51,833 bases of DNA from Erysipelotrichaceae bacterium (GTDB taxonomy: Bacteria > Bacillota_I > Bacilli_A > Erysipelotrichales > Erysipelotrichaceae): contig JALENJ010000017.1 in assembly GCA_022767445.1 (NCBI GenBank), forward strand, positions 1 through 51,833, in the 5' to 3' direction. Shown here piece by piece: positions 1-51,833 of the stretch; position 1 is the stretch's first letter, and each line of letters starts with the position of its first letter. The notes beneath the pieces were generated by a model, which saw only the letters and a program-made list of their open reading frames with translations, made no database searches and had not been told where the DNA came from. Position numbers and translations under genes: made by a program.

Positions 1-68
1 TATCATAACAAATTCACTCACCCATTGCAAGATATTTATCCGACAATAGCGCTTATTCTCTACATATT
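1..68. other. left-edge intergenic stretch
   Basis: This short AT-rich segment lies downstream of the deoC stop. I see no convincing terminator hairpin, start codon with ribosome binding site or RNA gene in it. The neighbour beyond the window edge is unknown. Confidence 0.5.
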
Positions 69-710
69 CTACTCTTTGATTAAATCCATGCCAGCAGAAG
101 CACCAATTCTTTCTGCTCCAGCTTCAATCATCGCATGGAAATCTTCCTTGGTACGCACACCACCTGCAGCTTTTACCTTCAAGCGATCTCCAACTGTCTG
201 CTTCATCAGTTTCACATCTTCAGCTGTAGCACCTGCAGTTGAGAAACCAGTTGAGGTCTTAACGAAGTCTGCACCAGCAGCTTCGGCATCTTTGCATGCA
301 CGTACTTTCTCTTCATCAGTCAATAAGCATGTTTCAATGATTACCTTCAATATATTATCACCACATGCATTCTTAATCTGACGAATTTCATTTGTTACAT
401 AGATATCATCATGGTCTTTTAATTTACCGATGTTGATGACCATATCTACTTCCTGTGCACCTTTTTCGATGGCATCTTTTGTCTCAAATACTTTCGCTTC
501 TGTTGTCATTGCGCCAAGTGGGAAACCTACTACAACGCATAGTTTCACATCAGATCCAGCTAGTGCTGCCTTTGCGGTAGGTATCCAGCATGGATTGATA
601 CATACAGACGCAAAGTCATTTGCGACTGCTTCCTCACATAGCTTTTGAATTTGTGCGGCTGTAGCGTTTGGTTTTAATAACGTATGATCGATATATTTAC
701 TCAGTTTCAT
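69..710 (-). CDS. deoC: deoxyribose-phosphate aldolase
   Basis: DeoC cleaves 2-deoxyribose-5-phosphate to glyceraldehyde-3-phosphate and acetaldehyde in cytosolic deoxynucleoside catabolism. The 213-residue length is normal for the short bacterial form. The Schiff-base lysine is K151 in FVKTSTGF, the proton-relay lysine is K180 in KVKAAGG, and the conserved aspartate is D89 in EVDMVINIG. The N-terminal YIDHTLLKP motif fixes the start. The start lies inside the end of murE (14-nt overlap), so the gene is probably translationally coupled as the last cistron of the CNNM-rsmE-murE-deoC operon. No other deo genes (phosphorylase, phosphopentomutase) are in the window, so the pairing with cell-wall synthesis looks like operon drift rather than shared function. 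Confidence 0.95.
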
Positions 711-2166
711 CTAATCCTCCTTCATCACCAAAGTAATATTTCTTTAATACTTCGTGGCAGATGACGTCGTCTCCCTCATATGGTTCACGGCCAAATTCGC
801 GATACATAAACTTCTCATCACCCTTACCTAAAATTAAGATGGTATCATTACTGCTACATAACTCGACAGATTGACGAATAGCGTCATAGCGATCTTCAAT
901 GATGATGTAGTTTGTATGGTGTATCCCCTTGGCTATATCTTCCGCAATTTCGCGAACATTTTCTCCTCGGTCATCATCTTCCGTTAGGATTATCATATCA
1001 CAATAACGATCTAATATCTCACCAAATATTGGGCGCTTCATTGTATCACGTTTTCCTACACTACCAGTAATCGCAATGATGCGGTTTTCTTTGGCAGTGA
1101 TAGAGGAAGCGTATTGACATACCTGTTCAATTCCATCCGGTGTATGTGCGAAGTCTACAATTAGATTAAATGGTTGTCCATCTTTGATTCTTTGCATACG
1201 TCCTTCTACTTGATGAAGTTGATTGGTATATTGGGCTATCGTTTCAATCGCTAATCCCTTTTGATGTAAAGCAGCGATTGCGCCAACGAGATTATAGATA
1301 TTAAAACGAGCAATCAAATTGGTTTCAATGCGATATTCTGTCTCATCCACTCGCAAAGTAAAGTGGATACTATCCTTTAGGATATGATAATCAGTGACAC
1401 GATAATCAGCTTCATGATCAATACCATAGGTAACAACTTTTGCGTTTGTATCCTGAACAATCTTCATTCCACTTGGATCATCAACATTGACAATCGCAAC
1501 AGCATCTTCCTTTAGTTGGTCAAACATCTTCTTTTTCGCATGAAAGTAGTTTGCCATGGTACCGTGATAATCCAGATGTCCTTGTGTTAAGTTGGTAAAG
1601 ATAGCCACATCAAAGTCTATCGCATCTACTTTCCCTTGTTCAATACTAACGGAGGACACCTCGTATGCACAACTTTGAATACCCGCATCAACCATGTCAT
1701 GTAGGATACCATGTAACTCATCAATATTTGGTGACATGAGTAACGGTGGTAGTTTGACATTGTTATATTCAACAGATAGCGTACCAACGTAACCTGTAGG
1801 CTCAATATGATTGAGTATATCTTTGATGATACATGCAATCGAAGACTTACCACTCGTACCTGTTACACCATACATAGTCAGTTTATGACTAGGATAATCA
1901 TAGAAACTATCCGCAACCTGATTGAATACATGGATAACATCTTTCACCTTGATGTACGTGATATCAGGATTCGGATTTTCAATTGGTTCACTATGAACAA
2001 TCACAATGGCACCATTCTCAATTGCCTGATCGATGTAATTATGCCCATCATTGACATATCCCTTAATACAGAAGAATATCGACTCTGGTCTTTTCTTACG
2101 ACTATCATCCATCAAACTCTTAATTTCTATCTCAGGTACATTTTCAAAAAAATCAGTTAGTTTCAT
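697..2166 (-). CDS. murE: UDP-MurNAc-tripeptide synthetase (MurE ligase)
   Basis: A Mur ligase of 489 residues that adds the third amino acid to UDP-MurNAc-L-Ala-D-Glu in the cytoplasm. The ATP-binding loop GTSGKSS is at 103-109, the likely carbamylated lysine is near K211 (HAKKKMF), and the C-terminal domain carries EGRMQ and DFAHTPDG. The residue-selection motif, DNPR in meso-diaminopimelate enzymes, reads DDDR (397-400) here, so which diamino acid is added cannot be read off by the usual rule; lysine or another residue is possible. The start ATG overlaps the rsmE stop as ATGA, and the 3' end overlaps deoC. Family assignment is certain; substrate is not. Confidence 0.92.
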
Positions 2167-2909
2167 ATGCTTACTACCTCTTTGTTTTGATCGCGTGATT
2201 CGTGATATTCACTGATAACTGTACATGCATACATGGCAGCTGTTTCAGCTCGTAGGATTCTTTTACCTAATGTAACAAGTTGGAATCCATTCTCTTTGAG
2301 GTAGTCAACCTCATCATCATCGAAACCACCTTCTGGTCCTATCACGTACGTGATGGATTTATTCGGTTCTAGCACTTGTGTTAGATAGCTTGCTTTGGAA
2401 TATGCATTCTCATATGGTAATACATTGATGTCAGAGCGGTAATCTACCAGGTCCTTCAGGCGTACTGTTTTTACAACTTCGGGAATACGATTTCGTTTGC
2501 ATTGTTCAGCTGCTTCTTGAACGATATCGTTACGACGAAGTTGTTGCTTGTCTTCTTTTTCTTTTTTGTTGTGGACAACACAACGCTTGGATTCAAAAGG
2601 CACGATACGAGTTACACCTAGTTCCGTTGCCTTTTGAAGAACAAGTTCAAACTTCTCTTTACGTATCAAACCAATCGCTAGAGTAACATCAACACCAATC
2701 TCATTGATACGCTCATCCTTTTCCAGTATCTGTGCGACAAAGTCATTGCCCATAGGGTAACCTTCCGCAAAGTATCCAACGCCTTGGTATACAAGACGAA
2801 CTCTTTCATGATTTAAACGTACAACATTTTTTGCATGATGTGCTTGTTGTTTATCAAAGGTATATAGAGAACCAATTTCTAATGGTTGATCACTGAAGTA
2901 CTGTTGCAT
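2163..2909 (-). CDS. rsmE: 16S rRNA (uracil-1498-N3)-methyltransferase
   Basis: RsmE methylates N3 of U1498 in 16S rRNA using S-adenosylmethionine. The protein has the N-terminal PUA-like part (MQQYFSD, then DKQQAHHAKNVVR) and the C-terminal SPOUT knot (YVIGPEGGF, then LGKRILRAETAA). I place the start at the ATG ending at 2909: AGGGGGA lies five bases before it. A longer reading from an upstream TTG would translate through this ribosome binding site and add six non-conserved residues. The stop overlaps the murE start. The gene follows the CNNM gene with a gap of 28 bases. Confidence 0.95.
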   Translation of the reverse strand: MQQYFSDQPLEIGSLYTFDKQQAHHAKNVVRLNHERVRLVYQGVGYFAEGYPMGNDFVAQILEKDERINEIGVDVTLAIGLIRKEKFELVLQKATELGVTRIVPFESKRCVVHNKKEKEDKQQLRRNDIVQEAAEQCKRNRIPEVVKTVRLKDLVDYRSDINVLPYENAYSKASYLTQVLEPNKSITYVIGPEGGFDDDEVDYLKENGFQLVTLGKRILRAETAAMYACTVISEYHESRDQNKEVVSI

Positions 2910-2937
2910 AAATCCCCCTATATACAAAAGAAAACGA

Positions 2938-4203
2938 TTACTCGTCTTCGTCTGTATTCTGTGTATCCATAATCGTTACTTTTACTTGAAGTACTGTACG
3001 TTGATCCGCTTCAGTTACAGTAACGTGTAGATTCTTATAATCGAAGGATTCGCCTACTTCTGGAATATGTCCAAGACGATATATAACCCAACCAGAAACA
3101 GAGATATATCCTTCATCTTCATCGTCGTCTTCAATATCAAAACGATCAAACATGTCATCAACTTCTGCATCTCCCTTTATGAGATACGTATTGTCATTGA
3201 CCTTTGTATAGAACTCTTCTACGATATCGTGTTCATCCCAAATCTCACCGACTAGCTCTTCGACAATATCCTCGACTGTGATAATACCATCTGTACCACC
3301 AAACTCATCAAGTACAACTGCCATATGTGTCTTGTTGGTTTGCAGTTTCTTTAACAAGTGAGAAACCAACGTATTTGGACTTGTATATACAACCGGCTTA
3401 ATGATCTTACGTAAAGAAGTCTTGTTGCGATATACAAGTTCATAGAAGTCCTTTTCATGAATCACACCAATAATATGATCAATTGATTTTTCATATACTG
3501 GTAAACGTGAATATGAATTTAAGCGATATACTTCTTCAATCTTATCCAGTGAATCATTGACATCGACCGCAATAATTTCAACACGAGGTGTGAATACATC
3601 CATAACTTCTAGATCGTTAAATTCAATCGCTGCAGAGATTAAATCAGATTCATGTTCCTCAAGATCTCCATCCCTTTCAGCCTCATCCACCATCGTAATC
3701 AACTCATCCGCAATATCAGAGTCATCCTCCTCAAAGCGAATAAACTTATTGACTACCCATTGCCATCCTTGAGCAATCCAGGTAACTGGTGTCAATATCA
3801 CTTGAATAAACTTCACAAAAGATACTGTACTAATCGCAAACTTCTCTGGAATCTGTTTGGCAATCGACTTTGGTGTAATCTCACCAAATAATAGCACTAC
3901 AACAGTCATCACAATGGTAGATACGGTAGGACCATTGCCACCAAGAATCTGTGTAAATAGCAGTGTACCTAATGTAGCTGCGCCAATATTGACGATGTTA
4001 TTACCAACTAGAACTGTGATTAAGAAGCGATCAAAATTCTCTAGAATCTTCAATACATCCCCTGCTTTTTTATTACCATCATTCAACATATTCTTTAAGC
4101 GTATTTTACTAGCGACTGAATATGCAGTTTCTATAGCCGAAAAAAGACCCGAAAAAAGGACAAACACGATTATTGCGAATATATAACCACCTGTTTGACT
4201 CAT
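2938..4203 (-). CDS. CNNM/CorC-HlyC family membrane protein with CBS pair
   Basis: A 421-residue integral membrane protein. Residues ~1-180 form the DUF21/CNNM domain with about four hydrophobic helices and the ITPKSIAKQ motif. Residues ~200-325 form a CBS pair (VFTPRVEIIAVDV, and LDEFGGTDGIITVEDIVEELVG spread over 313-334). The C-terminal CorC/HlyC domain (~350-410) includes SGWV. The family has been linked to magnesium/cobalt efflux or resistance; 'hemolysin' is a historical name. First gene of the operon leading to rsmE, murE and deoC. The ATG at 4203 is preceded by GGAAGG. It has its own promoter and a long leader, described separately. Confidence 0.9.
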   Translation of the reverse strand: MSQTGGYIFAIIVFVLFSGLFSAIETAYSVASKIRLKNMLNDGNKKAGDVLKILENFDRFLITVLVGNNIVNIGAATLGTLLFTQILGGNGPTVSTIVMTVVVLLFGEITPKSIAKQIPEKFAISTVSFVKFIQVILTPVTWIAQGWQWVVNKFIRFEEDDSDIADELITMVDEAERDGDLEEHESDLISAAIEFNDLEVMDVFTPRVEIIAVDVNDSLDKIEEVYRLNSYSRLPVYEKSIDHIIGVIHEKDFYELVYRNKTSLRKIIKPVVYTSPNTLVSHLLKKLQTNKTHMAVVLDEFGGTDGIITVEDIVEELVGEIWDEHDIVEEFYTKVNDNTYLIKGDAEVDDMFDRFDIEDDDEDEGYISVSGWVIYRLGHIPEVGESFDYKNLHVTVTEADQRTVLQVKVTIMDTQNTDEDE

Positions 4204-4336
4204 ATGCGGATCTTCCTTCCCTGTAATTGATTGTTAGATATATTGCCTTCCGGCGGCACTGACGAACCTTCCAAAATAAACACTCACCTTTCTTACTAAT
4301 GTTGTGATTATATCACATCTGTAAAATTGCATGCAA
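4204..4336 (-). promoter_or_regulatory. promoter and ~100-nt structured leader of the CNNM operon
   Basis: Reading the minus strand, TTGCAT (4331-4336) and TATAAT (4307-4312) are separated by 18 bases. Transcription from here would give a 5' leader of about 100 nt before the ATG at 4203. The leader contains a short G+C-rich hairpin (TGCC, GCCGGAA loop, GGCA) between 4240 and 4260, which stands out in this AT-rich DNA. I could not match it to a riboswitch class I know (M-box, Mn or fluoride types). The promoter call is fair; a regulatory role for the leader is speculation. Confidence 0.5.
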
Positions 4337-4355
4337 TATTTCACGAAATCCGCTA

Positions 4356-4580
4356 CTAGCGTGCGGGAGCAAATTTGTTCATCTTTACATGACAATGTGG
4401 ACAAACTGGTTTTTCAAAATTGACTGTATAACCACACTCACTACAATCACACTTTGGTAAATATATCATTCCATTGACATTGGTTTCATCGATACGTGTA
4501 TGGTGTATCCAATGTGGTATCTTTTTCTTTAATTCATCAAATGATGATTGATTCTTATCTACTTTTACGCCTGATGACAT
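4356..4580 (-). CDS. small zinc-ribbon protein
   Basis: A 74-residue protein preceded by a strong AGGAGGT ribosome binding site. The second half holds CDCSEC and CPHC, four or five cysteines spaced like a rubredoxin/zinc-ribbon metal site, next to conserved-looking aromatic residues. I do not recognise a named family. It may bind zinc or a single iron. It stands alone: the CNNM promoter lies just downstream and the beta-glucosidase terminator just upstream. Confidence 0.7.
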   Translation of the reverse strand: MSSGVKVDKNQSSFDELKKKIPHWIHHTRIDETNVNGMIYLPKCDCSECGYTVNFEKPVCPHCHVKMNKFAPAR

Positions 4581-4637
4581 AAGTACCTCCTAGTAATATT
4601 ATATCGAAACTAACATTTTCTATTTTGAAAAGCAGAT

Positions 4638-4662
4638 GAAAAAAGCCGTATCTTATGATACG
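4638..4662 (-). terminator. intrinsic terminator after 6-phospho-beta-glucosidase
   Basis: On the minus strand CGTATC and GATACG pair around a 4-base loop (4647-4662), followed by GC and a run of six Ts. It begins directly after the stop codon of the glucosidase gene. Confidence 0.85.
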
Positions 4663-4663
4663 A

Positions 4664-6127
<1,464 letters not shown>

Positions 6128-6136
6128 CTACTTTCT

Positions 6137-6159
6137 AAAAAAGCTATCAAAAGATAGCT
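6137..6159 (-). terminator. intercistronic terminator between PTS EIIBC and glucosidase genes
   Basis: On the minus strand AGCTATC and GATAGCT form a perfect 7-bp stem with a TTTT loop (6142-6159), followed by Ts and an A. It begins four bases after the EIIBC stop and ends before the glucosidase ribosome binding site. It probably lets only part of transcription through, or is where an antiterminator acts. Confidence 0.75.
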
Positions 6160-6162
6160 CTA

Positions 6163-7524
6163 TTACGCCTCATCCTTGAAGAGGATGAAAGTGACGATGA
6201 ATGATACAACAAGTGATACAGCAAAACCAGCAAATGCCCAAACGATATTAGATGCGTTTGCAGGATCAACGAACATTGCCATACCAGCTAGACCCGGTCC
6301 CATCGCAACGAATGCCTTAATATGAGCAAGACCTACAACAAGTCCACCAACAAAGGCACCTGTGACAACACCTGCCATTGCCTTACGATGTTGTAAAGTA
6401 ACACCATATAAAGCTGGTTCAGTAATACCGAAGATACCAGAGATACCTGCAGATAAAGCAGCAGCACGTAGATTTTCATTCTTAGTCTTTAAAGCAACCG
6501 CAAGACATGCACCACCCTCAGAGATGTTGTGGGCAAGAGATGCAGGAAGATAAAGAACTTCAAATCCAGCGTTTGTGATAGAACTTACAGCGTATGGTAG
6601 TAATGCCTTATGCATACCCATAGAAATCATGAATGGTAAGATTGCAGCTAATAGTGCAACGGCTACCCATCCTAATGTGTTATATAACCATAAGATGATT
6701 ACTGTGATAATCTGACCAATGTTAAAGCCAAGAGGACCTAAAACAAATAGTGTGAGTGGTGTCATGATGATGAAGCACATCATAGGCACAAAGAAGATAC
6801 GAATTGCCTTAGGAGATACCTTGTTGAAGAACTTCTCTACGTAGTATAGAACACCAACAATTAACAATGCTGGGAATACCTGATATGCATATGCAATATT
6901 CTGTAGAGTAAAGCTACCTACCGCAATACCATTTGCAAGTGCGTTTGTGATACTTGGAATAATTGTTACACCAACAATCGCAACCGCAGTCACTTGGTTC
7001 ATATTTAACTTCTTGGACATTGTAGCCGCAACCATCAATGGTAAGAAGTATAATGCCGCATCAGCCGCATTGAATAACAATGTATAAACAGGACTTGTGT
7101 TAGATAACCAACCAACAAGTACAAACAAGGATAAGAATGCCTTTAGGATACCAGCACCCGCAATTGCAGGTACAAGTGGCTGGAATACACCAACTAAGAA
7201 GTCTAATACCTTCTCACCAAAACCTACATTTTGCTTGTCATCCTTATCATCCGCAACTGTTCCACCAGCTTCAAATGTTCCAAGCTTAATCACTTCATCA
7301 TAAGCCTCAATTACATCATTACCGATAACTACCTGCGTTTGTGTACCTGTCTTAACGACACCCATTACACCAGATACCTTCTTCAAATCGTCCATCTTCA
7401 CTTTGGATTGATCCTTGATGGAGAAACGTAAACGTGTACTGCAATGTTCTAAGTGTGTCACATTTTCAGCACCGCCGATATTGTTAACAATTTCTTCTGC
7501 TAACTTCTTATAATCTTTAGCCAT
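6163..7524 (-). CDS. beta-glucoside-type PTS permease, EIIBC, no EIIA
   Basis: A 453-residue inner-membrane PTS transporter. The EIIB domain (1-~85) has the phosphorylated cysteine C28 in HLEHCSTRLRF. The EIIC domain (~105-453) has about ten hydrophobic segments and the GITEPALYGV motif of the glucose/beta-glucoside superfamily. BglF-type proteins usually carry a C-terminal EIIA domain; this one stops at the end of EIIC, so EIIA must be supplied in trans, and no EIIA gene is in the window. The start is supported by AAGGAG eight bases upstream. It is transcribed from a promoter overlapped by a cre-like site and sits upstream of the 6-phospho-beta-glucosidase. Confidence 0.93.
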   Translation of the reverse strand: MAKDYKKLAEEIVNNIGGAENVTHLEHCSTRLRFSIKDQSKVKMDDLKKVSGVMGVVKTGTQTQVVIGNDVIEAYDEVIKLGTFEAGGTVADDKDDKQNVGFGEKVLDFLVGVFQPLVPAIAGAGILKAFLSLFVLVGWLSNTSPVYTLLFNAADAALYFLPLMVAATMSKKLNMNQVTAVAIVGVTIIPSITNALANGIAVGSFTLQNIAYAYQVFPALLIVGVLYYVEKFFNKVSPKAIRIFFVPMMCFIIMTPLTLFVLGPLGFNIGQIITVIILWLYNTLGWVAVALLAAILPFMISMGMHKALLPYAVSSITNAGFEVLYLPASLAHNISEGGACLAVALKTKNENLRAAALSAGISGIFGITEPALYGVTLQHRKAMAGVVTGAFVGGLVVGLAHIKAFVAMGPGLAGMAMFVDPANASNIVWAFAGFAVSLVVSFIVTFILFKDEA

Positions 7525-7553
7525 AAAAGCTCCTTTCAGAAATTTACTATGTT

Positions 7554-7581
7554 TTTATAACATAAATAAAACCGCTTTCAA
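7554..7581 (-). promoter_or_regulatory. PTS promoter with overlapping cre-like site
   Basis: On the minus strand TTGAAA (7576-7581) and TATAAA (7554-7559) are 16 bases apart. TGAAAGCGGTTTTA (7567-7580) matches the CcpA cre consensus TGWAANCGNTNWCA at 13 of 14 positions and overlaps the -35 element, where binding would block RNA polymerase. This suggests glucose repression of beta-glucoside use. CcpA itself is not in the window. Confidence 0.65.
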
Positions 7582-7617
7582 AACATCCATATTCTGATAG
7601 GAAACAACAAAAGGTTG

Positions 7618-8478
7618 TTACTGAGTACTAAGAAAAAGATAATCAATCAGTTCCTTATATATCCCAGAGATACCAATCTCCTTGCGATAGATAATCCCCA
7701 GCTCATACTGAAAATGATCATCTGTAAATGTATGCATGTGATACTCATTCTCCAACTCCTTTGCATATAATTCAGGGAGAATGACATAACAATCCTGTTT
7801 CGATAATAATTGTTTAACCAATCGCATATCTGTAGTATTCATCAAGACATGATAATCAATCTTTTCATGTATAAGTTGTTCACGTAGGTAATTAGTATAT
7901 GCATACGCATCCCCTGCGATAACAATCTGTTTATTATTTAAATCATGATAGTCGTATACTTTCTTATCCTTTGTATTCGATAGACATACAATTGGACAAG
8001 AATACAAAGGAATAAACACAAAGTCACTATCCTTGGATAAATTACATGCAATTGCCAAAGCAGCTTGGTTATTCATGAGCTCTTGTTGGCAACCAGCATC
8101 AGATGCTTGTGCTAAATGAAGATCAATATCTGGATGTTGTTGTAGATAAGATTCAAATACGGGGTAAAGATATTCCATACTACCAAAGGTGTATGGTACA
8201 CGTATCTGTACTCTTCCACCACCAACGATACGTGTATTCTTTCGAATTTGCATGATTTGATTGCGTAGCGGTTGCATCTTCTTGTAGAAGTATTCACCCG
8301 CTTCCGTTGGGATGGTCCCTGTCACATCACGCATAAACAACTGTACACGTAAGTCCTTCTCCAAAGCTAAGATACTCTTGGATAATCCCTGTTGTGAAAT
8401 ATATAACTCTTCAGCAGCTTTATGCATGTTTTTAGTTTCATATAGTTTTATAAAATAACGAATCTGTTTATCATCCAT
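7618..8478 (-). CDS. LysR family transcriptional regulator
   Basis: A 286-residue LTTR. The N-terminal winged helix-turn-helix is at 1-~60 (AAEELYISQQGLSKSI at 21-36), followed by the linker helix and a periplasmic-binding-protein-like effector domain. It lies on the same strand just upstream of the PTS/glucosidase genes, so it may regulate them, although LTTRs more often lie divergent from their targets. A weak hairpin (AACAAC/GTTGTT, 7603-7619) overlaps the stop. The ligand is unknown. Confidence 0.88.
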   Translation of the reverse strand: MDDKQIRYFIKLYETKNMHKAAEELYISQQGLSKSILALEKDLRVQLFMRDVTGTIPTEAGEYFYKKMQPLRNQIMQIRKNTRIVGGGRVQIRVPYTFGSMEYLYPVFESYLQQHPDIDLHLAQASDAGCQQELMNNQAALAIACNLSKDSDFVFIPLYSCPIVCLSNTKDKKVYDYHDLNNKQIVIAGDAYAYTNYLREQLIHEKIDYHVLMNTTDMRLVKQLLSKQDCYVILPELYAKELENEYHMHTFTDDHFQYELGIIYRKEIGISGIYKELIDYLFLSTQ

Positions 8479-8503
8479 ACCATCACCTCTTACAATAGTT
8501 TAC

Positions 8504-8529
8504 AAAAAAAGAAGAACAATGTCTTCTTT
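8504..8529 (-). terminator. terminator after Nudix gene
   Basis: On the minus strand AAAGAAGA and TCTTCTTT pair around a 6-base loop (8508-8529), followed by further Ts. It overlaps the Nudix stop codon. Confidence 0.75.
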
Positions 8530-8980
8530 AGTGTTTTGGATAGATGTCTTTTACAATCATTTCAAACGGACTCTTCTTGAAATCCCAACAAGCGACTTGT
8601 CCACGATAAAACAGCATATTCTGTACAGTCTCATGGACATAGCCCTCTTTTACCATACGCATGACTTCGTCTTTGCTAAACCAACCAACTTCTTGATGAT
8701 TACCCTCAACGCAATCACAATCTCCATCATAACGTGAGATAAAATCGATATTCACATTGGCAAAGGTAACATCTTTATTGACACCAACCAAATCAACAAG
8801 TCGCACATCAATACCTACCTCTTCTTGCACAATACGCTTCATCGCTTCCTGAATGGATTCATGACTATTTACAAATCCACTTGGACAATGCCAGCCACGA
8901 ATTGGATGTTTCACGAGTAAAACTTTGTTTTCTTGATTCACAACTAAACTACTGACTGAAACGATATGATTATATTTCAT
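8528..8980 (-). CDS. Nudix hydrolase family protein
   Basis: A 150-residue protein with a Nudix fold. The Nudix box runs from G35 to I57. G35, E41, R49, E53, E54 and G56 are in register, but the glutamate expected after R49 is isoleucine. The main metal-ligand glutamates (E53, E54) remain, so activity is plausible. The substrate (a nucleoside diphosphate linked to another moiety) cannot be read from the sequence. It lies between the LysR gene and ftsZ with its own terminator. Confidence 0.85.
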   Translation of the reverse strand: MKYNHIVSVSSLVVNQENKVLLVKHPIRGWHCPSGFVNSHESIQEAMKRIVQEEVGIDVRLVDLVGVNKDVTFANVNIDFISRYDGDCDCVEGNHQEVGWFSKDEVMRMVKEGYVHETVQNMLFYRGQVACWDFKKSPFEMIVKDIYPKH

Positions 8981-8996
8981 ACTCTCTCCTAATGAT

Positions 8997-9022
8997 AAAA
9001 AAAGAGGACATAGTAGTCCTCT
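8997..9022 (-). terminator. terminator after ftsZ
   Basis: On the minus strand AGAGGAC and GTCCTCT pair around a 6-base loop (9003-9022), followed by a run of about seven Ts. It starts three bases after the ftsZ stop. Confidence 0.9.
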
Positions 9023-9025
9023 AAA

Positions 9026-10108
9026 TTAACCTCTTCTAAAGAAACCAGGGATACTATCACCTGCATCAGCAGATGTAGAACCAAAACCGGCAGTATCATC
9101 ATTCTGTAAAGAAATACCACTTGTAGGCTTATTTACAGAAATTGTCTTTGTTTCTTCTTCCTTCTTAGGTTCAGATAACTCAAAACCTGTAGCGATAACA
9201 GAAACAATAATAGAATCACCAATCTTATCATTGATAGCAACACCAAAGATAATATCGATATCATTGCCAGATGCTTCACGGATGTAATCTACAGCTTCAG
9301 AAGCATCGAAAGCAGACATACTTGTACCACCAGTAACGTTGATAATTGCACTCTTAGCACCGTTGATTTGAGCTTCCAACAATGGAGATTGGATAGCACG
9401 AGCAGCAGCTTCTCTAGCCTTATCATCGCCATCAGCCATACCAATACCAAATAATGCTGATCCTTGACCTTCCATGACACTCTTTATGTCAGCAAAATCC
9501 AAGTTGATCATTGCTGGTACAGCAATCAAGTCAGTAATTGTCTGAACACCTTGACGTAAGATATTATCAGCTTCCTTGAATGCATCTTGGAAAGGAATAT
9601 GACCAATCACTTCCAATACTTTATTGTTAGAAATGATGATTAAGGAGTCTACATACTCTTTTAATTGTTCAAGACCCTGCTCAGCATTTCTCTCTCTTCT
9701 TTTACCTTCAAAGTTAAATGGTTTTGTAACAATACCAACTGTTAAGCAACCAAGTTCCTTAGCAATCTTAGCAAATAATGGTGCAGCACCTGTACCAGTT
9801 CCTCCACCCATACCGGCTGTAAGGAATACCATGTCTGCGCCTTCCATAGATTTACGAATCGCATCTTCGCTTTCAACTGCAGCTTTACGTCCGTTGTCAG
9901 GATTACCACCTGCACCAAGACCCTCTTTGCCGAGTTGAATCTTGTTGGCAACTGGTGAAATATCCATCGCCTGAAGATCTGTATTTGCGATATAGAATTC
10001 AACACCCTGTACACCTTCTTGAACCATGCGGTTTACAGCGTTGCTACCAGCACCACCGACACCGAATACCTTGATTTTTGCTACCTGGTTGTAAGTTAAT
10101 TCTGCCAT
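9026..10108 (-). CDS. ftsZ: cell division protein FtsZ
   Basis: Tubulin-like GTPase of 360 residues that polymerises into the Z ring at midcell. The GTP-binding loop GGGTGTGAAP is near 100-110, the N-terminal GVGGAGSNAVNRM near 16-28, and the T7 synergy loop NLDFADIKSVM near 198-208. The short disordered tail ends in SIPGFFRRG, a variant of the conserved C-terminal peptide that binds FtsA and other partners. The ribosome binding site GGAGAGG precedes the ATG. It lies 17 bases after ftsA, with which it is co-transcribed, and is followed by a strong terminator. Confidence 0.97.
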   Translation of the reverse strand: MAELTYNQVAKIKVFGVGGAGSNAVNRMVQEGVQGVEFYIANTDLQAMDISPVANKIQLGKEGLGAGGNPDNGRKAAVESEDAIRKSMEGADMVFLTAGMGGGTGTGAAPLFAKIAKELGCLTVGIVTKPFNFEGKRRERNAEQGLEQLKEYVDSLIIISNNKVLEVIGHIPFQDAFKEADNILRQGVQTITDLIAVPAMINLDFADIKSVMEGQGSALFGIGMADGDDKAREAAARAIQSPLLEAQINGAKSAIINVTGGTSMSAFDASEAVDYIREASGNDIDIIFGVAINDKIGDSIIVSVIATGFELSEPKKEEETKTISVNKPTSGISLQNDDTAGFGSTSADAGDSIPGFFRRG

Positions 10109-10125
10109 AAATTTACCTCTCCAAT

Positions 10126-11388
10126 TTATTTCTTTCCATCGAGAAACAATCCCTTGAGTTTATTCGTCAAGGTATCCTCTTTTGTATTCTCTGCTTTTTT
10201 ATCGCGGTAGGATACATTTTTGATAAAAGCATCAAGATCTAAGCTGTTTTCAGTCTGACCGATAATAGGTAATCTATCTTGGTAGGCATAGAACAATCCA
10301 AGACACGCAGTCAACGCAGCGTTTCTAGCACCCAGCGTCTCTGGTATATAATCTCTTACTTCTACATTTAGGCGCTTACTCAACAGCTTATCTAAGCCTT
10401 CTGTTTCGCCACCTTCACCAGTAATAATAACAGTTGTTTCACCTGCTTGCAAGATTCCTGTACAAGTTTCTGTAATTGCGTTTAACCATGTTTCGACATT
10501 TGGACGAATGCAATCAACTAACTCCTGTTCATTGATTGTTCGATTTTCACCATTATCATTCCAAATATGGATGATATTTGTCGAACATACAGTTTGATCA
10601 AGTCTTGCACTGTATTTAATTAGCTCAACCGCATTCTTCATGCTGATGCCATATTTTTCAACAACCGCATTTGCGATATTGCCTAAGCCCATCGGTAATA
10701 CAGTTGAAGCAGCTAAGCGACCTTTGTATAGAAGACCAAGTGTTGTAGCTTCACGTTCAACCTTCAGAATGATGACTTGACGTTCTACAGACTGTTCGAA
10801 TAACGCAGCTTCTTTACCGACGGCATATACATCTGCGAAGATATCCATAACTTTTAAGTCTGCCTTTTCAATGCAAGTTACCATATCATAGGCAAACTTA
10901 CGATCTGTACATATCAAATCAATATCGACTATTAACTGTGAACACTTTTCACCAAGTGGAATACGACGTGTTGTCATTCCATTGACTGTGTATTTCACGC
11001 ATACTGTCTGTATCAATGCGCTATCATTTCCTACATTGACAGTTTCTGCTTTCTTAATCGCATTACGTACGTCTTGTATTGTTACTGTGCCATCAATTCC
11101 TTCGATATCAACTGTTGATTTTAGTGATATACGTTTTAGCTTATAAGAAGGAATTGAAAGTATCACTTGTTTCACACTGGCACCAACCATCTTCTTAGCT
11201 GATAATGTTGCTTGTTTGATTGCTTGAATCAATGCTTGTTCATCACTGATACCATTATAAGAAAGTCCACTACATGGAACTCTTTCAACTTTAATAATAT
11301 TGAATCTGGTGTTGTAAAATTCACCAATTACCAATCGAACCTCATGGTCTGCAGCTTCTATTGCAGCGTAAATCTGTTTATCATTCAC
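10126..11388 (-). CDS. ftsA: cell division protein FtsA
   Basis: Actin-like ATPase of 420 residues that anchors FtsZ to the membrane. The actin fold is recognisable (AAIEAADHEVRLVIGEF near 7-23, IITGEGGETEGL near 319-330) and the C-terminus carries an amphipathic helix (NKLKGLFLDG) for membrane attachment. Sequence is divergent from Bacillus FtsA, but position directly upstream of ftsZ supports the call. The start is GTG, with AAGGAG eight bases upstream; an overlapping ATG two bases inside is in another frame. No ftsQ, mraY or other dcw genes flank it here, so the ftsA-ftsZ pair is separate from the rest of that cluster. Confidence 0.9.
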   Translation of the reverse strand: MNDKQIYAAIEAADHEVRLVIGEFYNTRFNIIKVERVPCSGLSYNGISDEQALIQAIKQATLSAKKMVGASVKQVILSIPSYKLKRISLKSTVDIEGIDGTVTIQDVRNAIKKAETVNVGNDSALIQTVCVKYTVNGMTTRRIPLGEKCSQLIVDIDLICTDRKFAYDMVTCIEKADLKVMDIFADVYAVGKEAALFEQSVERQVIILKVEREATTLGLLYKGRLAASTVLPMGLGNIANAVVEKYGISMKNAVELIKYSARLDQTVCSTNIIHIWNDNGENRTINEQELVDCIRPNVETWLNAITETCTGILQAGETTVIITGEGGETEGLDKLLSKRLNVEVRDYIPETLGARNAALTACLGLFYAYQDRLPIIGQTENSLDLDAFIKNVSYRDKKAENTKEDTLTNKLKGLFLDGKK

Positions 11389-11548
11389 CGTGAAGTCTCC
11401 TTTCAGTTATTACTTGTATTTTATCACAAATAACTATCGAAAAGTAGACACCAACCACGTCGAAATCCGTGATTTTCACAAAATTTACATTAAGATTTCA
11501 TTTACGAATCTCAATAGAATAACAAAACATTTCTCTAAGTGCCTATTT

Positions 11549-11576
11549 TTGGTTGCATTTACAAGTAATCTATGAT
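11549..11576 (+). promoter_or_regulatory. rpmB promoter
   Basis: TTGGTT (11549-11554) and TATGAT (11571-11576) are 16 bases apart and about 40 bases upstream of the rpmB start. The ftsA promoter must lie in the same 227-bp divergent gap; an AT-rich -10-like element is visible near 11413-11425 but its -35 is poor. Confidence 0.55.
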
Positions 11577-11615
11577 ATCTTTTGTAAGCAAATTATAAGT
11601 AAAGGAGGTTATGGT

Positions 11616-11819
11616 ATGTCCAGAGTATGTGCTGTATCCGGTAAGAAAGCAATGTCAGGAAACAGACGTTCCCACTCCCTACGTGCGACTCGTCGTAAGT
11701 GGAATGTGAACTTACAAAAGGTTCACATGATCGTTGATGGCAAGCCACAGACAGTAAAGATCTCAGCTCGCGCATTAAAGACATTAAAGGCAGGAGCTAA
11801 GGCTAAGGTTGCTGAGTAA
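11616..11819 (+). CDS. rpmB: 50S ribosomal protein L28
   Basis: A 67-residue ribosomal protein. The typical N-terminus [16 protein letters not shown], then [13 protein letters not shown], and the [12 protein letters not shown] tail match L28. The start is the ATG at 11616, behind AAAGGAGG; another ATG five bases upstream is out of frame. Only one cysteine remains, so this is the zinc-free form. As in Bacillus it is divergent from ftsA here and convergent with the thiN-rpe-rsgA-prkC operon. A shared terminator follows. Confidence 0.97.
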
Positions 11820-11834
11820 TCGCCGGTTATATCA

Positions 11835-11867
11835 AAGAGGTAGTAACAATGTTACTACCTCTTTTTC
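11835..11867. terminator. bidirectional terminator between rpmB and thiN
   Basis: A perfect 13-bp stem (AAGAGGTAGTAAC / GTTACTACCTCTT) with a 3-base loop. On the plus strand it is followed by Ts; on the minus strand the complementary As also give a T run. It serves both convergent operons and touches the thiN stop codon. Confidence 0.93.
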
Positions 11868-12472
11868 TATTTGTCATTTGATTGTATAACCAATACTTTG
11901 CCCCTGATGATTTCTATACTTCCAAGTTTGGCAAGTATCTCATTGGAGCTTGTGTAAGTATCTTGGTTGCTGATGTATCGATTTTCTAGGTTGTACTTCA
12001 TACCATGTAAACTGATGATAGCTTCATCCGCAAAGAATGAAATATATTGATAGTTTTGTTTATTGATTTCATGTACACCTTCACTTAGTGCATAGATATA
12101 GTTTTGTTTATCATAGAGATATACACACTGTGGGTATCTTAGTGCTAAGCAAAAGTTAATCAACATATGATCATAGCGACCACCAAGTCCTCCATAGACA
12201 TGTATCTTTGTATAGCCTTGTTCAATTGCATACTCTATCGCTGCTTGGCTATCGGTATCATCTTTAATTGGGTTTAGTTGAATCACTTGTTTGGCATATT
12301 GTTTGATGATATCCAACTGCTCATCTGTAACAGAATCAAAGTCCCCTATCGCCAATATCATATGCTTATTTTGTTTAGCGAGTAAGTAAGCTCCTTTATC
12401 TACACCAATGTATTCCTTGGCTTCTGGAATATCATCACAATGACTTAGAATGAGTGTTACTTCAGTTTCCAT
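11867..12472 (-). CDS. thiN: thiamine pyrophosphokinase
   Basis: ThiN transfers pyrophosphate from ATP to thiamine to make thiamine diphosphate. The 201-residue protein has the N-terminal VDKGAYLL and IGDFDSVT motifs (metal-binding aspartates), NPIKDDTDSQAAIEYA and GGLGGRYDHML. It is the last gene of the rsmB-to-thiN operon, in the same place as in Bacillus. Its start overlaps the end of rpe by 16 bases with no clear ribosome binding site, so translation probably depends on coupling to rpe. Confidence 0.93.
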   Translation of the reverse strand: METEVTLILSHCDDIPEAKEYIGVDKGAYLLAKQNKHMILAIGDFDSVTDEQLDIIKQYAKQVIQLNPIKDDTDSQAAIEYAIEQGYTKIHVYGGLGGRYDHMLINFCLALRYPQCVYLYDKQNYIYALSEGVHEINKQNYQYISFFADEAIISLHGMKYNLENRYISNQDTYTSSNEILAKLGSIEIIRGKVLVIQSNDK

Positions 12473-13110
12473 AATGTTTCACAAGTTTGATAAATATCAT
12501 TCTTAAACACATATGAACCTGCCACAAGTACATCTGCACCTGCCTTAGCACACTGTTCTCCTGTTGTTTCATTGATACCACCATCTACTTCAATATGTGC
12601 ATTAGAGCCAACTTCATTTAACCATGTACGTAAAGTCTGTATTCTATCAAGTGAGGCCTCGATGAATTTCTGTCCACCAAATCCTGGTTCTACACTCATA
12701 ATCAAGAATAGATCAAAATCTTTTAGGAATGGTTTTAGTGTATCGAGTGGTGTATTTGGTTTTAGTGTAATCCCTGCTTTTTTACCACATTCATGAATGT
12801 GGTTAGCTAGTGCCTTTACTTCCTCATTGGATGATAAAGCTTCAATGTGGAAGGTAATTTGATCAGCACCTGCTTGCATGAATACATCCGCAAACGTAGC
12901 AGGATCACTCACCATCAGATGTACATCTTTGAATAATGGAGATAGCTTTACAAATCCTTTTAGGATATCTGGACCAAATGTAAGATTCTTTACAAAGTGT
13001 CCATCCATCACGTCAAAGTGCATCCATTCTGCACGTGATGTATTGAGTAATTGACACTGTTTTTCCATTTGACTATAGTCAAGTGATAATACGGATGGCG
13101 CAACAATCAT
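12457..13110 (-). CDS. rpe: ribulose-phosphate 3-epimerase
   Basis: Rpe interconverts ribulose-5-phosphate and xylulose-5-phosphate in the pentose phosphate pathway. The 217-residue TIM barrel has the conserved APSVLSLDY start, HFDVMDGHFVKN metal site, HLMV, the MSVEPGFGGQKF loop and EVDGGIN near the C-terminus. The start ATG overlaps the rsgA stop as ATGA; GGGAG lies upstream. Conserved neighbour of rsgA and thiN. Confidence 0.97.
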   Translation of the reverse strand: MIVAPSVLSLDYSQMEKQCQLLNTSRAEWMHFDVMDGHFVKNLTFGPDILKGFVKLSPLFKDVHLMVSDPATFADVFMQAGADQITFHIEALSSNEEVKALANHIHECGKKAGITLKPNTPLDTLKPFLKDFDLFLIMSVEPGFGGQKFIEASLDRIQTLRTWLNEVGSNAHIEVDGGINETTGEQCAKAGADVLVAGSYVFKNDIYQTCETLWKLK

Positions 13111-13970
13111 AAGTACTTCTCCCTTCTATCTTGTATCAGTTGTAATACGGATATGTAGTTTGTATATCTTTCTTGACAAATAAGGCCTTGTTCAACTGCT
13201 TCTTTGATTTTACATCCTGGTTCATTTTGATGTATGCAATCATTAAACTTGCATGCATGTAAGTACGGTTTAAAATCCGGTACATACTCCGCAAGATTAC
13301 CGGCAGATATATGTGAGAAATCCAAGGAACTAAATCCTGGTGTATCTGCTACAAGTCCTCCTGCAACCTCATGGAGTTCATTGTGTCTGGTTGTATGTTT
13401 ACCTCTGCCAAGGGCTTTGGATATCTCTTGGGTAGCTAAGTGGAAGCTTGGTTCCAATTGGTTTAACAGTGTGCTTTTACCCGCACCACTTTGTCCTGTT
13501 AATACGGATATCTTACCAGTTAGTAGGCTTGCAATACTGGCATCAAGGCTTCCTTTGGCTGTTTGGATAACTTTCATACTACCATCTTTGTATTCTTGAA
13601 TTTTTTTTGCGACGTTATCATCATAACCTAAATCACACTTGGTGATGATTAGTACTGGTTCAACTCCAGCTTCCATGATGAGAATACTCAAGCGATCTAT
13701 TAACGCTGTTGAAAAGTCTGGATCTTTGACGCTCATTACGATAAGTGCCTGATCTACATTGGCAACCGCAGGTCGAATTAAACGATTCTTACGTGGTATA
13801 ATCTTTTGAATAACCCATCTGCCATCTATCTTTTCACACTCTACCAAATCTCCTGCAACAGGAGCGTCTTGACGACGTACCTTACCCATTACAATCGCAT
13901 CAAAGTATTCGTTTTCTTCTGTTAATATACGATAATTTTTAGAGATAATTTTCGTAATACGAGCAATCAT
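13107..13970 (-). CDS. rsgA: ribosome small-subunit biogenesis GTPase RsgA
   Basis: A circularly permuted GTPase of 287 residues that checks late 30S assembly. An N-terminal OB fold (~1-70) is followed by the permuted G domain: G4 as TKCD (110-113, N replaced by T), G1 GQSGAGKST (159-167) and G3 DTPG (209-212). The C-terminal zinc site has C240, C245, H247 and C253. It overlaps rpe by four bases and follows prkC by eight, so all are one operon. Confidence 0.96.
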   Translation of the reverse strand: MIARITKIISKNYRILTEENEYFDAIVMGKVRRQDAPVAGDLVECEKIDGRWVIQKIIPRKNRLIRPAVANVDQALIVMSVKDPDFSTALIDRLSILIMEAGVEPVLIITKCDLGYDDNVAKKIQEYKDGSMKVIQTAKGSLDASIASLLTGKISVLTGQSGAGKSTLLNQLEPSFHLATQEISKALGRGKHTTRHNELHEVAGGLVADTPGFSSLDFSHISAGNLAEYVPDFKPYLHACKFNDCIHQNEPGCKIKEAVEQGLICQERYTNYISVLQLIQDRREKYL

Positions 13971-13978
13971 AGAACTCC

Positions 13979-15649
13979 TTAATAGAAATACAATGTAATA
14001 TTGTTATTCTTCTTTTGTGTATATTCCACACCAACAGATGGTACTGTTTCAATTACCGTACCAATTTCAATCTTATCAATTTCACTTTGCGGAAGAGTGG
14101 ATGTGTCACGATGTGCACGTGCAACTTTGACACCCATTTCCTCTAGTTGTTTTGTGGCATCTTCGATCGGTTTACCGATGATATCCTCTGGAATTGTGAT
14201 GGTTACATATGGTACATAGTACAGTGTCAAATCAACTGTACTAGCAGGATCATATAAACTTCCAGCCTCCACACCTTCTTGACGGATGATCGTACCTGGT
14301 TTTTGGTTAGCATCTTCTGTTTTTTCAACAAGGTTGATGGAAGAAGGCAAGGAACCCTTTACATCATCGATATTCATACCAACGTAGTTGGCCATCTCTT
14401 TGCCAATACCACTGGAAACTACAAGTTTTACTGTGGTATTGCGATCAACTTCGGTGCTGATATTCGGCTCTGTGCGAATGACTTTCCCCTGTTCTGTATC
14501 TGTAGATAGCGTATATTCAATCTGTGATTCATCGACTTGTAAGTCCTCTTGATTTAAGGAGCTTATCGCTTCACTTACTTCCATGTTGGATACATTTGGT
14601 ATCTCTACCTGTTTCGATTTAAACGGGAATATATGTGCCATGTATAAGACAACCAGCAAAGCAAATAAGACAAACAATGTGATAATCGCTGTGATATAAA
14701 CTTTTGATTTCTTATGTGCAACTCTGGAGAGTGTTGGTTTTTGATTTGCCTTCGTACTCTCCCGCTCATTTTTAAACTTGCCTTTATCAATGGTATCTGC
14801 TAGTACCAATGGCTTATCGTTGCGATGTGATTCCAACATACAATTCTGTAAGTCTTTTAACATCTCATCACAATTTGCATAGCGTAACTTTGGATTCTTA
14901 GCAGTCGCTTTAATGATGATATTCTCAACTGATTGTGGAACATTTGGATTTGCTTTACATACACTTGGAAATGGCTCACGCATGTGTTTTAAGGCAATCT
15001 GCACTGCTTGATCTGCCTTAAAAGGAACATCACCTACTAGCATTTCATAGAATACAACACCCAGTGCATATATATCTGATTGAAAGGAAGCAGGCTCACC
15101 CTTGGCTAACTCTGGTGCTAGATAATGTACAGAACCCATGACATTATTTGCTTGGGTGAGTTGCACACTACCCTTAGCAGTCGCAATACCAAAGTCTAAT
15201 ATCTTTAAAGATCCATCTGATTTTACAATGATATTCTGTGGTTTGATATCACGATGAATAATTCCCCTCTTATGGGCTTCTGATACAGCAGAGGTTAGTT
15301 GTTTCATCGTATCGATCGCTTCTAGATTTAATAGCGGTGCACGGTCTCTAATAACCTTCTTTAGTGTTTTTCCAGGGACGTACTCCATCACGATATAGTG
15401 ATGATTCTTGTATTCTCCAACATCATAAATTTCAACGATATTTGGATGTGCGAGTGTCGTGGCAGCCTGTGCCTCACGTTCAAAGCGTAGAATACTAATC
15501 GCATCTGTACTTAAATCAGAACGTAGGATCTTAATCGCCACATGTCGATTCAGAATTGTATCAATAGCTAAAAAGACATCTGCCATGCCACCTTGTCCAA
15601 TATGTTGTACAACTTCATAACGATTGGCGACTACATTCTTTTTGTTCAT
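13979..15649 (-). CDS. prkC: PASTA-domain Ser/Thr protein kinase
   Basis: A membrane eukaryotic-type kinase (556 residues) that senses peptidoglycan/muropeptides or lipid II and controls wall synthesis and division. The kinase domain (1-~270) has the glycine loop GQGGMADVF, catalytic K40, HRD (132-134) and DFG (152-154). One transmembrane segment spans ~317-341. Three extracellular PASTA repeats follow (~349-415, 416-480, 481-556). The start ATG overlaps the stp stop as ATGA. The kinase/phosphatase pair is reversible-signalling machinery conserved in this operon. Confidence 0.96.
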   Translation of the reverse strand: MNKKNVVANRYEVVQHIGQGGMADVFLAIDTILNRHVAIKILRSDLSTDAISILRFEREAQAATTLAHPNIVEIYDVGEYKNHHYIVMEYVPGKTLKKVIRDRAPLLNLEAIDTMKQLTSAVSEAHKRGIIHRDIKPQNIIVKSDGSLKILDFGIATAKGSVQLTQANNVMGSVHYLAPELAKGEPASFQSDIYALGVVFYEMLVGDVPFKADQAVQIALKHMREPFPSVCKANPNVPQSVENIIIKATAKNPKLRYANCDEMLKDLQNCMLESHRNDKPLVLADTIDKGKFKNERESTKANQKPTLSRVAHKKSKVYITAIITLFVLFALLVVLYMAHIFPFKSKQVEIPNVSNMEVSEAISSLNQEDLQVDESQIEYTLSTDTEQGKVIRTEPNISTEVDRNTTVKLVVSSGIGKEMANYVGMNIDDVKGSLPSSINLVEKTEDANQKPGTIIRQEGVEAGSLYDPASTVDLTLYYVPYVTITIPEDIIGKPIEDATKQLEEMGVKVARAHRDTSTLPQSEIDKIEIGTVIETVPSVGVEYTQKKNNNITLYFY

Positions 15650-16395
15650 AGTGTGTAGCCTCCACTAAAGTCCAGCAATATCGCTGTAACATTATCATAT
15701 CCACCAGCATCCAGTGCTGCCTTAACAAGTTTTCTTGCCCGCAAGGATGTATCTTTATGCGGGTCAATCACAATCTTTAAGATTTCCTTTTCAGGCACAT
15801 ATCCATGTAGGCCATCACTGCAAAGCAATAATCCATCCATCTTTTCAATGTGTTGGTTGATATCACTCTTTACATCTTCCCAAACACCTAGTGCATTTGT
15901 TAATACGTTACGTCGTGGGAAGGTCTTAGCCTCTTCTGGTGTAATCTCATGATGCATCAACATATCGTTAACTAATGTATGATCGACTGTGAGTTGTTGC
16001 ATCTGACCACGATGCCACCAAGCATACGCCCTAGAATCTCCGATATTGACGATGAAGATACCAATCTGTGTAATCAAAGCAGCACATAATGTCGTACCCA
16101 TCCCCTTGAGATTTTCATGTTGTTTACCATAGTCGAAAATAGCTGAATTACAGATTTTAATCTCGCGATTCAACCATTGTCTAACTTCATCTGCATCTAA
16201 AAATTGTTCGCTTTCCGCAAACACACGTGAAAAATGGGCTACTGCCATGCGACTGGCAATATCCCCGCCTAAATTTCCACCGATGCCATCCGCAACAATC
16301 GCAAAGACATCTCCTGCTGTATTGGTTGCGATGACATAGCTATCTTGGTTACTTTTTCGTACAAGTCCTTTGTCTGTTATCCCGTAGTACTTCAT
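15646..16395 (-). CDS. stp: PP2C-type Ser/Thr protein phosphatase
   Basis: Metal-dependent (Mn/Mg) phosphatase of 249 residues that reverses PrkC phosphorylation. PP2C motifs are in order: RKSNQDSY (12-20), VADGIGGNLGGDIAS with the metal-binding aspartate (33-48), GDSRAY, LLLCSDGLHG and the C-terminal GGYDNVT. It overlaps prkC by four bases and follows rlmN by two, so expression is tightly coupled. Confidence 0.96.
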   Translation of the reverse strand: MKYYGITDKGLVRKSNQDSYVIATNTAGDVFAIVADGIGGNLGGDIASRMAVAHFSRVFAESEQFLDADEVRQWLNREIKICNSAIFDYGKQHENLKGMGTTLCAALITQIGIFIVNIGDSRAYAWWHRGQMQQLTVDHTLVNDMLMHHEITPEEAKTFPRRNVLTNALGVWEDVKSDINQHIEKMDGLLLCSDGLHGYVPEKEILKIVIDPHKDTSLRARKLVKAALDAGGYDNVTAILLDFSGGYTL

Positions 16396-16397
16396 GT

Positions 16398-17438
16398 TTA
16401 TATTTTGCCCTTTTCATGTTTAGCACGAAGCTGACCACAAGCCGCATCAATATCATCTCCATGCTTAGAACGTAAGGTTGCCTTTACACCATGTTTCATT
16501 AATACATCATAAAAGTGTAACGCAACTCTTTCATCTGTAGAAACATATCCATTCTCATCAACTTGATTATATGGAATTAAATTGATATATGCATTCATAC
16601 CACGTATCAAGTTAGCAAGTTCTACCGCATGAGCATCTGTATCATTCACACCATGCAATAAAATATATTCAAACGTAATACGTCGATGATTTTGTTCACT
16701 ATACTCATGCAGAGCATCCATTAACATATCCAAAGGATACGCCTGATCAATTGGCATCAACTTACGGCGTAAAGCATCGTTTGGAGCATGCAATGAAATT
16801 GCTAGATTGTACTGATAATGTCCCTTTGCGAAATCCTTAATTCTAGGCACAATACCACAGGTACTAATTGTGATGTGTCTTGCGCCTATCGCAAGACCTA
16901 AGTCACTGTTTACAATCTCACAGAAGCGCAAGACATTATCATAGTTATCAAATGGTTCACCTGTACCCATAATAACGATATTGTCTACACGTTTACCAAT
17001 CTTATCTAACTCATTTTGGACAAACATTACCTGTCCAACAATTTCACCGGCTGTTAGGTCTCTTTGTTTCTTTAGAAGTCCGGATGCACAGAATGTACAG
17101 CCCATATTACAACCAAGCTGACTGGTTACACATAGACTTTCGCCAAAGTGAAAATGCATCAGCACGGTTTCAACCGAAGAACCATCAGATAGTTCAAATA
17201 AGTACTTCGTTGTACCATCTTTTGCGACCTGACGCGTAATTTCTCTTACTGGTTCAATACTATATTCCTGCTCTAACTCCGCTAAAAGACTAGCAGGTAA
17301 ATCTGTCATTTTTTGAAAAGAATCTACACGCTTACGGTATAACCACTGATAAAGTTGCTTTGCACGATAGGACTTTTGTCCCTTGTTGGCAAGCATTTCC
17401 GTAAGCATATTCATATTTAAATCATATATTGTTCGCAT
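16398..17438 (-). CDS. rlmN: dual-specificity 23S rRNA/tRNA adenine-C2 methyltransferase RlmN
   Basis: Radical SAM enzyme of 346 residues that methylates C2 of A2503 in 23S rRNA and A37 of some tRNAs. The [4Fe-4S] cysteines are C110, C114 and C117 (CNMGCTFC). The methyl-carrying cysteine is C334 near the C-terminus. GTGEPFDNYDNV and the LHAPND loop are conserved. The ATG at 17438 has only a weak ribosome binding site; the internal Met8 is a less likely alternative. Between rsmB and stp in the operon. Confidence 0.96.
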   Translation of the reverse strand: MRTIYDLNMNMLTEMLANKGQKSYRAKQLYQWLYRKRVDSFQKMTDLPASLLAELEQEYSIEPVREITRQVAKDGTTKYLFELSDGSSVETVLMHFHFGESLCVTSQLGCNMGCTFCASGLLKKQRDLTAGEIVGQVMFVQNELDKIGKRVDNIVIMGTGEPFDNYDNVLRFCEIVNSDLGLAIGARHITISTCGIVPRIKDFAKGHYQYNLAISLHAPNDALRRKLMPIDQAYPLDMLMDALHEYSEQNHRRITFEYILLHGVNDTDAHAVELANLIRGMNAYINLIPYNQVDENGYVSTDERVALHFYDVLMKHGVKATLRSKHGDDIDAACGQLRAKHEKGKI

Positions 17439-17476
17439 AGCTACTATATTAACATACTCCTGTTGAATTCTCGATA

Positions 17477-18694
17477 TTAATCTACTCGCTTTAACTTGGC
17501 ATAATAGAAGCCATCTCCATCATCCTCCATTGGAAATAATGTCTTCTCTTGTAGTAATTGGTATTCAGGATGTCTTTGTAAAAACTTCTGAATTTGTATT
17601 TCATTTTCTTTCTTATTGAGGGTGCAAGTACTATATACCAGCATTCCACCAACTTTTAGATATTCTGCATTGGCATCTAGTATCTTAGCTTGACTCATTA
17701 CCAGTTCATCAATGGATTCTGGTTGTAAGTGCCAACGTATCTCTGGTTTATGAGATAGATCTCCTAGACCAGAACATGGGGCATCAATCAAAATCCGATC
17801 AAAACTTTCTTGCTCAAATTGTTTTGGTACACTTGCGTCCTTGCAAGCAGTATTTACAATCGATACACCTGTCTTTTCCATTAGTGTATCGATTAAAGCA
17901 CAGCGTTTCTCATACAAATCGGTAGCGTATATCTTACCCTGGTTCTTCATTAAGCATGCGATTTGTTGTGTCTTGGTTCCTGGGGCAGCACAAGCATCGA
18001 GTACTTTCATACCTGGTAGTACTTCGAGTTGTCGAACAACTTTCTGTGAATTTCGATCTTGGATGATGATCTTTCCTTCACTAAATTGTTTTGTCTTTTG
18101 TAATACACCGGAATAGAAAATACAATCATCCTCAATATATCGATATTCATTAAGAGCTAATAATTCTTTTTTCGGCATTTTAAGTGTGTTAATTCTGCCG
18201 TAGACAAGTGAAGGGTTTTGATTGTGTAGAGCAATATCCTTCATGGTCTCAAAACCATAGTGAGCTTTCCATAGCTGGAGTATCCAAAGTGGATGAGATG
18301 TTAGTACAGAGATATCCTCGATGGTGTCCTGACTTGGTTTTATTAGACCTTGTGCTTGTACTTTACGCAGTATCGCATTGACAAACTCTTTTTCGGATTT
18401 GCCAGCGAGTTCAACTGCTTCATATATAGTTGCATAGGATGGAATACTATCCAAGAAGAACAACTGATAGACACTCATATTCAATAGTGTCGCAAGTCTT
18501 GGCTTAACATGCTTGGTAAATGGACGCCATTGTTTTTCCAGTAGTATTTGATTACGGATGGTACCATAGACTACCTCACTGGCAAAACCCATCTCTTGGG
18601 ATGGTATATTTGCATTGCGCAATAATAGTGAGGCAAAGCCATGTTGGCGTACCACTCTATCCAGTATGTTTAGTATTTCTCCTCTTGTGCTCAT
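17477..18694 (-). CDS. rsmB: 16S rRNA (cytosine-967-C5)-methyltransferase
   Basis: RsmB (405 residues) has an N-terminal NusB-like helical domain (~1-125) and a Rossmann methyltransferase domain with DACAAPGTKTQQIA (SAM binding), DAPCSGLG and STCTL holding the two catalytic cysteines. It methylates C967 of 16S rRNA. The start is supported by AGGTGG. It is the first gene of the operon running to thiN: a terminator separates it from rpmF. In Bacillus, priA, def and fmt precede it; they are absent here. Confidence 0.95.
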   Translation of the reverse strand: MSTRGEILNILDRVVRQHGFASLLLRNANIPSQEMGFASEVVYGTIRNQILLEKQWRPFTKHVKPRLATLLNMSVYQLFFLDSIPSYATIYEAVELAGKSEKEFVNAILRKVQAQGLIKPSQDTIEDISVLTSHPLWILQLWKAHYGFETMKDIALHNQNPSLVYGRINTLKMPKKELLALNEYRYIEDDCIFYSGVLQKTKQFSEGKIIIQDRNSQKVVRQLEVLPGMKVLDACAAPGTKTQQIACLMKNQGKIYATDLYEKRCALIDTLMEKTGVSIVNTACKDASVPKQFEQESFDRILIDAPCSGLGDLSHKPEIRWHLQPESIDELVMSQAKILDANAEYLKVGGMLVYSTCTLNKKENEIQIQKFLQRHPEYQLLQEKTLFPMEDDGDGFYYAKLKRVD

Positions 18695-18721
18695 CTATCC
18701 ACCTAGCTTTCTTTTGTATAG

Positions 18722-18747
18722 AAAAAGATGCTATAAAAAGCATCTTT
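18722..18747 (-). terminator. terminator after rpmF
   Basis: On the minus strand AAAGATGCT and AGCATCTTT form a perfect 9-bp stem (18724-18747) followed by Ts. It separates the yceD-rpmF unit from rsmB. Confidence 0.88.
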
Positions 18748-18758
18748 ATTGTCCAAGT

Positions 18759-18917
18759 TTATTTGGATTCTGTTGTTTTTGAAACGTAAGAACCTTCATG
18801 ATGTGGGCGAACATATTCACCAGCAGCATTCTTTACGAGTGTAGGTACATTTAACTTATAATGTGTTCTTCTCTTGTTCTTTCTCGTCTTGGAATTTCTT
18901 CTCTGTTGTACAGCCAT
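18759..18917 (-). CDS. rpmF: 50S ribosomal protein L32
   Basis: A 52-residue gene found by reading the gap between yceD and rsmB. It encodes MAVQQRRNSKTRKNKRRTHY at the N-terminus and ends in SKTTESK. The basic N-terminal segment, the THYKLN pattern and the HHEGSYVS-type tail match L32. It has no cysteine, so it is the zinc-independent form. AGGAGG lies upstream of the ATG. Located directly after yceD, as in many Firmicutes. Confidence 0.93.
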   Translation of the reverse strand: MAVQQRRNSKTRKNKRRTHYKLNVPTLVKNAAGEYVRPHHEGSYVSKTTESK

Positions 18918-18932
18918 TGTTAACACCTCCTA

Positions 18933-19436
18933 CTATTCATCTTTGAATTGCTTCAGTTCTGCCAAACGAGGATCAATACGATCCTTTTGACGTTCCTGAT
19001 ACTCAGCTTCAGTCAATATCTGCCAGCCATCGCCGGAAGGATAATTGCCCTCTTCTGCTTCCGTCACTTGAAGTGGTACCTCTAGCAGGATAGCATCTAT
19101 CACCGCAGGCAACAAATCAACAACTTCACTGGTAACGAGGCGTACGCCATCTTCATCGGTTTCTTCAAAGACATATGTTTCTTCACTTTCGACATCCAAC
19201 GGTACTTCAATCGCTTCGTTTGTAATCGCATCAGGGCAAATCATCACCCCAGTTATATGCATATCTACATAAAACCGATCGTCTTCATCGTCGATATAAC
19301 CGCGACCTTCGACATGAACATTCTTAGTAGATATGATACCACTGTCATTTTGATAAGCAGATGGATCAATCTCTACATCTTCGTTAAAACTTACATTTTG
19401 TATGTCACGTAATAACTCTGTTTTAGTCCACTTCAC
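18933..19436 (-). CDS. yceD: YceD/DUF177 family protein
   Basis: A 167-residue acidic protein with the DUF177 pattern: GRGYIDDEDDRFYVD, a CPDAITNEAIEVPL core (the usual cysteine motif reduced to a single cysteine) and a C-terminal DPRLAELKQF. Homologues pair with rpmF and are implicated in 23S rRNA or 50S maturation. The start is GTG, supported by GAGGAG seven bases upstream; there is no competing ATG. Transcribed from a strong promoter at 19467-19494. Confidence 0.9.
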   Translation of the reverse strand: MKWTKTELLRDIQNVSFNEDVEIDPSAYQNDSGIISTKNVHVEGRGYIDDEDDRFYVDMHITGVMICPDAITNEAIEVPLDVESEETYVFEETDEDGVRLVTSEVVDLLPAVIDAILLEVPLQVTEAEEGNYPSGDGWQILTEAEYQERQKDRIDPRLAELKQFKDE

Positions 19437-19466
19437 GGCAATCTCCTCGCTCGTTAACGCTTATAA

Positions 19467-19494
19467 ATTATAACAAACCGCACTTTAAAGTCAA
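19467..19494 (-). promoter_or_regulatory. yceD-rpmF promoter
   Basis: On the minus strand TTGACT (19489-19494) and a perfect TATAAT (19467-19472) are 16 bases apart, about 30 bases before the GTG start. A strong vegetative promoter, fitting a ribosomal-protein operon. Confidence 0.8.
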
Positions 19495-19573
19495 TTACAT
19501 ATCCCTTTAAAAACGCTTGTATCGTATATTTTTCCTCTTTTTTCAATGAAAGTACTGCAATATCGTTTATTGA

Positions 19574-20461
19574 TCACTGCGATTGAGCAGCTAGATTCTT
19601 TAAGATAAAGTCTAGAATATCATCGATTACAATCTGACGATCATCTTCATTGAGAATTTCATGACGCATCTTTGGATAGATAATATTTTTTATATTACAA
19701 TATTGACTCTTTTCTAGTGTGTGGATACTATCGGCCAATCCCTTTGCACCACCCGTACATGGATCATCCTGTCCACTGATAAATAGGATTGGTAGATTCT
19801 TGTTTGTGCTGTTGTATGGTTGATGTAAACGTGTAATCATCGTGTATAAATCACGATATCCTACATTCGTAAATGGAACACCACATAAAGAATCTTGTAA
19901 ATAGTTTTCGATATTGGTTTTACTATAGGATAACCAATCCAAATTGCATGTAGAGTTTGGTACAGCTTTGCTGAATGGTCCCAGTGTTAACTCTGTTAGG
20001 ATTGGTGCACTCTTTCTTTCTCCTTGCAAGGCAATCAGTATATTCGCAAGGACTTTACCAAAGTATGCAGCTGCTTGATAGTTTGGAGCACCACATAGAA
20101 TAACCCCATTGAGTTGATCATTTTGTTGGAGGTATAGGCGTGTTAGGATCGATCCCATGGAATGTCCAAATAGAAAGTGTGGTACATCTGGATATACCTC
20201 TTCCATCTTTTTAACCATGGAATCGATGGATTCCACCATAACCTGATCTCCATTATGACTTGCAAAGAAACCCATGGAGCCTTTGGAACCTTTGCCATGT
20301 CCTGGTAAATCATAGATCAATACTGCGATATTCTCTTTAGCAAGTGCATTGGCGAAAGATAGATAGCGTCCTCTATGTTCTTGCATACCATGGACACATA
20401 CTAGGGTTGCTTTGACAACTGATGTTGGAGCGATAATCTCGTAATTGGTTTCTTTCATCAT
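19574..20461 (-). CDS. alpha/beta hydrolase, lysophospholipase/monoacylglycerol lipase type
   Basis: A 295-residue hydrolase of the serine aminopeptidase S33/hydrolase_4 family. With the start at 20461 the nucleophile is S101 in GHSMGS; the acid is in SGQDDPC and the base in MRHEILNE. I prefer the ATG at 20461 (AAGGGA upstream) over an upstream ATG at 20494 that lies right against a TATGAT -10 element and lacks a ribosome binding site. Probably cytosolic; no signal peptide. It is divergent from tmcAL. Exact substrate is unknown. Confidence 0.87.
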   Translation of the reverse strand: MMKETNYEIIAPTSVVKATLVCVHGMQEHRGRYLSFANALAKENIAVLIYDLPGHGKGSKGSMGFFASHNGDQVMVESIDSMVKKMEEVYPDVPHFLFGHSMGSILTRLYLQQNDQLNGVILCGAPNYQAAAYFGKVLANILIALQGERKSAPILTELTLGPFSKAVPNSTCNLDWLSYSKTNIENYLQDSLCGVPFTNVGYRDLYTMITRLHQPYNSTNKNLPILFISGQDDPCTGGAKGLADSIHTLEKSQYCNIKNIIYPKMRHEILNEDDRQIVIDDILDFILKNLAAQSQ

Positions 20462-20526
20462 GTGATTTTCCCTTCGTATTTTGATTGGTTTCATTGTATC
20501 ATATCAAAAGAAAGAGAGAATGAAAT

Positions 20527-21639
20527 ATGAAGGTATGTGGAATCGTTGCAGAATACAATCCATTTCATAATGGACATCGTTATCAAATTGAACAAGCTAG
20601 AAAGTTAAGTCAATGTGATATGGTAATCGCTGTTATGTCTGGTAACTTTGTTCAGCGTGGGGAACCTGCCATTATTGATAAATGGACACGTGCGAAAGCT
20701 GCCATTGAAAATGGTGTTGATTTAGTCATCGAACTTCCATATTTCTATGCCACCCAAAGTGCATCGAAATTTGCCTATGGCGCAGTTGAGATTTTAAAGC
20801 TAGCAAATGTGGATTACATCTCATTTGGCAGTGAGTGTGGTAACCTTGAAAATCTGCAGGAAATCGCAAATACTTCGCTCAATCCTGATCACTTGCGTGA
20901 ATCTATGCAAACAGGCATGTCCTTTCCTCGTGCCTATAGTCTTTTAACTGGTTCCATGGAACCAAACGATATCCTTGCGGTATCTTACTTAAAACAATTA
21001 CAGGATACCAATATTCAACCAATTATCGTACAACGTACAAGTGGATATCTTGATGATGCGATATCCAACAATGCTAGCGCATTAGCCATTCGCAAAGCTC
21101 TCTACAACAATCAATCATTAGCCAATGCGACTCCTATGGAACAAGCTTTACAAGATACAACACTTGTTTATCCAGAAATGTTTTATCCATACCTTCGTAC
21201 ATTTCTGTTAACCTCTTCACGCGAATCTTTAAAAGATCTGTTCTTGTTTAGTGAAGGAATTGAAACACACTTACAAAAATGTGCTGCTACTTGTAATAGT
21301 TATGATGAATTCCTTGAGCGTGCAACGACTTATCGCTATACAACCAATCGTATTCGTCGTTGTATTTTACAAGCAATGGTACAACTGACAAAACAGGAAG
21401 TTAATCAACTCCCTGCTTTGGATTACATACGTGTTTTAGCTTTTAATGATATAGGTAAAACATGGCTTCATAACATGCGTGCAAGTGATGTACATATCGC
21501 AAGTAAGTTTGCCGATATTCCTTCTTCTTGGCGTAGTCTGGAATATCGTAGTACCCTATTGTATACCAGTGTATTACCCCCACAAGAAAGACAGCGTCTA
21601 CTACAGCTTGAGATACGTGGTGCACATTACATTCGTTAA
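20527..21639 (+). CDS. tmcAL: tRNA(Met) cytidine acetate ligase
   Basis: TmcAL (formerly YlbM) makes N4-acetylcytidine at the wobble position of elongator tRNA(Met) from acetate and ATP. The 370-residue protein has the nucleotidyltransferase HIGH-like motif HNGH (14-17) within EYNPFHNGH, the SGNFVQRGEPAI segment and DLVIELP. Its proximity to yceD-rpmF is conserved with Bacillus. It is convergent with the ABC permease gene, whose stop abuts it; no obvious terminator lies between. Confidence 0.93.
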   Translation: MKVCGIVAEYNPFHNGHRYQIEQARKLSQCDMVIAVMSGNFVQRGEPAIIDKWTRAKAAIENGVDLVIELPYFYATQSASKFAYGAVEILKLANVDYISFGSECGNLENLQEIANTSLNPDHLRESMQTGMSFPRAYSLLTGSMEPNDILAVSYLKQLQDTNIQPIIVQRTSGYLDDAISNNASALAIRKALYNNQSLANATPMEQALQDTTLVYPEMFYPYLRTFLLTSSRESLKDLFLFSEGIETHLQKCAATCNSYDEFLERATTYRYTTNRIRRCILQAMVQLTKQEVNQLPALDYIRVLAFNDIGKTWLHNMRASDVHIASKFADIPSSWRSLEYRSTLLYTSVLPPQERQRLLQLEIRGAHYIR

Positions 21640-24354
21640 CTAGATGTTATCGATACGCAACTCTTCAATCACGTTATTCTTACGGATTCTTCTTGTTGCG
21701 TATATCATCGTGATAAATACGACAATAAATACCATGCCTATTGAGATTAAGATACTAACAAACGGAATCATGAATGGTACATAGGACATCTCATTGACAA
21801 CGTGATAGATTGCATATGTAACGACCATAGATATCGGTAATCCTAACAATAGACTACGAGATCCATAGATCATGCATTCATAGTTCATCATTCTCATAAA
21901 GCTCTTTTCTGACATACCTACTGATCTTAACATAGCGAATTCTTTTCTACGCAATGTGATATTGGTCGATATCGTATTGAATACATTGGCAATCGCAATC
22001 AGTGCGATTAACACAATGAAACCATAAGAGAATACATTCATCACAAGAATAAATGCACGTGTACTTTCTTTATCACGATCTAAGTCATAGATATCATCTT
22101 CTTGCCAACCCATATCCTTTTGGATATTTTCGAGTTTCTCAACAACATCTGTATGATGATCGGTTTTTATCATAATGGAGGCTGTTGCGTAGTGATCCAA
22201 CGTATCTTTCACATCCTCTGTGATTACATAATCCTTCATACTTTTCGGATAGATGAGCTCCATGTTTGTATTTCCAAATCCAAAATCATCTTTTTCAATC
22301 TGATCTTGTACAGTAAATGGAACCTGAATATCAATCTCTTCTATTGGATAGCGTATTGCTTTACGCATATCCAAACCATCAAATCCATTGTGTTCAATGA
22401 TGTAATCTTCTGGATAGAATAAATAATACTGCTTACCATCCTGTACAACAGGTTGATGATTGCTAAGATATCCTTCTACACTCTTGTGTACCACAGCGAA
22501 CATATCGACATTTTTTAGACTTGTATCAATGACATTGGTTGTGATAGCTACTACAATATCCCCTTTTGGTTGCCAAACTTCTGCGTTATTGGATAGTATC
22601 GCTTTTGGATTTTGACGAACAAAATAGTCATCTGGATGAATTCCATTCATCATGCATAGTTTACGGAATGAGGCATCATCCATAAAAACAATCCTTGTAT
22701 TGATACCAACGTGATCCTTGATACGCGGTAAATCACTTTGATTCTCTGGTGTCCAAAATGCCGGAGCGATTTTATCACGTTGAATAAATATCGTTTCAAA
22801 TGATGTTTTTGATAATGTCGCTTCTTTGATATCGCTTAGTTCTTGAATCTGTGCAAAGCGTTTATCCTCTTCTTCTGCGTTTTGGTTGTTAATATGGTAG
22901 ATGACATTGGCAGAACTACTCTTTGAAGATTCGATATTCATCAATTGGATGACATATCCACTCAGTGCAGATGCGGATATGAATAGAATGACACTTAAAG
23001 CTAATGAGATAATCGTTGAGCGATATCGACGTTTATTACGTTTGAAGTTTTTGGATGCCATTAATCCAGCAAACCCAAATAGTTTCTGTGTAACTTTTGA
23101 TGATTTAATATCCTTTTGTCGGATTTTGATTCCATCACTTAGACGTATCGACTCAATCGCTGGTGTACGAATTGCTTTGGCAGCTGGTAAGTAAGCAGCA
23201 ATCATCGTCGTACATAAACAAATAGATACCGCAATTGCGATAGGCAATGGATTAATGATTAGACGCATTGTGACTGTTGTAGAACTCATCAATAAACTAA
23301 TAAAACTACTCTGTACCCAAGATAAAGTCAAACCAATTCCCACGCAACCTAATATGACACCCAGTGTGATACCAACAATCGCAAGAAATAAAGCTTCCAT
23401 GATTACCATATATCGAATCTGTCGATTAGAAGCACCGATTGACTTTAAGATACCAAACTGGCGTATTCTTTCACTGATAGAAATCGCAAATGAATTGTAT
23501 ATCAGCGATATGGATCCATACGCAATCATACCTACCAATATCGCTGTTAGACCAATGAGTACACTTCTTTCCGCATCTGTTTTAAAAACACCATAGTAAC
23601 GTAATATATTGGTATGTAGGGTGTATGTGTCTGATATGGATTGGCGTATCATGATTTCATCGATCTGATCCGGTCTATCCACAGTCGCAAATACTGTTTG
23701 ACTGCTTGCTTGCATGTTTGTTGTAAAACAATAATAACCAGGAAATGAGAAGTCTTCAATCTCTTGGCGTAAAGGGGCCATGAATCCTACTATTGTAAAT
23801 GTATGGGATGTTGTACTCTGTAGTGTTTCTTCTTTTAAGTATGGTGTGTTTTCTTTCAGTTTTTCTTTTTGGAGATAGCGATTTCCTATATCTAGTGTGA
23901 TCGTATCTCCAATTTGATAATCTACAGTTGATTTTGCCAGAAAAATGTTAGATAGAATCAACTCATTCTCATTTTCAGGCAATCTACCTTGGGTAACTGT
24001 GATTGGGAATAATGCATGTTGGCCATCGTGGAGTGACTTAACATAAAGATATGGTTTATCCACATTACTGTTATCTGCTATCGCATAACCAACCTCGCCA
24101 ACTTCTTCATAAGAAGCGATATGTTCATTGTCTTTGAGTTGTTGAATACCTTGCTCATTCACATCCAACATCATCACCTGCCAACTACCTACGACATCCA
24201 TTTCTCGATTCTTTAGGAATTGATAGCCGCTATAAGCCCCTTCAATAACAGCGGTAAACAGTGCCATGGAGATCATGATTCCAATTAACGTTACAATTGT
24301 ACGAGTTTTATTCTTACTCAGATAACGCTTTGTTAATTTCGTAAAGATACCCAT
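21640..24354 (-). CDS. ABC transporter permease with two FtsX domains
   Basis: A 904-residue membrane protein. TM1 is near 17-40, followed by a large extracytoplasmic region, an FtsX core of three helices (~265-395), a fifth helix near 445-470, a second large external region, and a C-terminal FtsX triplet (~785-890): eight helices in all. This MacB/LolE-like form usually exports or extracts peptides or lipids, often conferring resistance to antimicrobial peptides. The ribosome binding site GAGGTG overlaps the end of the ATPase gene. The partner ATPase and a two-component system lie upstream. Confidence 0.9.
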   Translation of the reverse strand: MGIFTKLTKRYLSKNKTRTIVTLIGIMISMALFTAVIEGAYSGYQFLKNREMDVVGSWQVMMLDVNEQGIQQLKDNEHIASYEEVGEVGYAIADNSNVDKPYLYVKSLHDGQHALFPITVTQGRLPENENELILSNIFLAKSTVDYQIGDTITLDIGNRYLQKEKLKENTPYLKEETLQSTTSHTFTIVGFMAPLRQEIEDFSFPGYYCFTTNMQASSQTVFATVDRPDQIDEIMIRQSISDTYTLHTNILRYYGVFKTDAERSVLIGLTAILVGMIAYGSISLIYNSFAISISERIRQFGILKSIGASNRQIRYMVIMEALFLAIVGITLGVILGCVGIGLTLSWVQSSFISLLMSSTTVTMRLIINPLPIAIAVSICLCTTMIAAYLPAAKAIRTPAIESIRLSDGIKIRQKDIKSSKVTQKLFGFAGLMASKNFKRNKRRYRSTIISLALSVILFISASALSGYVIQLMNIESSKSSSANVIYHINNQNAEEEDKRFAQIQELSDIKEATLSKTSFETIFIQRDKIAPAFWTPENQSDLPRIKDHVGINTRIVFMDDASFRKLCMMNGIHPDDYFVRQNPKAILSNNAEVWQPKGDIVVAITTNVIDTSLKNVDMFAVVHKSVEGYLSNHQPVVQDGKQYYLFYPEDYIIEHNGFDGLDMRKAIRYPIEEIDIQVPFTVQDQIEKDDFGFGNTNMELIYPKSMKDYVITEDVKDTLDHYATASIMIKTDHHTDVVEKLENIQKDMGWQEDDIYDLDRDKESTRAFILVMNVFSYGFIVLIALIAIANVFNTISTNITLRRKEFAMLRSVGMSEKSFMRMMNYECMIYGSRSLLLGLPISMVVTYAIYHVVNEMSYVPFMIPFVSILISIGMVFIVVFITMIYATRRIRKNNVIEELRIDNI

Positions 24355-24356
24355 GA

Positions 24357-25043
24357 TTACACCTCACGAATTCTTTCGTCTCTTGTAATTTTTCCATCTT
24401 CGATAGAGATGATACGATCTGCTTGTAATGCGATACTTTCATCATGTGTAATTACAATCATGGTCTGTTGATATTTCTTGTTCGAAAGTTTTAACAACTC
24501 AACAATCTCTTGACTGTTTTTACGATCAAGATTTCCGGTTGGCTCGTCTGCTAAGACAATCGCTGGTGCATTCATCAAAGCTCTACCGATGGATACTCTT
24601 TGTTGTTGACCACCTGATAATTGATTCGGTAGATTCTTTCTACGCTTTTGTAAATCAAGTGTATCCAATAGTTCATTGAGTCTTTCTTGGTTGACTTCTC
24701 TGCCATCCATCAATACAGGAAGTGTGATATTCTCTTCCGCATTGAGTACGGGGATTAAATTATAAAATTGATAAATCAAGCCAACTCTTCTTCTGCGGAA
24801 TACCGCAAGTTGTTCTTCGTTTTGTTCGTATACATCTTGTCCATTGACATATACTTTCCCACGTGTTGGTTGATCCACTCCTCCAAGCATATGTAGCAGT
24901 GTAGATTTACCTGAACCAGAAGGTCCAATGATTGCTAGAAACTCTCCTTGTTCTACTATAAAGGAAACATTATCTAGTGCTTTTACTTCGTTTTCTCCTT
25001 TGCCGTAGATCTTTGTTAAATGTTCAACTCTAAGTACTTCCAT
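24357..25043 (-). CDS. ABC transporter ATP-binding protein, MacB/LolD type
   Basis: A 228-residue ATPase partner of the FtsX permease. Walker A GPSGSGKST is at 40-48, the signature LSGGQ at 142-146 and Walker B with ADEPTG at ~162-170. I set the start at the ATG ending at 25043 (AAGGAG ten bases upstream); a longer reading starts at a non-ATG codon upstream of this ribosome binding site. Forms an operon with the permease, separated from the sensor kinase by a terminator. Confidence 0.92.
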   Translation of the reverse strand: MEVLRVEHLTKIYGKGENEVKALDNVSFIVEQGEFLAIIGPSGSGKSTLLHMLGGVDQPTRGKVYVNGQDVYEQNEEQLAVFRRRRVGLIYQFYNLIPVLNAEENITLPVLMDGREVNQERLNELLDTLDLQKRRKNLPNQLSGGQQQRVSIGRALMNAPAIVLADEPTGNLDRKNSQEIVELLKLSNKKYQQTMIVITHDESIALQADRIISIEDGKITRDERIREV

Positions 25044-25068
25044 AGTATGATTTCTCCTTACACTTACG

Positions 25069-25101
25069 ATTATAGAAAGCTTAAGTGACACAATGATGAC
25101 A
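25069..25101 (-). promoter_or_regulatory. ABC exporter promoter with response-regulator-like direct repeat
   Basis: On the minus strand a perfect TATAAT (25069-25074) has no good -35. In that place are two copies of TGTCA (25097-25101 and 25086-25090) 11 bases apart, the spacing typical of OmpR/PhoB-class regulator sites. This suggests the neighbouring response regulator activates the exporter genes. Confidence 0.55.
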
Positions 25102-25107
25102 AAACAT

Positions 25108-25138
25108 AAAAAACAAGCAAATCATACAATCTGCTTGT
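25108..25138 (-). terminator. terminator after sensor kinase gene
   Basis: On the minus strand ACAAGCA and TGCTTGT pair (25113-25138) around a 12-base loop and are followed by six Ts. It overlaps the kinase stop. Confidence 0.75.
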
Positions 25139-26123
25139 AAAAACGAACTGTGAAGCACGCCCCTTTATCCACATTATTCTTAACTAATATGGTTCCATCT
25201 TGTGCCGTGATAATCATGCGTGCAAAAGCCAAACCAATACCCACACTCTCAGGCTTTGCATTCTTTCCCTTATAGAATCTTTCAAACATAAAGGGAATAT
25301 CTTCTTTCGCAATTCCTTCGCCATCATCAATGATCAACAGCTGTGTATACAATGGATTTTCACTAACTGTGATTTGTATTCGACCACCATCCGGTGTATG
25401 TTCCATCGCATTTTTAATTAGATTACTAAAGGCTTCTATTGTCCAGTGTTCATCAACAAATAGCTTTTCATTCATGCATGTGATATCACATGTTTGATTC
25501 TTTAATTCCATTGGAATTAAGAATGGTTGTAAAGACTTCTCTAGAATATCTTTAACAGCAATCGATTGTCTTTGAAAGATTGCTGTTTTAGCATCGATCT
25601 TAGACATCTTTAACAGTGTTTCAATCAACCACTGTAATTTATCTAACTGCTTCTTCATATCACGCTTATAGTAAAGTTCTTTTTCTTTCGATAGCGTTTC
25701 ATCATTTAGCAAGGACAATGATAGGTTGATAGAAGTTAATGGTGTTCTCATCTGATGGAAAATATCCGCTATCGCATCTGTAAGATGTATCTTATCCTTG
25801 AGCAGTAATTCACTTTGTTCATTGAGTTTGAGTATCATTTTAGATATCTCATCATTCAAGATGGAAAGTTCCCCCTCATATTGATGGGTAATATTACCAG
25901 CACTACCATGAAGTACCTGATCAATTGATAGTGACATATCCGCAATTGCTTGATATCTTCGATATAAAAAGTAAGTATGGATTCCTATTAAACATAAACC
26001 AAGCACAAATACCACCCATGCATATACACCAATTGCTTGATACAAGATAATGGTTACGATAATACTCAACACCAAAGTAATGAGATACTCTTTGCGTACA
26101 TCATCATTTCTTAGAAAGTTCAT
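25122..26123 (-). CDS. sensor histidine kinase
   Basis: A 333-residue kinase. Two N-terminal transmembrane helices (~12-30 and 33-55) leave almost no external loop, the intramembrane-sensing layout common in peptide-antibiotic systems. The phospho-accepting H123 lies in FHQMRTPLTS. The ATPase domain has N (NLIKNAMEH), G1 (DDGEGI), F and G2 (SVGIGLAFA) boxes. The start at 26123 has AGGATGG eight bases upstream within the response regulator's end; a longer reading uses a non-ATG codon. Pairs with the adjacent response regulator. Confidence 0.9.
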   Translation of the reverse strand: MNFLRNDDVRKEYLITLVLSIIVTIILYQAIGVYAWVVFVLGLCLIGIHTYFLYRRYQAIADMSLSIDQVLHGSAGNITHQYEGELSILNDEISKMILKLNEQSELLLKDKIHLTDAIADIFHQMRTPLTSINLSLSLLNDETLSKEKELYYKRDMKKQLDKLQWLIETLLKMSKIDAKTAIFQRQSIAVKDILEKSLQPFLIPMELKNQTCDITCMNEKLFVDEHWTIEAFSNLIKNAMEHTPDGGRIQITVSENPLYTQLLIIDDGEGIAKEDIPFMFERFYKGKNAKPESVGIGLAFARMIITAQDGTILVKNNVDKGACFTVRFYKQIV

Positions 26124-26124
26124 A

Positions 26125-26790
26125 TTAGTCCATCCTGTATCCAAGACCACGTACTGTCTTTATGATTTGTGGGTTTGCTGGATCATCTTCTATCTTTTCA
26201 CGTAAGCGTTTGATATATACCGTAATTGTATTATCATTGACCGCATCTCCAGCGATATTCCATACCTCATCAAATAATCGATCACGACTCAATAGACGTC
26301 CACGATTGTCGATAAACAAAATTAATAACTTATATTCCAAAGCTGATAGATTTAATACTGCATTATGTTTTTTTACAACTGCTTTTTGTGTATCCACTTC
26401 TAGATTCTCTAATAAAATAATCGTTTGTTTGCCTTCATAACGTCGCAAGACGTTATTGATTCTTGAGATAAGTTCCTTTGGACGAAATGGTTTAGTGATA
26501 TAGTCATCTGCACCACTATTCAATCCCTTTACAACTGTCATCTCATCTGAGGAGGCACTTAAAAAGATGACAGGTAAACCTATCTTCTGTGCCAATAGAC
26601 AAATGGAGAAACCATCCCCATCTTGTAGAGAAATATCCAACAACATCAGTTGATACTGATTGGTATGTAACATTATCTTGGCATCATTTTCTCCACTGAC
26701 GTGGTCACTGACAAAGCCCTCTAAATTTAAGTATTCTTGTAGTGAGCGAACAATCGTTTCATCATCTTCAACAAGTAGTATTCGTTTCAT
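26125..26790 (-). CDS. OmpR-family response regulator
   Basis: A 221-residue regulator: receiver domain 1-~115 with phospho-acceptor D52 (LLDISLQDGDG), K near 102 (DYITKPF), and a winged-helix OmpR/PhoB DNA-binding domain (~125-221, ending VRGLGYRMD). A TATGAT element lies very close upstream, so the mRNA leader is short. With the kinase and exporter it makes a complete sensing/efflux module; the direct repeat at 25086-25101 is its likely target. Confidence 0.92.
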   Translation of the reverse strand: MKRILLVEDDETIVRSLQEYLNLEGFVSDHVSGENDAKIMLHTNQYQLMLLDISLQDGDGFSICLLAQKIGLPVIFLSASSDEMTVVKGLNSGADDYITKPFRPKELISRINNVLRRYEGKQTIILLENLEVDTQKAVVKKHNAVLNLSALEYKLLILFIDNRGRLLSRDRLFDEVWNIAGDAVNDNTITVYIKRLREKIEDDPANPQIIKTVRGLGYRMD

Positions 26791-26816
26791 AGTTCTATCT
26801 TATCATATTCACAAAG

Positions 26817-26837
26817 AAAAAACTCCCCGTAGGGAGT
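26817..26837 (-). terminator. terminator after yebC
   Basis: On the minus strand ACTCCC and GGGAGT form a stem around TACG (26822-26837), followed by six Ts. A classic intrinsic terminator, eleven bases after the yebC stop. Confidence 0.9.
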
Positions 26838-26848
26838 ATTCATGCATG

Positions 26849-27577
26849 TTATTCGTTGATGATTGCGTTGTGGTAGATCTTATTTACATCATCTGCTTCA
26901 TTTAGCATATCCATGAGCTTATGGAACGCTTCAATCTCTTCAGGATCTGTAATTGTGACATACTCATTTGGCAACATTGTTGTCTCACAAGTAGCGAATT
27001 CTACATTTGGTAATACCTTTTCAATCGCATCCTGCGCTTTTGCGAAGTCTGTAAAGGCTGTCTTAACAGTCATTACACCATCTTCAACAGTTAAGTCTAA
27101 TACATCTACTTCTGCCTCTAATAGTGCTTCTAACATCGCATCTTCATCTGCATAGTCAAATACAAACATACCAACAGATTCATAGTTGTAGGATACACCA
27201 CCAGCGTTTACCATCTTAGCACCCTTAGACTTATTGAATGCTGTCTTAACTTCTGTCATTGAACGATTTGTATTATCTGTTAAGCAGTCTACGATAACTG
27301 TAGAGTTACCAGGTCCAAATCCTTCATAACGAGCTTCTGTATAGTTTTCGTCTGTTCCACCCTTAGCCTTATCAATCGCTCTTTTGATAACATCAGCAGG
27401 AACCTGATTAGATTTCGCTTCAGCGATCTTTCTCTTTAAAGAAAGATTCATATCAGGATCTGGAACACCACTCTTAGCAGCGATATATAATTCTTTTCCA
27501 AAACGTGAGTATAATTTTGATTTGATTGCAGCGGTCTTTGCCATCGAGGCTGCACGGACTTCATGTGCTCTTCCCAT
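26849..27577 (-). CDS. YebC/PmpR (TACO1) family protein
   Basis: A 242-residue cytosolic protein of the YebC family, known as transcriptional regulator or translation factor easing ribosome stalling on proline-rich stretches. The N-terminus GRAHEVRAASMAKTAAIKSK, then PDPDMN and DVIKRAIDKAKGG, and the acidic C-terminal domain are characteristic. I set the start at ATG 27577 (AAGGT upstream) since the family starts MGR; an upstream TTG adds two residues. It has its own promoter and terminator. Confidence 0.93.
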   Translation of the reverse strand: MGRAHEVRAASMAKTAAIKSKLYSRFGKELYIAAKSGVPDPDMNLSLKRKIAEAKSNQVPADVIKRAIDKAKGGTDENYTEARYEGFGPGNSTVIVDCLTDNTNRSMTEVKTAFNKSKGAKMVNAGGVSYNYESVGMFVFDYADEDAMLEALLEAEVDVLDLTVEDGVMTVKTAFTDFAKAQDAIEKVLPNVEFATCETTMLPNEYVTITDPEEIEAFHKLMDMLNEADDVNKIYHNAIINE

Positions 27578-27612
27578 ATTCAATACCTTCTTTCATAAAA
27601 ATAGCCGTTAGT

Positions 27613-27641
27613 ATTATACCAAAAGAGCTTATTATTGTGAA
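27613..27641 (-). promoter_or_regulatory. yebC promoter
   Basis: On the minus strand TTCACA (27636-27641) and TATAAT (27613-27618) are 17 bases apart, 36 bases before the start codon. Confidence 0.75.
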
Positions 27642-27694
27642 GAAAAAACAAATATAGCTCGTTTATGATATGATATTCACATTGAGGAAATACA

Positions 27695-28417
27695 ATGGCA
27701 ACATATGTAATGAGTGACTTACATGGATGTTATGATGAATTTAATCAAATGCTAAATTTGATTTCTTTTAGTGACTACGATGAGCTTTGGATCATTGGTG
27801 ATGTATGTGATCGAGGCTATAAATCCATACCCCTCCTACAGGAAATCATGTCTAGAAAAAATATGCATTTGATCATGGGTAATCATGATGAATGGTTATT
27901 GCAGTTTTCCCAATACATGATAGATGCTAAGAAAGATTTTCGTTCTCAATCTATGCGAAATGATTATCTTGTTTGGACTTTACGCAATGGAGGACTATCC
28001 ACCAGCGATGGATTCATGGATCTTGACTACCATGAATGTTATGACATCAAGTACTATCTTGAACATTGTCCCTACTATAAAGAACTAAACATTCATGGCA
28101 GTAAATTCCTGTTAGTCCACGCAGGTTTAAGCAAAGAATATATGAAACCATCTACGGTGATCGCATCCGTACCCAAAGATATTCTTCTTTGGGAAAAGAT
28201 TGGTTTAGATGATAACCCATTTATCGATACAACCATGATTGTTGGACACACTCCTACAATGTTGTATGGACCTGAATATGCTGGTAAGATTGCCATAAGT
28301 AAAAAAAAGAATCTGTATCATATCGATTGTGGATGTGTATTTGGACAATCATTAGGTTGTCTTCGTCTAGATGATATGCATGAATTCTACGTACCAAGTA
28401 AGAATGCAAGTAAATAA
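27695..28417 (+). CDS. calcineurin-like metallophosphatase
   Basis: A 240-residue phosphoesterase of the PrpE/ApaH-like serine/threonine or dinucleoside-polyphosphate class. Metal-binding motifs are in order: SDLHG (7-11), GDVCDRG (GDxxDRG), GNHDEW and, near the C-terminus, VGHTP. GAGG lies eight bases before the ATG, and a TATGAT element is a little upstream. It is a single gene converging on ptsI. The substrate cannot be decided from the sequence. Confidence 0.88.
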   Translation: MATYVMSDLHGCYDEFNQMLNLISFSDYDELWIIGDVCDRGYKSIPLLQEIMSRKNMHLIMGNHDEWLLQFSQYMIDAKKDFRSQSMRNDYLVWTLRNGGLSTSDGFMDLDYHECYDIKYYLEHCPYYKELNIHGSKFLLVHAGLSKEYMKPSTVIASVPKDILLWEKIGLDDNPFIDTTMIVGHTPTMLYGPEYAGKIAISKKKNLYHIDCGCVFGQSLGCLRLDDMHEFYVPSKNASK

Positions 28418-28421
28418 AATT

Positions 28422-28476
28422 AAAAAAAAAAAAAAAAACGACCACACAGGAGTCTACAACTCTTGTATGGTCGTTT
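28422..28476. terminator. ptsI/metallophosphatase terminator with a 17-base A/T homopolymer
   Basis: A long stem (AACGACCA at 28437-28444 pairing with TGGTCGTT at 28468-28475, extended inward with small mismatches) is bordered on the left by 17 consecutive As (28422-28438). On the minus strand it is a hairpin followed by a T17 run, a very strong terminator for ptsI. On the plus strand TTTT follows the stem, so it may also end the metallophosphatase mRNA. Confidence 0.88.
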
Positions 28477-28538
28477 TGATGTTATAGAATTCAGATAGAT
28501 ATCGTTTGTTAAATCATTCCTACATCTAAAATCAATGC

Positions 28539-30245
28539 CTACTTAGAAATTGTGTTTTTAACAAGTTCAATTACTTCAGCTTCTGTAGATAATGCGATTG
28601 CCTTATCAGCTAAATCTTTCATCTCTTCAAAGCTGAGAGAATTGATCATAGAACGTGCAGGTAAGATAGATGTTGCGCTCATGGAGAACTCATCTAGTCC
28701 TAGTCCTAATAGAACTGGAGCTGCTAGTTCATCACCAGCCATCTCACCACACATACCGCACCACTTACCTTCTTTATGTGCACCATCGATAGCCATCTTA
28801 ATCAAACGTAAGATAGATGGGTTTAATGGTTGATATAGATAGGATACTGGTTGACTCATACGGTCAGCAGCCATTGAGTATTGGATTAAGTCGTTTGTTC
28901 CAATAGAGAAGAAATCTGCTTCCTTCGCTAATTGATCAGCTAGTACTGCAGCTGCTGGAATCTCAATCATGATACCAACTTGTACATCACCGACAGCTGT
29001 TCCCTCAGCGATTAACTTCGCACGTTCTTCATCATATACTTGTTTCGCTTCACGGAATTCAGCAACCGTCGCAATCATTGGGAACATGATGCAGAGTTTA
29101 CCATATACAGAAGCACGTAGTAATGCACGTAATTGTACACGGAAGATATCCTTACGTGATAGACAGAAACGTACAGCACGTACGCCTAAGAATGGGTTCA
29201 TCTCTTCCTCAAATTGGTAATAGCTTAACTTCTTATCACCACCGATATCGAGTGTACGGATAACAACTTGCTTGCCTTGCATACCCTCTAGTACAGCTTT
29301 ATATGCGGCAAACTGTGTCTCTTCATTAGGGAAATCATTCTCAGACTTCATATATAAGAACTCTGTACGGAATAGACCTACTCCCTCACCACCGTTGGCT
29401 AATACAGCATCTACATCCGCAGGAGAACCAATGTTACCAACAAGTTCTACTTTATGACCATCCTTAGAGATGGATTCAGCATCCTTCAATGCCTTTAAAG
29501 CTTCCTTCTTCGCTACAAACTCTTCGCCAAGTTTTGTATATGTTGCGATTTGCTCTTCACTTGGAGAGAGAATCACCTCACCATTGATCGCATCTAGAAT
29601 CACTACATCACCAGAGTGAGCAGCTTCAAGAATTCCAGTTACACCTACAACTGCAGGAATTTCAAGAGAACGCGCCATGATAGCACTGTGGCTTGTACGT
29701 CCACCAATCTCTGTAGCAAATCCCTTTGCGAATTCCTTATTTAAGGAACCAGTATCAGATGGTGTTAAGTCCTTGGCTACAACGACTACAGGTTCACTCA
29801 ATGCACTTAAGTTAGGAATCTCTTTTCCTGTTAAGTTGCATAATAATCTAAATGATACGTCCTTAATATCTGCAGCTCTAGCACGCATATACTCATCATC
29901 CATGCTCTCAAACATAGAAATCATCATCTGAGATACACTTTGTGCAGCAAATTCAGCATTGACTGAATTTGATGTAATCTCATTTTCAATAGAACTACGG
30001 AACTCTGGATCACCAATCATCATTAGGTGTGCATCAAAGATAGCCAACTCTTCTTCTGCAAGTGTTTTAGAAGCTACCTCTTTAATCTTTTCAATATCAG
30101 AAATTGTTTTTGTGAATGCACTATCTAATTTTTTTAATTCTTCTTCTGGATTTGCTGTTGTCTGTACAATATCAAGTACTGGCTGTTCTAACTTGTATAC
30201 CTTAGCAATTGCAATTCCTTGTGATGCCGCAATACCTTTTAACAT
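28539..30245 (-). CDS. ptsI: PTS enzyme I (phosphoenolpyruvate-protein phosphotransferase)
   Basis: Enzyme I passes phosphate from phosphoenolpyruvate to HPr, feeding all PTS permeases including the beta-glucoside one here. The start at ATG 30245 (AGGAGG upstream) gives 568 residues, the normal length; a longer reading adds 27 non-conserved residues. The phosphorylated histidine is H186 in GGRTSHSAIMA; the PEP-binding domain has GLFRTEFLYM, GTNDLIQY and the CGEMAG cysteine. Cytosolic. HPr (ptsH), often next to it, is not in the window. Confidence 0.96.
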   Translation of the reverse strand: MLKGIAASQGIAIAKVYKLEQPVLDIVQTTANPEEELKKLDSAFTKTISDIEKIKEVASKTLAEEELAIFDAHLMMIGDPEFRSSIENEITSNSVNAEFAAQSVSQMMISMFESMDDEYMRARAADIKDVSFRLLCNLTGKEIPNLSALSEPVVVVAKDLTPSDTGSLNKEFAKGFATEIGGRTSHSAIMARSLEIPAVVGVTGILEAAHSGDVVILDAINGEVILSPSEEQIATYTKLGEEFVAKKEALKALKDAESISKDGHKVELVGNIGSPADVDAVLANGGEGVGLFRTEFLYMKSENDFPNEETQFAAYKAVLEGMQGKQVVIRTLDIGGDKKLSYYQFEEEMNPFLGVRAVRFCLSRKDIFRVQLRALLRASVYGKLCIMFPMIATVAEFREAKQVYDEERAKLIAEGTAVGDVQVGIMIEIPAAAVLADQLAKEADFFSIGTNDLIQYSMAADRMSQPVSYLYQPLNPSILRLIKMAIDGAHKEGKWCGMCGEMAGDELAAPVLLGLGLDEFSMSATSILPARSMINSLSFEEMKDLADKAIALSTEAEVIELVKNTISK

Positions 30246-30276
30246 TTTTACAAGACCTCCTCGTACATATATCTGT

Positions 30277-30305
30277 ATCATATGGAAACGGTTACATAAA
30301 TTAAT
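30277..30305 (-). promoter_or_regulatory. ptsI promoter region with cre-like site
   Basis: TGTAACCGTTTCCA on the minus strand (30283-30296) matches the cre consensus TGWAANCGNTNWCA at 13 of 14 positions. It sits between TATGAT (30277-30282) and a weak -35-like TTAATT (30299-30304), the right place for repression. Confidence 0.5.
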
Positions 30306-30380
30306 AAATAAAATATCCGTAATCATGCAATAGAATGCATGTTATTTTACAAATATATCCACTGATAATACTAACATTTT

Positions 30381-30704
30381 TCAGATGTCTAAGCAACGAA
30401 CGAATTCCTCTACTGCCTCTTTTCGCAAGCGATAATATGATGATTTCGCATAGTAGTTATAGTACCAGTTACGTGGTGACTGCATGAGGAAATCATGTTT
30501 GATAATACATGCAGTATCCTTTGAACAATTCTGCATGATTTCTTCAATCATATACTCGATTCCCTGTTGTACATATGATGGTGAGTATTCATGCATGTCA
30601 TTATGATTTGATATACGAGATTTTGTTTGTTCTTTTCGGTACATTTGTCCTAGGCTTTTTAGCATTTCGATTTTTGTTTCGTATGATAACTGTCTCAAGC
30701 TCAT
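30381..30704 (-). CDS. small HTH-like protein (ArpU/MG284-like), function unknown
   Basis: A 107-residue protein with GAGGGGG before its ATG. It is largely helical. The C-terminal segment YYAKSSYYRLRKEAVEEF resembles the terminal helix-turn-helix of ArpU-type phage late-gene regulators and of the mycoplasma MG284 family. I cannot assign a role. It sits alone between ptsI and hpf. A second protein of similar size and terminal motif lies at 35382-35720. Confidence 0.65.
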   Translation of the reverse strand: MSLRQLSYETKIEMLKSLGQMYRKEQTKSRISNHNDMHEYSPSYVQQGIEYMIEEIMQNCSKDTACIIKHDFLMQSPRNWYYNYYAKSSYYRLRKEAVEEFVRCLDI

Positions 30705-30824
30705 ATTGCCCCCTCAAACAATATATACATACAGTATGTAGCATTTCCTTACACAATGTATAGATTTTCCAGTATCACTGTATAATAAATTGTTTAATTC
30801 AACTTTAACTATGGAAACATTCAT

Positions 30825-30850
30825 AAATAAAATCGGGATCTCTCCCGATT
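30825..30850 (-). terminator. terminator after hpf
   Basis: On the minus strand AATCGGGA and TCCCGATT make a perfect 8-bp stem with a 4-base loop (30831-30850), followed by TTATTT. Confidence 0.85.
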
Positions 30851-30860
30851 CTTATCATTC

Positions 30861-31388
30861 TTATTTACTTACTTCAAGTAAACCATATCCTCCACTAGAG
30901 CGACGATATACAACAGATACTGTCTCTGTTTCATCATCTGTATAGATGTAGAAGTTATGTCCACTTAATTCCATTTTCATAATCGCTGTATCTAAATCCA
31001 TCATCTCTGCGTCGACTGTCTTTGTCTTAACTGGGATGGAACTTTGTTCATCTTGTAATTCAGCATCGATGAAGGCTGTAGCTAGGTGTTCACGATGTTT
31101 CTTATTGAGTCTTGTCTTTTGACGGCGAATCTGATCTTCTAACTTATCGATTGCCAAATCAACGGCTGCGTAGAAATCATCGTTAACGACTTCTGCTCTT
31201 AAAATACCTACGCGTGATGGAATTGTAACTTCTACCTTTTGTGAGTTTGGATAAACTCTAGCTAGTACTCTGGCAATGGTGTTTTCGTCGATGAGTAAGT
31301 ACTTATCCAAAGCGGATAGCTTCTCTTCGATCTTCTCTTTCATTGCTGGTGTAACTGTAACGTTCTTACCTACAATTTCAAATCTCAT
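30861..31388 (-). CDS. hpf: ribosome hibernation promoting factor, long form
   Basis: A 175-residue HPF that dimerises 70S ribosomes into inactive 100S particles in stationary phase. The N-terminal domain (~1-100) has MRFEIVGKNVTVTPAM and the basic KLEDQIRRQKTRLNKK stretch; the C-terminal dimerisation domain (~120-175) has LSGHNFYIYTDDETETVSVV. The start at ATG 31388 has AGGAGG seven bases upstream; upstream in-frame codons are not conserved. A TATAAT element is visible at about 31445-31450. Confidence 0.93.
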   Translation of the reverse strand: MRFEIVGKNVTVTPAMKEKIEEKLSALDKYLLIDENTIARVLARVYPNSQKVEVTIPSRVGILRAEVVNDDFYAAVDLAIDKLEDQIRRQKTRLNKKHREHLATAFIDAELQDEQSSIPVKTKTVDAEMMDLDTAIMKMELSGHNFYIYTDDETETVSVVYRRSSGGYGLLEVSK

Positions 31389-31518
31389 ACAATACCTCCT
31401 GTATGTGCATTTTGAATCTCTATGCACGCTTGTATTTATGTCTATATTATACAACATTTCAGAAGTTTGTTATTGAATTCGATGTGAACATTCGATGATA
31501 AATATTCACATAGTTATA

Positions 31519-32985
31519 TTATTCAACAAGTGTAAATAACCACTTTAATACAACGGTCATAGCGTAGGTATCCATACCACAATACGCCTTTAAATCTGCA
31601 ATACTTTTTTCAATATCTACATCATCCATATTCTTATCAAGATTTCGCCATGCAAAGACCGCATCCATCCCTTGTTGGATTGATAGTGAATTGTACCCTT
31701 CATCATCCATCATTGCCATGATGGTTTTTAGTGACCACTGTCCCCTCATACGTACATCATAAACAACTCCTTGAGAGAATGGTAATTGTAAGTCTTCCAT
31801 GCGTGCATTGATCTGTAGTAGATCCTTTGCATATGCAGGGAATAAATCTGCTAGCTCTTGAATACGTATCTTCTCTGCACCTTCTGCATTGTATGCTAGT
31901 ACACTTCCATTTTTTGGAATGGAAGTGATTAAGCTTTGTGCGATGTCTTCTCGATCATCATGTACATTGATATATACTTGATGATCGATATGCCCATCTG
32001 CATGCATGATATGCAAGGAGTATTCAAATGGTACTACATCATATGGATGCATACCCTTATATGGTGGTATTGCAAAGCGATCCCATTCAAAATCGATACA
32101 TGTAATTGGATACTGTAAACAAGATAGCCAATTCTTTAGACTATTTTGATCTACGAATAGACCACCGTTATAGTCTGCTTGTATCTGGGCATATTGTTGT
32201 GGTAGTCCTTCAATCAAATTTTCATCAGCGTCTTTTAGATATTTTCTTCCTGCTTGATACATCTTACGTTTATGTTGGGAAGCAATCAGTGTTAGGATTG
32301 AGTTATCTTCTATTTGATCTTCTTCTTTGAAGCATCGTTGATAATATCTACACTTCACTCTTCCGTTGCATACTGGTTTTCGTACTGGTTTGCCTGCGAT
32401 AACATGATTGCAGTTCTCCATTTCTTCTAATAGAAAAGTGATGTCATGCATGTTATCGTAAACAGTCTGCTTCAGATCACCACTTGGATTATCTTTATCA
32501 TTGTAGAAACATGTACTGATTGTAAATAACTGATTTGGATCGAGTTGTTCTTCTCTTTGGTATTCTTTGTTTAGATGTATCATATATATCTGTTTAATCT
32601 TGATATGCAGACCTTCTAATACCCATACCATATCACAATAGTATTGAATATCATCAACATGTGGATATAAACCTATATACATGAAGTACAGATCCCATCC
32701 ATCCCCATTGCGATGCAAGAAAGGTACTTTGATGCGTAGATTTTTGTACTCAAATCTCGCCTTCACTAACCAATCATACTCATAAAGAGCCCTCATCGCC
32801 AAGGATGGATCATCACTTTGTTTACCAAGAAAATGGTTAGTTACACCCAGCTTTTTCATCGCTAGCTCACTAACCGGTTCATCGATTCTTACATATGATT
32901 GATATACATGTTTTTCATCCTCTTGTTCATAAAGAAATAGATGAGGACAACGTGTATATTTTTTACAATCAGAAATGTGAAACAT
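31519..32985 (-). CDS. DUF2779 protein: Cas4/RecB-like domain fused to DEDD exonuclease-like domain
   Basis: A 488-residue protein. The N-terminal half resembles RecB-family PD-(D/E)XK nucleases with an iron-sulfur cluster: C13 near the start and C206, C212, C218 in the CNGRVKCRYYQRC motif. The catalytic strand expected after GDGWDL (95-100), usually E-x-K, reads F101-M102-Y103, so this core looks inactive. The C-terminal half has RNase H-like exonuclease motifs: DFE (298-300), N366/E368 and YCGMD with D472 (DEDDy pattern). GGAGA lies upstream. It follows the ROK kinase by 12 bases. Role unknown, probably DNA or RNA processing. Confidence 0.82.
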   Translation of the reverse strand: MFHISDCKKYTRCPHLFLYEQEDEKHVYQSYVRIDEPVSELAMKKLGVTNHFLGKQSDDPSLAMRALYEYDWLVKARFEYKNLRIKVPFLHRNGDGWDLYFMYIGLYPHVDDIQYYCDMVWVLEGLHIKIKQIYMIHLNKEYQREEQLDPNQLFTISTCFYNDKDNPSGDLKQTVYDNMHDITFLLEEMENCNHVIAGKPVRKPVCNGRVKCRYYQRCFKEEDQIEDNSILTLIASQHKRKMYQAGRKYLKDADENLIEGLPQQYAQIQADYNGGLFVDQNSLKNWLSCLQYPITCIDFEWDRFAIPPYKGMHPYDVVPFEYSLHIMHADGHIDHQVYINVHDDREDIAQSLITSIPKNGSVLAYNAEGAEKIRIQELADLFPAYAKDLLQINARMEDLQLPFSQGVVYDVRMRGQWSLKTIMAMMDDEGYNSLSIQQGMDAVFAWRNLDKNMDDVDIEKSIADLKAYCGMDTYAMTVVLKWLFTLVE

Positions 32986-32997
32986 AAATCTCCTATA

Positions 32998-33900
32998 CTA
33001 TAATCCTTCACTCATCGGTAACATTGCGGCACCAATAATACCTGGCTCATCCAAAGACGCAATGACAAATGGTGTATCTTGGATTGTTGTGTGTGACATT
33101 GCCTTGTAGTTCTCGATGACTTTTGGCAAGAACTTATCAGCAGACTTCATCATACCACCACCGATAATAAAGATATCTGGGTCGCATACACATGCGATAG
33201 TCGCAAACATCTGTCCTAAGTCTTTACAAGCCTCATCTACGATTTGGATCGCTTCAGGATTTCCATCTGCAGCTAGTTCAAAGACACTACCTGCATGCAG
33301 GATCTCATGATCATGAATCTTCTCTTTTGCCTTACGTGTGATATGTGTACCACTGGCTTCATTTTCAACCGCACCAATATTTAGGTCATTGATCTTCTGA
33401 CGATTGCGGTCAATGATGATGTTGGCAATCTCACCACCAAAACCATGCTTACCAGCAACTGTTTTACCATCTACAATCAAAGCTCCGCCGATTCCTGTAG
33501 AAATCGTAACGTAGTAAACAATACTCTTGTCTTTACCTGCACCAACTAAGGCTTCCGCAAGTCCTGCCACGTTGGCATCATTATCAATGAATGCAGGCAT
33601 GCCGAACTCACGAGAGAGTTCATCCGCAAATGGATATCCTGTAAATCCCTTCAGGTTTGTACTGATTACCATACTACCGGATTTCTTTTCAACTGGACCT
33701 GGTACACCAACTCCAATTCCAGAACAATCCTTCCAACCCGGTATATCACGTACCATATCCTTTAAATTGGACATAACTTTAGCTGGACCTTCTGTCCCAT
33801 AAGATGGGCCCTTTACCTGTGCAAGTACTTCACCAAACTCGCTTACCTTGGCAACACGAACATTTGTACCACCAAGATCAATTCCTATATATGTTTTCAT
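32998..33900 (-). CDS. ROK family sugar kinase (glucokinase-like)
   Basis: A 300-residue ATP-dependent kinase that phosphorylates glucose or a related hexose. The phosphate loop DLGGTN is at 8-13, the catalytic D108 is in DNDANVAG, and STGIGGALI binds ATP. The zinc-binding CxCGxxGCxE motif of ROK proteins is missing: residues 160-182 contain no cysteine. Some Firmicute glucokinases share this. No HTH is present, so it is a kinase, not a repressor. GGAGG lies just upstream. It is separated from the aminopeptidase gene by a terminator and is followed by DUF2779. Confidence 0.88.
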   Translation of the reverse strand: MKTYIGIDLGGTNVRVAKVSEFGEVLAQVKGPSYGTEGPAKVMSNLKDMVRDIPGWKDCSGIGVGVPGPVEKKSGSMVISTNLKGFTGYPFADELSREFGMPAFIDNDANVAGLAEALVGAGKDKSIVYYVTISTGIGGALIVDGKTVAGKHGFGGEIANIIIDRNRQKINDLNIGAVENEASGTHITRKAKEKIHDHEILHAGSVFELAADGNPEAIQIVDEACKDLGQMFATIACVCDPDIFIIGGGMMKSADKFLPKVIENYKAMSHTTIQDTPFVIASLDEPGIIGAAMLPMSEGL

Positions 33901-33948
33901 AACTCCTCCAAAATCTCTGTTATTTCTAATTATACACTATCATGCATG

Positions 33949-33974
33949 AAAAAAGGATGTTGATTTACAACACC
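33949..33974 (-). terminator. terminator after C1 aminopeptidase
   Basis: On the minus strand GGTGTTG and CAACATCC pair with one bulge, then six Ts follow. It lies between the peptidase stop and the ROK kinase. Confidence 0.75.
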
Positions 33975-33984
33975 CCCTTCATAC

Positions 33985-35319
33985 TTACTTAGCTAATGTT
34001 CCAAATGGATCCCAAGGTAGTAATTCCTTAGGTTCTTCATTTAAAGCAGCTAAAGACTCTACAGATAGATATTTCTTATGTACAGCAACGACATATGTGT
34101 ACTTATCAAACCAAGAATCAGAAGCGATGAAGTAACCCTTATTGGCAATCTTATCACCCCAAGAGTTTTCAATCTTCCAACGTGTTGGCTTATCATCTAC
34201 AAGATTAACACCTGTTAATACCATCGCATGATTCATCACAGATTCCTTGTAGTCTAGAGTTTCAGCCTTACTCATGGATAGTTGGATATCTAATGAGTTT
34301 TCATAATCATATTGTTGATCATCCCAAAGACCAGTATCACGGTCACCATCCTTACCTGCATCACAACCAAACCATACTGGATATCCATCCTTCATCTGTG
34401 CGATAGCAGCAGACTTCAACTCATCCATAGGTACATTTAATAGCTTAACTTGTTCGCCATCTACAACGTTACCTAAATACTTAACAGTATATGTCTTGTG
34501 GAATGGCTTGTCTTCTGTAGGGCCATTGATGACACTGATGTAATCACTTAGATCAATACCAAGACTTGCATAGAAGTCCAATGGTTTTACATTGCGCTCT
34601 ACATGATAGTTACCATCTTTATCGTTGTATTCAAATGTAAATTCTTGTGGTGGAAGTCCGAAACAAGAAGCGATCAAACCATAGATTTCCTTCAATGCTT
34701 GTTGTTTTAAAGCAGGAATCTCATCACGCTTATTCTCAGCGACTAGCTTACGGCTATCCGCTACGAACTTACGTAGTCGACGATTTAGAATACCATTCAT
34801 CTTATTTGTATGTGAAGATTGGTATGTTTCAGGCATTGCACTCTTAGGCGCAATACCATACTTCTTAACAAGACTTACAAGCATGTTCCATTGTCCGCCA
34901 TCACCAACAGCCCACTCAAGTAAGAAACGCATGTTATCACTACCTACAGGGTTATCTAACTCCTGTAATGTGCATTCCATGAACCAGTTCGCTTTTTCTA
35001 GTTTGTCATAGAAAGCGATATAGTTTTGTGATAACTCAAATTCCTTCATGTTGTATTTCTTAGCGATTAACTCTCTTAATACATTCATAGAGGAGAAAAT
35101 CCAGCAACGACCAGATTGTAACTGATTTGTGACTGGCATCGTCTTTAAATCAATTGAGAAGATATTAGGATTGTTAATTTCAGCCTCAAATGAACGACTG
35201 ATTGTACCAATGTCATTCTTAACAAGCGCATTGCGTACAACTCTTGCCTTTTCGTCCTTTAGATAATTCTCTCTTAAACTTTCAATATTCTGTAAACTTA
35301 CAGCATTCATCTTTGACAT
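33985..35319 (-). CDS. pepC: C1 family aminopeptidase (bleomycin hydrolase family)
   Basis: A cytosolic cysteine aminopeptidase of 444 residues, usually hexameric, that trims peptides from the N-terminus. The papain-like triad is C72 (QSGRCWIFSS), H364 (VMNHAMVLTG) and N385 (IENSWGD). The family length and layout match PepC. AAGGAAG supports the ATG at 35319. A TTGAAA/TATAAC pair lies upstream at 35345-35375 with a short spacer. Likely function is intracellular peptide use. Confidence 0.93.
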   Translation of the reverse strand: MSKMNAVSLQNIESLRENYLKDEKARVVRNALVKNDIGTISRSFEAEINNPNIFSIDLKTMPVTNQLQSGRCWIFSSMNVLRELIAKKYNMKEFELSQNYIAFYDKLEKANWFMECTLQELDNPVGSDNMRFLLEWAVGDGGQWNMLVSLVKKYGIAPKSAMPETYQSSHTNKMNGILNRRLRKFVADSRKLVAENKRDEIPALKQQALKEIYGLIASCFGLPPQEFTFEYNDKDGNYHVERNVKPLDFYASLGIDLSDYISVINGPTEDKPFHKTYTVKYLGNVVDGEQVKLLNVPMDELKSAAIAQMKDGYPVWFGCDAGKDGDRDTGLWDDQQYDYENSLDIQLSMSKAETLDYKESVMNHAMVLTGVNLVDDKPTRWKIENSWGDKIANKGYFIASDSWFDKYTYVVAVHKKYLSVESLAALNEEPKELLPWDPFGTLAK

Positions 35320-35381
35320 ATTTACTTCCTTCTTTCTAAGAGTATGTTATAACTAACTCGTCTATTTTTCAATGATAATAA

Positions 35382-35720
35382 CTAGGAAATTATATCTTCT
35401 ATCATCTTTTTATACATTTGAAATCTTCTTTGTAATGTCCTTAAGGACATATGATAATAACTTGCGATATCTTTTTGTTGTTTACCTTCAACAAAGTACA
35501 TGTAGAACATCCCTCTTGCACTCTTGCCATGGGCAAGCTCCATATATTGTAAGATACGATCAATCTTATTTATCTGTGTCATAACATACTGATATTTTGC
35601 CTGCATGATATCATCCCTATGATCATCCTGTTTCATCTTATCCTCTAGGGATTGTTTTTGTTGTAGATAATAAGGATATTTCATACATAGATCTTTGATT
35701 TGATTTCTTTCACAGCTCAT
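35382..35720 (-). CDS. small HTH protein, sigma-70 region 4-like
   Basis: A 112-residue protein. The ATG at 35720 is preceded by GGAGGT; a longer reading upstream is not supported. The C-terminal part (FVEGKQQKDIASYYHMSLRT and RRFQMYKKM) looks like a sigma-70 region 4 or phage ArpU/RinA-type helix-turn-helix, while the N-terminal ~60 residues are helical and charged. No promoter-binding domain beyond the HTH is present. It sits between two operons; no known partner. Confidence 0.7.
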   Translation of the reverse strand: MSCERNQIKDLCMKYPYYLQQKQSLEDKMKQDDHRDDIMQAKYQYVMTQINKIDRILQYMELAHGKSARGMFYMYFVEGKQQKDIASYYHMSLRTLQRRFQMYKKMIEDIIS

Positions 35721-35768
35721 ATAAGCACCTCCAATGTTATATATGAGCCAAACACTATCATTCCACTT

Positions 35769-35790
35769 AAAAAGGGACTTGTTCAGTCCC
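35769..35790 (-). terminator. terminator after flavoprotein gene
   Basis: On the minus strand GGGACT and AGTCCC pair around five bases (35774-35790), then five Ts. It lies ten bases after the stop of the reductase gene. Confidence 0.88.
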
Positions 35791-35799
35791 CTATCGTTA

Positions 35800-37857
35800 T
35801 TACTTCGCTGCGTTTTCTCCTGCAATGCGTCCAAATGTGAAGATATCCGCTATTGCATTACCACCTAAGCGGTTTCCTCCATGAACACCACCAGTTACTT
35901 CTCCTGCTGCCCATAGGCCTTCGATCTTTTGTCCTTCTGCATTTATTACTTCAGCTTCTGTATTGATTACAACACCACCCATCGTATGATGTAGGCTTGC
36001 TTTTCTTGGTGAAATGATAAATCCTACATCTGGATTATTTTCAATCGCATCGATGTCTATCGCACCAGCAAGTACTTCTTTACCAAATTCTGGATCGTTT
36101 TGGCTTGCTACATAGCTGTTATATTTTTCAATCATTTCACGAAGTTTCTCTTCTGTAAAGTTTGGAGAAGCTCCTGCGGCTGGAGTCTTTGTAGCTTCAG
36201 CAAGTTCTTTCAATGTACTACCATACCAAATATCACCATGGTCAACGAGGTCCTTAATCTTCTTACCCATTGCCATATCATCTAGTGAAGCACCTTGGCA
36301 CATTCCATTCTCTCCATCCTTTACCTGTCCTGCATAGAAGATATAGAAGATACCATCATCTAGCTTTAAGGATGACTTTGCAAGTACATCACGTTCTGCA
36401 TACTCATCCACAAAGCGATTTCCTTCGCCATCAATCCAGATTTGTTCGGAAGCATCTCCCCAGACACCATCTGTCATTGTTCCCTTGGATGGGGATGATG
36501 AAGGCATTAATTGCGCAACCCCTAAACCTGTTGTTTGTGCTCCCACATCTTGTGCCATTACAATACCATCACCTGTAACAGTACCAACATTTGTTGTAAG
36601 TGTATGATCTGTTAAATCGTCACCCCAGTACTGGTCGTATTGCTTAACCATGGCAGGATTTGCACAGTATCCACCACTTGCAAGTATTACACCCTTGGAT
36701 GTATTGATGTGTACCAATGTTCCATCAGCCTTAGTAGCTTCTAGGCCGACAATATGATTGTCTTTTTCAATTAGTTTTGTGCCTGCTGTTTCTGTATAGA
36801 TTGTTACACCTAGATCTTCTGCAGCTTTTTTAAGCGCATCAATGAGTGGTTTGCCATTTTGGTACTGATGCGTACGAGGCCACATTGCGCCTAATACTGT
36901 ATATAGCTTGTCACCAGCACCGCTATGAGATGCAGTGTCGATACCTAAATCACCTGTCCAATCATACGCTTCTAGTGCTGTTTCAGCTAGTTTTTGTGCT
37001 AGATCTTTATTTGAGCAAATCCATGTACCGTCATTTAACTGACGTAATCCACCAATATAGATTTGCCACATATGTAAATAGATAGAATCATATCCTGGTA
37101 AATCAACACCTTCTACCTTACCCTCATTTGTGGAATAGAATGATTGAATATCCGCTTGTAAGTTCATTAGTACTTCTTTCCATTCTGGAAATTCATTGAG
37201 ATGAAGTGATTCATCCTCAGGATTTTGTGATAGATAATCATCTAATGTATGTTTTTGTGCGACTGTTAGAATACGCTCTGCTTGTGCTTGTGTATCTACA
37301 GCGTTGAATGCACCACCGGCCATCATTGTATCGCCACCCAAGAAAGAACTCTTTTCAACAAGAATAACTTTCGCACCATTTTGGGCAGCTGAGATTGCGG
37401 CGGATAAGCCTGCACCACCACCTCCTACGACAGCCACATCCGTATCATAGGTCTCATCTTTTCCTGCTGTCTTATGATATGCATTTCCTTTCAGAATTTC
37501 CATATCTAATCCAGCACTCTCTGCAGCCTTACTAGCAGCACTCATAATTGCACGTGAAGCGAAAGTCGCGCCAGTCACAACATCTAAATCTGTTGTTTGG
37601 TGTTCAACGATCTCACTTGGAATACGTTCCATTGCAACAGAAGCGACGCTTTCTGTTTCATGGCACTCTGTTAAGTCGACACCTGTAATTTGTCCCTTGT
37701 CGATATGCAAAGTAACACTAACATCACCTTGCATACCAGCAGAAGTACCAGTGAAATCACCACTGATCTTCTCAGATTGTTTTTTACTTCCTTGTGTGCA
37801 GGCAGCCATGGAAATTGCTGTTGCAAAAGCTAAACTACCCTTTAAAAATTGTTTCAT
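35800..37857 (-). CDS. FMN-binding, FAD-dependent fumarate reductase-like lipoprotein
   Basis: A 685-residue surface flavoprotein. The N-terminus is a lipoprotein signal with ISMAAC and the lipid-carrying C20. An FMN-binding domain (~33-115) has the flavinylation motif DVVTGATFAS (92-101, FMN likely on S101, attached by an ApbE-type transferase). A FAD domain starts at 138 (TDVAVVGGGGAGLSAA). The C-terminal GGVHGGNRLGGNA is conserved in fumarate/urocanate reductases. It probably passes electrons to an external acceptor. ApbE and an electron donor are not in the window. Ribosome binding site GGAGAGG. Likely controlled by the adjacent MerR gene. Confidence 0.9.
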   Translation of the reverse strand: MKQFLKGSLAFATAISMAACTQGSKKQSEKISGDFTGTSAGMQGDVSVTLHIDKGQITGVDLTECHETESVASVAMERIPSEIVEHQTTDLDVVTGATFASRAIMSAASKAAESAGLDMEILKGNAYHKTAGKDETYDTDVAVVGGGGAGLSAAISAAQNGAKVILVEKSSFLGGDTMMAGGAFNAVDTQAQAERILTVAQKHTLDDYLSQNPEDESLHLNEFPEWKEVLMNLQADIQSFYSTNEGKVEGVDLPGYDSIYLHMWQIYIGGLRQLNDGTWICSNKDLAQKLAETALEAYDWTGDLGIDTASHSGAGDKLYTVLGAMWPRTHQYQNGKPLIDALKKAAEDLGVTIYTETAGTKLIEKDNHIVGLEATKADGTLVHINTSKGVILASGGYCANPAMVKQYDQYWGDDLTDHTLTTNVGTVTGDGIVMAQDVGAQTTGLGVAQLMPSSSPSKGTMTDGVWGDASEQIWIDGEGNRFVDEYAERDVLAKSSLKLDDGIFYIFYAGQVKDGENGMCQGASLDDMAMGKKIKDLVDHGDIWYGSTLKELAEATKTPAAGASPNFTEEKLREMIEKYNSYVASQNDPEFGKEVLAGAIDIDAIENNPDVGFIISPRKASLHHTMGGVVINTEAEVINAEGQKIEGLWAAGEVTGGVHGGNRLGGNAIADIFTFGRIAGENAAK

Positions 37858-37883
37858 AAATTCCCTCTCCTGTTAATAATTTC

Positions 37884-37914
37884 ACAATAAACCTGATATC
37901 AGCTATCAAGTCAA
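37884..37914 (-). promoter_or_regulatory. MerR-type promoter of the flavoprotein gene
   Basis: On the minus strand TTGACT (37909-37914) and TATTGT (37884-37889) are 19 bases apart, two more than ideal, with an imperfect dyad in the spacer (CCTGATA and TATCAAG arms, 37892-37898 and 37904-37910). Long spacers with a central dyad are the mark of MerR-activated promoters; a MerR gene lies next door. Confidence 0.6.
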
Positions 37915-37928
37915 TACATAAAAGAAGA

Positions 37929-37965
37929 AAAAAAAAACACTTAGTCAATCATATAACCAAGTGTG
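37929..37965 (-). terminator. terminator at the end of the MerR gene
   Basis: On the minus strand ACACTT and AAGTGT (37938-37965) pair around a 16-base loop and are followed by ten Ts. It overlaps the 3' end of the MerR gene, so the flavoprotein gene needs its own promoter. Confidence 0.7.
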
Positions 37966-38735
37966 ATGCCAAAATAGAATTCATCGTCTTTTTGATAAGC
38001 TAAATAGACCCTGCCAAAAAGATCTTTATTCAATGGATAATTGTGTTGTTTTAGATATTTCTTAAGTGGTTCAATATCCTGTTGTGTCAGTTGAAATGGA
38101 TTTTTTGTTTCTATATAAAGCTGAACAGTATTACAACCTGTATAATGATAACAATCTGTTGTAATCTTTGTATCGAGTAACTGTGAGTACTTCTCCAAGA
38201 TTCCAAAGCCCATTTCCATCTTCAAGATATGATCTTCTTGCAGGGATTGAAATGGAATATGCAGCGCCACATAGGAAAATGGGAATGCATCTGATAGTTT
38301 AACTATCTCACGATAATCTTCTGCCGTTAATTCTTCATTAATCCCCACACTGAATATCATCCAGCATTGCGGCACTTGAAACATCGATATACGACTCTTG
38401 TTGTTAGATACATATTTAATGTAGTCCATTGTCTCTTCCAGACGTTTTAATCGTGCTTGTTCCTTTTGGATGGATAATTGAATGAGTTGCCTTTGTTGAT
38501 GAAGTTGTCGATTTAATGCATTTTCCTCCAATGTACAAGCAAGTTTTGTTTCCTCTATATTCAAAGAGAAACTGCGTAACATTTCCATATGCATGATTTT
38601 TAAAGCATCTAGATCATCAAAGTCACGATATTGATTATCTTGATTACGTTTACTGTGCAATAATCCAATCTTATCGTAATAGCGTATCTTACTGCTATTC
38701 ATCCCTAATTTTCTTGCGATATCAATTACCTTCAT
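37941..38735 (-). CDS. MerR family transcriptional regulator
   Basis: A 264-residue regulator. The MerR winged HTH is at 1-~70 (MKVIDIARKLGMNSSKIRYY, then YRDFDDLDALKIM), followed by a coiled helix (~75-115) and a GyrI-like effector domain (~125-264). No metal-binding cysteine cluster is visible at the usual place, so a small molecule is the likelier inducer. The start at ATG 38735 is preceded by AGGGG; an ATG at 38739 is out of frame. It lies upstream of the flavoprotein reductase gene. Confidence 0.85.
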   Translation of the reverse strand: MKVIDIARKLGMNSSKIRYYDKIGLLHSKRNQDNQYRDFDDLDALKIMHMEMLRSFSLNIEETKLACTLEENALNRQLHQQRQLIQLSIQKEQARLKRLEETMDYIKYVSNNKSRISMFQVPQCWMIFSVGINEELTAEDYREIVKLSDAFPFSYVALHIPFQSLQEDHILKMEMGFGILEKYSQLLDTKITTDCYHYTGCNTVQLYIETKNPFQLTQQDIEPLKKYLKQHNYPLNKDLFGRVYLAYQKDDEFYFGITLGYMID

Positions 38736-38751
38736 GCATGTTTCCCCTTTT

Positions 38752-38776
38752 AAAAAAGCTGAGTATATCACTCAGC
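38752..38776 (-). terminator. terminator after purC
   Basis: On the minus strand GCTGAGT and ACTCAGC form a 7-bp stem with a 5-base loop (38758-38776), then six Ts. The purC stop codon lies inside the stem. Confidence 0.88.
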
Positions 38777-39652
38777 ATAGAATATGATACTTTTACCTGT
38801 CAATAAATGATAGGCCTCTAGATATTTTTCGATTGTCTTATCGATAACATCTTGTGGTAGAAGATAATCACTATCTGAATTTTGTTTTAACCAGTCTCTT
38901 ACAAATTGCTTATCAAAAGATGGTTGAGACTTACCAGGTGCATATCCTTCCACTGGCCAAAAACGACTGGAATCAGGTGTTAGCATCTCATCTGCCAGGA
39001 CTATTTCTCCACTTTCATCAAGACCAAACTCAAACTTGGTATCTGCGATAATAATACCCTTCTGGTATGCGTAGTCAGCACATTTCTGATACAAAGCTAA
39101 TGTATAATCACGGATCTTTTCAGCATACTCTCTTCCCTTTTCAGGATATATTTTCTCCAGCACTTCAACAGATTTTTCAAAACTAATATTCTCATCATGA
39201 TCACCAATTTCTGCTTTTGTAGATGGAGTATAAATCGCTTCTGGCAGCTTATCACATTCACGTAAACCTGCAGGCAATTGAATACCACACACAGTTTGAT
39301 CTTTTTGATAGTTTACCCAACCTGAACCTGTGATATATCCTCTTACGATACATTCAATCGGTAACATCTCTAACTTCTTACATAACATGGAACGGCCAGA
39401 AAATTTGTCATTTTGAAAGTATGCAGGCATGTCATTAACATCAGTGGAAATCATATGGTTCTTTACAATATCTTGTGTTAATGTAAACCAGAACTTCGAC
39501 ATTTGGGTTAAAATAACACCCTTGTTTTTTACATTGTTCTTTAAGATAACATCAAAAGCTGAGATACGATCGCTAGCGACCATAATTAAGGCATCATTTA
39601 CATCATAGATTTCTCTGACTTTGCCTTCTTTGATTGGAGCATACTCTTTCAT
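38768..39652 (-). CDS. purC: SAICAR synthetase (phosphoribosylaminoimidazolesuccinocarboxamide synthase)
   Basis: PurC joins CAIR and aspartate with ATP in purine synthesis. The 294 residues have the KEGKVREIY start region (8-16), SDRISAFDVIL, ECIVRGYITGSGW, ADTKFEFG and DEMLTPDSSRFW. AGGAGG supports the start. At 294 residues it is the longer class. It stands apart from other pur genes, which is unusual in a Firmicute; the rest of the pathway must be elsewhere or absent. Confidence 0.96.
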   Translation of the reverse strand: MKEYAPIKEGKVREIYDVNDALIMVASDRISAFDVILKNNVKNKGVILTQMSKFWFTLTQDIVKNHMISTDVNDMPAYFQNDKFSGRSMLCKKLEMLPIECIVRGYITGSGWVNYQKDQTVCGIQLPAGLRECDKLPEAIYTPSTKAEIGDHDENISFEKSVEVLEKIYPEKGREYAEKIRDYTLALYQKCADYAYQKGIIIADTKFEFGLDESGEIVLADEMLTPDSSRFWPVEGYAPGKSQPSFDKQFVRDWLKQNSDSDYLLPQDVIDKTIEKYLEAYHLLTGKSIIFYAE

Positions 39653-39680
39653 ATTTTATCCTCCTGTTGAAAGATATAGA

Positions 39681-39704
39681 AAAAACGGCATTCAATGAAT
39701 ACCG
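39681..39704 (-). terminator. terminator after TM2 gene
   Basis: On the minus strand CGGTATTC and GAATGCCG pair (one G-T) around ATT (39686-39704), followed by Ts. It starts right after the TM2 gene stop. Confidence 0.82.
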
Positions 39705-40115
39705 CTACATCACAATGTTACCAAACTCATCCTCTTGTTTGGATAAAGCCACAATAGCCTTATAAACTCCATACAATGTTGGAATTCCAGTCCAGCAGAA
39801 AACAACGGAATAAAGTCCTGCTTTCTTATGTCCTGCATAAAATTCTTGCGCACCAAAGGTGCCAAAAAAGAATGCAAACAACACATATATAATCTTATTT
39901 ACAACATGTGTACTTAAATCACTTGAAAAATTAAGAGTGATTGAATCTACCGAAGCATCTTTAGATATCACTACATTATTCTCATTGCGATAAATTTGGA
40001 CTCTATCACCAACTTTTGGATCGTAATTAAAATATGCAATATCAAACTCTTCTAAAGAGCCATCATCTCCACCGATTGATACAATTCTATTTTCAATACG
40101 AACAACTTTTTTCAT
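39705..40115 (-). CDS. TM2 domain membrane protein
   Basis: A 136-residue protein. The N-terminal ~70 residues form a small soluble domain (DPKVGDRVQIYRNENNVVIS, OB-like pattern). The C-terminal TM2 domain has two helices (~73-95 and ~102-125) joined by a short loop with FGAQEFYAGHKKAGL, the family signature. Function unknown; TM2 proteins are small membrane proteins in many bacteria. It follows the lipid kinase gene. Confidence 0.85.
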   Translation of the reverse strand: MKKVVRIENRIVSIGGDDGSLEEFDIAYFNYDPKVGDRVQIYRNENNVVISKDASVDSITLNFSSDLSTHVVNKIIYVLFAFFFGTFGAQEFYAGHKKAGLYSVVFCWTGIPTLYGVYKAIVALSKQEDEFGNIVM

Positions 40116-40146
40116 AAAAGCTCCTCCATATGGGTATTATATACAA

Positions 40147-41052
40147 TCATTCTTTACTTGTCATTATCGTCATTGCCTTAGGATGAATTTCGATGGTAAC
40201 ATCCTTGTGTTTACCACCATCTTCTCCATCTAATGTCCAAGCGGTTTTCTCTTCTGTAATAATCTCAATCTTCTTCGCTTTAAAGGCTCTGACATATTGT
40301 GGATCAATTTCACCAGAAGCGACGTTACGTAATACGTTACGTAACACATCCAGATTATCTAAAGCTGCTACTAAGATAACTTCAAACATACCATCATCTA
40401 GGCTTGTATCTTCATAGAAAGGTAATTTAAATCCTCCAACTGATGGTGAATTTGAGATAGCCCCAAAGACAAATACACCCTCTTCTTCTACTCCATCATG
40501 GATGATTTTCATCTTCGTATGATTTGTTAAACTAGATGATAGATTCCCTAAAGCATTGAGGACATATGCTCCATATCCAAGTATCTGCTTGGATATACGT
40601 GATGTCTCATAGCTTGTTGCGGTAAAGGCCCCAAAGGCAGCCACATAGTTAAAGTATGTATCGTTGAATTTACCAACATCATATTGAAACGCATTACCAA
40701 AGGCAATTGCTCGACAATATGATTCAATGGTTCCATTTTCATCAATCGCTTTACTGAAATCATTTGTTGTACCACCAGCGATATAACCAATAGGTAAATC
40801 AATGTGATTGTTTAACATCACATTGACAACACGGTTGAGTGTACCATCACCACCATATACAACAACCAATTCATATTCATGGGCATGGGTTGTTAATATC
40901 ACCTCTGAACCCATACCATGACTAGGCATAATCGGAAAACAAGTCACAACACAATCAAAGATTGTTAAGTTCTTGATAACATCAAAAACTACTTTATTAA
41001 TTGCATTATTACCTGCATCAGGGTTATATAAGAACATCACCTTTTTACTCAT
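40147..41052 (-). CDS. diacylglycerol/lipid kinase family protein (DgkB/YegS type)
   Basis: A 301-residue soluble lipid kinase. The catalytic loop GGDG is at 67-70 (VVYGGDGTLNRV) and the second motif GGTTNDFS at 93-100; the SNSPSVGG and LDDGMFEVI segments follow. DgkB-type enzymes phosphorylate diacylglycerol released from lipoteichoic acid synthesis and recycle it to phospholipid, but sphingosine-type substrates are seen in the same family. AGGTGA precedes the ATG. Confidence 0.9.
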   Translation of the reverse strand: MSKKVMFLYNPDAGNNAINKVVFDVIKNLTIFDCVVTCFPIMPSHGMGSEVILTTHAHEYELVVVYGGDGTLNRVVNVMLNNHIDLPIGYIAGGTTNDFSKAIDENGTIESYCRAIAFGNAFQYDVGKFNDTYFNYVAAFGAFTATSYETSRISKQILGYGAYVLNALGNLSSSLTNHTKMKIIHDGVEEEGVFVFGAISNSPSVGGFKLPFYEDTSLDDGMFEVILVAALDNLDVLRNVLRNVASGEIDPQYVRAFKAKKIEIITEEKTAWTLDGEDGGKHKDVTIEIHPKAMTIMTSKE

Positions 41053-41095
41053 ACGATCACCTACTTTATAAACATTGTATCACAAGGATAAGTAT

Positions 41096-41569
41096 CTATT
41101 TCACCAGGTTCTTTAAAAGTGTTTTTAGTTCATCTGAACAGTCTTGTTTTAAGACTGGGAAAGCTTGATTTCCAGATATGAACATATTATAGAAGTAATC
41201 TTCTGTTTCAACCACTGTATATAATTTGTTTAACGCAACTGTGCTTTCACCTACAGGTATCTGCATGTTTACTTCCTTTTCGTTAAATATGTAGCGAATT
41301 GTATATTCTTGATATGGACTTGATTGATAGACATTCTTAATCGTGTTGTTAATTTGCATATACCAGATTACTGGATAGAAAACTGTAACGATTAATACAA
41401 GAATAGCTGCCGATATCATATCTGCCACAAATAATGCGATTGTAGCGATACATAGTAACACAAGGCACAAAACTAATCTTTTGATAAAACGCTGTTTATG
41501 CATTACCCAATTGATTTTCATGTATTTTTCAAAGTTCATCTCGAAATCTGTTTTTAATGTATTTTCCAT
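41096..41569 (-). CDS. YcxB-like membrane protein
   Basis: A 157-residue protein with two transmembrane helices (~29-48 and ~52-72) and a C-terminal cytosolic or external domain of the YcxB type (YIFNEKEVNMQIPVGESTV, then VVETEDYFYNMFISG). I prefer the second ATG (41569): AAGGGAG is one base from the first ATG and seven from the second. Function unknown; the gene precedes the lipid kinase gene. Confidence 0.75.
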   Translation of the reverse strand: MENTLKTDFEMNFEKYMKINWVMHKQRFIKRLVLCLVLLCIATIALFVADMISAAILVLIVTVFYPVIWYMQINNTIKNVYQSSPYQEYTIRYIFNEKEVNMQIPVGESTVALNKLYTVVETEDYFYNMFISGNQAFPVLKQDCSDELKTLLKNLVK

Positions 41570-41596
41570 ATTCATACTCCCTTCAAAACATCATTA

Positions 41597-41625
41597 ATCA
41601 TAGACATTGATCTACATACTCGCAA
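41597..41625 (-). promoter_or_regulatory. promoter of the YcxB-like gene
   Basis: On the minus strand TTGCGA (41620-41625) and TATGAT (41597-41602) are 17 bases apart, about 28 bases before the start codon. Confidence 0.65.
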
Positions 41626-41649
41626 GGTTGTGATAGATTGGACATAAAG

Positions 41650-41670
41650 AAAAAGGAGATTTCTCTCCTT
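41650..41670 (-). terminator. terminator after superoxide reductase gene
   Basis: On the minus strand AAGGAGA and TCTCCTT form a perfect 7-bp stem around GAAA (41653-41670), followed by TTTCTTT. Confidence 0.88.
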
Positions 41671-41680
41671 GCTGTATTTG

Positions 41681-42055
41681 TTATAAAGTTGCTTTCCAAA
41701 GACCGTGAAGATTGCAGAACTCATAAGCTGCTACAACTTCATCACCTTCATTTAATACGAAGGTAGCTTCTGGCTTGTCTGTTGGGTTTAGGGCTTTACG
41801 TTGAACACCATTCTTTGTTTCTAGGGCAATGAATTGAATGGAGTGCTCTTCGCTCATTGGGTGAATCACGGAGCCCACTACAACGTGTACCTTATTACCA
41901 TCGACTGTAATCACTGGAACATGCTTCTCTCCTGCAGCGTCTGTTGAATTGGCTACAAGCTCAACCATGTCTGATCCATTGGATGTAAATGTTGTGTCAT
42001 CTCCTAAGATAACTTCAATAATTTCTTTTGTTGTTCTGTTAATGTAAAATTTCAT
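41681..42055 (-). CDS. desulfoferrodoxin-type superoxide reductase lacking the rubredoxin-like site
   Basis: A 124-residue superoxide reductase that reduces superoxide to peroxide without making oxygen. The active-site iron ligands are all present: H45 (EKHVP, with E43 and K44), H65, H71, C114 and H117 (CNLHG). The N-terminal desulforedoxin segment, normally with CxxC and CC cysteines, starts MKFYINRTTKE and has none, so only the catalytic centre remains. I chose ATG 42055, which matches the family MKFY start, over an upstream GTG that is too near its ribosome binding site. It follows ferritin in one operon. Confidence 0.92.
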   Translation of the reverse strand: MKFYINRTTKEIIEVILGDDTTFTSNGSDMVELVANSTDAAGEKHVPVITVDGNKVHVVVGSVIHPMSEEHSIQFIALETKNGVQRKALNPTDKPEATFVLNEGDEVVAAYEFCNLHGLWKATL

Positions 42056-42080
42056 AATTCTCACTCTTCCTCTTTCTTTT

Positions 42081-42578
42081 TTATTCTGCTGTATATGTAC
42101 GTGTTGCGTATTCTTGATCCAATAAGTACAGTGTCTTTAGATCTTCACCAAACAATTCCATTCTTTGGATTAAGTCGTTGGCATTCTTTTCTTCTTCTGC
42201 TTGTTCTGAGATAAACCAATCTAAGAACTGTGTTGTACGGTAATCATTTACCTTGCTTGCTTCAGCATAGATCGCATTGATAGATGCTGTAATGAACTTC
42301 TCATGAGCATAAGCAGCCTTTAACACATCAATATTTTCTTTAGACTTTGACTCTGGCTTTGCAATTGCTTCATAAGTAACCTTTTCATCATTGTCATGTA
42401 AATAAGCGATGAACTTTAACGCATGGTCCATTTCTTCCTTAGCCTGGATGTTATACCAGTTAGCGAAACCATCTAATCCCTTTTCAGTAAAATGGTTTGC
42501 AAATTCTAGATACAAGTAAGCACTGTACATTTCTTTGTTAATCTGATCGTTGATTAGTTTTGAAACTTTGTTCTCCAT
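42081..42578 (-). CDS. ferritin
   Basis: A 165-residue bacterial non-haem ferritin that oxidises Fe(II) and stores it as a 24-mer shell. The ferroxidase residues are E16, E49, H52, E92 and Q125/E128. There is no methionine pattern typical of haem-binding bacterioferritin. AGGAGG precedes the ATG. It is the first gene of a two-gene operon with superoxide reductase, pairing iron sequestration with superoxide removal. Confidence 0.95.
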   Translation of the reverse strand: MENKVSKLINDQINKEMYSAYLYLEFANHFTEKGLDGFANWYNIQAKEEMDHALKFIAYLHDNDEKVTYEAIAKPESKSKENIDVLKAAYAHEKFITASINAIYAEASKVNDYRTTQFLDWFISEQAEEEKNANDLIQRMELFGEDLKTLYLLDQEYATRTYTAE

Positions 42579-42608
42579 AACGAGTTCCTCCTATCTGTAA
42601 ACACCTAT

Positions 42609-42637
42609 AAGATAGTTGAAATGTCTTTCATTTTCAA
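42609..42637 (-). promoter_or_regulatory. ferritin operon promoter with dyad
   Basis: On the minus strand TTGAAA (42632-42637) and TATCTT (42609-42614) are 17 bases apart. TTGAAA and TTTCAA also form the ends of a 22-bp dyad (42616-42637) spanning the -35 and spacer. It could be an operator, but no known box matches. Confidence 0.55.
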
Positions 42638-42655
42638 GGAACATGCTCAAACTAT

Positions 42656-42683
42656 AAAAAGACTTAGAATTTCTTCTAAATCT
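42656..42683 (-). terminator. terminator after Dabb gene
   Basis: On the minus strand AGATTTAGAA and TTCTAAGTCT pair (one G-T) around GAAA (42660-42683), followed by TTTT. It overlaps the Dabb stop codon. Confidence 0.87.
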
Positions 42684-42966
42684 CATAATCAATACAAGAA
42701 CGTGCCTGAATCTTATCTTTTAATAAAGCTTTTAATTTTAAGTGCTCTGGATGAACTTGGTATGCACTTAATGCTGCAAAGGATACAAAGTCAAACACTA
42801 AAGCAAAATCATAGTTTGTAGGATCTGCATCCTTGTGATTACATACCACTTCACCACTAGCAACTTCCTCTAAACCAGTAAGTGTTTTAGCTAGAGTTAC
42901 TGCCTCTTTCAAGCCTTCTTCATGATTTTCAGCCTGAAGTTTAAACATAACAATGTGTCGAATCAT
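42676..42966 (-). CDS. Dabb (stress-responsive A/B barrel) family protein
   Basis: A 96-residue protein. MIRHIVMFKLQ at the start, NYDFALVFDFVSFAAL and YQVHPEHLKL are the family pattern of a small alpha/beta-barrel that dimerises. Function is unclear; members include stress-induced proteins. It starts six bases after the ABC permease stop with GGAG upstream, so it may be the last gene of the GntR/ABC operon. Confidence 0.9.
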   Translation of the reverse strand: MIRHIVMFKLQAENHEEGLKEAVTLAKTLTGLEEVASGEVVCNHKDADPTNYDFALVFDFVSFAALSAYQVHPEHLKLKALLKDKIQARSCIDYEI

Positions 42967-42972
42967 ATTTTA

Positions 42973-43785
42973 TTACTCCAAATTTAGATGATAACGTAGG
43001 ATATATACATTAGCCGCAAAAAATACAACATTCATAATAATCGAATAGATTAATGTCATTGTTTGGTAACTCATATAGTTAAGAGCATGCATATACTGTG
43101 CTGCACCAAACGTCACTACAAAGATAGATGGAAATTGGAATAGAGATGGAACTACAATACCCAAGATAATAAATGTAGCGATGCCAACGAGTAACCGATG
43201 TTCTGGGAATAAGTTACCAATTGAATAGCATAGATAAATGAGCAACAAGAACTGTGATGCGGAGAATAGATAAGCTGCACATAGCTCTAAGAATCCTAAA
43301 TCCAATACTAGCTTGAGTGCATGAACTAACCAATCAAAATCAAGAGTACGAATCAAATCAATGAATTGACCAGTGCCAATCATTATACCTACAAAGCAAA
43401 CTAGTTGTGCTAGTACGAATAGTACAACATAGATCAAATATGTAATTACTTTACTTAATAGAAGTTCCCAGGTAGTTACTGGTAATGTATGCATCAAATA
43501 TCCTTGTCCAGACAATAGGTTCTTATGGAAATGCTGTACGGAAGATCCAAAGATCATCATAAATGTCGCAACAACAATTCCCATAACCATCAAAACCAAA
43601 ATAAACGAAGCTGTCGAAGAGCTACTTGTGTAGAATGGATCATATGCCATTCTTTCTGACATGATGTGAAGATTGGTATTCACTGACATGCCAAGTACAA
43701 TGGATAATAAAAATTCAGCACCAATCAAGATTAGAAATAATTTATAAGTTGATTTAAACTCAAAATGAATTAATTTACCTAGCAT
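42973..43785 (-). CDS. ABC-2 type transporter permease
   Basis: A 270-residue membrane protein with six predicted helices (near 16-35, 60-82, 105-135, 155-185, 195-220, 240-262) and the ABC-2 permease layout. AGAGAGG precedes the ATG, which lies inside the 3' end of the ATPase gene. It is the membrane part of the GntR-regulated exporter. Substrate unknown; YtrA-type operons respond to wall-active antibiotics. Confidence 0.85.
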   Translation of the reverse strand: MLGKLIHFEFKSTYKLFLILIGAEFLLSIVLGMSVNTNLHIMSERMAYDPFYTSSSSTASFILVLMVMGIVVATFMMIFGSSVQHFHKNLLSGQGYLMHTLPVTTWELLLSKVITYLIYVVLFVLAQLVCFVGIMIGTGQFIDLIRTLDFDWLVHALKLVLDLGFLELCAAYLFSASQFLLLIYLCYSIGNLFPEHRLLVGIATFIILGIVVPSLFQFPSIFVVTFGAAQYMHALNYMSYQTMTLIYSIIMNVVFFAANVYILRYHLNLE

Positions 43786-44480
43786 GCGAATACCTCTCTG
43801 AATAATGCGTCTACTGACTTACCTTCTTTTTCACGAATATCATCTATACTGCGATGGAATACAATTTCTCCATCTCGGATGAAAATAGCTTCATCTAATA
43901 CAGGTTCTACATCTGCAATCAAGTGCGTAGAGATGACAACCAATGCATTCTCACTATAGTTTCCAATGATCGTACGTAAGATGTAATCTCTAGCCGCTGG
44001 GTCAACCCCACCAATTGGTTCATCTAAGAAATACACCTTCGCTTCACGACTCATCGCAAGTACAAGTTGTACTTTTTCTTTATTACCCTTTGATAAATTC
44101 TTAAGCTTATCTTTTAGCTGAATATGTAATTCTTCTAACATCTTCAATGCGCGATCATAGCGGAAGTCATCATAGAAACTCTTGAACATATTTAGCAGTT
44201 CACCAACATTCATCCAATCTAATAGATAATCCGCATCTGGTAGATACGATACAACCGCCTTGGTTTCAATTCCTGGCTTTTTACCATCGATAAAGATACC
44301 ACCCTCTGTTGGAGTCAACAAACCATTGGCAAGCTTTAACATTGTTGTCTTACCACTACCATTAGGACCAAGTAAACCTACAATACGTCCTGACTCTAAT
44401 GAAAGATCAACGTGATTTAACGCTACTTTATTGCCGTATTTCTTTGTTAAACCTTTGCATTCAAACATTACACTCATCAT
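43779..44480 (-). CDS. ABC transporter ATP-binding protein
   Basis: A 233-residue ATPase. Walker A GPNGSGKTT is at 38-46, the signature is the degenerate LSKGN, and Walker B is YFLDEPIGG. Two ATGs are available (44480 and 44477); AAGGAG is four bases from the first and seven from the second, so the second is at least as likely. It overlaps the GntR gene at its start and the permease at its end. Confidence 0.9.
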   Translation of the reverse strand: MMSVMFECKGLTKKYGNKVALNHVDLSLESGRIVGLLGPNGSGKTTMLKLANGLLTPTEGGIFIDGKKPGIETKAVVSYLPDADYLLDWMNVGELLNMFKSFYDDFRYDRALKMLEELHIQLKDKLKNLSKGNKEKVQLVLAMSREAKVYFLDEPIGGVDPAARDYILRTIIGNYSENALVVISTHLIADVEPVLDEAIFIRDGEIVFHRSIDDIREKEGKSVDALFREVFAC

Positions 44481-44842
44481 TCTTCTCCTTGCATATTAAT
44501 AAAATCAATCATTTCTGCTTTGGAATATCCTAGCTTTTTTAACTTAACGTAATATCCCTCTGTTAGGCTTTTTGCCTCTTCATTCTTGATACCATCAAGC
44601 ATTGATTTATCTTCACTGACAAAACGACCTGCAGTACGTTGTGTATATACAAGGCCTTCTTGTTCAAGTCCTGTAAGTGCCCTTTGCATCGTATTAGGAT
44701 TTACTCCAGATTCTTCCGCTAATTCACGAACAGATGGTAATTTGGAACCTGCTGGATATACACCCGTCACAATTCTTCGTTTGATAATACTGACCAATTG
44801 TGGATAAATTGCTTGATCACTTCTAAATTCCCAACTCATCAT
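44477..44842 (-). CDS. GntR family regulator, YtrA type
   Basis: A 121-residue repressor. The GntR winged HTH occupies 1-~75 (YPQLVSIIKRRIVTGVYPAG, then LPSVRELAEESGVNPNTMQRAL). The short C-terminal tail (~80-121) is the small dimerisation segment of the YtrA subfamily, with no ligand domain. It is the first gene of the operon with the ABC ATPase and permease. The second ATG (44839) fits the ribosome binding site better. It probably represses its own promoter through the dyad at 44855-44892. Confidence 0.92.
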   Translation of the reverse strand: MMSWEFRSDQAIYPQLVSIIKRRIVTGVYPAGSKLPSVRELAEESGVNPNTMQRALTGLEQEGLVYTQRTAGRFVSEDKSMLDGIKNEEAKSLTEGYYVKLKKLGYSKAEMIDFINMQGEE

Positions 44843-44854
44843 TTCTCCTTCTGT

Positions 44855-44905
44855 ATTACTGTCTTAATACACCATTATATTAATACAGTAATATGTATCT
44901 GTCAA
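44855..44905 (-). promoter_or_regulatory. GntR operon promoter and operator
   Basis: Arms 44855-44869 and 44878-44892 form an inverted repeat matching at 14 of 15 positions (ATTACTGTCTTAATA against its partner) with an 8-base spacer. On the minus strand TTGACA (44900-44905) and TAATAT (44877-44882) are 17 bases apart. The dyad covers the -10 and the start point, where a bound repressor would block transcription. Confidence 0.8.
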
Positions 44906-44939
44906 ATATAATTATTTATCGTTTTTCAATAAAAAATTA

Positions 44940-44968
44940 TTGAATTACAGAAATAAATGTACTATGAT
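44940..44968 (+). promoter_or_regulatory. promoter of the DUF2975 cluster
   Basis: TTGAAT (44940-44945) and TATGAT (44963-44968) are 17 bases apart, 24 bases before the ATG, with AGGAGG between. Confidence 0.7.
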
Positions 44969-44991
44969 ACTTTCACAAGGAGGACTTGATT

Positions 44992-45465
44992 ATGCAATCT
45001 AGTTCAAAACATATACGTAATAGCATATTACTTACACGCATTCTGATATTGTTTATTGCGCTTATCGCAATCTATATCATTGTCAATAGCGTTTCTATCG
45101 CATCAGAGTTTATTTACAGCCGAAATATCTCATCCCTTTCAATAGAAAATCAGATTGTACTTGCCTGTGGCATCGGCTATATTGGCTTAGCTGTATTACT
45201 TCGCCTTCTATACATCATCAATCAACTTCTTGTAAATATCTCTAAAGAAAATGTATTTATCACTGCGAATGTAAATCTATTAAGGCATGCAAGTCTTTGT
45301 TGTTTAGCAGGAAGTGCTCTTGCCTTCTTACTAGCAGCGATTTGGTCTAAGCTCTTCTACAGTATTGTATTTGCGGCCATCTTCTTTGCTTTGATTATTC
45401 GTATTATCCAAAATATATTCCAACAGGCAATTCGTATGAAAGACGAATTAGACCTGACAATATGA
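44992..45465 (+). CDS. DUF2975 membrane protein
   Basis: A 157-residue protein with four hydrophobic segments (near 12-38, 58-82, 103-122, 124-145) and a cytosolic tail. It matches the DUF2975 pattern, commonly paired with a YozG-like HTH protein. AGGAGG supports the ATG at 44992; a TTG two codons upstream is too close to it. It is followed after eight bases by the HTH gene. Function unknown. Confidence 0.85.
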   Translation: MQSSSKHIRNSILLTRILILFIALIAIYIIVNSVSIASEFIYSRNISSLSIENQIVLACGIGYIGLAVLLRLLYIINQLLVNISKENVFITANVNLLRHASLCCLAGSALAFLLAAIWSKLFYSIVFAAIFFALIIRIIQNIFQQAIRMKDELDLTI

Positions 45466-45473
45466 GGTGACTT

Positions 45474-45680
45474 ATGCCTATTCATGTTGATCTAAATGTC
45501 ATTATGGCAAAACGTCATATCAGTGCTGGTGAACTTGCTGAAAAAATTGATATTACTCCAGCCAACCTATCAATTCTAAAAAATGGAAAAGCCAAGGCAA
45601 TTCGTTTTTCTACGCTGGAATCGTTATGTAAAGTCCTAGATTGCCAACCAGGAGATATACTCACCTATGAACCAGAATAA
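45474..45680 (+). CDS. Xre/YozG-like HTH regulator
   Basis: A 68-residue single-domain HTH of the Cro/C1 family (LAEKIDITPANLSILKNGKA, then FSTLESLCKVLDCQPGDIL). It is the usual partner of DUF2975 proteins. The ribosome binding site GAGGTG lies in the DUF2975 stop region. It probably controls this cluster. Confidence 0.9.
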   Translation: MPIHVDLNVIMAKRHISAGELAEKIDITPANLSILKNGKAKAIRFSTLESLCKVLDCQPGDILTYEPE

Positions 45681-46893
45681 ACAACCTATGATTGCACGTG
45701 ACACACTCTTATTCTATATCGCAATCGCAACATATATATTTGGATACTTGTATGCTTCACTTGTTGTAATCTACTTTGCCTTTGCAAAGCTAGCAGTACT
45801 ATACATTCTTATTGTAGAAGTTAGTGCATCTTGCCTTCATAAAGAACGCACAAAAGAATCTATCCTATGGGCATGTCTACTATTGTTTCAAGGTGTCCTT
45901 CTAGGATTTGATCATTCTTTCGAATCCGAAAAGCTGGTATTACTACACGCAAATGTCATCTACTATACACTTTGTCGTTTTCAGAAGTTGTCACTACCAA
46001 ACACGAGCGAAACAATCCTATTAGATTTCTTTGAAGGTTGGATTATTCAACCATTATCGCATATATTTGCACGTATTATTCATATCATCAAATACATGTG
46101 TACACACATTCATTCTAAACAACTAAAGACAGTAGTATTTAGTTTAGTTATCTTAATTCCACTTGTTTTATTCGCGTTAAGCCAACTATCCGCAATTGAT
46201 TTAAACTTTGCAAACCTAACAACAAGTCTTTTTAGATCCATCTTCCATCCTTTCAATACAATCTATTTCTTCCGTATCATTTGGAGTTTACCAGTTGGAG
46301 CATATCTATTCGGACTTATCAGCAGTTGTATCCTTAGCGATAAACCTTTTATATCGTATGATGGTTGTAGAGAGTTCTTCTTAAAGAAAAAAGTGATTCC
46401 ACTTATCTCTATTCGTATTACAAATTTTGTATTACTTGCACTCTATCTTGTATTCTTTATTTTTCAATTATCAGAGTTACCCACTGTATTAGCTGCACCT
46501 AGTGCAGAGAGTTCTTGTATCTATGCAGTAAGAGGTTTTTGGAACTTCTTCCGTATTATGGGATTAAATATCCTTCTTATCCTAGTATTAAGCTTCTTAG
46601 TAAGAAGTGAAGATACCACAAACACAAAAGCAGAAACATATATGTTGTTATTTACAACAATATGTTTTAACTTGCTTGCATGTTTAAAATTAGGACTATA
46701 CTTCTTTACTTACGGTTATACAGAACGAAGAGTGATTGCTCTATGGTTACTTATTTCCATCTTGATTTCTCTTTTCTTGATTTTCATTCGTATGCATAAG
46801 AAGTTTAATTTGATTCAGTTTATAACTGCCTCATTTGTGACAAACTACATTCTCTTCCTATACATACTTCCGCTTCTCTATCCAACTACTTAG
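45667..46893 (+). CDS. DUF4153/DUF4173 membrane protein
   Basis: A 408-residue polytopic membrane protein with about ten hydrophobic segments. The stretch around 250-320 (ITNFVLLALYLVFFIFQLSE and YAVRGFWNFFRI) fits the DUF4173 pattern. Its start overlaps the HTH gene by 14 bases. The function of the family is unknown. It ends at a strong terminator. Confidence 0.8.
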   Translation: MNQNKQPMIARDTLLFYIAIATYIFGYLYASLVVIYFAFAKLAVLYILIVEVSASCLHKERTKESILWACLLLFQGVLLGFDHSFESEKLVLLHANVIYYTLCRFQKLSLPNTSETILLDFFEGWIIQPLSHIFARIIHIIKYMCTHIHSKQLKTVVFSLVILIPLVLFALSQLSAIDLNFANLTTSLFRSIFHPFNTIYFFRIIWSLPVGAYLFGLISSCILSDKPFISYDGCREFFLKKKVIPLISIRITNFVLLALYLVFFIFQLSELPTVLAAPSAESSCIYAVRGFWNFFRIMGLNILLILVLSFLVRSEDTTNTKAETYMLLFTTICFNLLACLKLGLYFFTYGYTERRVIALWLLISILISLFLIFIRMHKKFNLIQFITASFVTNYILFLYILPLLYPTT

Positions 46894-46898
46894 CTTTA

Positions 46899-46936
46899 AA
46901 AAAGTGGTCACCTCGCTTATGAAGTGACCACTTTTT
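46899..46936. terminator. bidirectional terminator between DUF4173 and feo-operon genes
   Basis: A perfect 13-bp stem (AAAAAGTGGTCAC with GTGACCACTTTTT) around a 12-base loop. T runs exist on both strands, so it ends both converging transcripts. Confidence 0.93.
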
Positions 46937-46943
46937 ATTTCAC

Positions 46944-47324
46944 TCAATCAACACTCAATACCGTGTATTCACCTAAGTCATTGACTGTTTTACGTAATAC
47001 TGTTTCATCCACTTTAGACTTCATATGAACGTGTACCGTCTTTAAATCAGAGTCTACAACTGCATATACACCATCTAGTGTATTCAACGCATTCTCAACT
47101 TTTGAAGCGCAATGTCCACATGTCATACCATCCACAGTAAGCACTGCTTCAAATGGATAATGTGCAAGATTCTTATCTGCGACCTTCACATTTGCATGAC
47201 CGTTACAGCCTCCTCCACACGATCCTCCGGATGAACAACAGCCAGAAGTTCCTCTTTTAATTACGGAGCGAATTGCAATTGCAAGCACAACTACTAATAC
47301 GCCACCTACTACTACTGTACCCAT
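46944..47324 (-). CDS. FeoB-associated Cys-rich membrane segment fused to HMA domain
   Basis: A 126-residue protein. The N-terminal half has one transmembrane helix (~2-22) and a cysteine-rich tail (C29, C30, C36, C40) resembling FeoB-associated Cys-rich membrane proteins. The C-terminal half (~58-126) is a heavy-metal-associated domain with MTCGHC (C69, C72), as in CopZ and copper ATPases. The fusion ends the feo operon. The metal (copper or iron) is not settled by sequence; it could tie metal binding to the FeoB pore. Confidence 0.82.
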   Translation of the reverse strand: MGTVVVGGVLVVVLAIAIRSVIKRGTSGCCSSGGSCGGGCNGHANVKVADKNLAHYPFEAVLTVDGMTCGHCASKVENALNTLDGVYAVVDSDLKTVHVHMKSKVDETVLRKTVNDLGEYTVLSVD

Positions 47325-47346
47325 ACTACCTTCTTTCTAAATGCAG

Positions 47347-47589
47347 TTAACCTGCGCTATAGTTCTTACCTATTTCTTTTCCTTTTTCACAAAGGTATAC
47401 AATGCCATAGTATTCTTTGTTGAGATATCCTTCATGTGCTAGCTTTGTTAACATCGCACAGACACTTGGTCTAGAAACATTTAGTTCTTTTGCAAGTGCT
47501 ATGCTACGTACACCACTACCACTTGGATCTAAGCGAAGTAATGTAACTAAGTATTTAATCTTCGCTGATGTCAATTTGTGTATAGACAT
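47347..47589 (-). CDS. short DtxR/MntR-like HTH protein
   Basis: An 80-residue protein matching only the DNA-binding part of DtxR-family metalloregulators (IALAKELNVSRPSVCAMLTK, then LAHEGYLNKEYYGIVYLCEKG). The dimerisation and metal-binding helices that normally follow, and the SH3-like domain, are absent. It lies in the feo operon, where a FeoC-like or regulatory role is likely. A hairpin precedes its ribosome binding site. Confidence 0.82.
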   Translation of the reverse strand: MSIHKLTSAKIKYLVTLLRLDPSGSGVRSIALAKELNVSRPSVCAMLTKLAHEGYLNKEYYGIVYLCEKGKEIGKNYSAG

Positions 47590-47609
47590 TATACATACAC
47601 CTTTCTAAA

Positions 47610-47635
47610 TAAGGTACAGGTTTCCCTGCACCTTA
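47610..47635 (-). promoter_or_regulatory. intercistronic hairpin between feoB and the HTH gene
   Basis: On the minus strand TAAGGTGCAGG and CCTGTACCTTA form an 11-bp stem (one G-T) around a GAAA tetraloop. The following T run is short (TTTAG), so it is a weak terminator or mRNA-stability element that would reduce or stabilise downstream versus upstream mRNA. Confidence 0.7.
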
Positions 47636-47645
47636 TGGTAAATCA

Positions 47646-50090
47646 TTATTTTTCTTTATAACCTGGACGCACAAGTCCCCAGATGATAGCCACGATACAT
47701 ACAATAGCAACAGCTAATCCGATTGGATGGATGTTACCTGTAACTGCAGAACCTACCTGGTAGATAATCAGTGCGATTACATAAGCTAGACCACACTGGT
47801 AAGCAATTGCAAACCATGTCCACTTACCATTATTCATCTCACGACGGATAGCACCGATTGCCGCAAAGCAAGGAGCACATAGTAAGTTAAATGCTAAGAA
47901 TGAGTAACCTGCAATCGCGTTATTGTTGAAGGCATTTGCCATAGATGTAAAGATCTGCCATCCATTTTCAGCAACTTCACCTGCACCATAGAGGACACCC
48001 ATTGTACCTACAACGTTCTCCTTAGCAATTAATCCAGTGATAGCCGCAACAGCTGCACGCCAATCGCCCCAACCTAATGGTACGAAGATGACTTTGATTG
48101 TATTACCGATTACAGCTAGGATTGATTCAGATTGTTCAACAGCACCGAATCCATCTGCTGTAAAGCCATAGCTTTGTAAGAACCATACAAGTACAGTCGC
48201 AAGTAAGATGATTGTTCCTGCCTTCTTAACGAAGGAAGAACCACGCTCCCACATGGAGTGTAAGATGTTGGAAGGTGTTGGCCAGTGATAAGCTGGAAGT
48301 TCCATAACGAATGGAGCAGGTTCACCCGCAAACATCTTTGTCTTCTTTAGCGTAATACCAGAGATAACGATAGCCGCGATACCTAGGAAGTATGCACTTG
48401 TAGCGACAAGTCCAGACTTATCAAAGAAGGCACCTGCAATTAACGCAATCACTGGAAGCTTAGCAGAACATGGAATAAATGTTGTTGTGATAACAGTCAT
48501 ACGACGGTCACGTTCATTTTCAATTGTACGTGATGCCATGACACCTGGTACACCACAACCAGTACCAATTAACATAGGAATAAAGCTCTTACCGGATAGA
48601 CCAAACTTACGGAAGATACGGTCCATAACGAACGCAATACGAGCCATATAGCCACAACCTTCAAGGAAGGCTAGGAAGAAGAATAATACTAACATCTGTG
48701 GTAAGAAACCAAGTACCGCACCAACACCAGCAACGATACCATCAAGGATCAAGCTTTGTAACCACTCAGCACAGTTGATAGAAGTTAAGAAGTTACCTAA
48801 TACTACAGGTAAGCCATCTTGCCATGGTCCATAGCTAGCTGCTTCTGGTTCTTCTTCATCAGAATACTTTTCGTAATCTGCATATGTTACTTGACGAGTT
48901 TCTTCAATATCACCCTCATCATTGTGGATTTCAGCTGATACTGTCAATCCTTCTAGTTGATCACTATTTAGAACTGTGATTTCTGTTTCACCTTCATCAT
49001 CTTCGCTTGTAGTGATATAACCCTTCTCTACAGCTTCATCAATGAAAGCTTGTCTAGCTTCTTGGTCTGCACTGTATGTGCCTGAATCCTCATTGAATTC
49101 TTCACGACCCATACCAAACCAGAACCATCCATCACCGAATAGTCCATCATTTACCCAGTCAGTGGCACCTGTACCAAATGTCTGAATGGATACGTAGTAG
49201 ACAATAAACATAACAACCGCAAAGATAGGAAGACCTAACCAACGGTTAGTAACGATATTATCGATCTTATCAGATACACTTAACTTACCAGCATTCTGCT
49301 TTGTATAGGAACCCTTTAAGATTTCTGTAATGTAGTTATAACGAGCATTTGTAATAATAGATTCGGCATCATCATCTAGTTCTTTTTCAACATCAGCGAT
49401 GACTTTCTCAACATCTGCTTTCTTTGATTCATCAAGATTTAGCTTTGCTAGAATCTTATCATCTCTTTCAAATACCTTAACTGCATACCAACGCTTTTGT
49501 TCAGCAGAGATATCTGTTAATACTGTATCTGTGATTGTACTTAATGCTGTTTCAATCTTGTCATCAAATTTATGAACTGGATTATGACTCTTAGCCTCAG
49601 CTGCTTTAATCGCAGCTTCTGCAGCTTCCATAATTCCCTTTTCTTTTAATGCAGAGATTTCAACAATCGGACAACCTAACTTCTTGCTTAAAGCATCGAT
49701 GTCAATCTTATCTTCTGACTTATTGACTAAGTCCATCATATTGACAGCAATCACAACAGGAACACCAATCTCTAGCAATTGGGTTGTTAAGTATAAGTTA
49801 CGTTCAAGGTTAGTACCATCGACAATATTTAAGATTGCATCTGGATGTTCACCTATTAAATAGTTACGAGATACAACTTCTTCAAGTGTATATGGTGATA
49901 ATGAGTAAATACCTGGCAAGTCCTCAATAATCACATCAGGGTGTTTCTTTAATTTACCCTCTTTCTTCTCTACAGTTACACCTGGCCAGTTACCAACATA
50001 CTGATTCGAACCTGTTAAGGCATTGAACAATGTTGTTTTACCACTATTAGGGTTACCAGCAAGTGCAATCTTCAAACGTACATCTGCCAT
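47646..50090 (-). CDS. feoB: ferrous iron transporter B
   Basis: FeoB (814 residues) imports Fe(II). The GTPase domain (~1-165) has GNPNSGKT (12-19), the switch DLPG (57-60) and NMMD (117-120). A helical GDI-like domain follows to ~270. The membrane part has gate motifs (VLGFLPQM, GTGCGVPGVMASR, FIPCSAKLPV). It is longer than usual because ~95 acidic residues (327-423) are inserted in the first external loop. AGGAGG lies upstream. Two FeoA proteins precede it. Confidence 0.96.
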   Translation of the reverse strand: MADVRLKIALAGNPNSGKTTLFNALTGSNQYVGNWPGVTVEKKEGKLKKHPDVIIEDLPGIYSLSPYTLEEVVSRNYLIGEHPDAILNIVDGTNLERNLYLTTQLLEIGVPVVIAVNMMDLVNKSEDKIDIDALSKKLGCPIVEISALKEKGIMEAAEAAIKAAEAKSHNPVHKFDDKIETALSTITDTVLTDISAEQKRWYAVKVFERDDKILAKLNLDESKKADVEKVIADVEKELDDDAESIITNARYNYITEILKGSYTKQNAGKLSVSDKIDNIVTNRWLGLPIFAVVMFIVYYVSIQTFGTGATDWVNDGLFGDGWFWFGMGREEFNEDSGTYSADQEARQAFIDEAVEKGYITTSEDDEGETEITVLNSDQLEGLTVSAEIHNDEGDIEETRQVTYADYEKYSDEEEPEAASYGPWQDGLPVVLGNFLTSINCAEWLQSLILDGIVAGVGAVLGFLPQMLVLFFFLAFLEGCGYMARIAFVMDRIFRKFGLSGKSFIPMLIGTGCGVPGVMASRTIENERDRRMTVITTTFIPCSAKLPVIALIAGAFFDKSGLVATSAYFLGIAAIVISGITLKKTKMFAGEPAPFVMELPAYHWPTPSNILHSMWERGSSFVKKAGTIILLATVLVWFLQSYGFTADGFGAVEQSESILAVIGNTIKVIFVPLGWGDWRAAVAAITGLIAKENVVGTMGVLYGAGEVAENGWQIFTSMANAFNNNAIAGYSFLAFNLLCAPCFAAIGAIRREMNNGKWTWFAIAYQCGLAYVIALIIYQVGSAVTGNIHPIGLAVAIVCIVAIIWGLVRPGYKEK

Positions 50091-50111
50091 TTCTATCTTC
50101 CTCCTTATCCC

Positions 50112-50333
50112 TTACTCTACTTCAATATTTGCGGCATCGTCCTTACGGATGGACAATTCATATCCACGTACTGTCACTTCAATTGGATCTCCAAGTGGAG
50201 CAACCTTACGAACATAGACTTCCACTCCCTTAGTGATGCCCATGTCCATGATTCTGCGTTTCACAGCACCTTCTCCATGTAGCTTAACTACTTTCGCTGT
50301 ACTTCCAATCGCAACTTCTTTTAATGTGTTCAT
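50112..50333 (-). CDS. feoA: FeoA family SH3-like protein (second)
   Basis: A 73-residue SH3-like protein that supports FeoB. The sequence has the FeoA pattern (VKLHGEGAVKRRIMDMGITKG, spread over 16-36, then VAPLGDPIEVTVRGYELSIRK). It lies 21 bases before feoB and follows the first FeoA gene by ten bases. Ribosome binding site AGGATAG. Confidence 0.93.
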   Translation of the reverse strand: MNTLKEVAIGSTAKVVKLHGEGAVKRRIMDMGITKGVEVYVRKVAPLGDPIEVTVRGYELSIRKDDAANIEVE

Positions 50334-50343
50334 TCTATCCTCC

Positions 50344-50556
50344 TTATATCATGACTTTAGAAGCCATTTCTTTCCCTATCGCAATTCGTGTTTCTTTCAC
50401 GTTGACAATCAAACTTCCGTTCACTTCGGTTATCACAGTCGCATTTCCACCAACAACAAAACCAAGATCAGATAAGTGCTTCTTTACTTCCGCACTGCCG
50501 CCAATCTTGATGATTTTGTATTCTTGACCAATGACTCCTAAAGATAGTGGCATCAT
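50344..50556 (-). CDS. feoA: FeoA family SH3-like protein (first)
   Basis: A 70-residue FeoA-type protein (IIKIGGSAEVKKHLSDLGFV, then NVKETRIAIGKEM), first gene of the feo operon. GGAGG lies seven bases before the ATG. Paired FeoA genes in front of FeoB are common in Firmicutes; the two copies differ, so they may form a hetero-complex. The paired dyads just upstream suggest iron control. Confidence 0.92.
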   Translation of the reverse strand: MMPLSLGVIGQEYKIIKIGGSAEVKKHLSDLGFVVGGNATVITEVNGSLIVNVKETRIAIGKEMASKVMI

Positions 50557-50571
50557 GACGTAACCTCCTCA

Positions 50572-50636
50572 TGAGCCTAACATAGTTAGGTTCAATTAAC
50601 TATTGTTAGTTTAGACTCACTAACTGGCATTGTCAA
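50572..50636 (-). promoter_or_regulatory. feo promoter with two DtxR-like operator dyads
   Basis: On the minus strand TTGACA (50631-50636) and TAAACT (50608-50613) are 17 bases apart. One dyad spans 50572-50594 (TGAGCCTAAC and GTTAGGTTCA arms with a 3-base centre, nine of ten pairs matching). A second spans 50605-50624 (GTTAGT and ACTAAC arms) over the -10. Both resemble the DtxR/IdeR box (TTAGGTTAGGCTAACCTAA). A further pair ATAGTTA/TAACTAT spans 50582-50603. This is the classic layout for iron-dependent repression. Confidence 0.7.
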
Positions 50637-50640
50637 TAAA

Positions 50641-50696
50641 ATATGAAAAATCACTTAAATTATTTTCATATCGTCAAGCAAAGTGATTATTCATAT
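50641..50696. repeat. 16-bp inverted repeat upstream of feo
   Basis: Arms 50641-50656 (ATATGAAAAATCACTT) and 50681-50696 match at 15 of 16 positions with a 24-base spacer. A third related element (ATTTTCATAT) lies inside the spacer near 50662-50671. No T run follows, so it is not an ordinary terminator. It lies between the feo -35 and the degV promoter. Confidence 0.75.
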
Positions 50697-50748
50697 TTCT
50701 TTAACGATGTTACACTTTATACATATTTGTAAATTTGTCATAAATCTA

Positions 50749-50777
50749 TTGGAAAAATCCTATAAATTTCATATAAT
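50749..50777 (+). promoter_or_regulatory. degV promoter
   Basis: TTGGAA (50749-50754) and TATAAT (50772-50777) are 17 bases apart and 26 bases before the ATG. Confidence 0.75.
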
Positions 50778-50803
50778 ACCAATTATGAAAGTTAGAGAGT
50801 CCT

Positions 50804-51694
50804 ATGAATAAATACGTTATCGCTACATCGTCAACTTCAGATTTACCAGCTGAATATCTAAAGGAACATAACATCCCTTTTATCTCATATACATATACGA
50901 TTGATGATCAGGTTTACACAGATGATTGTACAGAGGAAGGAAGAAAATTCCTCATGTCACAAATGCGTCAGGGTAAGCTACCAAATACATCACAAATTAC
51001 AGAGTTTGCCTACTATGAATTCTTAAAGCCATTTGCCCAAGAAGGATTAGATATCTTATTTGTTGATATGTCACGTGCTGTATCTTCATCCATCAATAAC
51101 GCCGAGCGCGCAATCAAGTCTTTACGCGAAGAATTCCCTGAACGTAAAATCACCTTACTAGATAGTTACTGTATTACAAGTGGTCTTGGCCTCTTCTTAA
51201 AACAACTGATTAAACGTCATGAAGAAGGTTGGGACTATGATCAAATACTACAATGGGGAGATGAACATAAGTATGAATACATTCATCGCTTCATGGTAGA
51301 AGACTTACACTGGTTAAGACGTGGTGGAAGATTATCAAACGCCTCCGCAATTCTTGGTACGATATTATCTATCAAACCATTGATCTATATTCCTGATGAT
51401 GGAACCCTTGTTTCATTCAAACAAGTTCGTGGTCGTAAGAAAGCCTTCCGCTCCTTGATTGAATCCTGTGCTGATGATATCGCAGACTACACCAAGGATG
51501 AAGAGATTGCGATTATACACTCTGATGCCTATGAGGATGCTGTTAGTTTCCGTGATAGTTTCCTAGAAGCTTATCCTCAGTTTAAAGATACACAGATTAC
51601 CATCCTATCACTTGGAGCTGTTATCGGTTGTCATGTTGGTCCAGACTTTATGGCAATCACTTACCACGGTAAACATCGTATCAATGTTAAATAA
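50804..51694 (+). CDS. DegV family fatty acid-binding protein
   Basis: A 296-residue cytosolic protein. The N-terminal segment (ATSSTSDLPAEY) and LPNTSQIT belong to the DegV fatty-acid pocket, and the second domain has LRRGGRLSNASAILGTILSI and KPLIYIPDDGTL. The FakB-type subset binds fatty acids for FakA kinase; no FakA is in the window. It stands alone with a promoter and terminator. Confidence 0.92.
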   Translation: MNKYVIATSSTSDLPAEYLKEHNIPFISYTYTIDDQVYTDDCTEEGRKFLMSQMRQGKLPNTSQITEFAYYEFLKPFAQEGLDILFVDMSRAVSSSINNAERAIKSLREEFPERKITLLDSYCITSGLGLFLKQLIKRHEEGWDYDQILQWGDEHKYEYIHRFMVEDLHWLRRGGRLSNASAILGTILSIKPLIYIPDDGTLVSFKQVRGRKKAFRSLIESCADDIADYTKDEEIAIIHSDAYEDAVSFRDSFLEAYPQFKDTQITILSLGAVIGCHVGPDFMAITYHGKHRINVK

Positions 51695-51753
51695 AGGGGC
51701 TGTAACGATTAAGTGAATTTTATAGATTTACTTGAGGCGTACAGCCTCTTTTC
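51695..51753 (+). terminator. terminator after degV
   Basis: AGGGGCTGTA (51695-51704) and TACAGCCTCT (51740-51749) form a 10-bp stem with one G-T pair. An inner stem (AAGTGAAT with ATTTACTT) extends it. TTTTC follows. Confidence 0.82.
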
Positions 51754-51833
51754 TTGTGCTGTTTTCATCTGTTGGTATATAACATCATAAAAATAGATGT
51801 TTTATATCTATTTTGGACACACTAAAAACAACC
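51754..51833. other. right-edge intergenic stretch
   Basis: An AT-rich end with a 9-bp inverted repeat (AAAATAGAT and ATCTATTTT). The last bases (TTTGGACACACTAAAAACA) faintly recall the ends of some IS3-like elements, but the sequence stops, so nothing can be called. Confidence 0.3.

Follow-up and report, generated by a model that had tools for sequence, protein, structure and literature searches.

The 488-residue protein encoded at positions 31519–32985 of the window (the whole stretch of DNA analyzed here, 51,833 nucleotides from an Erysipelotrichaceae bacterium) is probably a single-chain DEDDy-type 3'-5' exonuclease, likely acting on DNA, that carries a non-cutting, Cas4-like iron-staple domain at its N-terminus, whose nuclease site appears to have been lost early in the Erysipelotrichaceae. 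This reading draws on sequence, fold, phylogeny and selection. We favor it because the catalytic columns of the N-terminal half are empty while its cysteines and the exonuclease residues are retained, because the altered form constitutes one clade with low dN/dS and near-fixed residues, and because of fold matches (of the exonuclease half to 5mdn and of the intact relative L005 to Cas4) and of core deaths elsewhere in which the exonuclease residues were mostly kept.

The open reading frame lies on the minus strand and has no internal stops. Residues 297–418 of its translation match DUF2779 (PF11074) with an E-value of 5.3e-33 and 114.4 bits, above the gathering cut-off of 23.3; the UU173 family profile (NF045869) yielded 12.3 bits against a cut-off of 225. 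The product is thus a DUF2779 protein, with a putative N-terminal Cas4-like iron-sulfur half and a predicted C-terminal DEDDy-type 3'-5' exonuclease half, and its gene is the single DUF2779 gene of its genome. In the accessible part of an earlier survey, DUF2779 was assigned to RNase H-like clade F.17, predicted 3'-5' exonucleases with DUF83/PD-(D/E)XK (Nucleic Acids Res. 2014, PMC3985635), and the window protein has this same architecture. The features are the following.

31519–32985, minus strand: DUF2779 gene, 488 aa plus stop (open reading frame and Pfam).
32311–32985, minus strand: Cas4-like half (putative iron-staple PD-(D/E)XK fold), aa 1–225, lacking the catalytic residues (model and alignment).
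32947–32949, minus strand: C13, putative iron-sulfur cysteine 1; C in 137 of the 139 variant rows having a residue there.
32677–32772, minus strand: core strands, aa 72–103, the expected catalytic site (model strands E72–80, E83–93 and E96–103).
32722–32724, minus strand: P88, where the catalytic D is expected; P in 129/139, an acid in 0/139.
32677–32685, minus strand: F101-M102-Y103, where E-x-K is expected; [EDQ]xK in 0/139.
32332–32370, minus strand: C206, C212 and C218, the other putative iron-sulfur cysteines; C in 140/140, 139/140 and 139/140 rows with the residue.
31522–32115, minus strand: DEDDy-type exonuclease half, aa 291–488 (matching the family B DNA polymerase structure 5mdn, exonuclease domain, with Z 15.1).
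32086–32094, minus strand: Exo I motif, D298-F-E300; D and E in 140/140 rows with the residue.
31873–31875, minus strand: third acid, E371, of the motif N366-x-x-G-A-E371; E in 140/141 rows with the residue.
31570–31584, minus strand: Exo III motif, Y468-x-x-x-D472; Y and D in 139/139 rows with the residue.
30861–31388, minus strand: hpf, ribosome hibernation factor, the next gene downstream (Pfam S30AE; start codon at 31388 inferred, longest open reading frame from 31457).
32998–33900, minus strand: sugar kinase gene (ROK family), which precedes the DUF2779 gene by 12 nt (open reading frame list and Pfam).

A first-pass annotation of this DNA had judged the PD-(D/E)XK core to be probably dead, with F-M-Y in place of the expected E-x-K. 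At the level of residues, the alignment bears out both points: the segment GDGWDL is followed by Y-F101-M102-Y103. A second substitution had gone unmentioned, namely that of the preceding catalytic D by P88. Where intact DUF2779 proteins read x-V-D-I-L, then E-L-Y-E-V-K-S-S-T and, in the next helix, D-x-x-x-Q, the window protein reads K-V-P-F-L, W-D-L-Y-F-M-Y and, at the column of the helix Q, M.

Is this loss lineage-wide? The family sample comprised 195 Erysipelotrichaceae genomes, 141 of them with a DUF2779 place, plus L032, a named relative 59% identical to the window protein, and minus one 108-aa fragment (G069:C165). A separate search for related loci returned a single locus. The variant set held 143 sequences, window included; dropping four fragmentary rows left 139 with both strands. 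The loss is indeed lineage-wide: in all 139, column 88 is non-acidic and columns 97–107 contain no [EDQ]xK. Because it is common to 139 sequences, the pattern is not a product of chance. D, E and K are all present in the four intact copies from that family (L002–L005). The annotation had named catalytic residues displaced yet present as the outcome that would undo its claim; they were looked for and not found, and the empty columns settle the doubt over merely shifted residues. A looser pattern, D...[EDQ]xK anywhere in residues 70–130, occurs in four of the 139 (L015, L030, L047 and L179), in no case on the motif columns.

We regard it as very improbable that the N-terminal half still cuts with other residues standing in for the lost ones. 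Such substitutes could be sought in K/R at position 109 (frequency 0.72) and E/D at position 110 (0.65), just past the strand, in the four loose matches, and in the helix Q, which is still Q in two of the ten variant rows shown at this variable column. However, the loose matches fall mostly at differing places, column 88 is P in 93%, columns 101 and 103 are mostly aromatic, and the window protein itself has M in place of the helix Q. Two accounts of why the core was lost were also rejected. The first, an absence of other RecB-type nucleases, does not hold for a genome with PDDEXK_1 matches in two long frames of a single contig, one of 898 aa and the other of 1108 aa containing a TAG, which we take to be AddAB-like. 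The second, a CRISPR role, was rejected as well; the Cas1 matches of the genome are on two other contigs. One of these, on contig 5 (L284, L286), is split over two frames, one of which has a stop; the other is on contig 58.

The cysteines C13, C206, C212 and C218, which the annotation had described as kept in the manner of Cas4-like nucleases, were confirmed in position, and all four are present in 136 of the 139 family sequences. Their layout, one N-terminal and three C-terminal, is the Cas4-type iron-staple pattern. As far as the accessible descriptions go, the iron-staple nucleases Cas4, Exo5, AddB and DNA2 likewise have four cysteines spanning a RecB-type nuclease fold (Exo5 being placed by fold); unlike them, the window protein is without the catalytic D and E-x-K and is fused to an exonuclease domain. 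For AddAB and Bad, the iron-sulfur cluster is described as important for the integrity of the nuclease domain in the text available (PMC7430649). Of the 72 rows with an intact core, four come from the window's family; across the 72, C stands at all four columns in only 39, most others having no C at the third, although the alignment behind this count may err at long mycoplasma-like inserts. In L049, an Erysipelotrichaceae relative, three of the four cysteines are gone and the exonuclease residues are retained. These cases, with the mycoplasma-like losses described below, indicate that some lines can dispense with the cluster and that it is not tied to an active core.

An AlphaFold2 model of the window protein (pLDDT 93.9) was compared with known folds. 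The exonuclease half, aa 291–488, has an RNase H-like fold: it matched the family B DNA polymerase 5mdn with Z 15.1 (aa 292–488, rmsd 3.0, 170 residues aligned) and exonuclease I with Z 13.2, and among the matches listed to these two kinds of exonuclease Z ranged from 12.6 to 15.1. It thus shares the fold of those enzymes; in the window protein the domain is joined to a Cas4-like domain rather than a polymerase, and its third acid is E. The N-terminal half, taken within the full-length model, matched Cas4 4r5q weakly (probability 0.94, E 0.029). The intact relative L005 (model pLDDT 94.4) gave clearer results: its residues 1–222 matched Cas4 structures 7mi4 (Z 14.4 over 185 residues) and 4ic1 (Z 13.5), and Foldseek paired it with Cas4 4r5q (probability 1.00, E 0.0017) and Exo5 7lw9 (probability 0.99). 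At the profile level, of 30 sequences in a mixed alignment the Pfam Cas4 model matched 7 when E-values up to 0.1 were allowed, the best being 0.0016. PADLOC Cas4 profiles matched two intact copies (E 1.4e-5 and 3.9e-6), and neither the PADLOC nor the PHROG profiles matched the window protein. A sequence search against solved structures returned two weak matches of other kinds, and a further search returned none.

The annotation had also held that the C-terminal exonuclease aspartates are all present. The four acids (D298, E300, E371 and D472) are there, but the third is E rather than D. The site reads D-E-E-D with Y-x-x-x-D, the four acids and tyrosine motif by which DEDDy enzymes are recognized. 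Glutamate at the third position is common to DUF2779, 71 of the 72 intact-core members reading DEEYD and the remaining row being without the last two positions. D298, E300, E371, Y468 and D472 are all kept in 136 of the 139 family sequences; of the other three genes, two run off the end of a contig and one is broken. The Exo II motif, by contrast, has been remodelled in the window's clade: one residue is inserted and F is replaced by A, giving N-x-x-G-A-E vs. N-x-x-F-E. Judging from sequence, this change could lower exonuclease activity. The clade F.17 account, in the part accessible, does not mention a loss of the core.

How is the dead form distributed? A DUF2779 match was found in 48 of the 59 Erysipelotrichaceae genera sampled, intact copies included. 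Within the family sample, a second copy with an intact core (L002–L005) occurs in four genomes. The window protein has matches free of internal stops in 67 of the 70 genomes of its genus, several being partial frames, and 15 of the 70 have a second, distant DUF2779-like copy; one of these 15, L282, has no readable gene. Fifteen second copies (14 from the genus and one from another) were readable, and the E-x-K pattern is present in 14, L269 being unmatched. A tree of the exonuclease part was computed by a quick method without bootstrap from 139 rows, a number kept down by omitting fragments, nearly identical mycoplasma rows and many rows of the family; L048, L207, L049, L221 and L224 sit on long branches. 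In this tree, the dead form is one clade within the Erysipelotrichaceae (64 rows, SH-aLRT 100). The intact Erysipelotrichaceae copies fall outside it, grouped with intact copies of other families, and the core state changes at least five times.

Other families contributed 84 members, 68 with an intact core and 16 without, two of the latter (L218, L227) being fragments; locus L217 had no usable frame. In L203, L205, L206 and L197 the core is dead, and both the cysteines and the exonuclease residues are retained. Seven mycoplasma-like members (L211–L213, L219, L220, L223 and L226) have lost core and cysteines and kept the exonuclease residues. L214–L216, from three genomes of another family, have a dead core, four cysteines and, at the exonuclease positions, the letters D-S-L/I-Y-K. 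The exonuclease acids having been lost too, neither site is essential for a DUF2779 protein to persist. In each of the three genomes this paralogue of about 552 aa, devoid of both nuclease sites (wider loci L279–L281), is flanked by a NUDIX-like gene on one side and rpsO-pnp on the other; these names come from reading the proteins rather than from Pfam.

L214–L216 provide a precedent for taking the window protein, too, as a pseudo-enzyme throughout, one in which neither half cuts and which serves as an iron-sulfur protein for binding or sensing nucleic acid; the remodelled Exo II motif points the same way. Nevertheless, we consider this improbable: the five exonuclease residues are invariant in complete members, a constancy not usual in dead sites, and most of these residues have gone from the paralogues that are truly dead. 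The features that count against a working exonuclease with a non-cutting Cas4-like domain are thus this double loss, the Exo II remodelling, the weak Cas4 match of the N-terminal half and the Pfam matches in only 7 of 30 members, the cysteine losses, and the presence of the basic residues in intact members, to which we now turn.

Selection was assessed from dN/dS in the 40 closest of 72 relative pairs, which share sequences and are not independent, include several with dS above 1 and one that is saturated, and do not contain the window gene (its nearest relative is 71% identical). The ratios were 0.04–0.33 for the N-terminal half and 0.03–0.15 for the C-terminal half. Such values point to purifying selection on both halves, so that the dead half, by this sequence measure, is not decaying. 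Within it, H3 (0.96), R77 (0.99), R84 (0.98) and P88 (0.93) are near-fixed. Purifying selection together with newly fixed residues argues that the dead half does something. A newly basic cleft as the mark of the dead form was considered and rejected: R84 is found in 19 of the 72 intact-core members, and at column 86, 28 of the 72 have R and 9 have K. A "basic cleft" therefore does not set the dead form apart. H3 occurs in 0/72 and R77 in 8/72, and the residues special to the clade appear to be only H3 and, mostly, R77. That the gene is a decaying pseudogene or an assembly error has nothing but the missing catalytic residues to recommend it; given the stop-free matches in 67 of 70 genomes of the genus (several of them partial) and a dN/dS far below 1 for each half in pairs drawn from relatives of the window gene, we discount it almost entirely.

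The gene neighborhood was then considered. As the annotation had noted, no CRISPR or recombination gene lies beside the DUF2779 gene; among the eight neighboring open reading frames scanned with Pfam none was of that kind, one of the eight being without a match. A tRNA scan found none. Two further proteins of the window were recorded: a 107-aa protein at 30381–30704, between hpf and ptsI, which has no Pfam match and recurs in 33 loci of 7 genera, and a 150-aa protein at 35382–35834 with a weak sigma-factor-like match (PHROG E 0.005). Codirectional hpf lies within 3 kb downstream of the dead form in 73 of 107 loci and 19 of 37 genera, and within 400 nt in 52 of 107; upstream, no hpf match was found in up to 3 kb. 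This adjacency may mean shared regulation or merely an old gene order. Intact copies occupy variable genomic places. L268 (by Pfam) and L278 (by likeness) overlap genes of an operon that includes a Y-family polymerase; L277 is followed by SbcD and SbcC and has a PARP-like gene upstream; elsewhere the neighbor is a WYL regulator, a MazG-like gene or an HNH gene. No repair gene was recognized in the neighborhoods of the remaining intact copies.

Could the exonuclease instead act on RNA in stationary phase, with the neighboring ribosome hibernation factor, rather than in DNA repair? The frequency of hpf downstream speaks for this, and RNases do occur among DEDD exonucleases. We nonetheless think it unlikely, while giving it more weight than any other alternative. 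In 18 of the 37 genera hpf is absent from the stretch of up to 3 kb examined, possibly an undercount given that some loci extend only ~1.5 kb; the fold comes nearest to the exonuclease domains of DNA polymerases and to exonuclease I; and a Y-family polymerase or SbcCD accompanies some of the intact copies. In M. bovis, according to the part of the report available, a DUF2779 insertion mutant reached titres below wild type with host cells and grew normally in axenic medium; the screen that yielded it also yielded mutants in DnaB, HolA and RecD, as well as in NrnA and GdpP (PMC7373297).

Returning to the DNA exonuclease with a non-cutting partner domain, a working model can be outlined. Once the D and E-x-K site had been lost early in the Erysipelotrichaceae, the Cas4-like domain would have become a non-cutting module, and its former cutting, of whatever kind, would have been given up. 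The four cysteines would still hold a [4Fe-4S] cluster that staples the N-terminal fold. The old active-site cleft, in which R77, R84, K/R86 and P88 are now conserved, may grip a single strand and feed its 3' end to the exonuclease half. With the cutting residues lost, the cysteines kept and selection continuing, the dead half, which the annotation had proposed as a possible DNA-binding or structural module, is probably a grip or scaffold for the exonuclease, that is, a repurposed iron-sulfur-stapled module for handling DNA, in which exonuclease activity, cluster and DNA binding are all predicted properties.

Precedents for such a fate exist. RecC retains a dead PD-(D/E)XK nuclease-like domain for DNA handling; it shares the dead fold with the window protein and differs in being part of a helicase complex and in having no known iron-sulfur cysteines. 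The nucleocapsid protein of virus TTV1 is likewise an inactivated Cas4-like nuclease, with a structural role, although it is viral and is compared here by its accessible description only (PMC5704561). No description of a dead DUF2779 core was found in the literature searched, most subscription journals being outside its reach, and a search on TM0106 and UU173 gave no lead.

More speculatively, and with low confidence, DUF2779 may represent the repeated conversion of a Cas4-type iron-sulfur nuclease into a non-cutting exonuclease partner. In the Erysipelotrichaceae this would have happened once, early, fixing H3, R77 and P88, and the domain would now act as an iron-sulfur gate, perhaps sensitive to oxygen, for choosing or holding the strand that the exonuclease degrades.

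The iron-sulfur clusters of Cas4, AddB and DNA2 are usually viewed as supports of the nuclease domain. The protein described here supplies a natural control for that view, as the site was lost across a bacterial family while the predicted cluster ligands were kept and the domain is still selected. Sister lineages, some having lost core and cysteines and others core and exonuclease, separate the roles of cutting, cluster and exonuclease, each of which can be tested with existing natural proteins.
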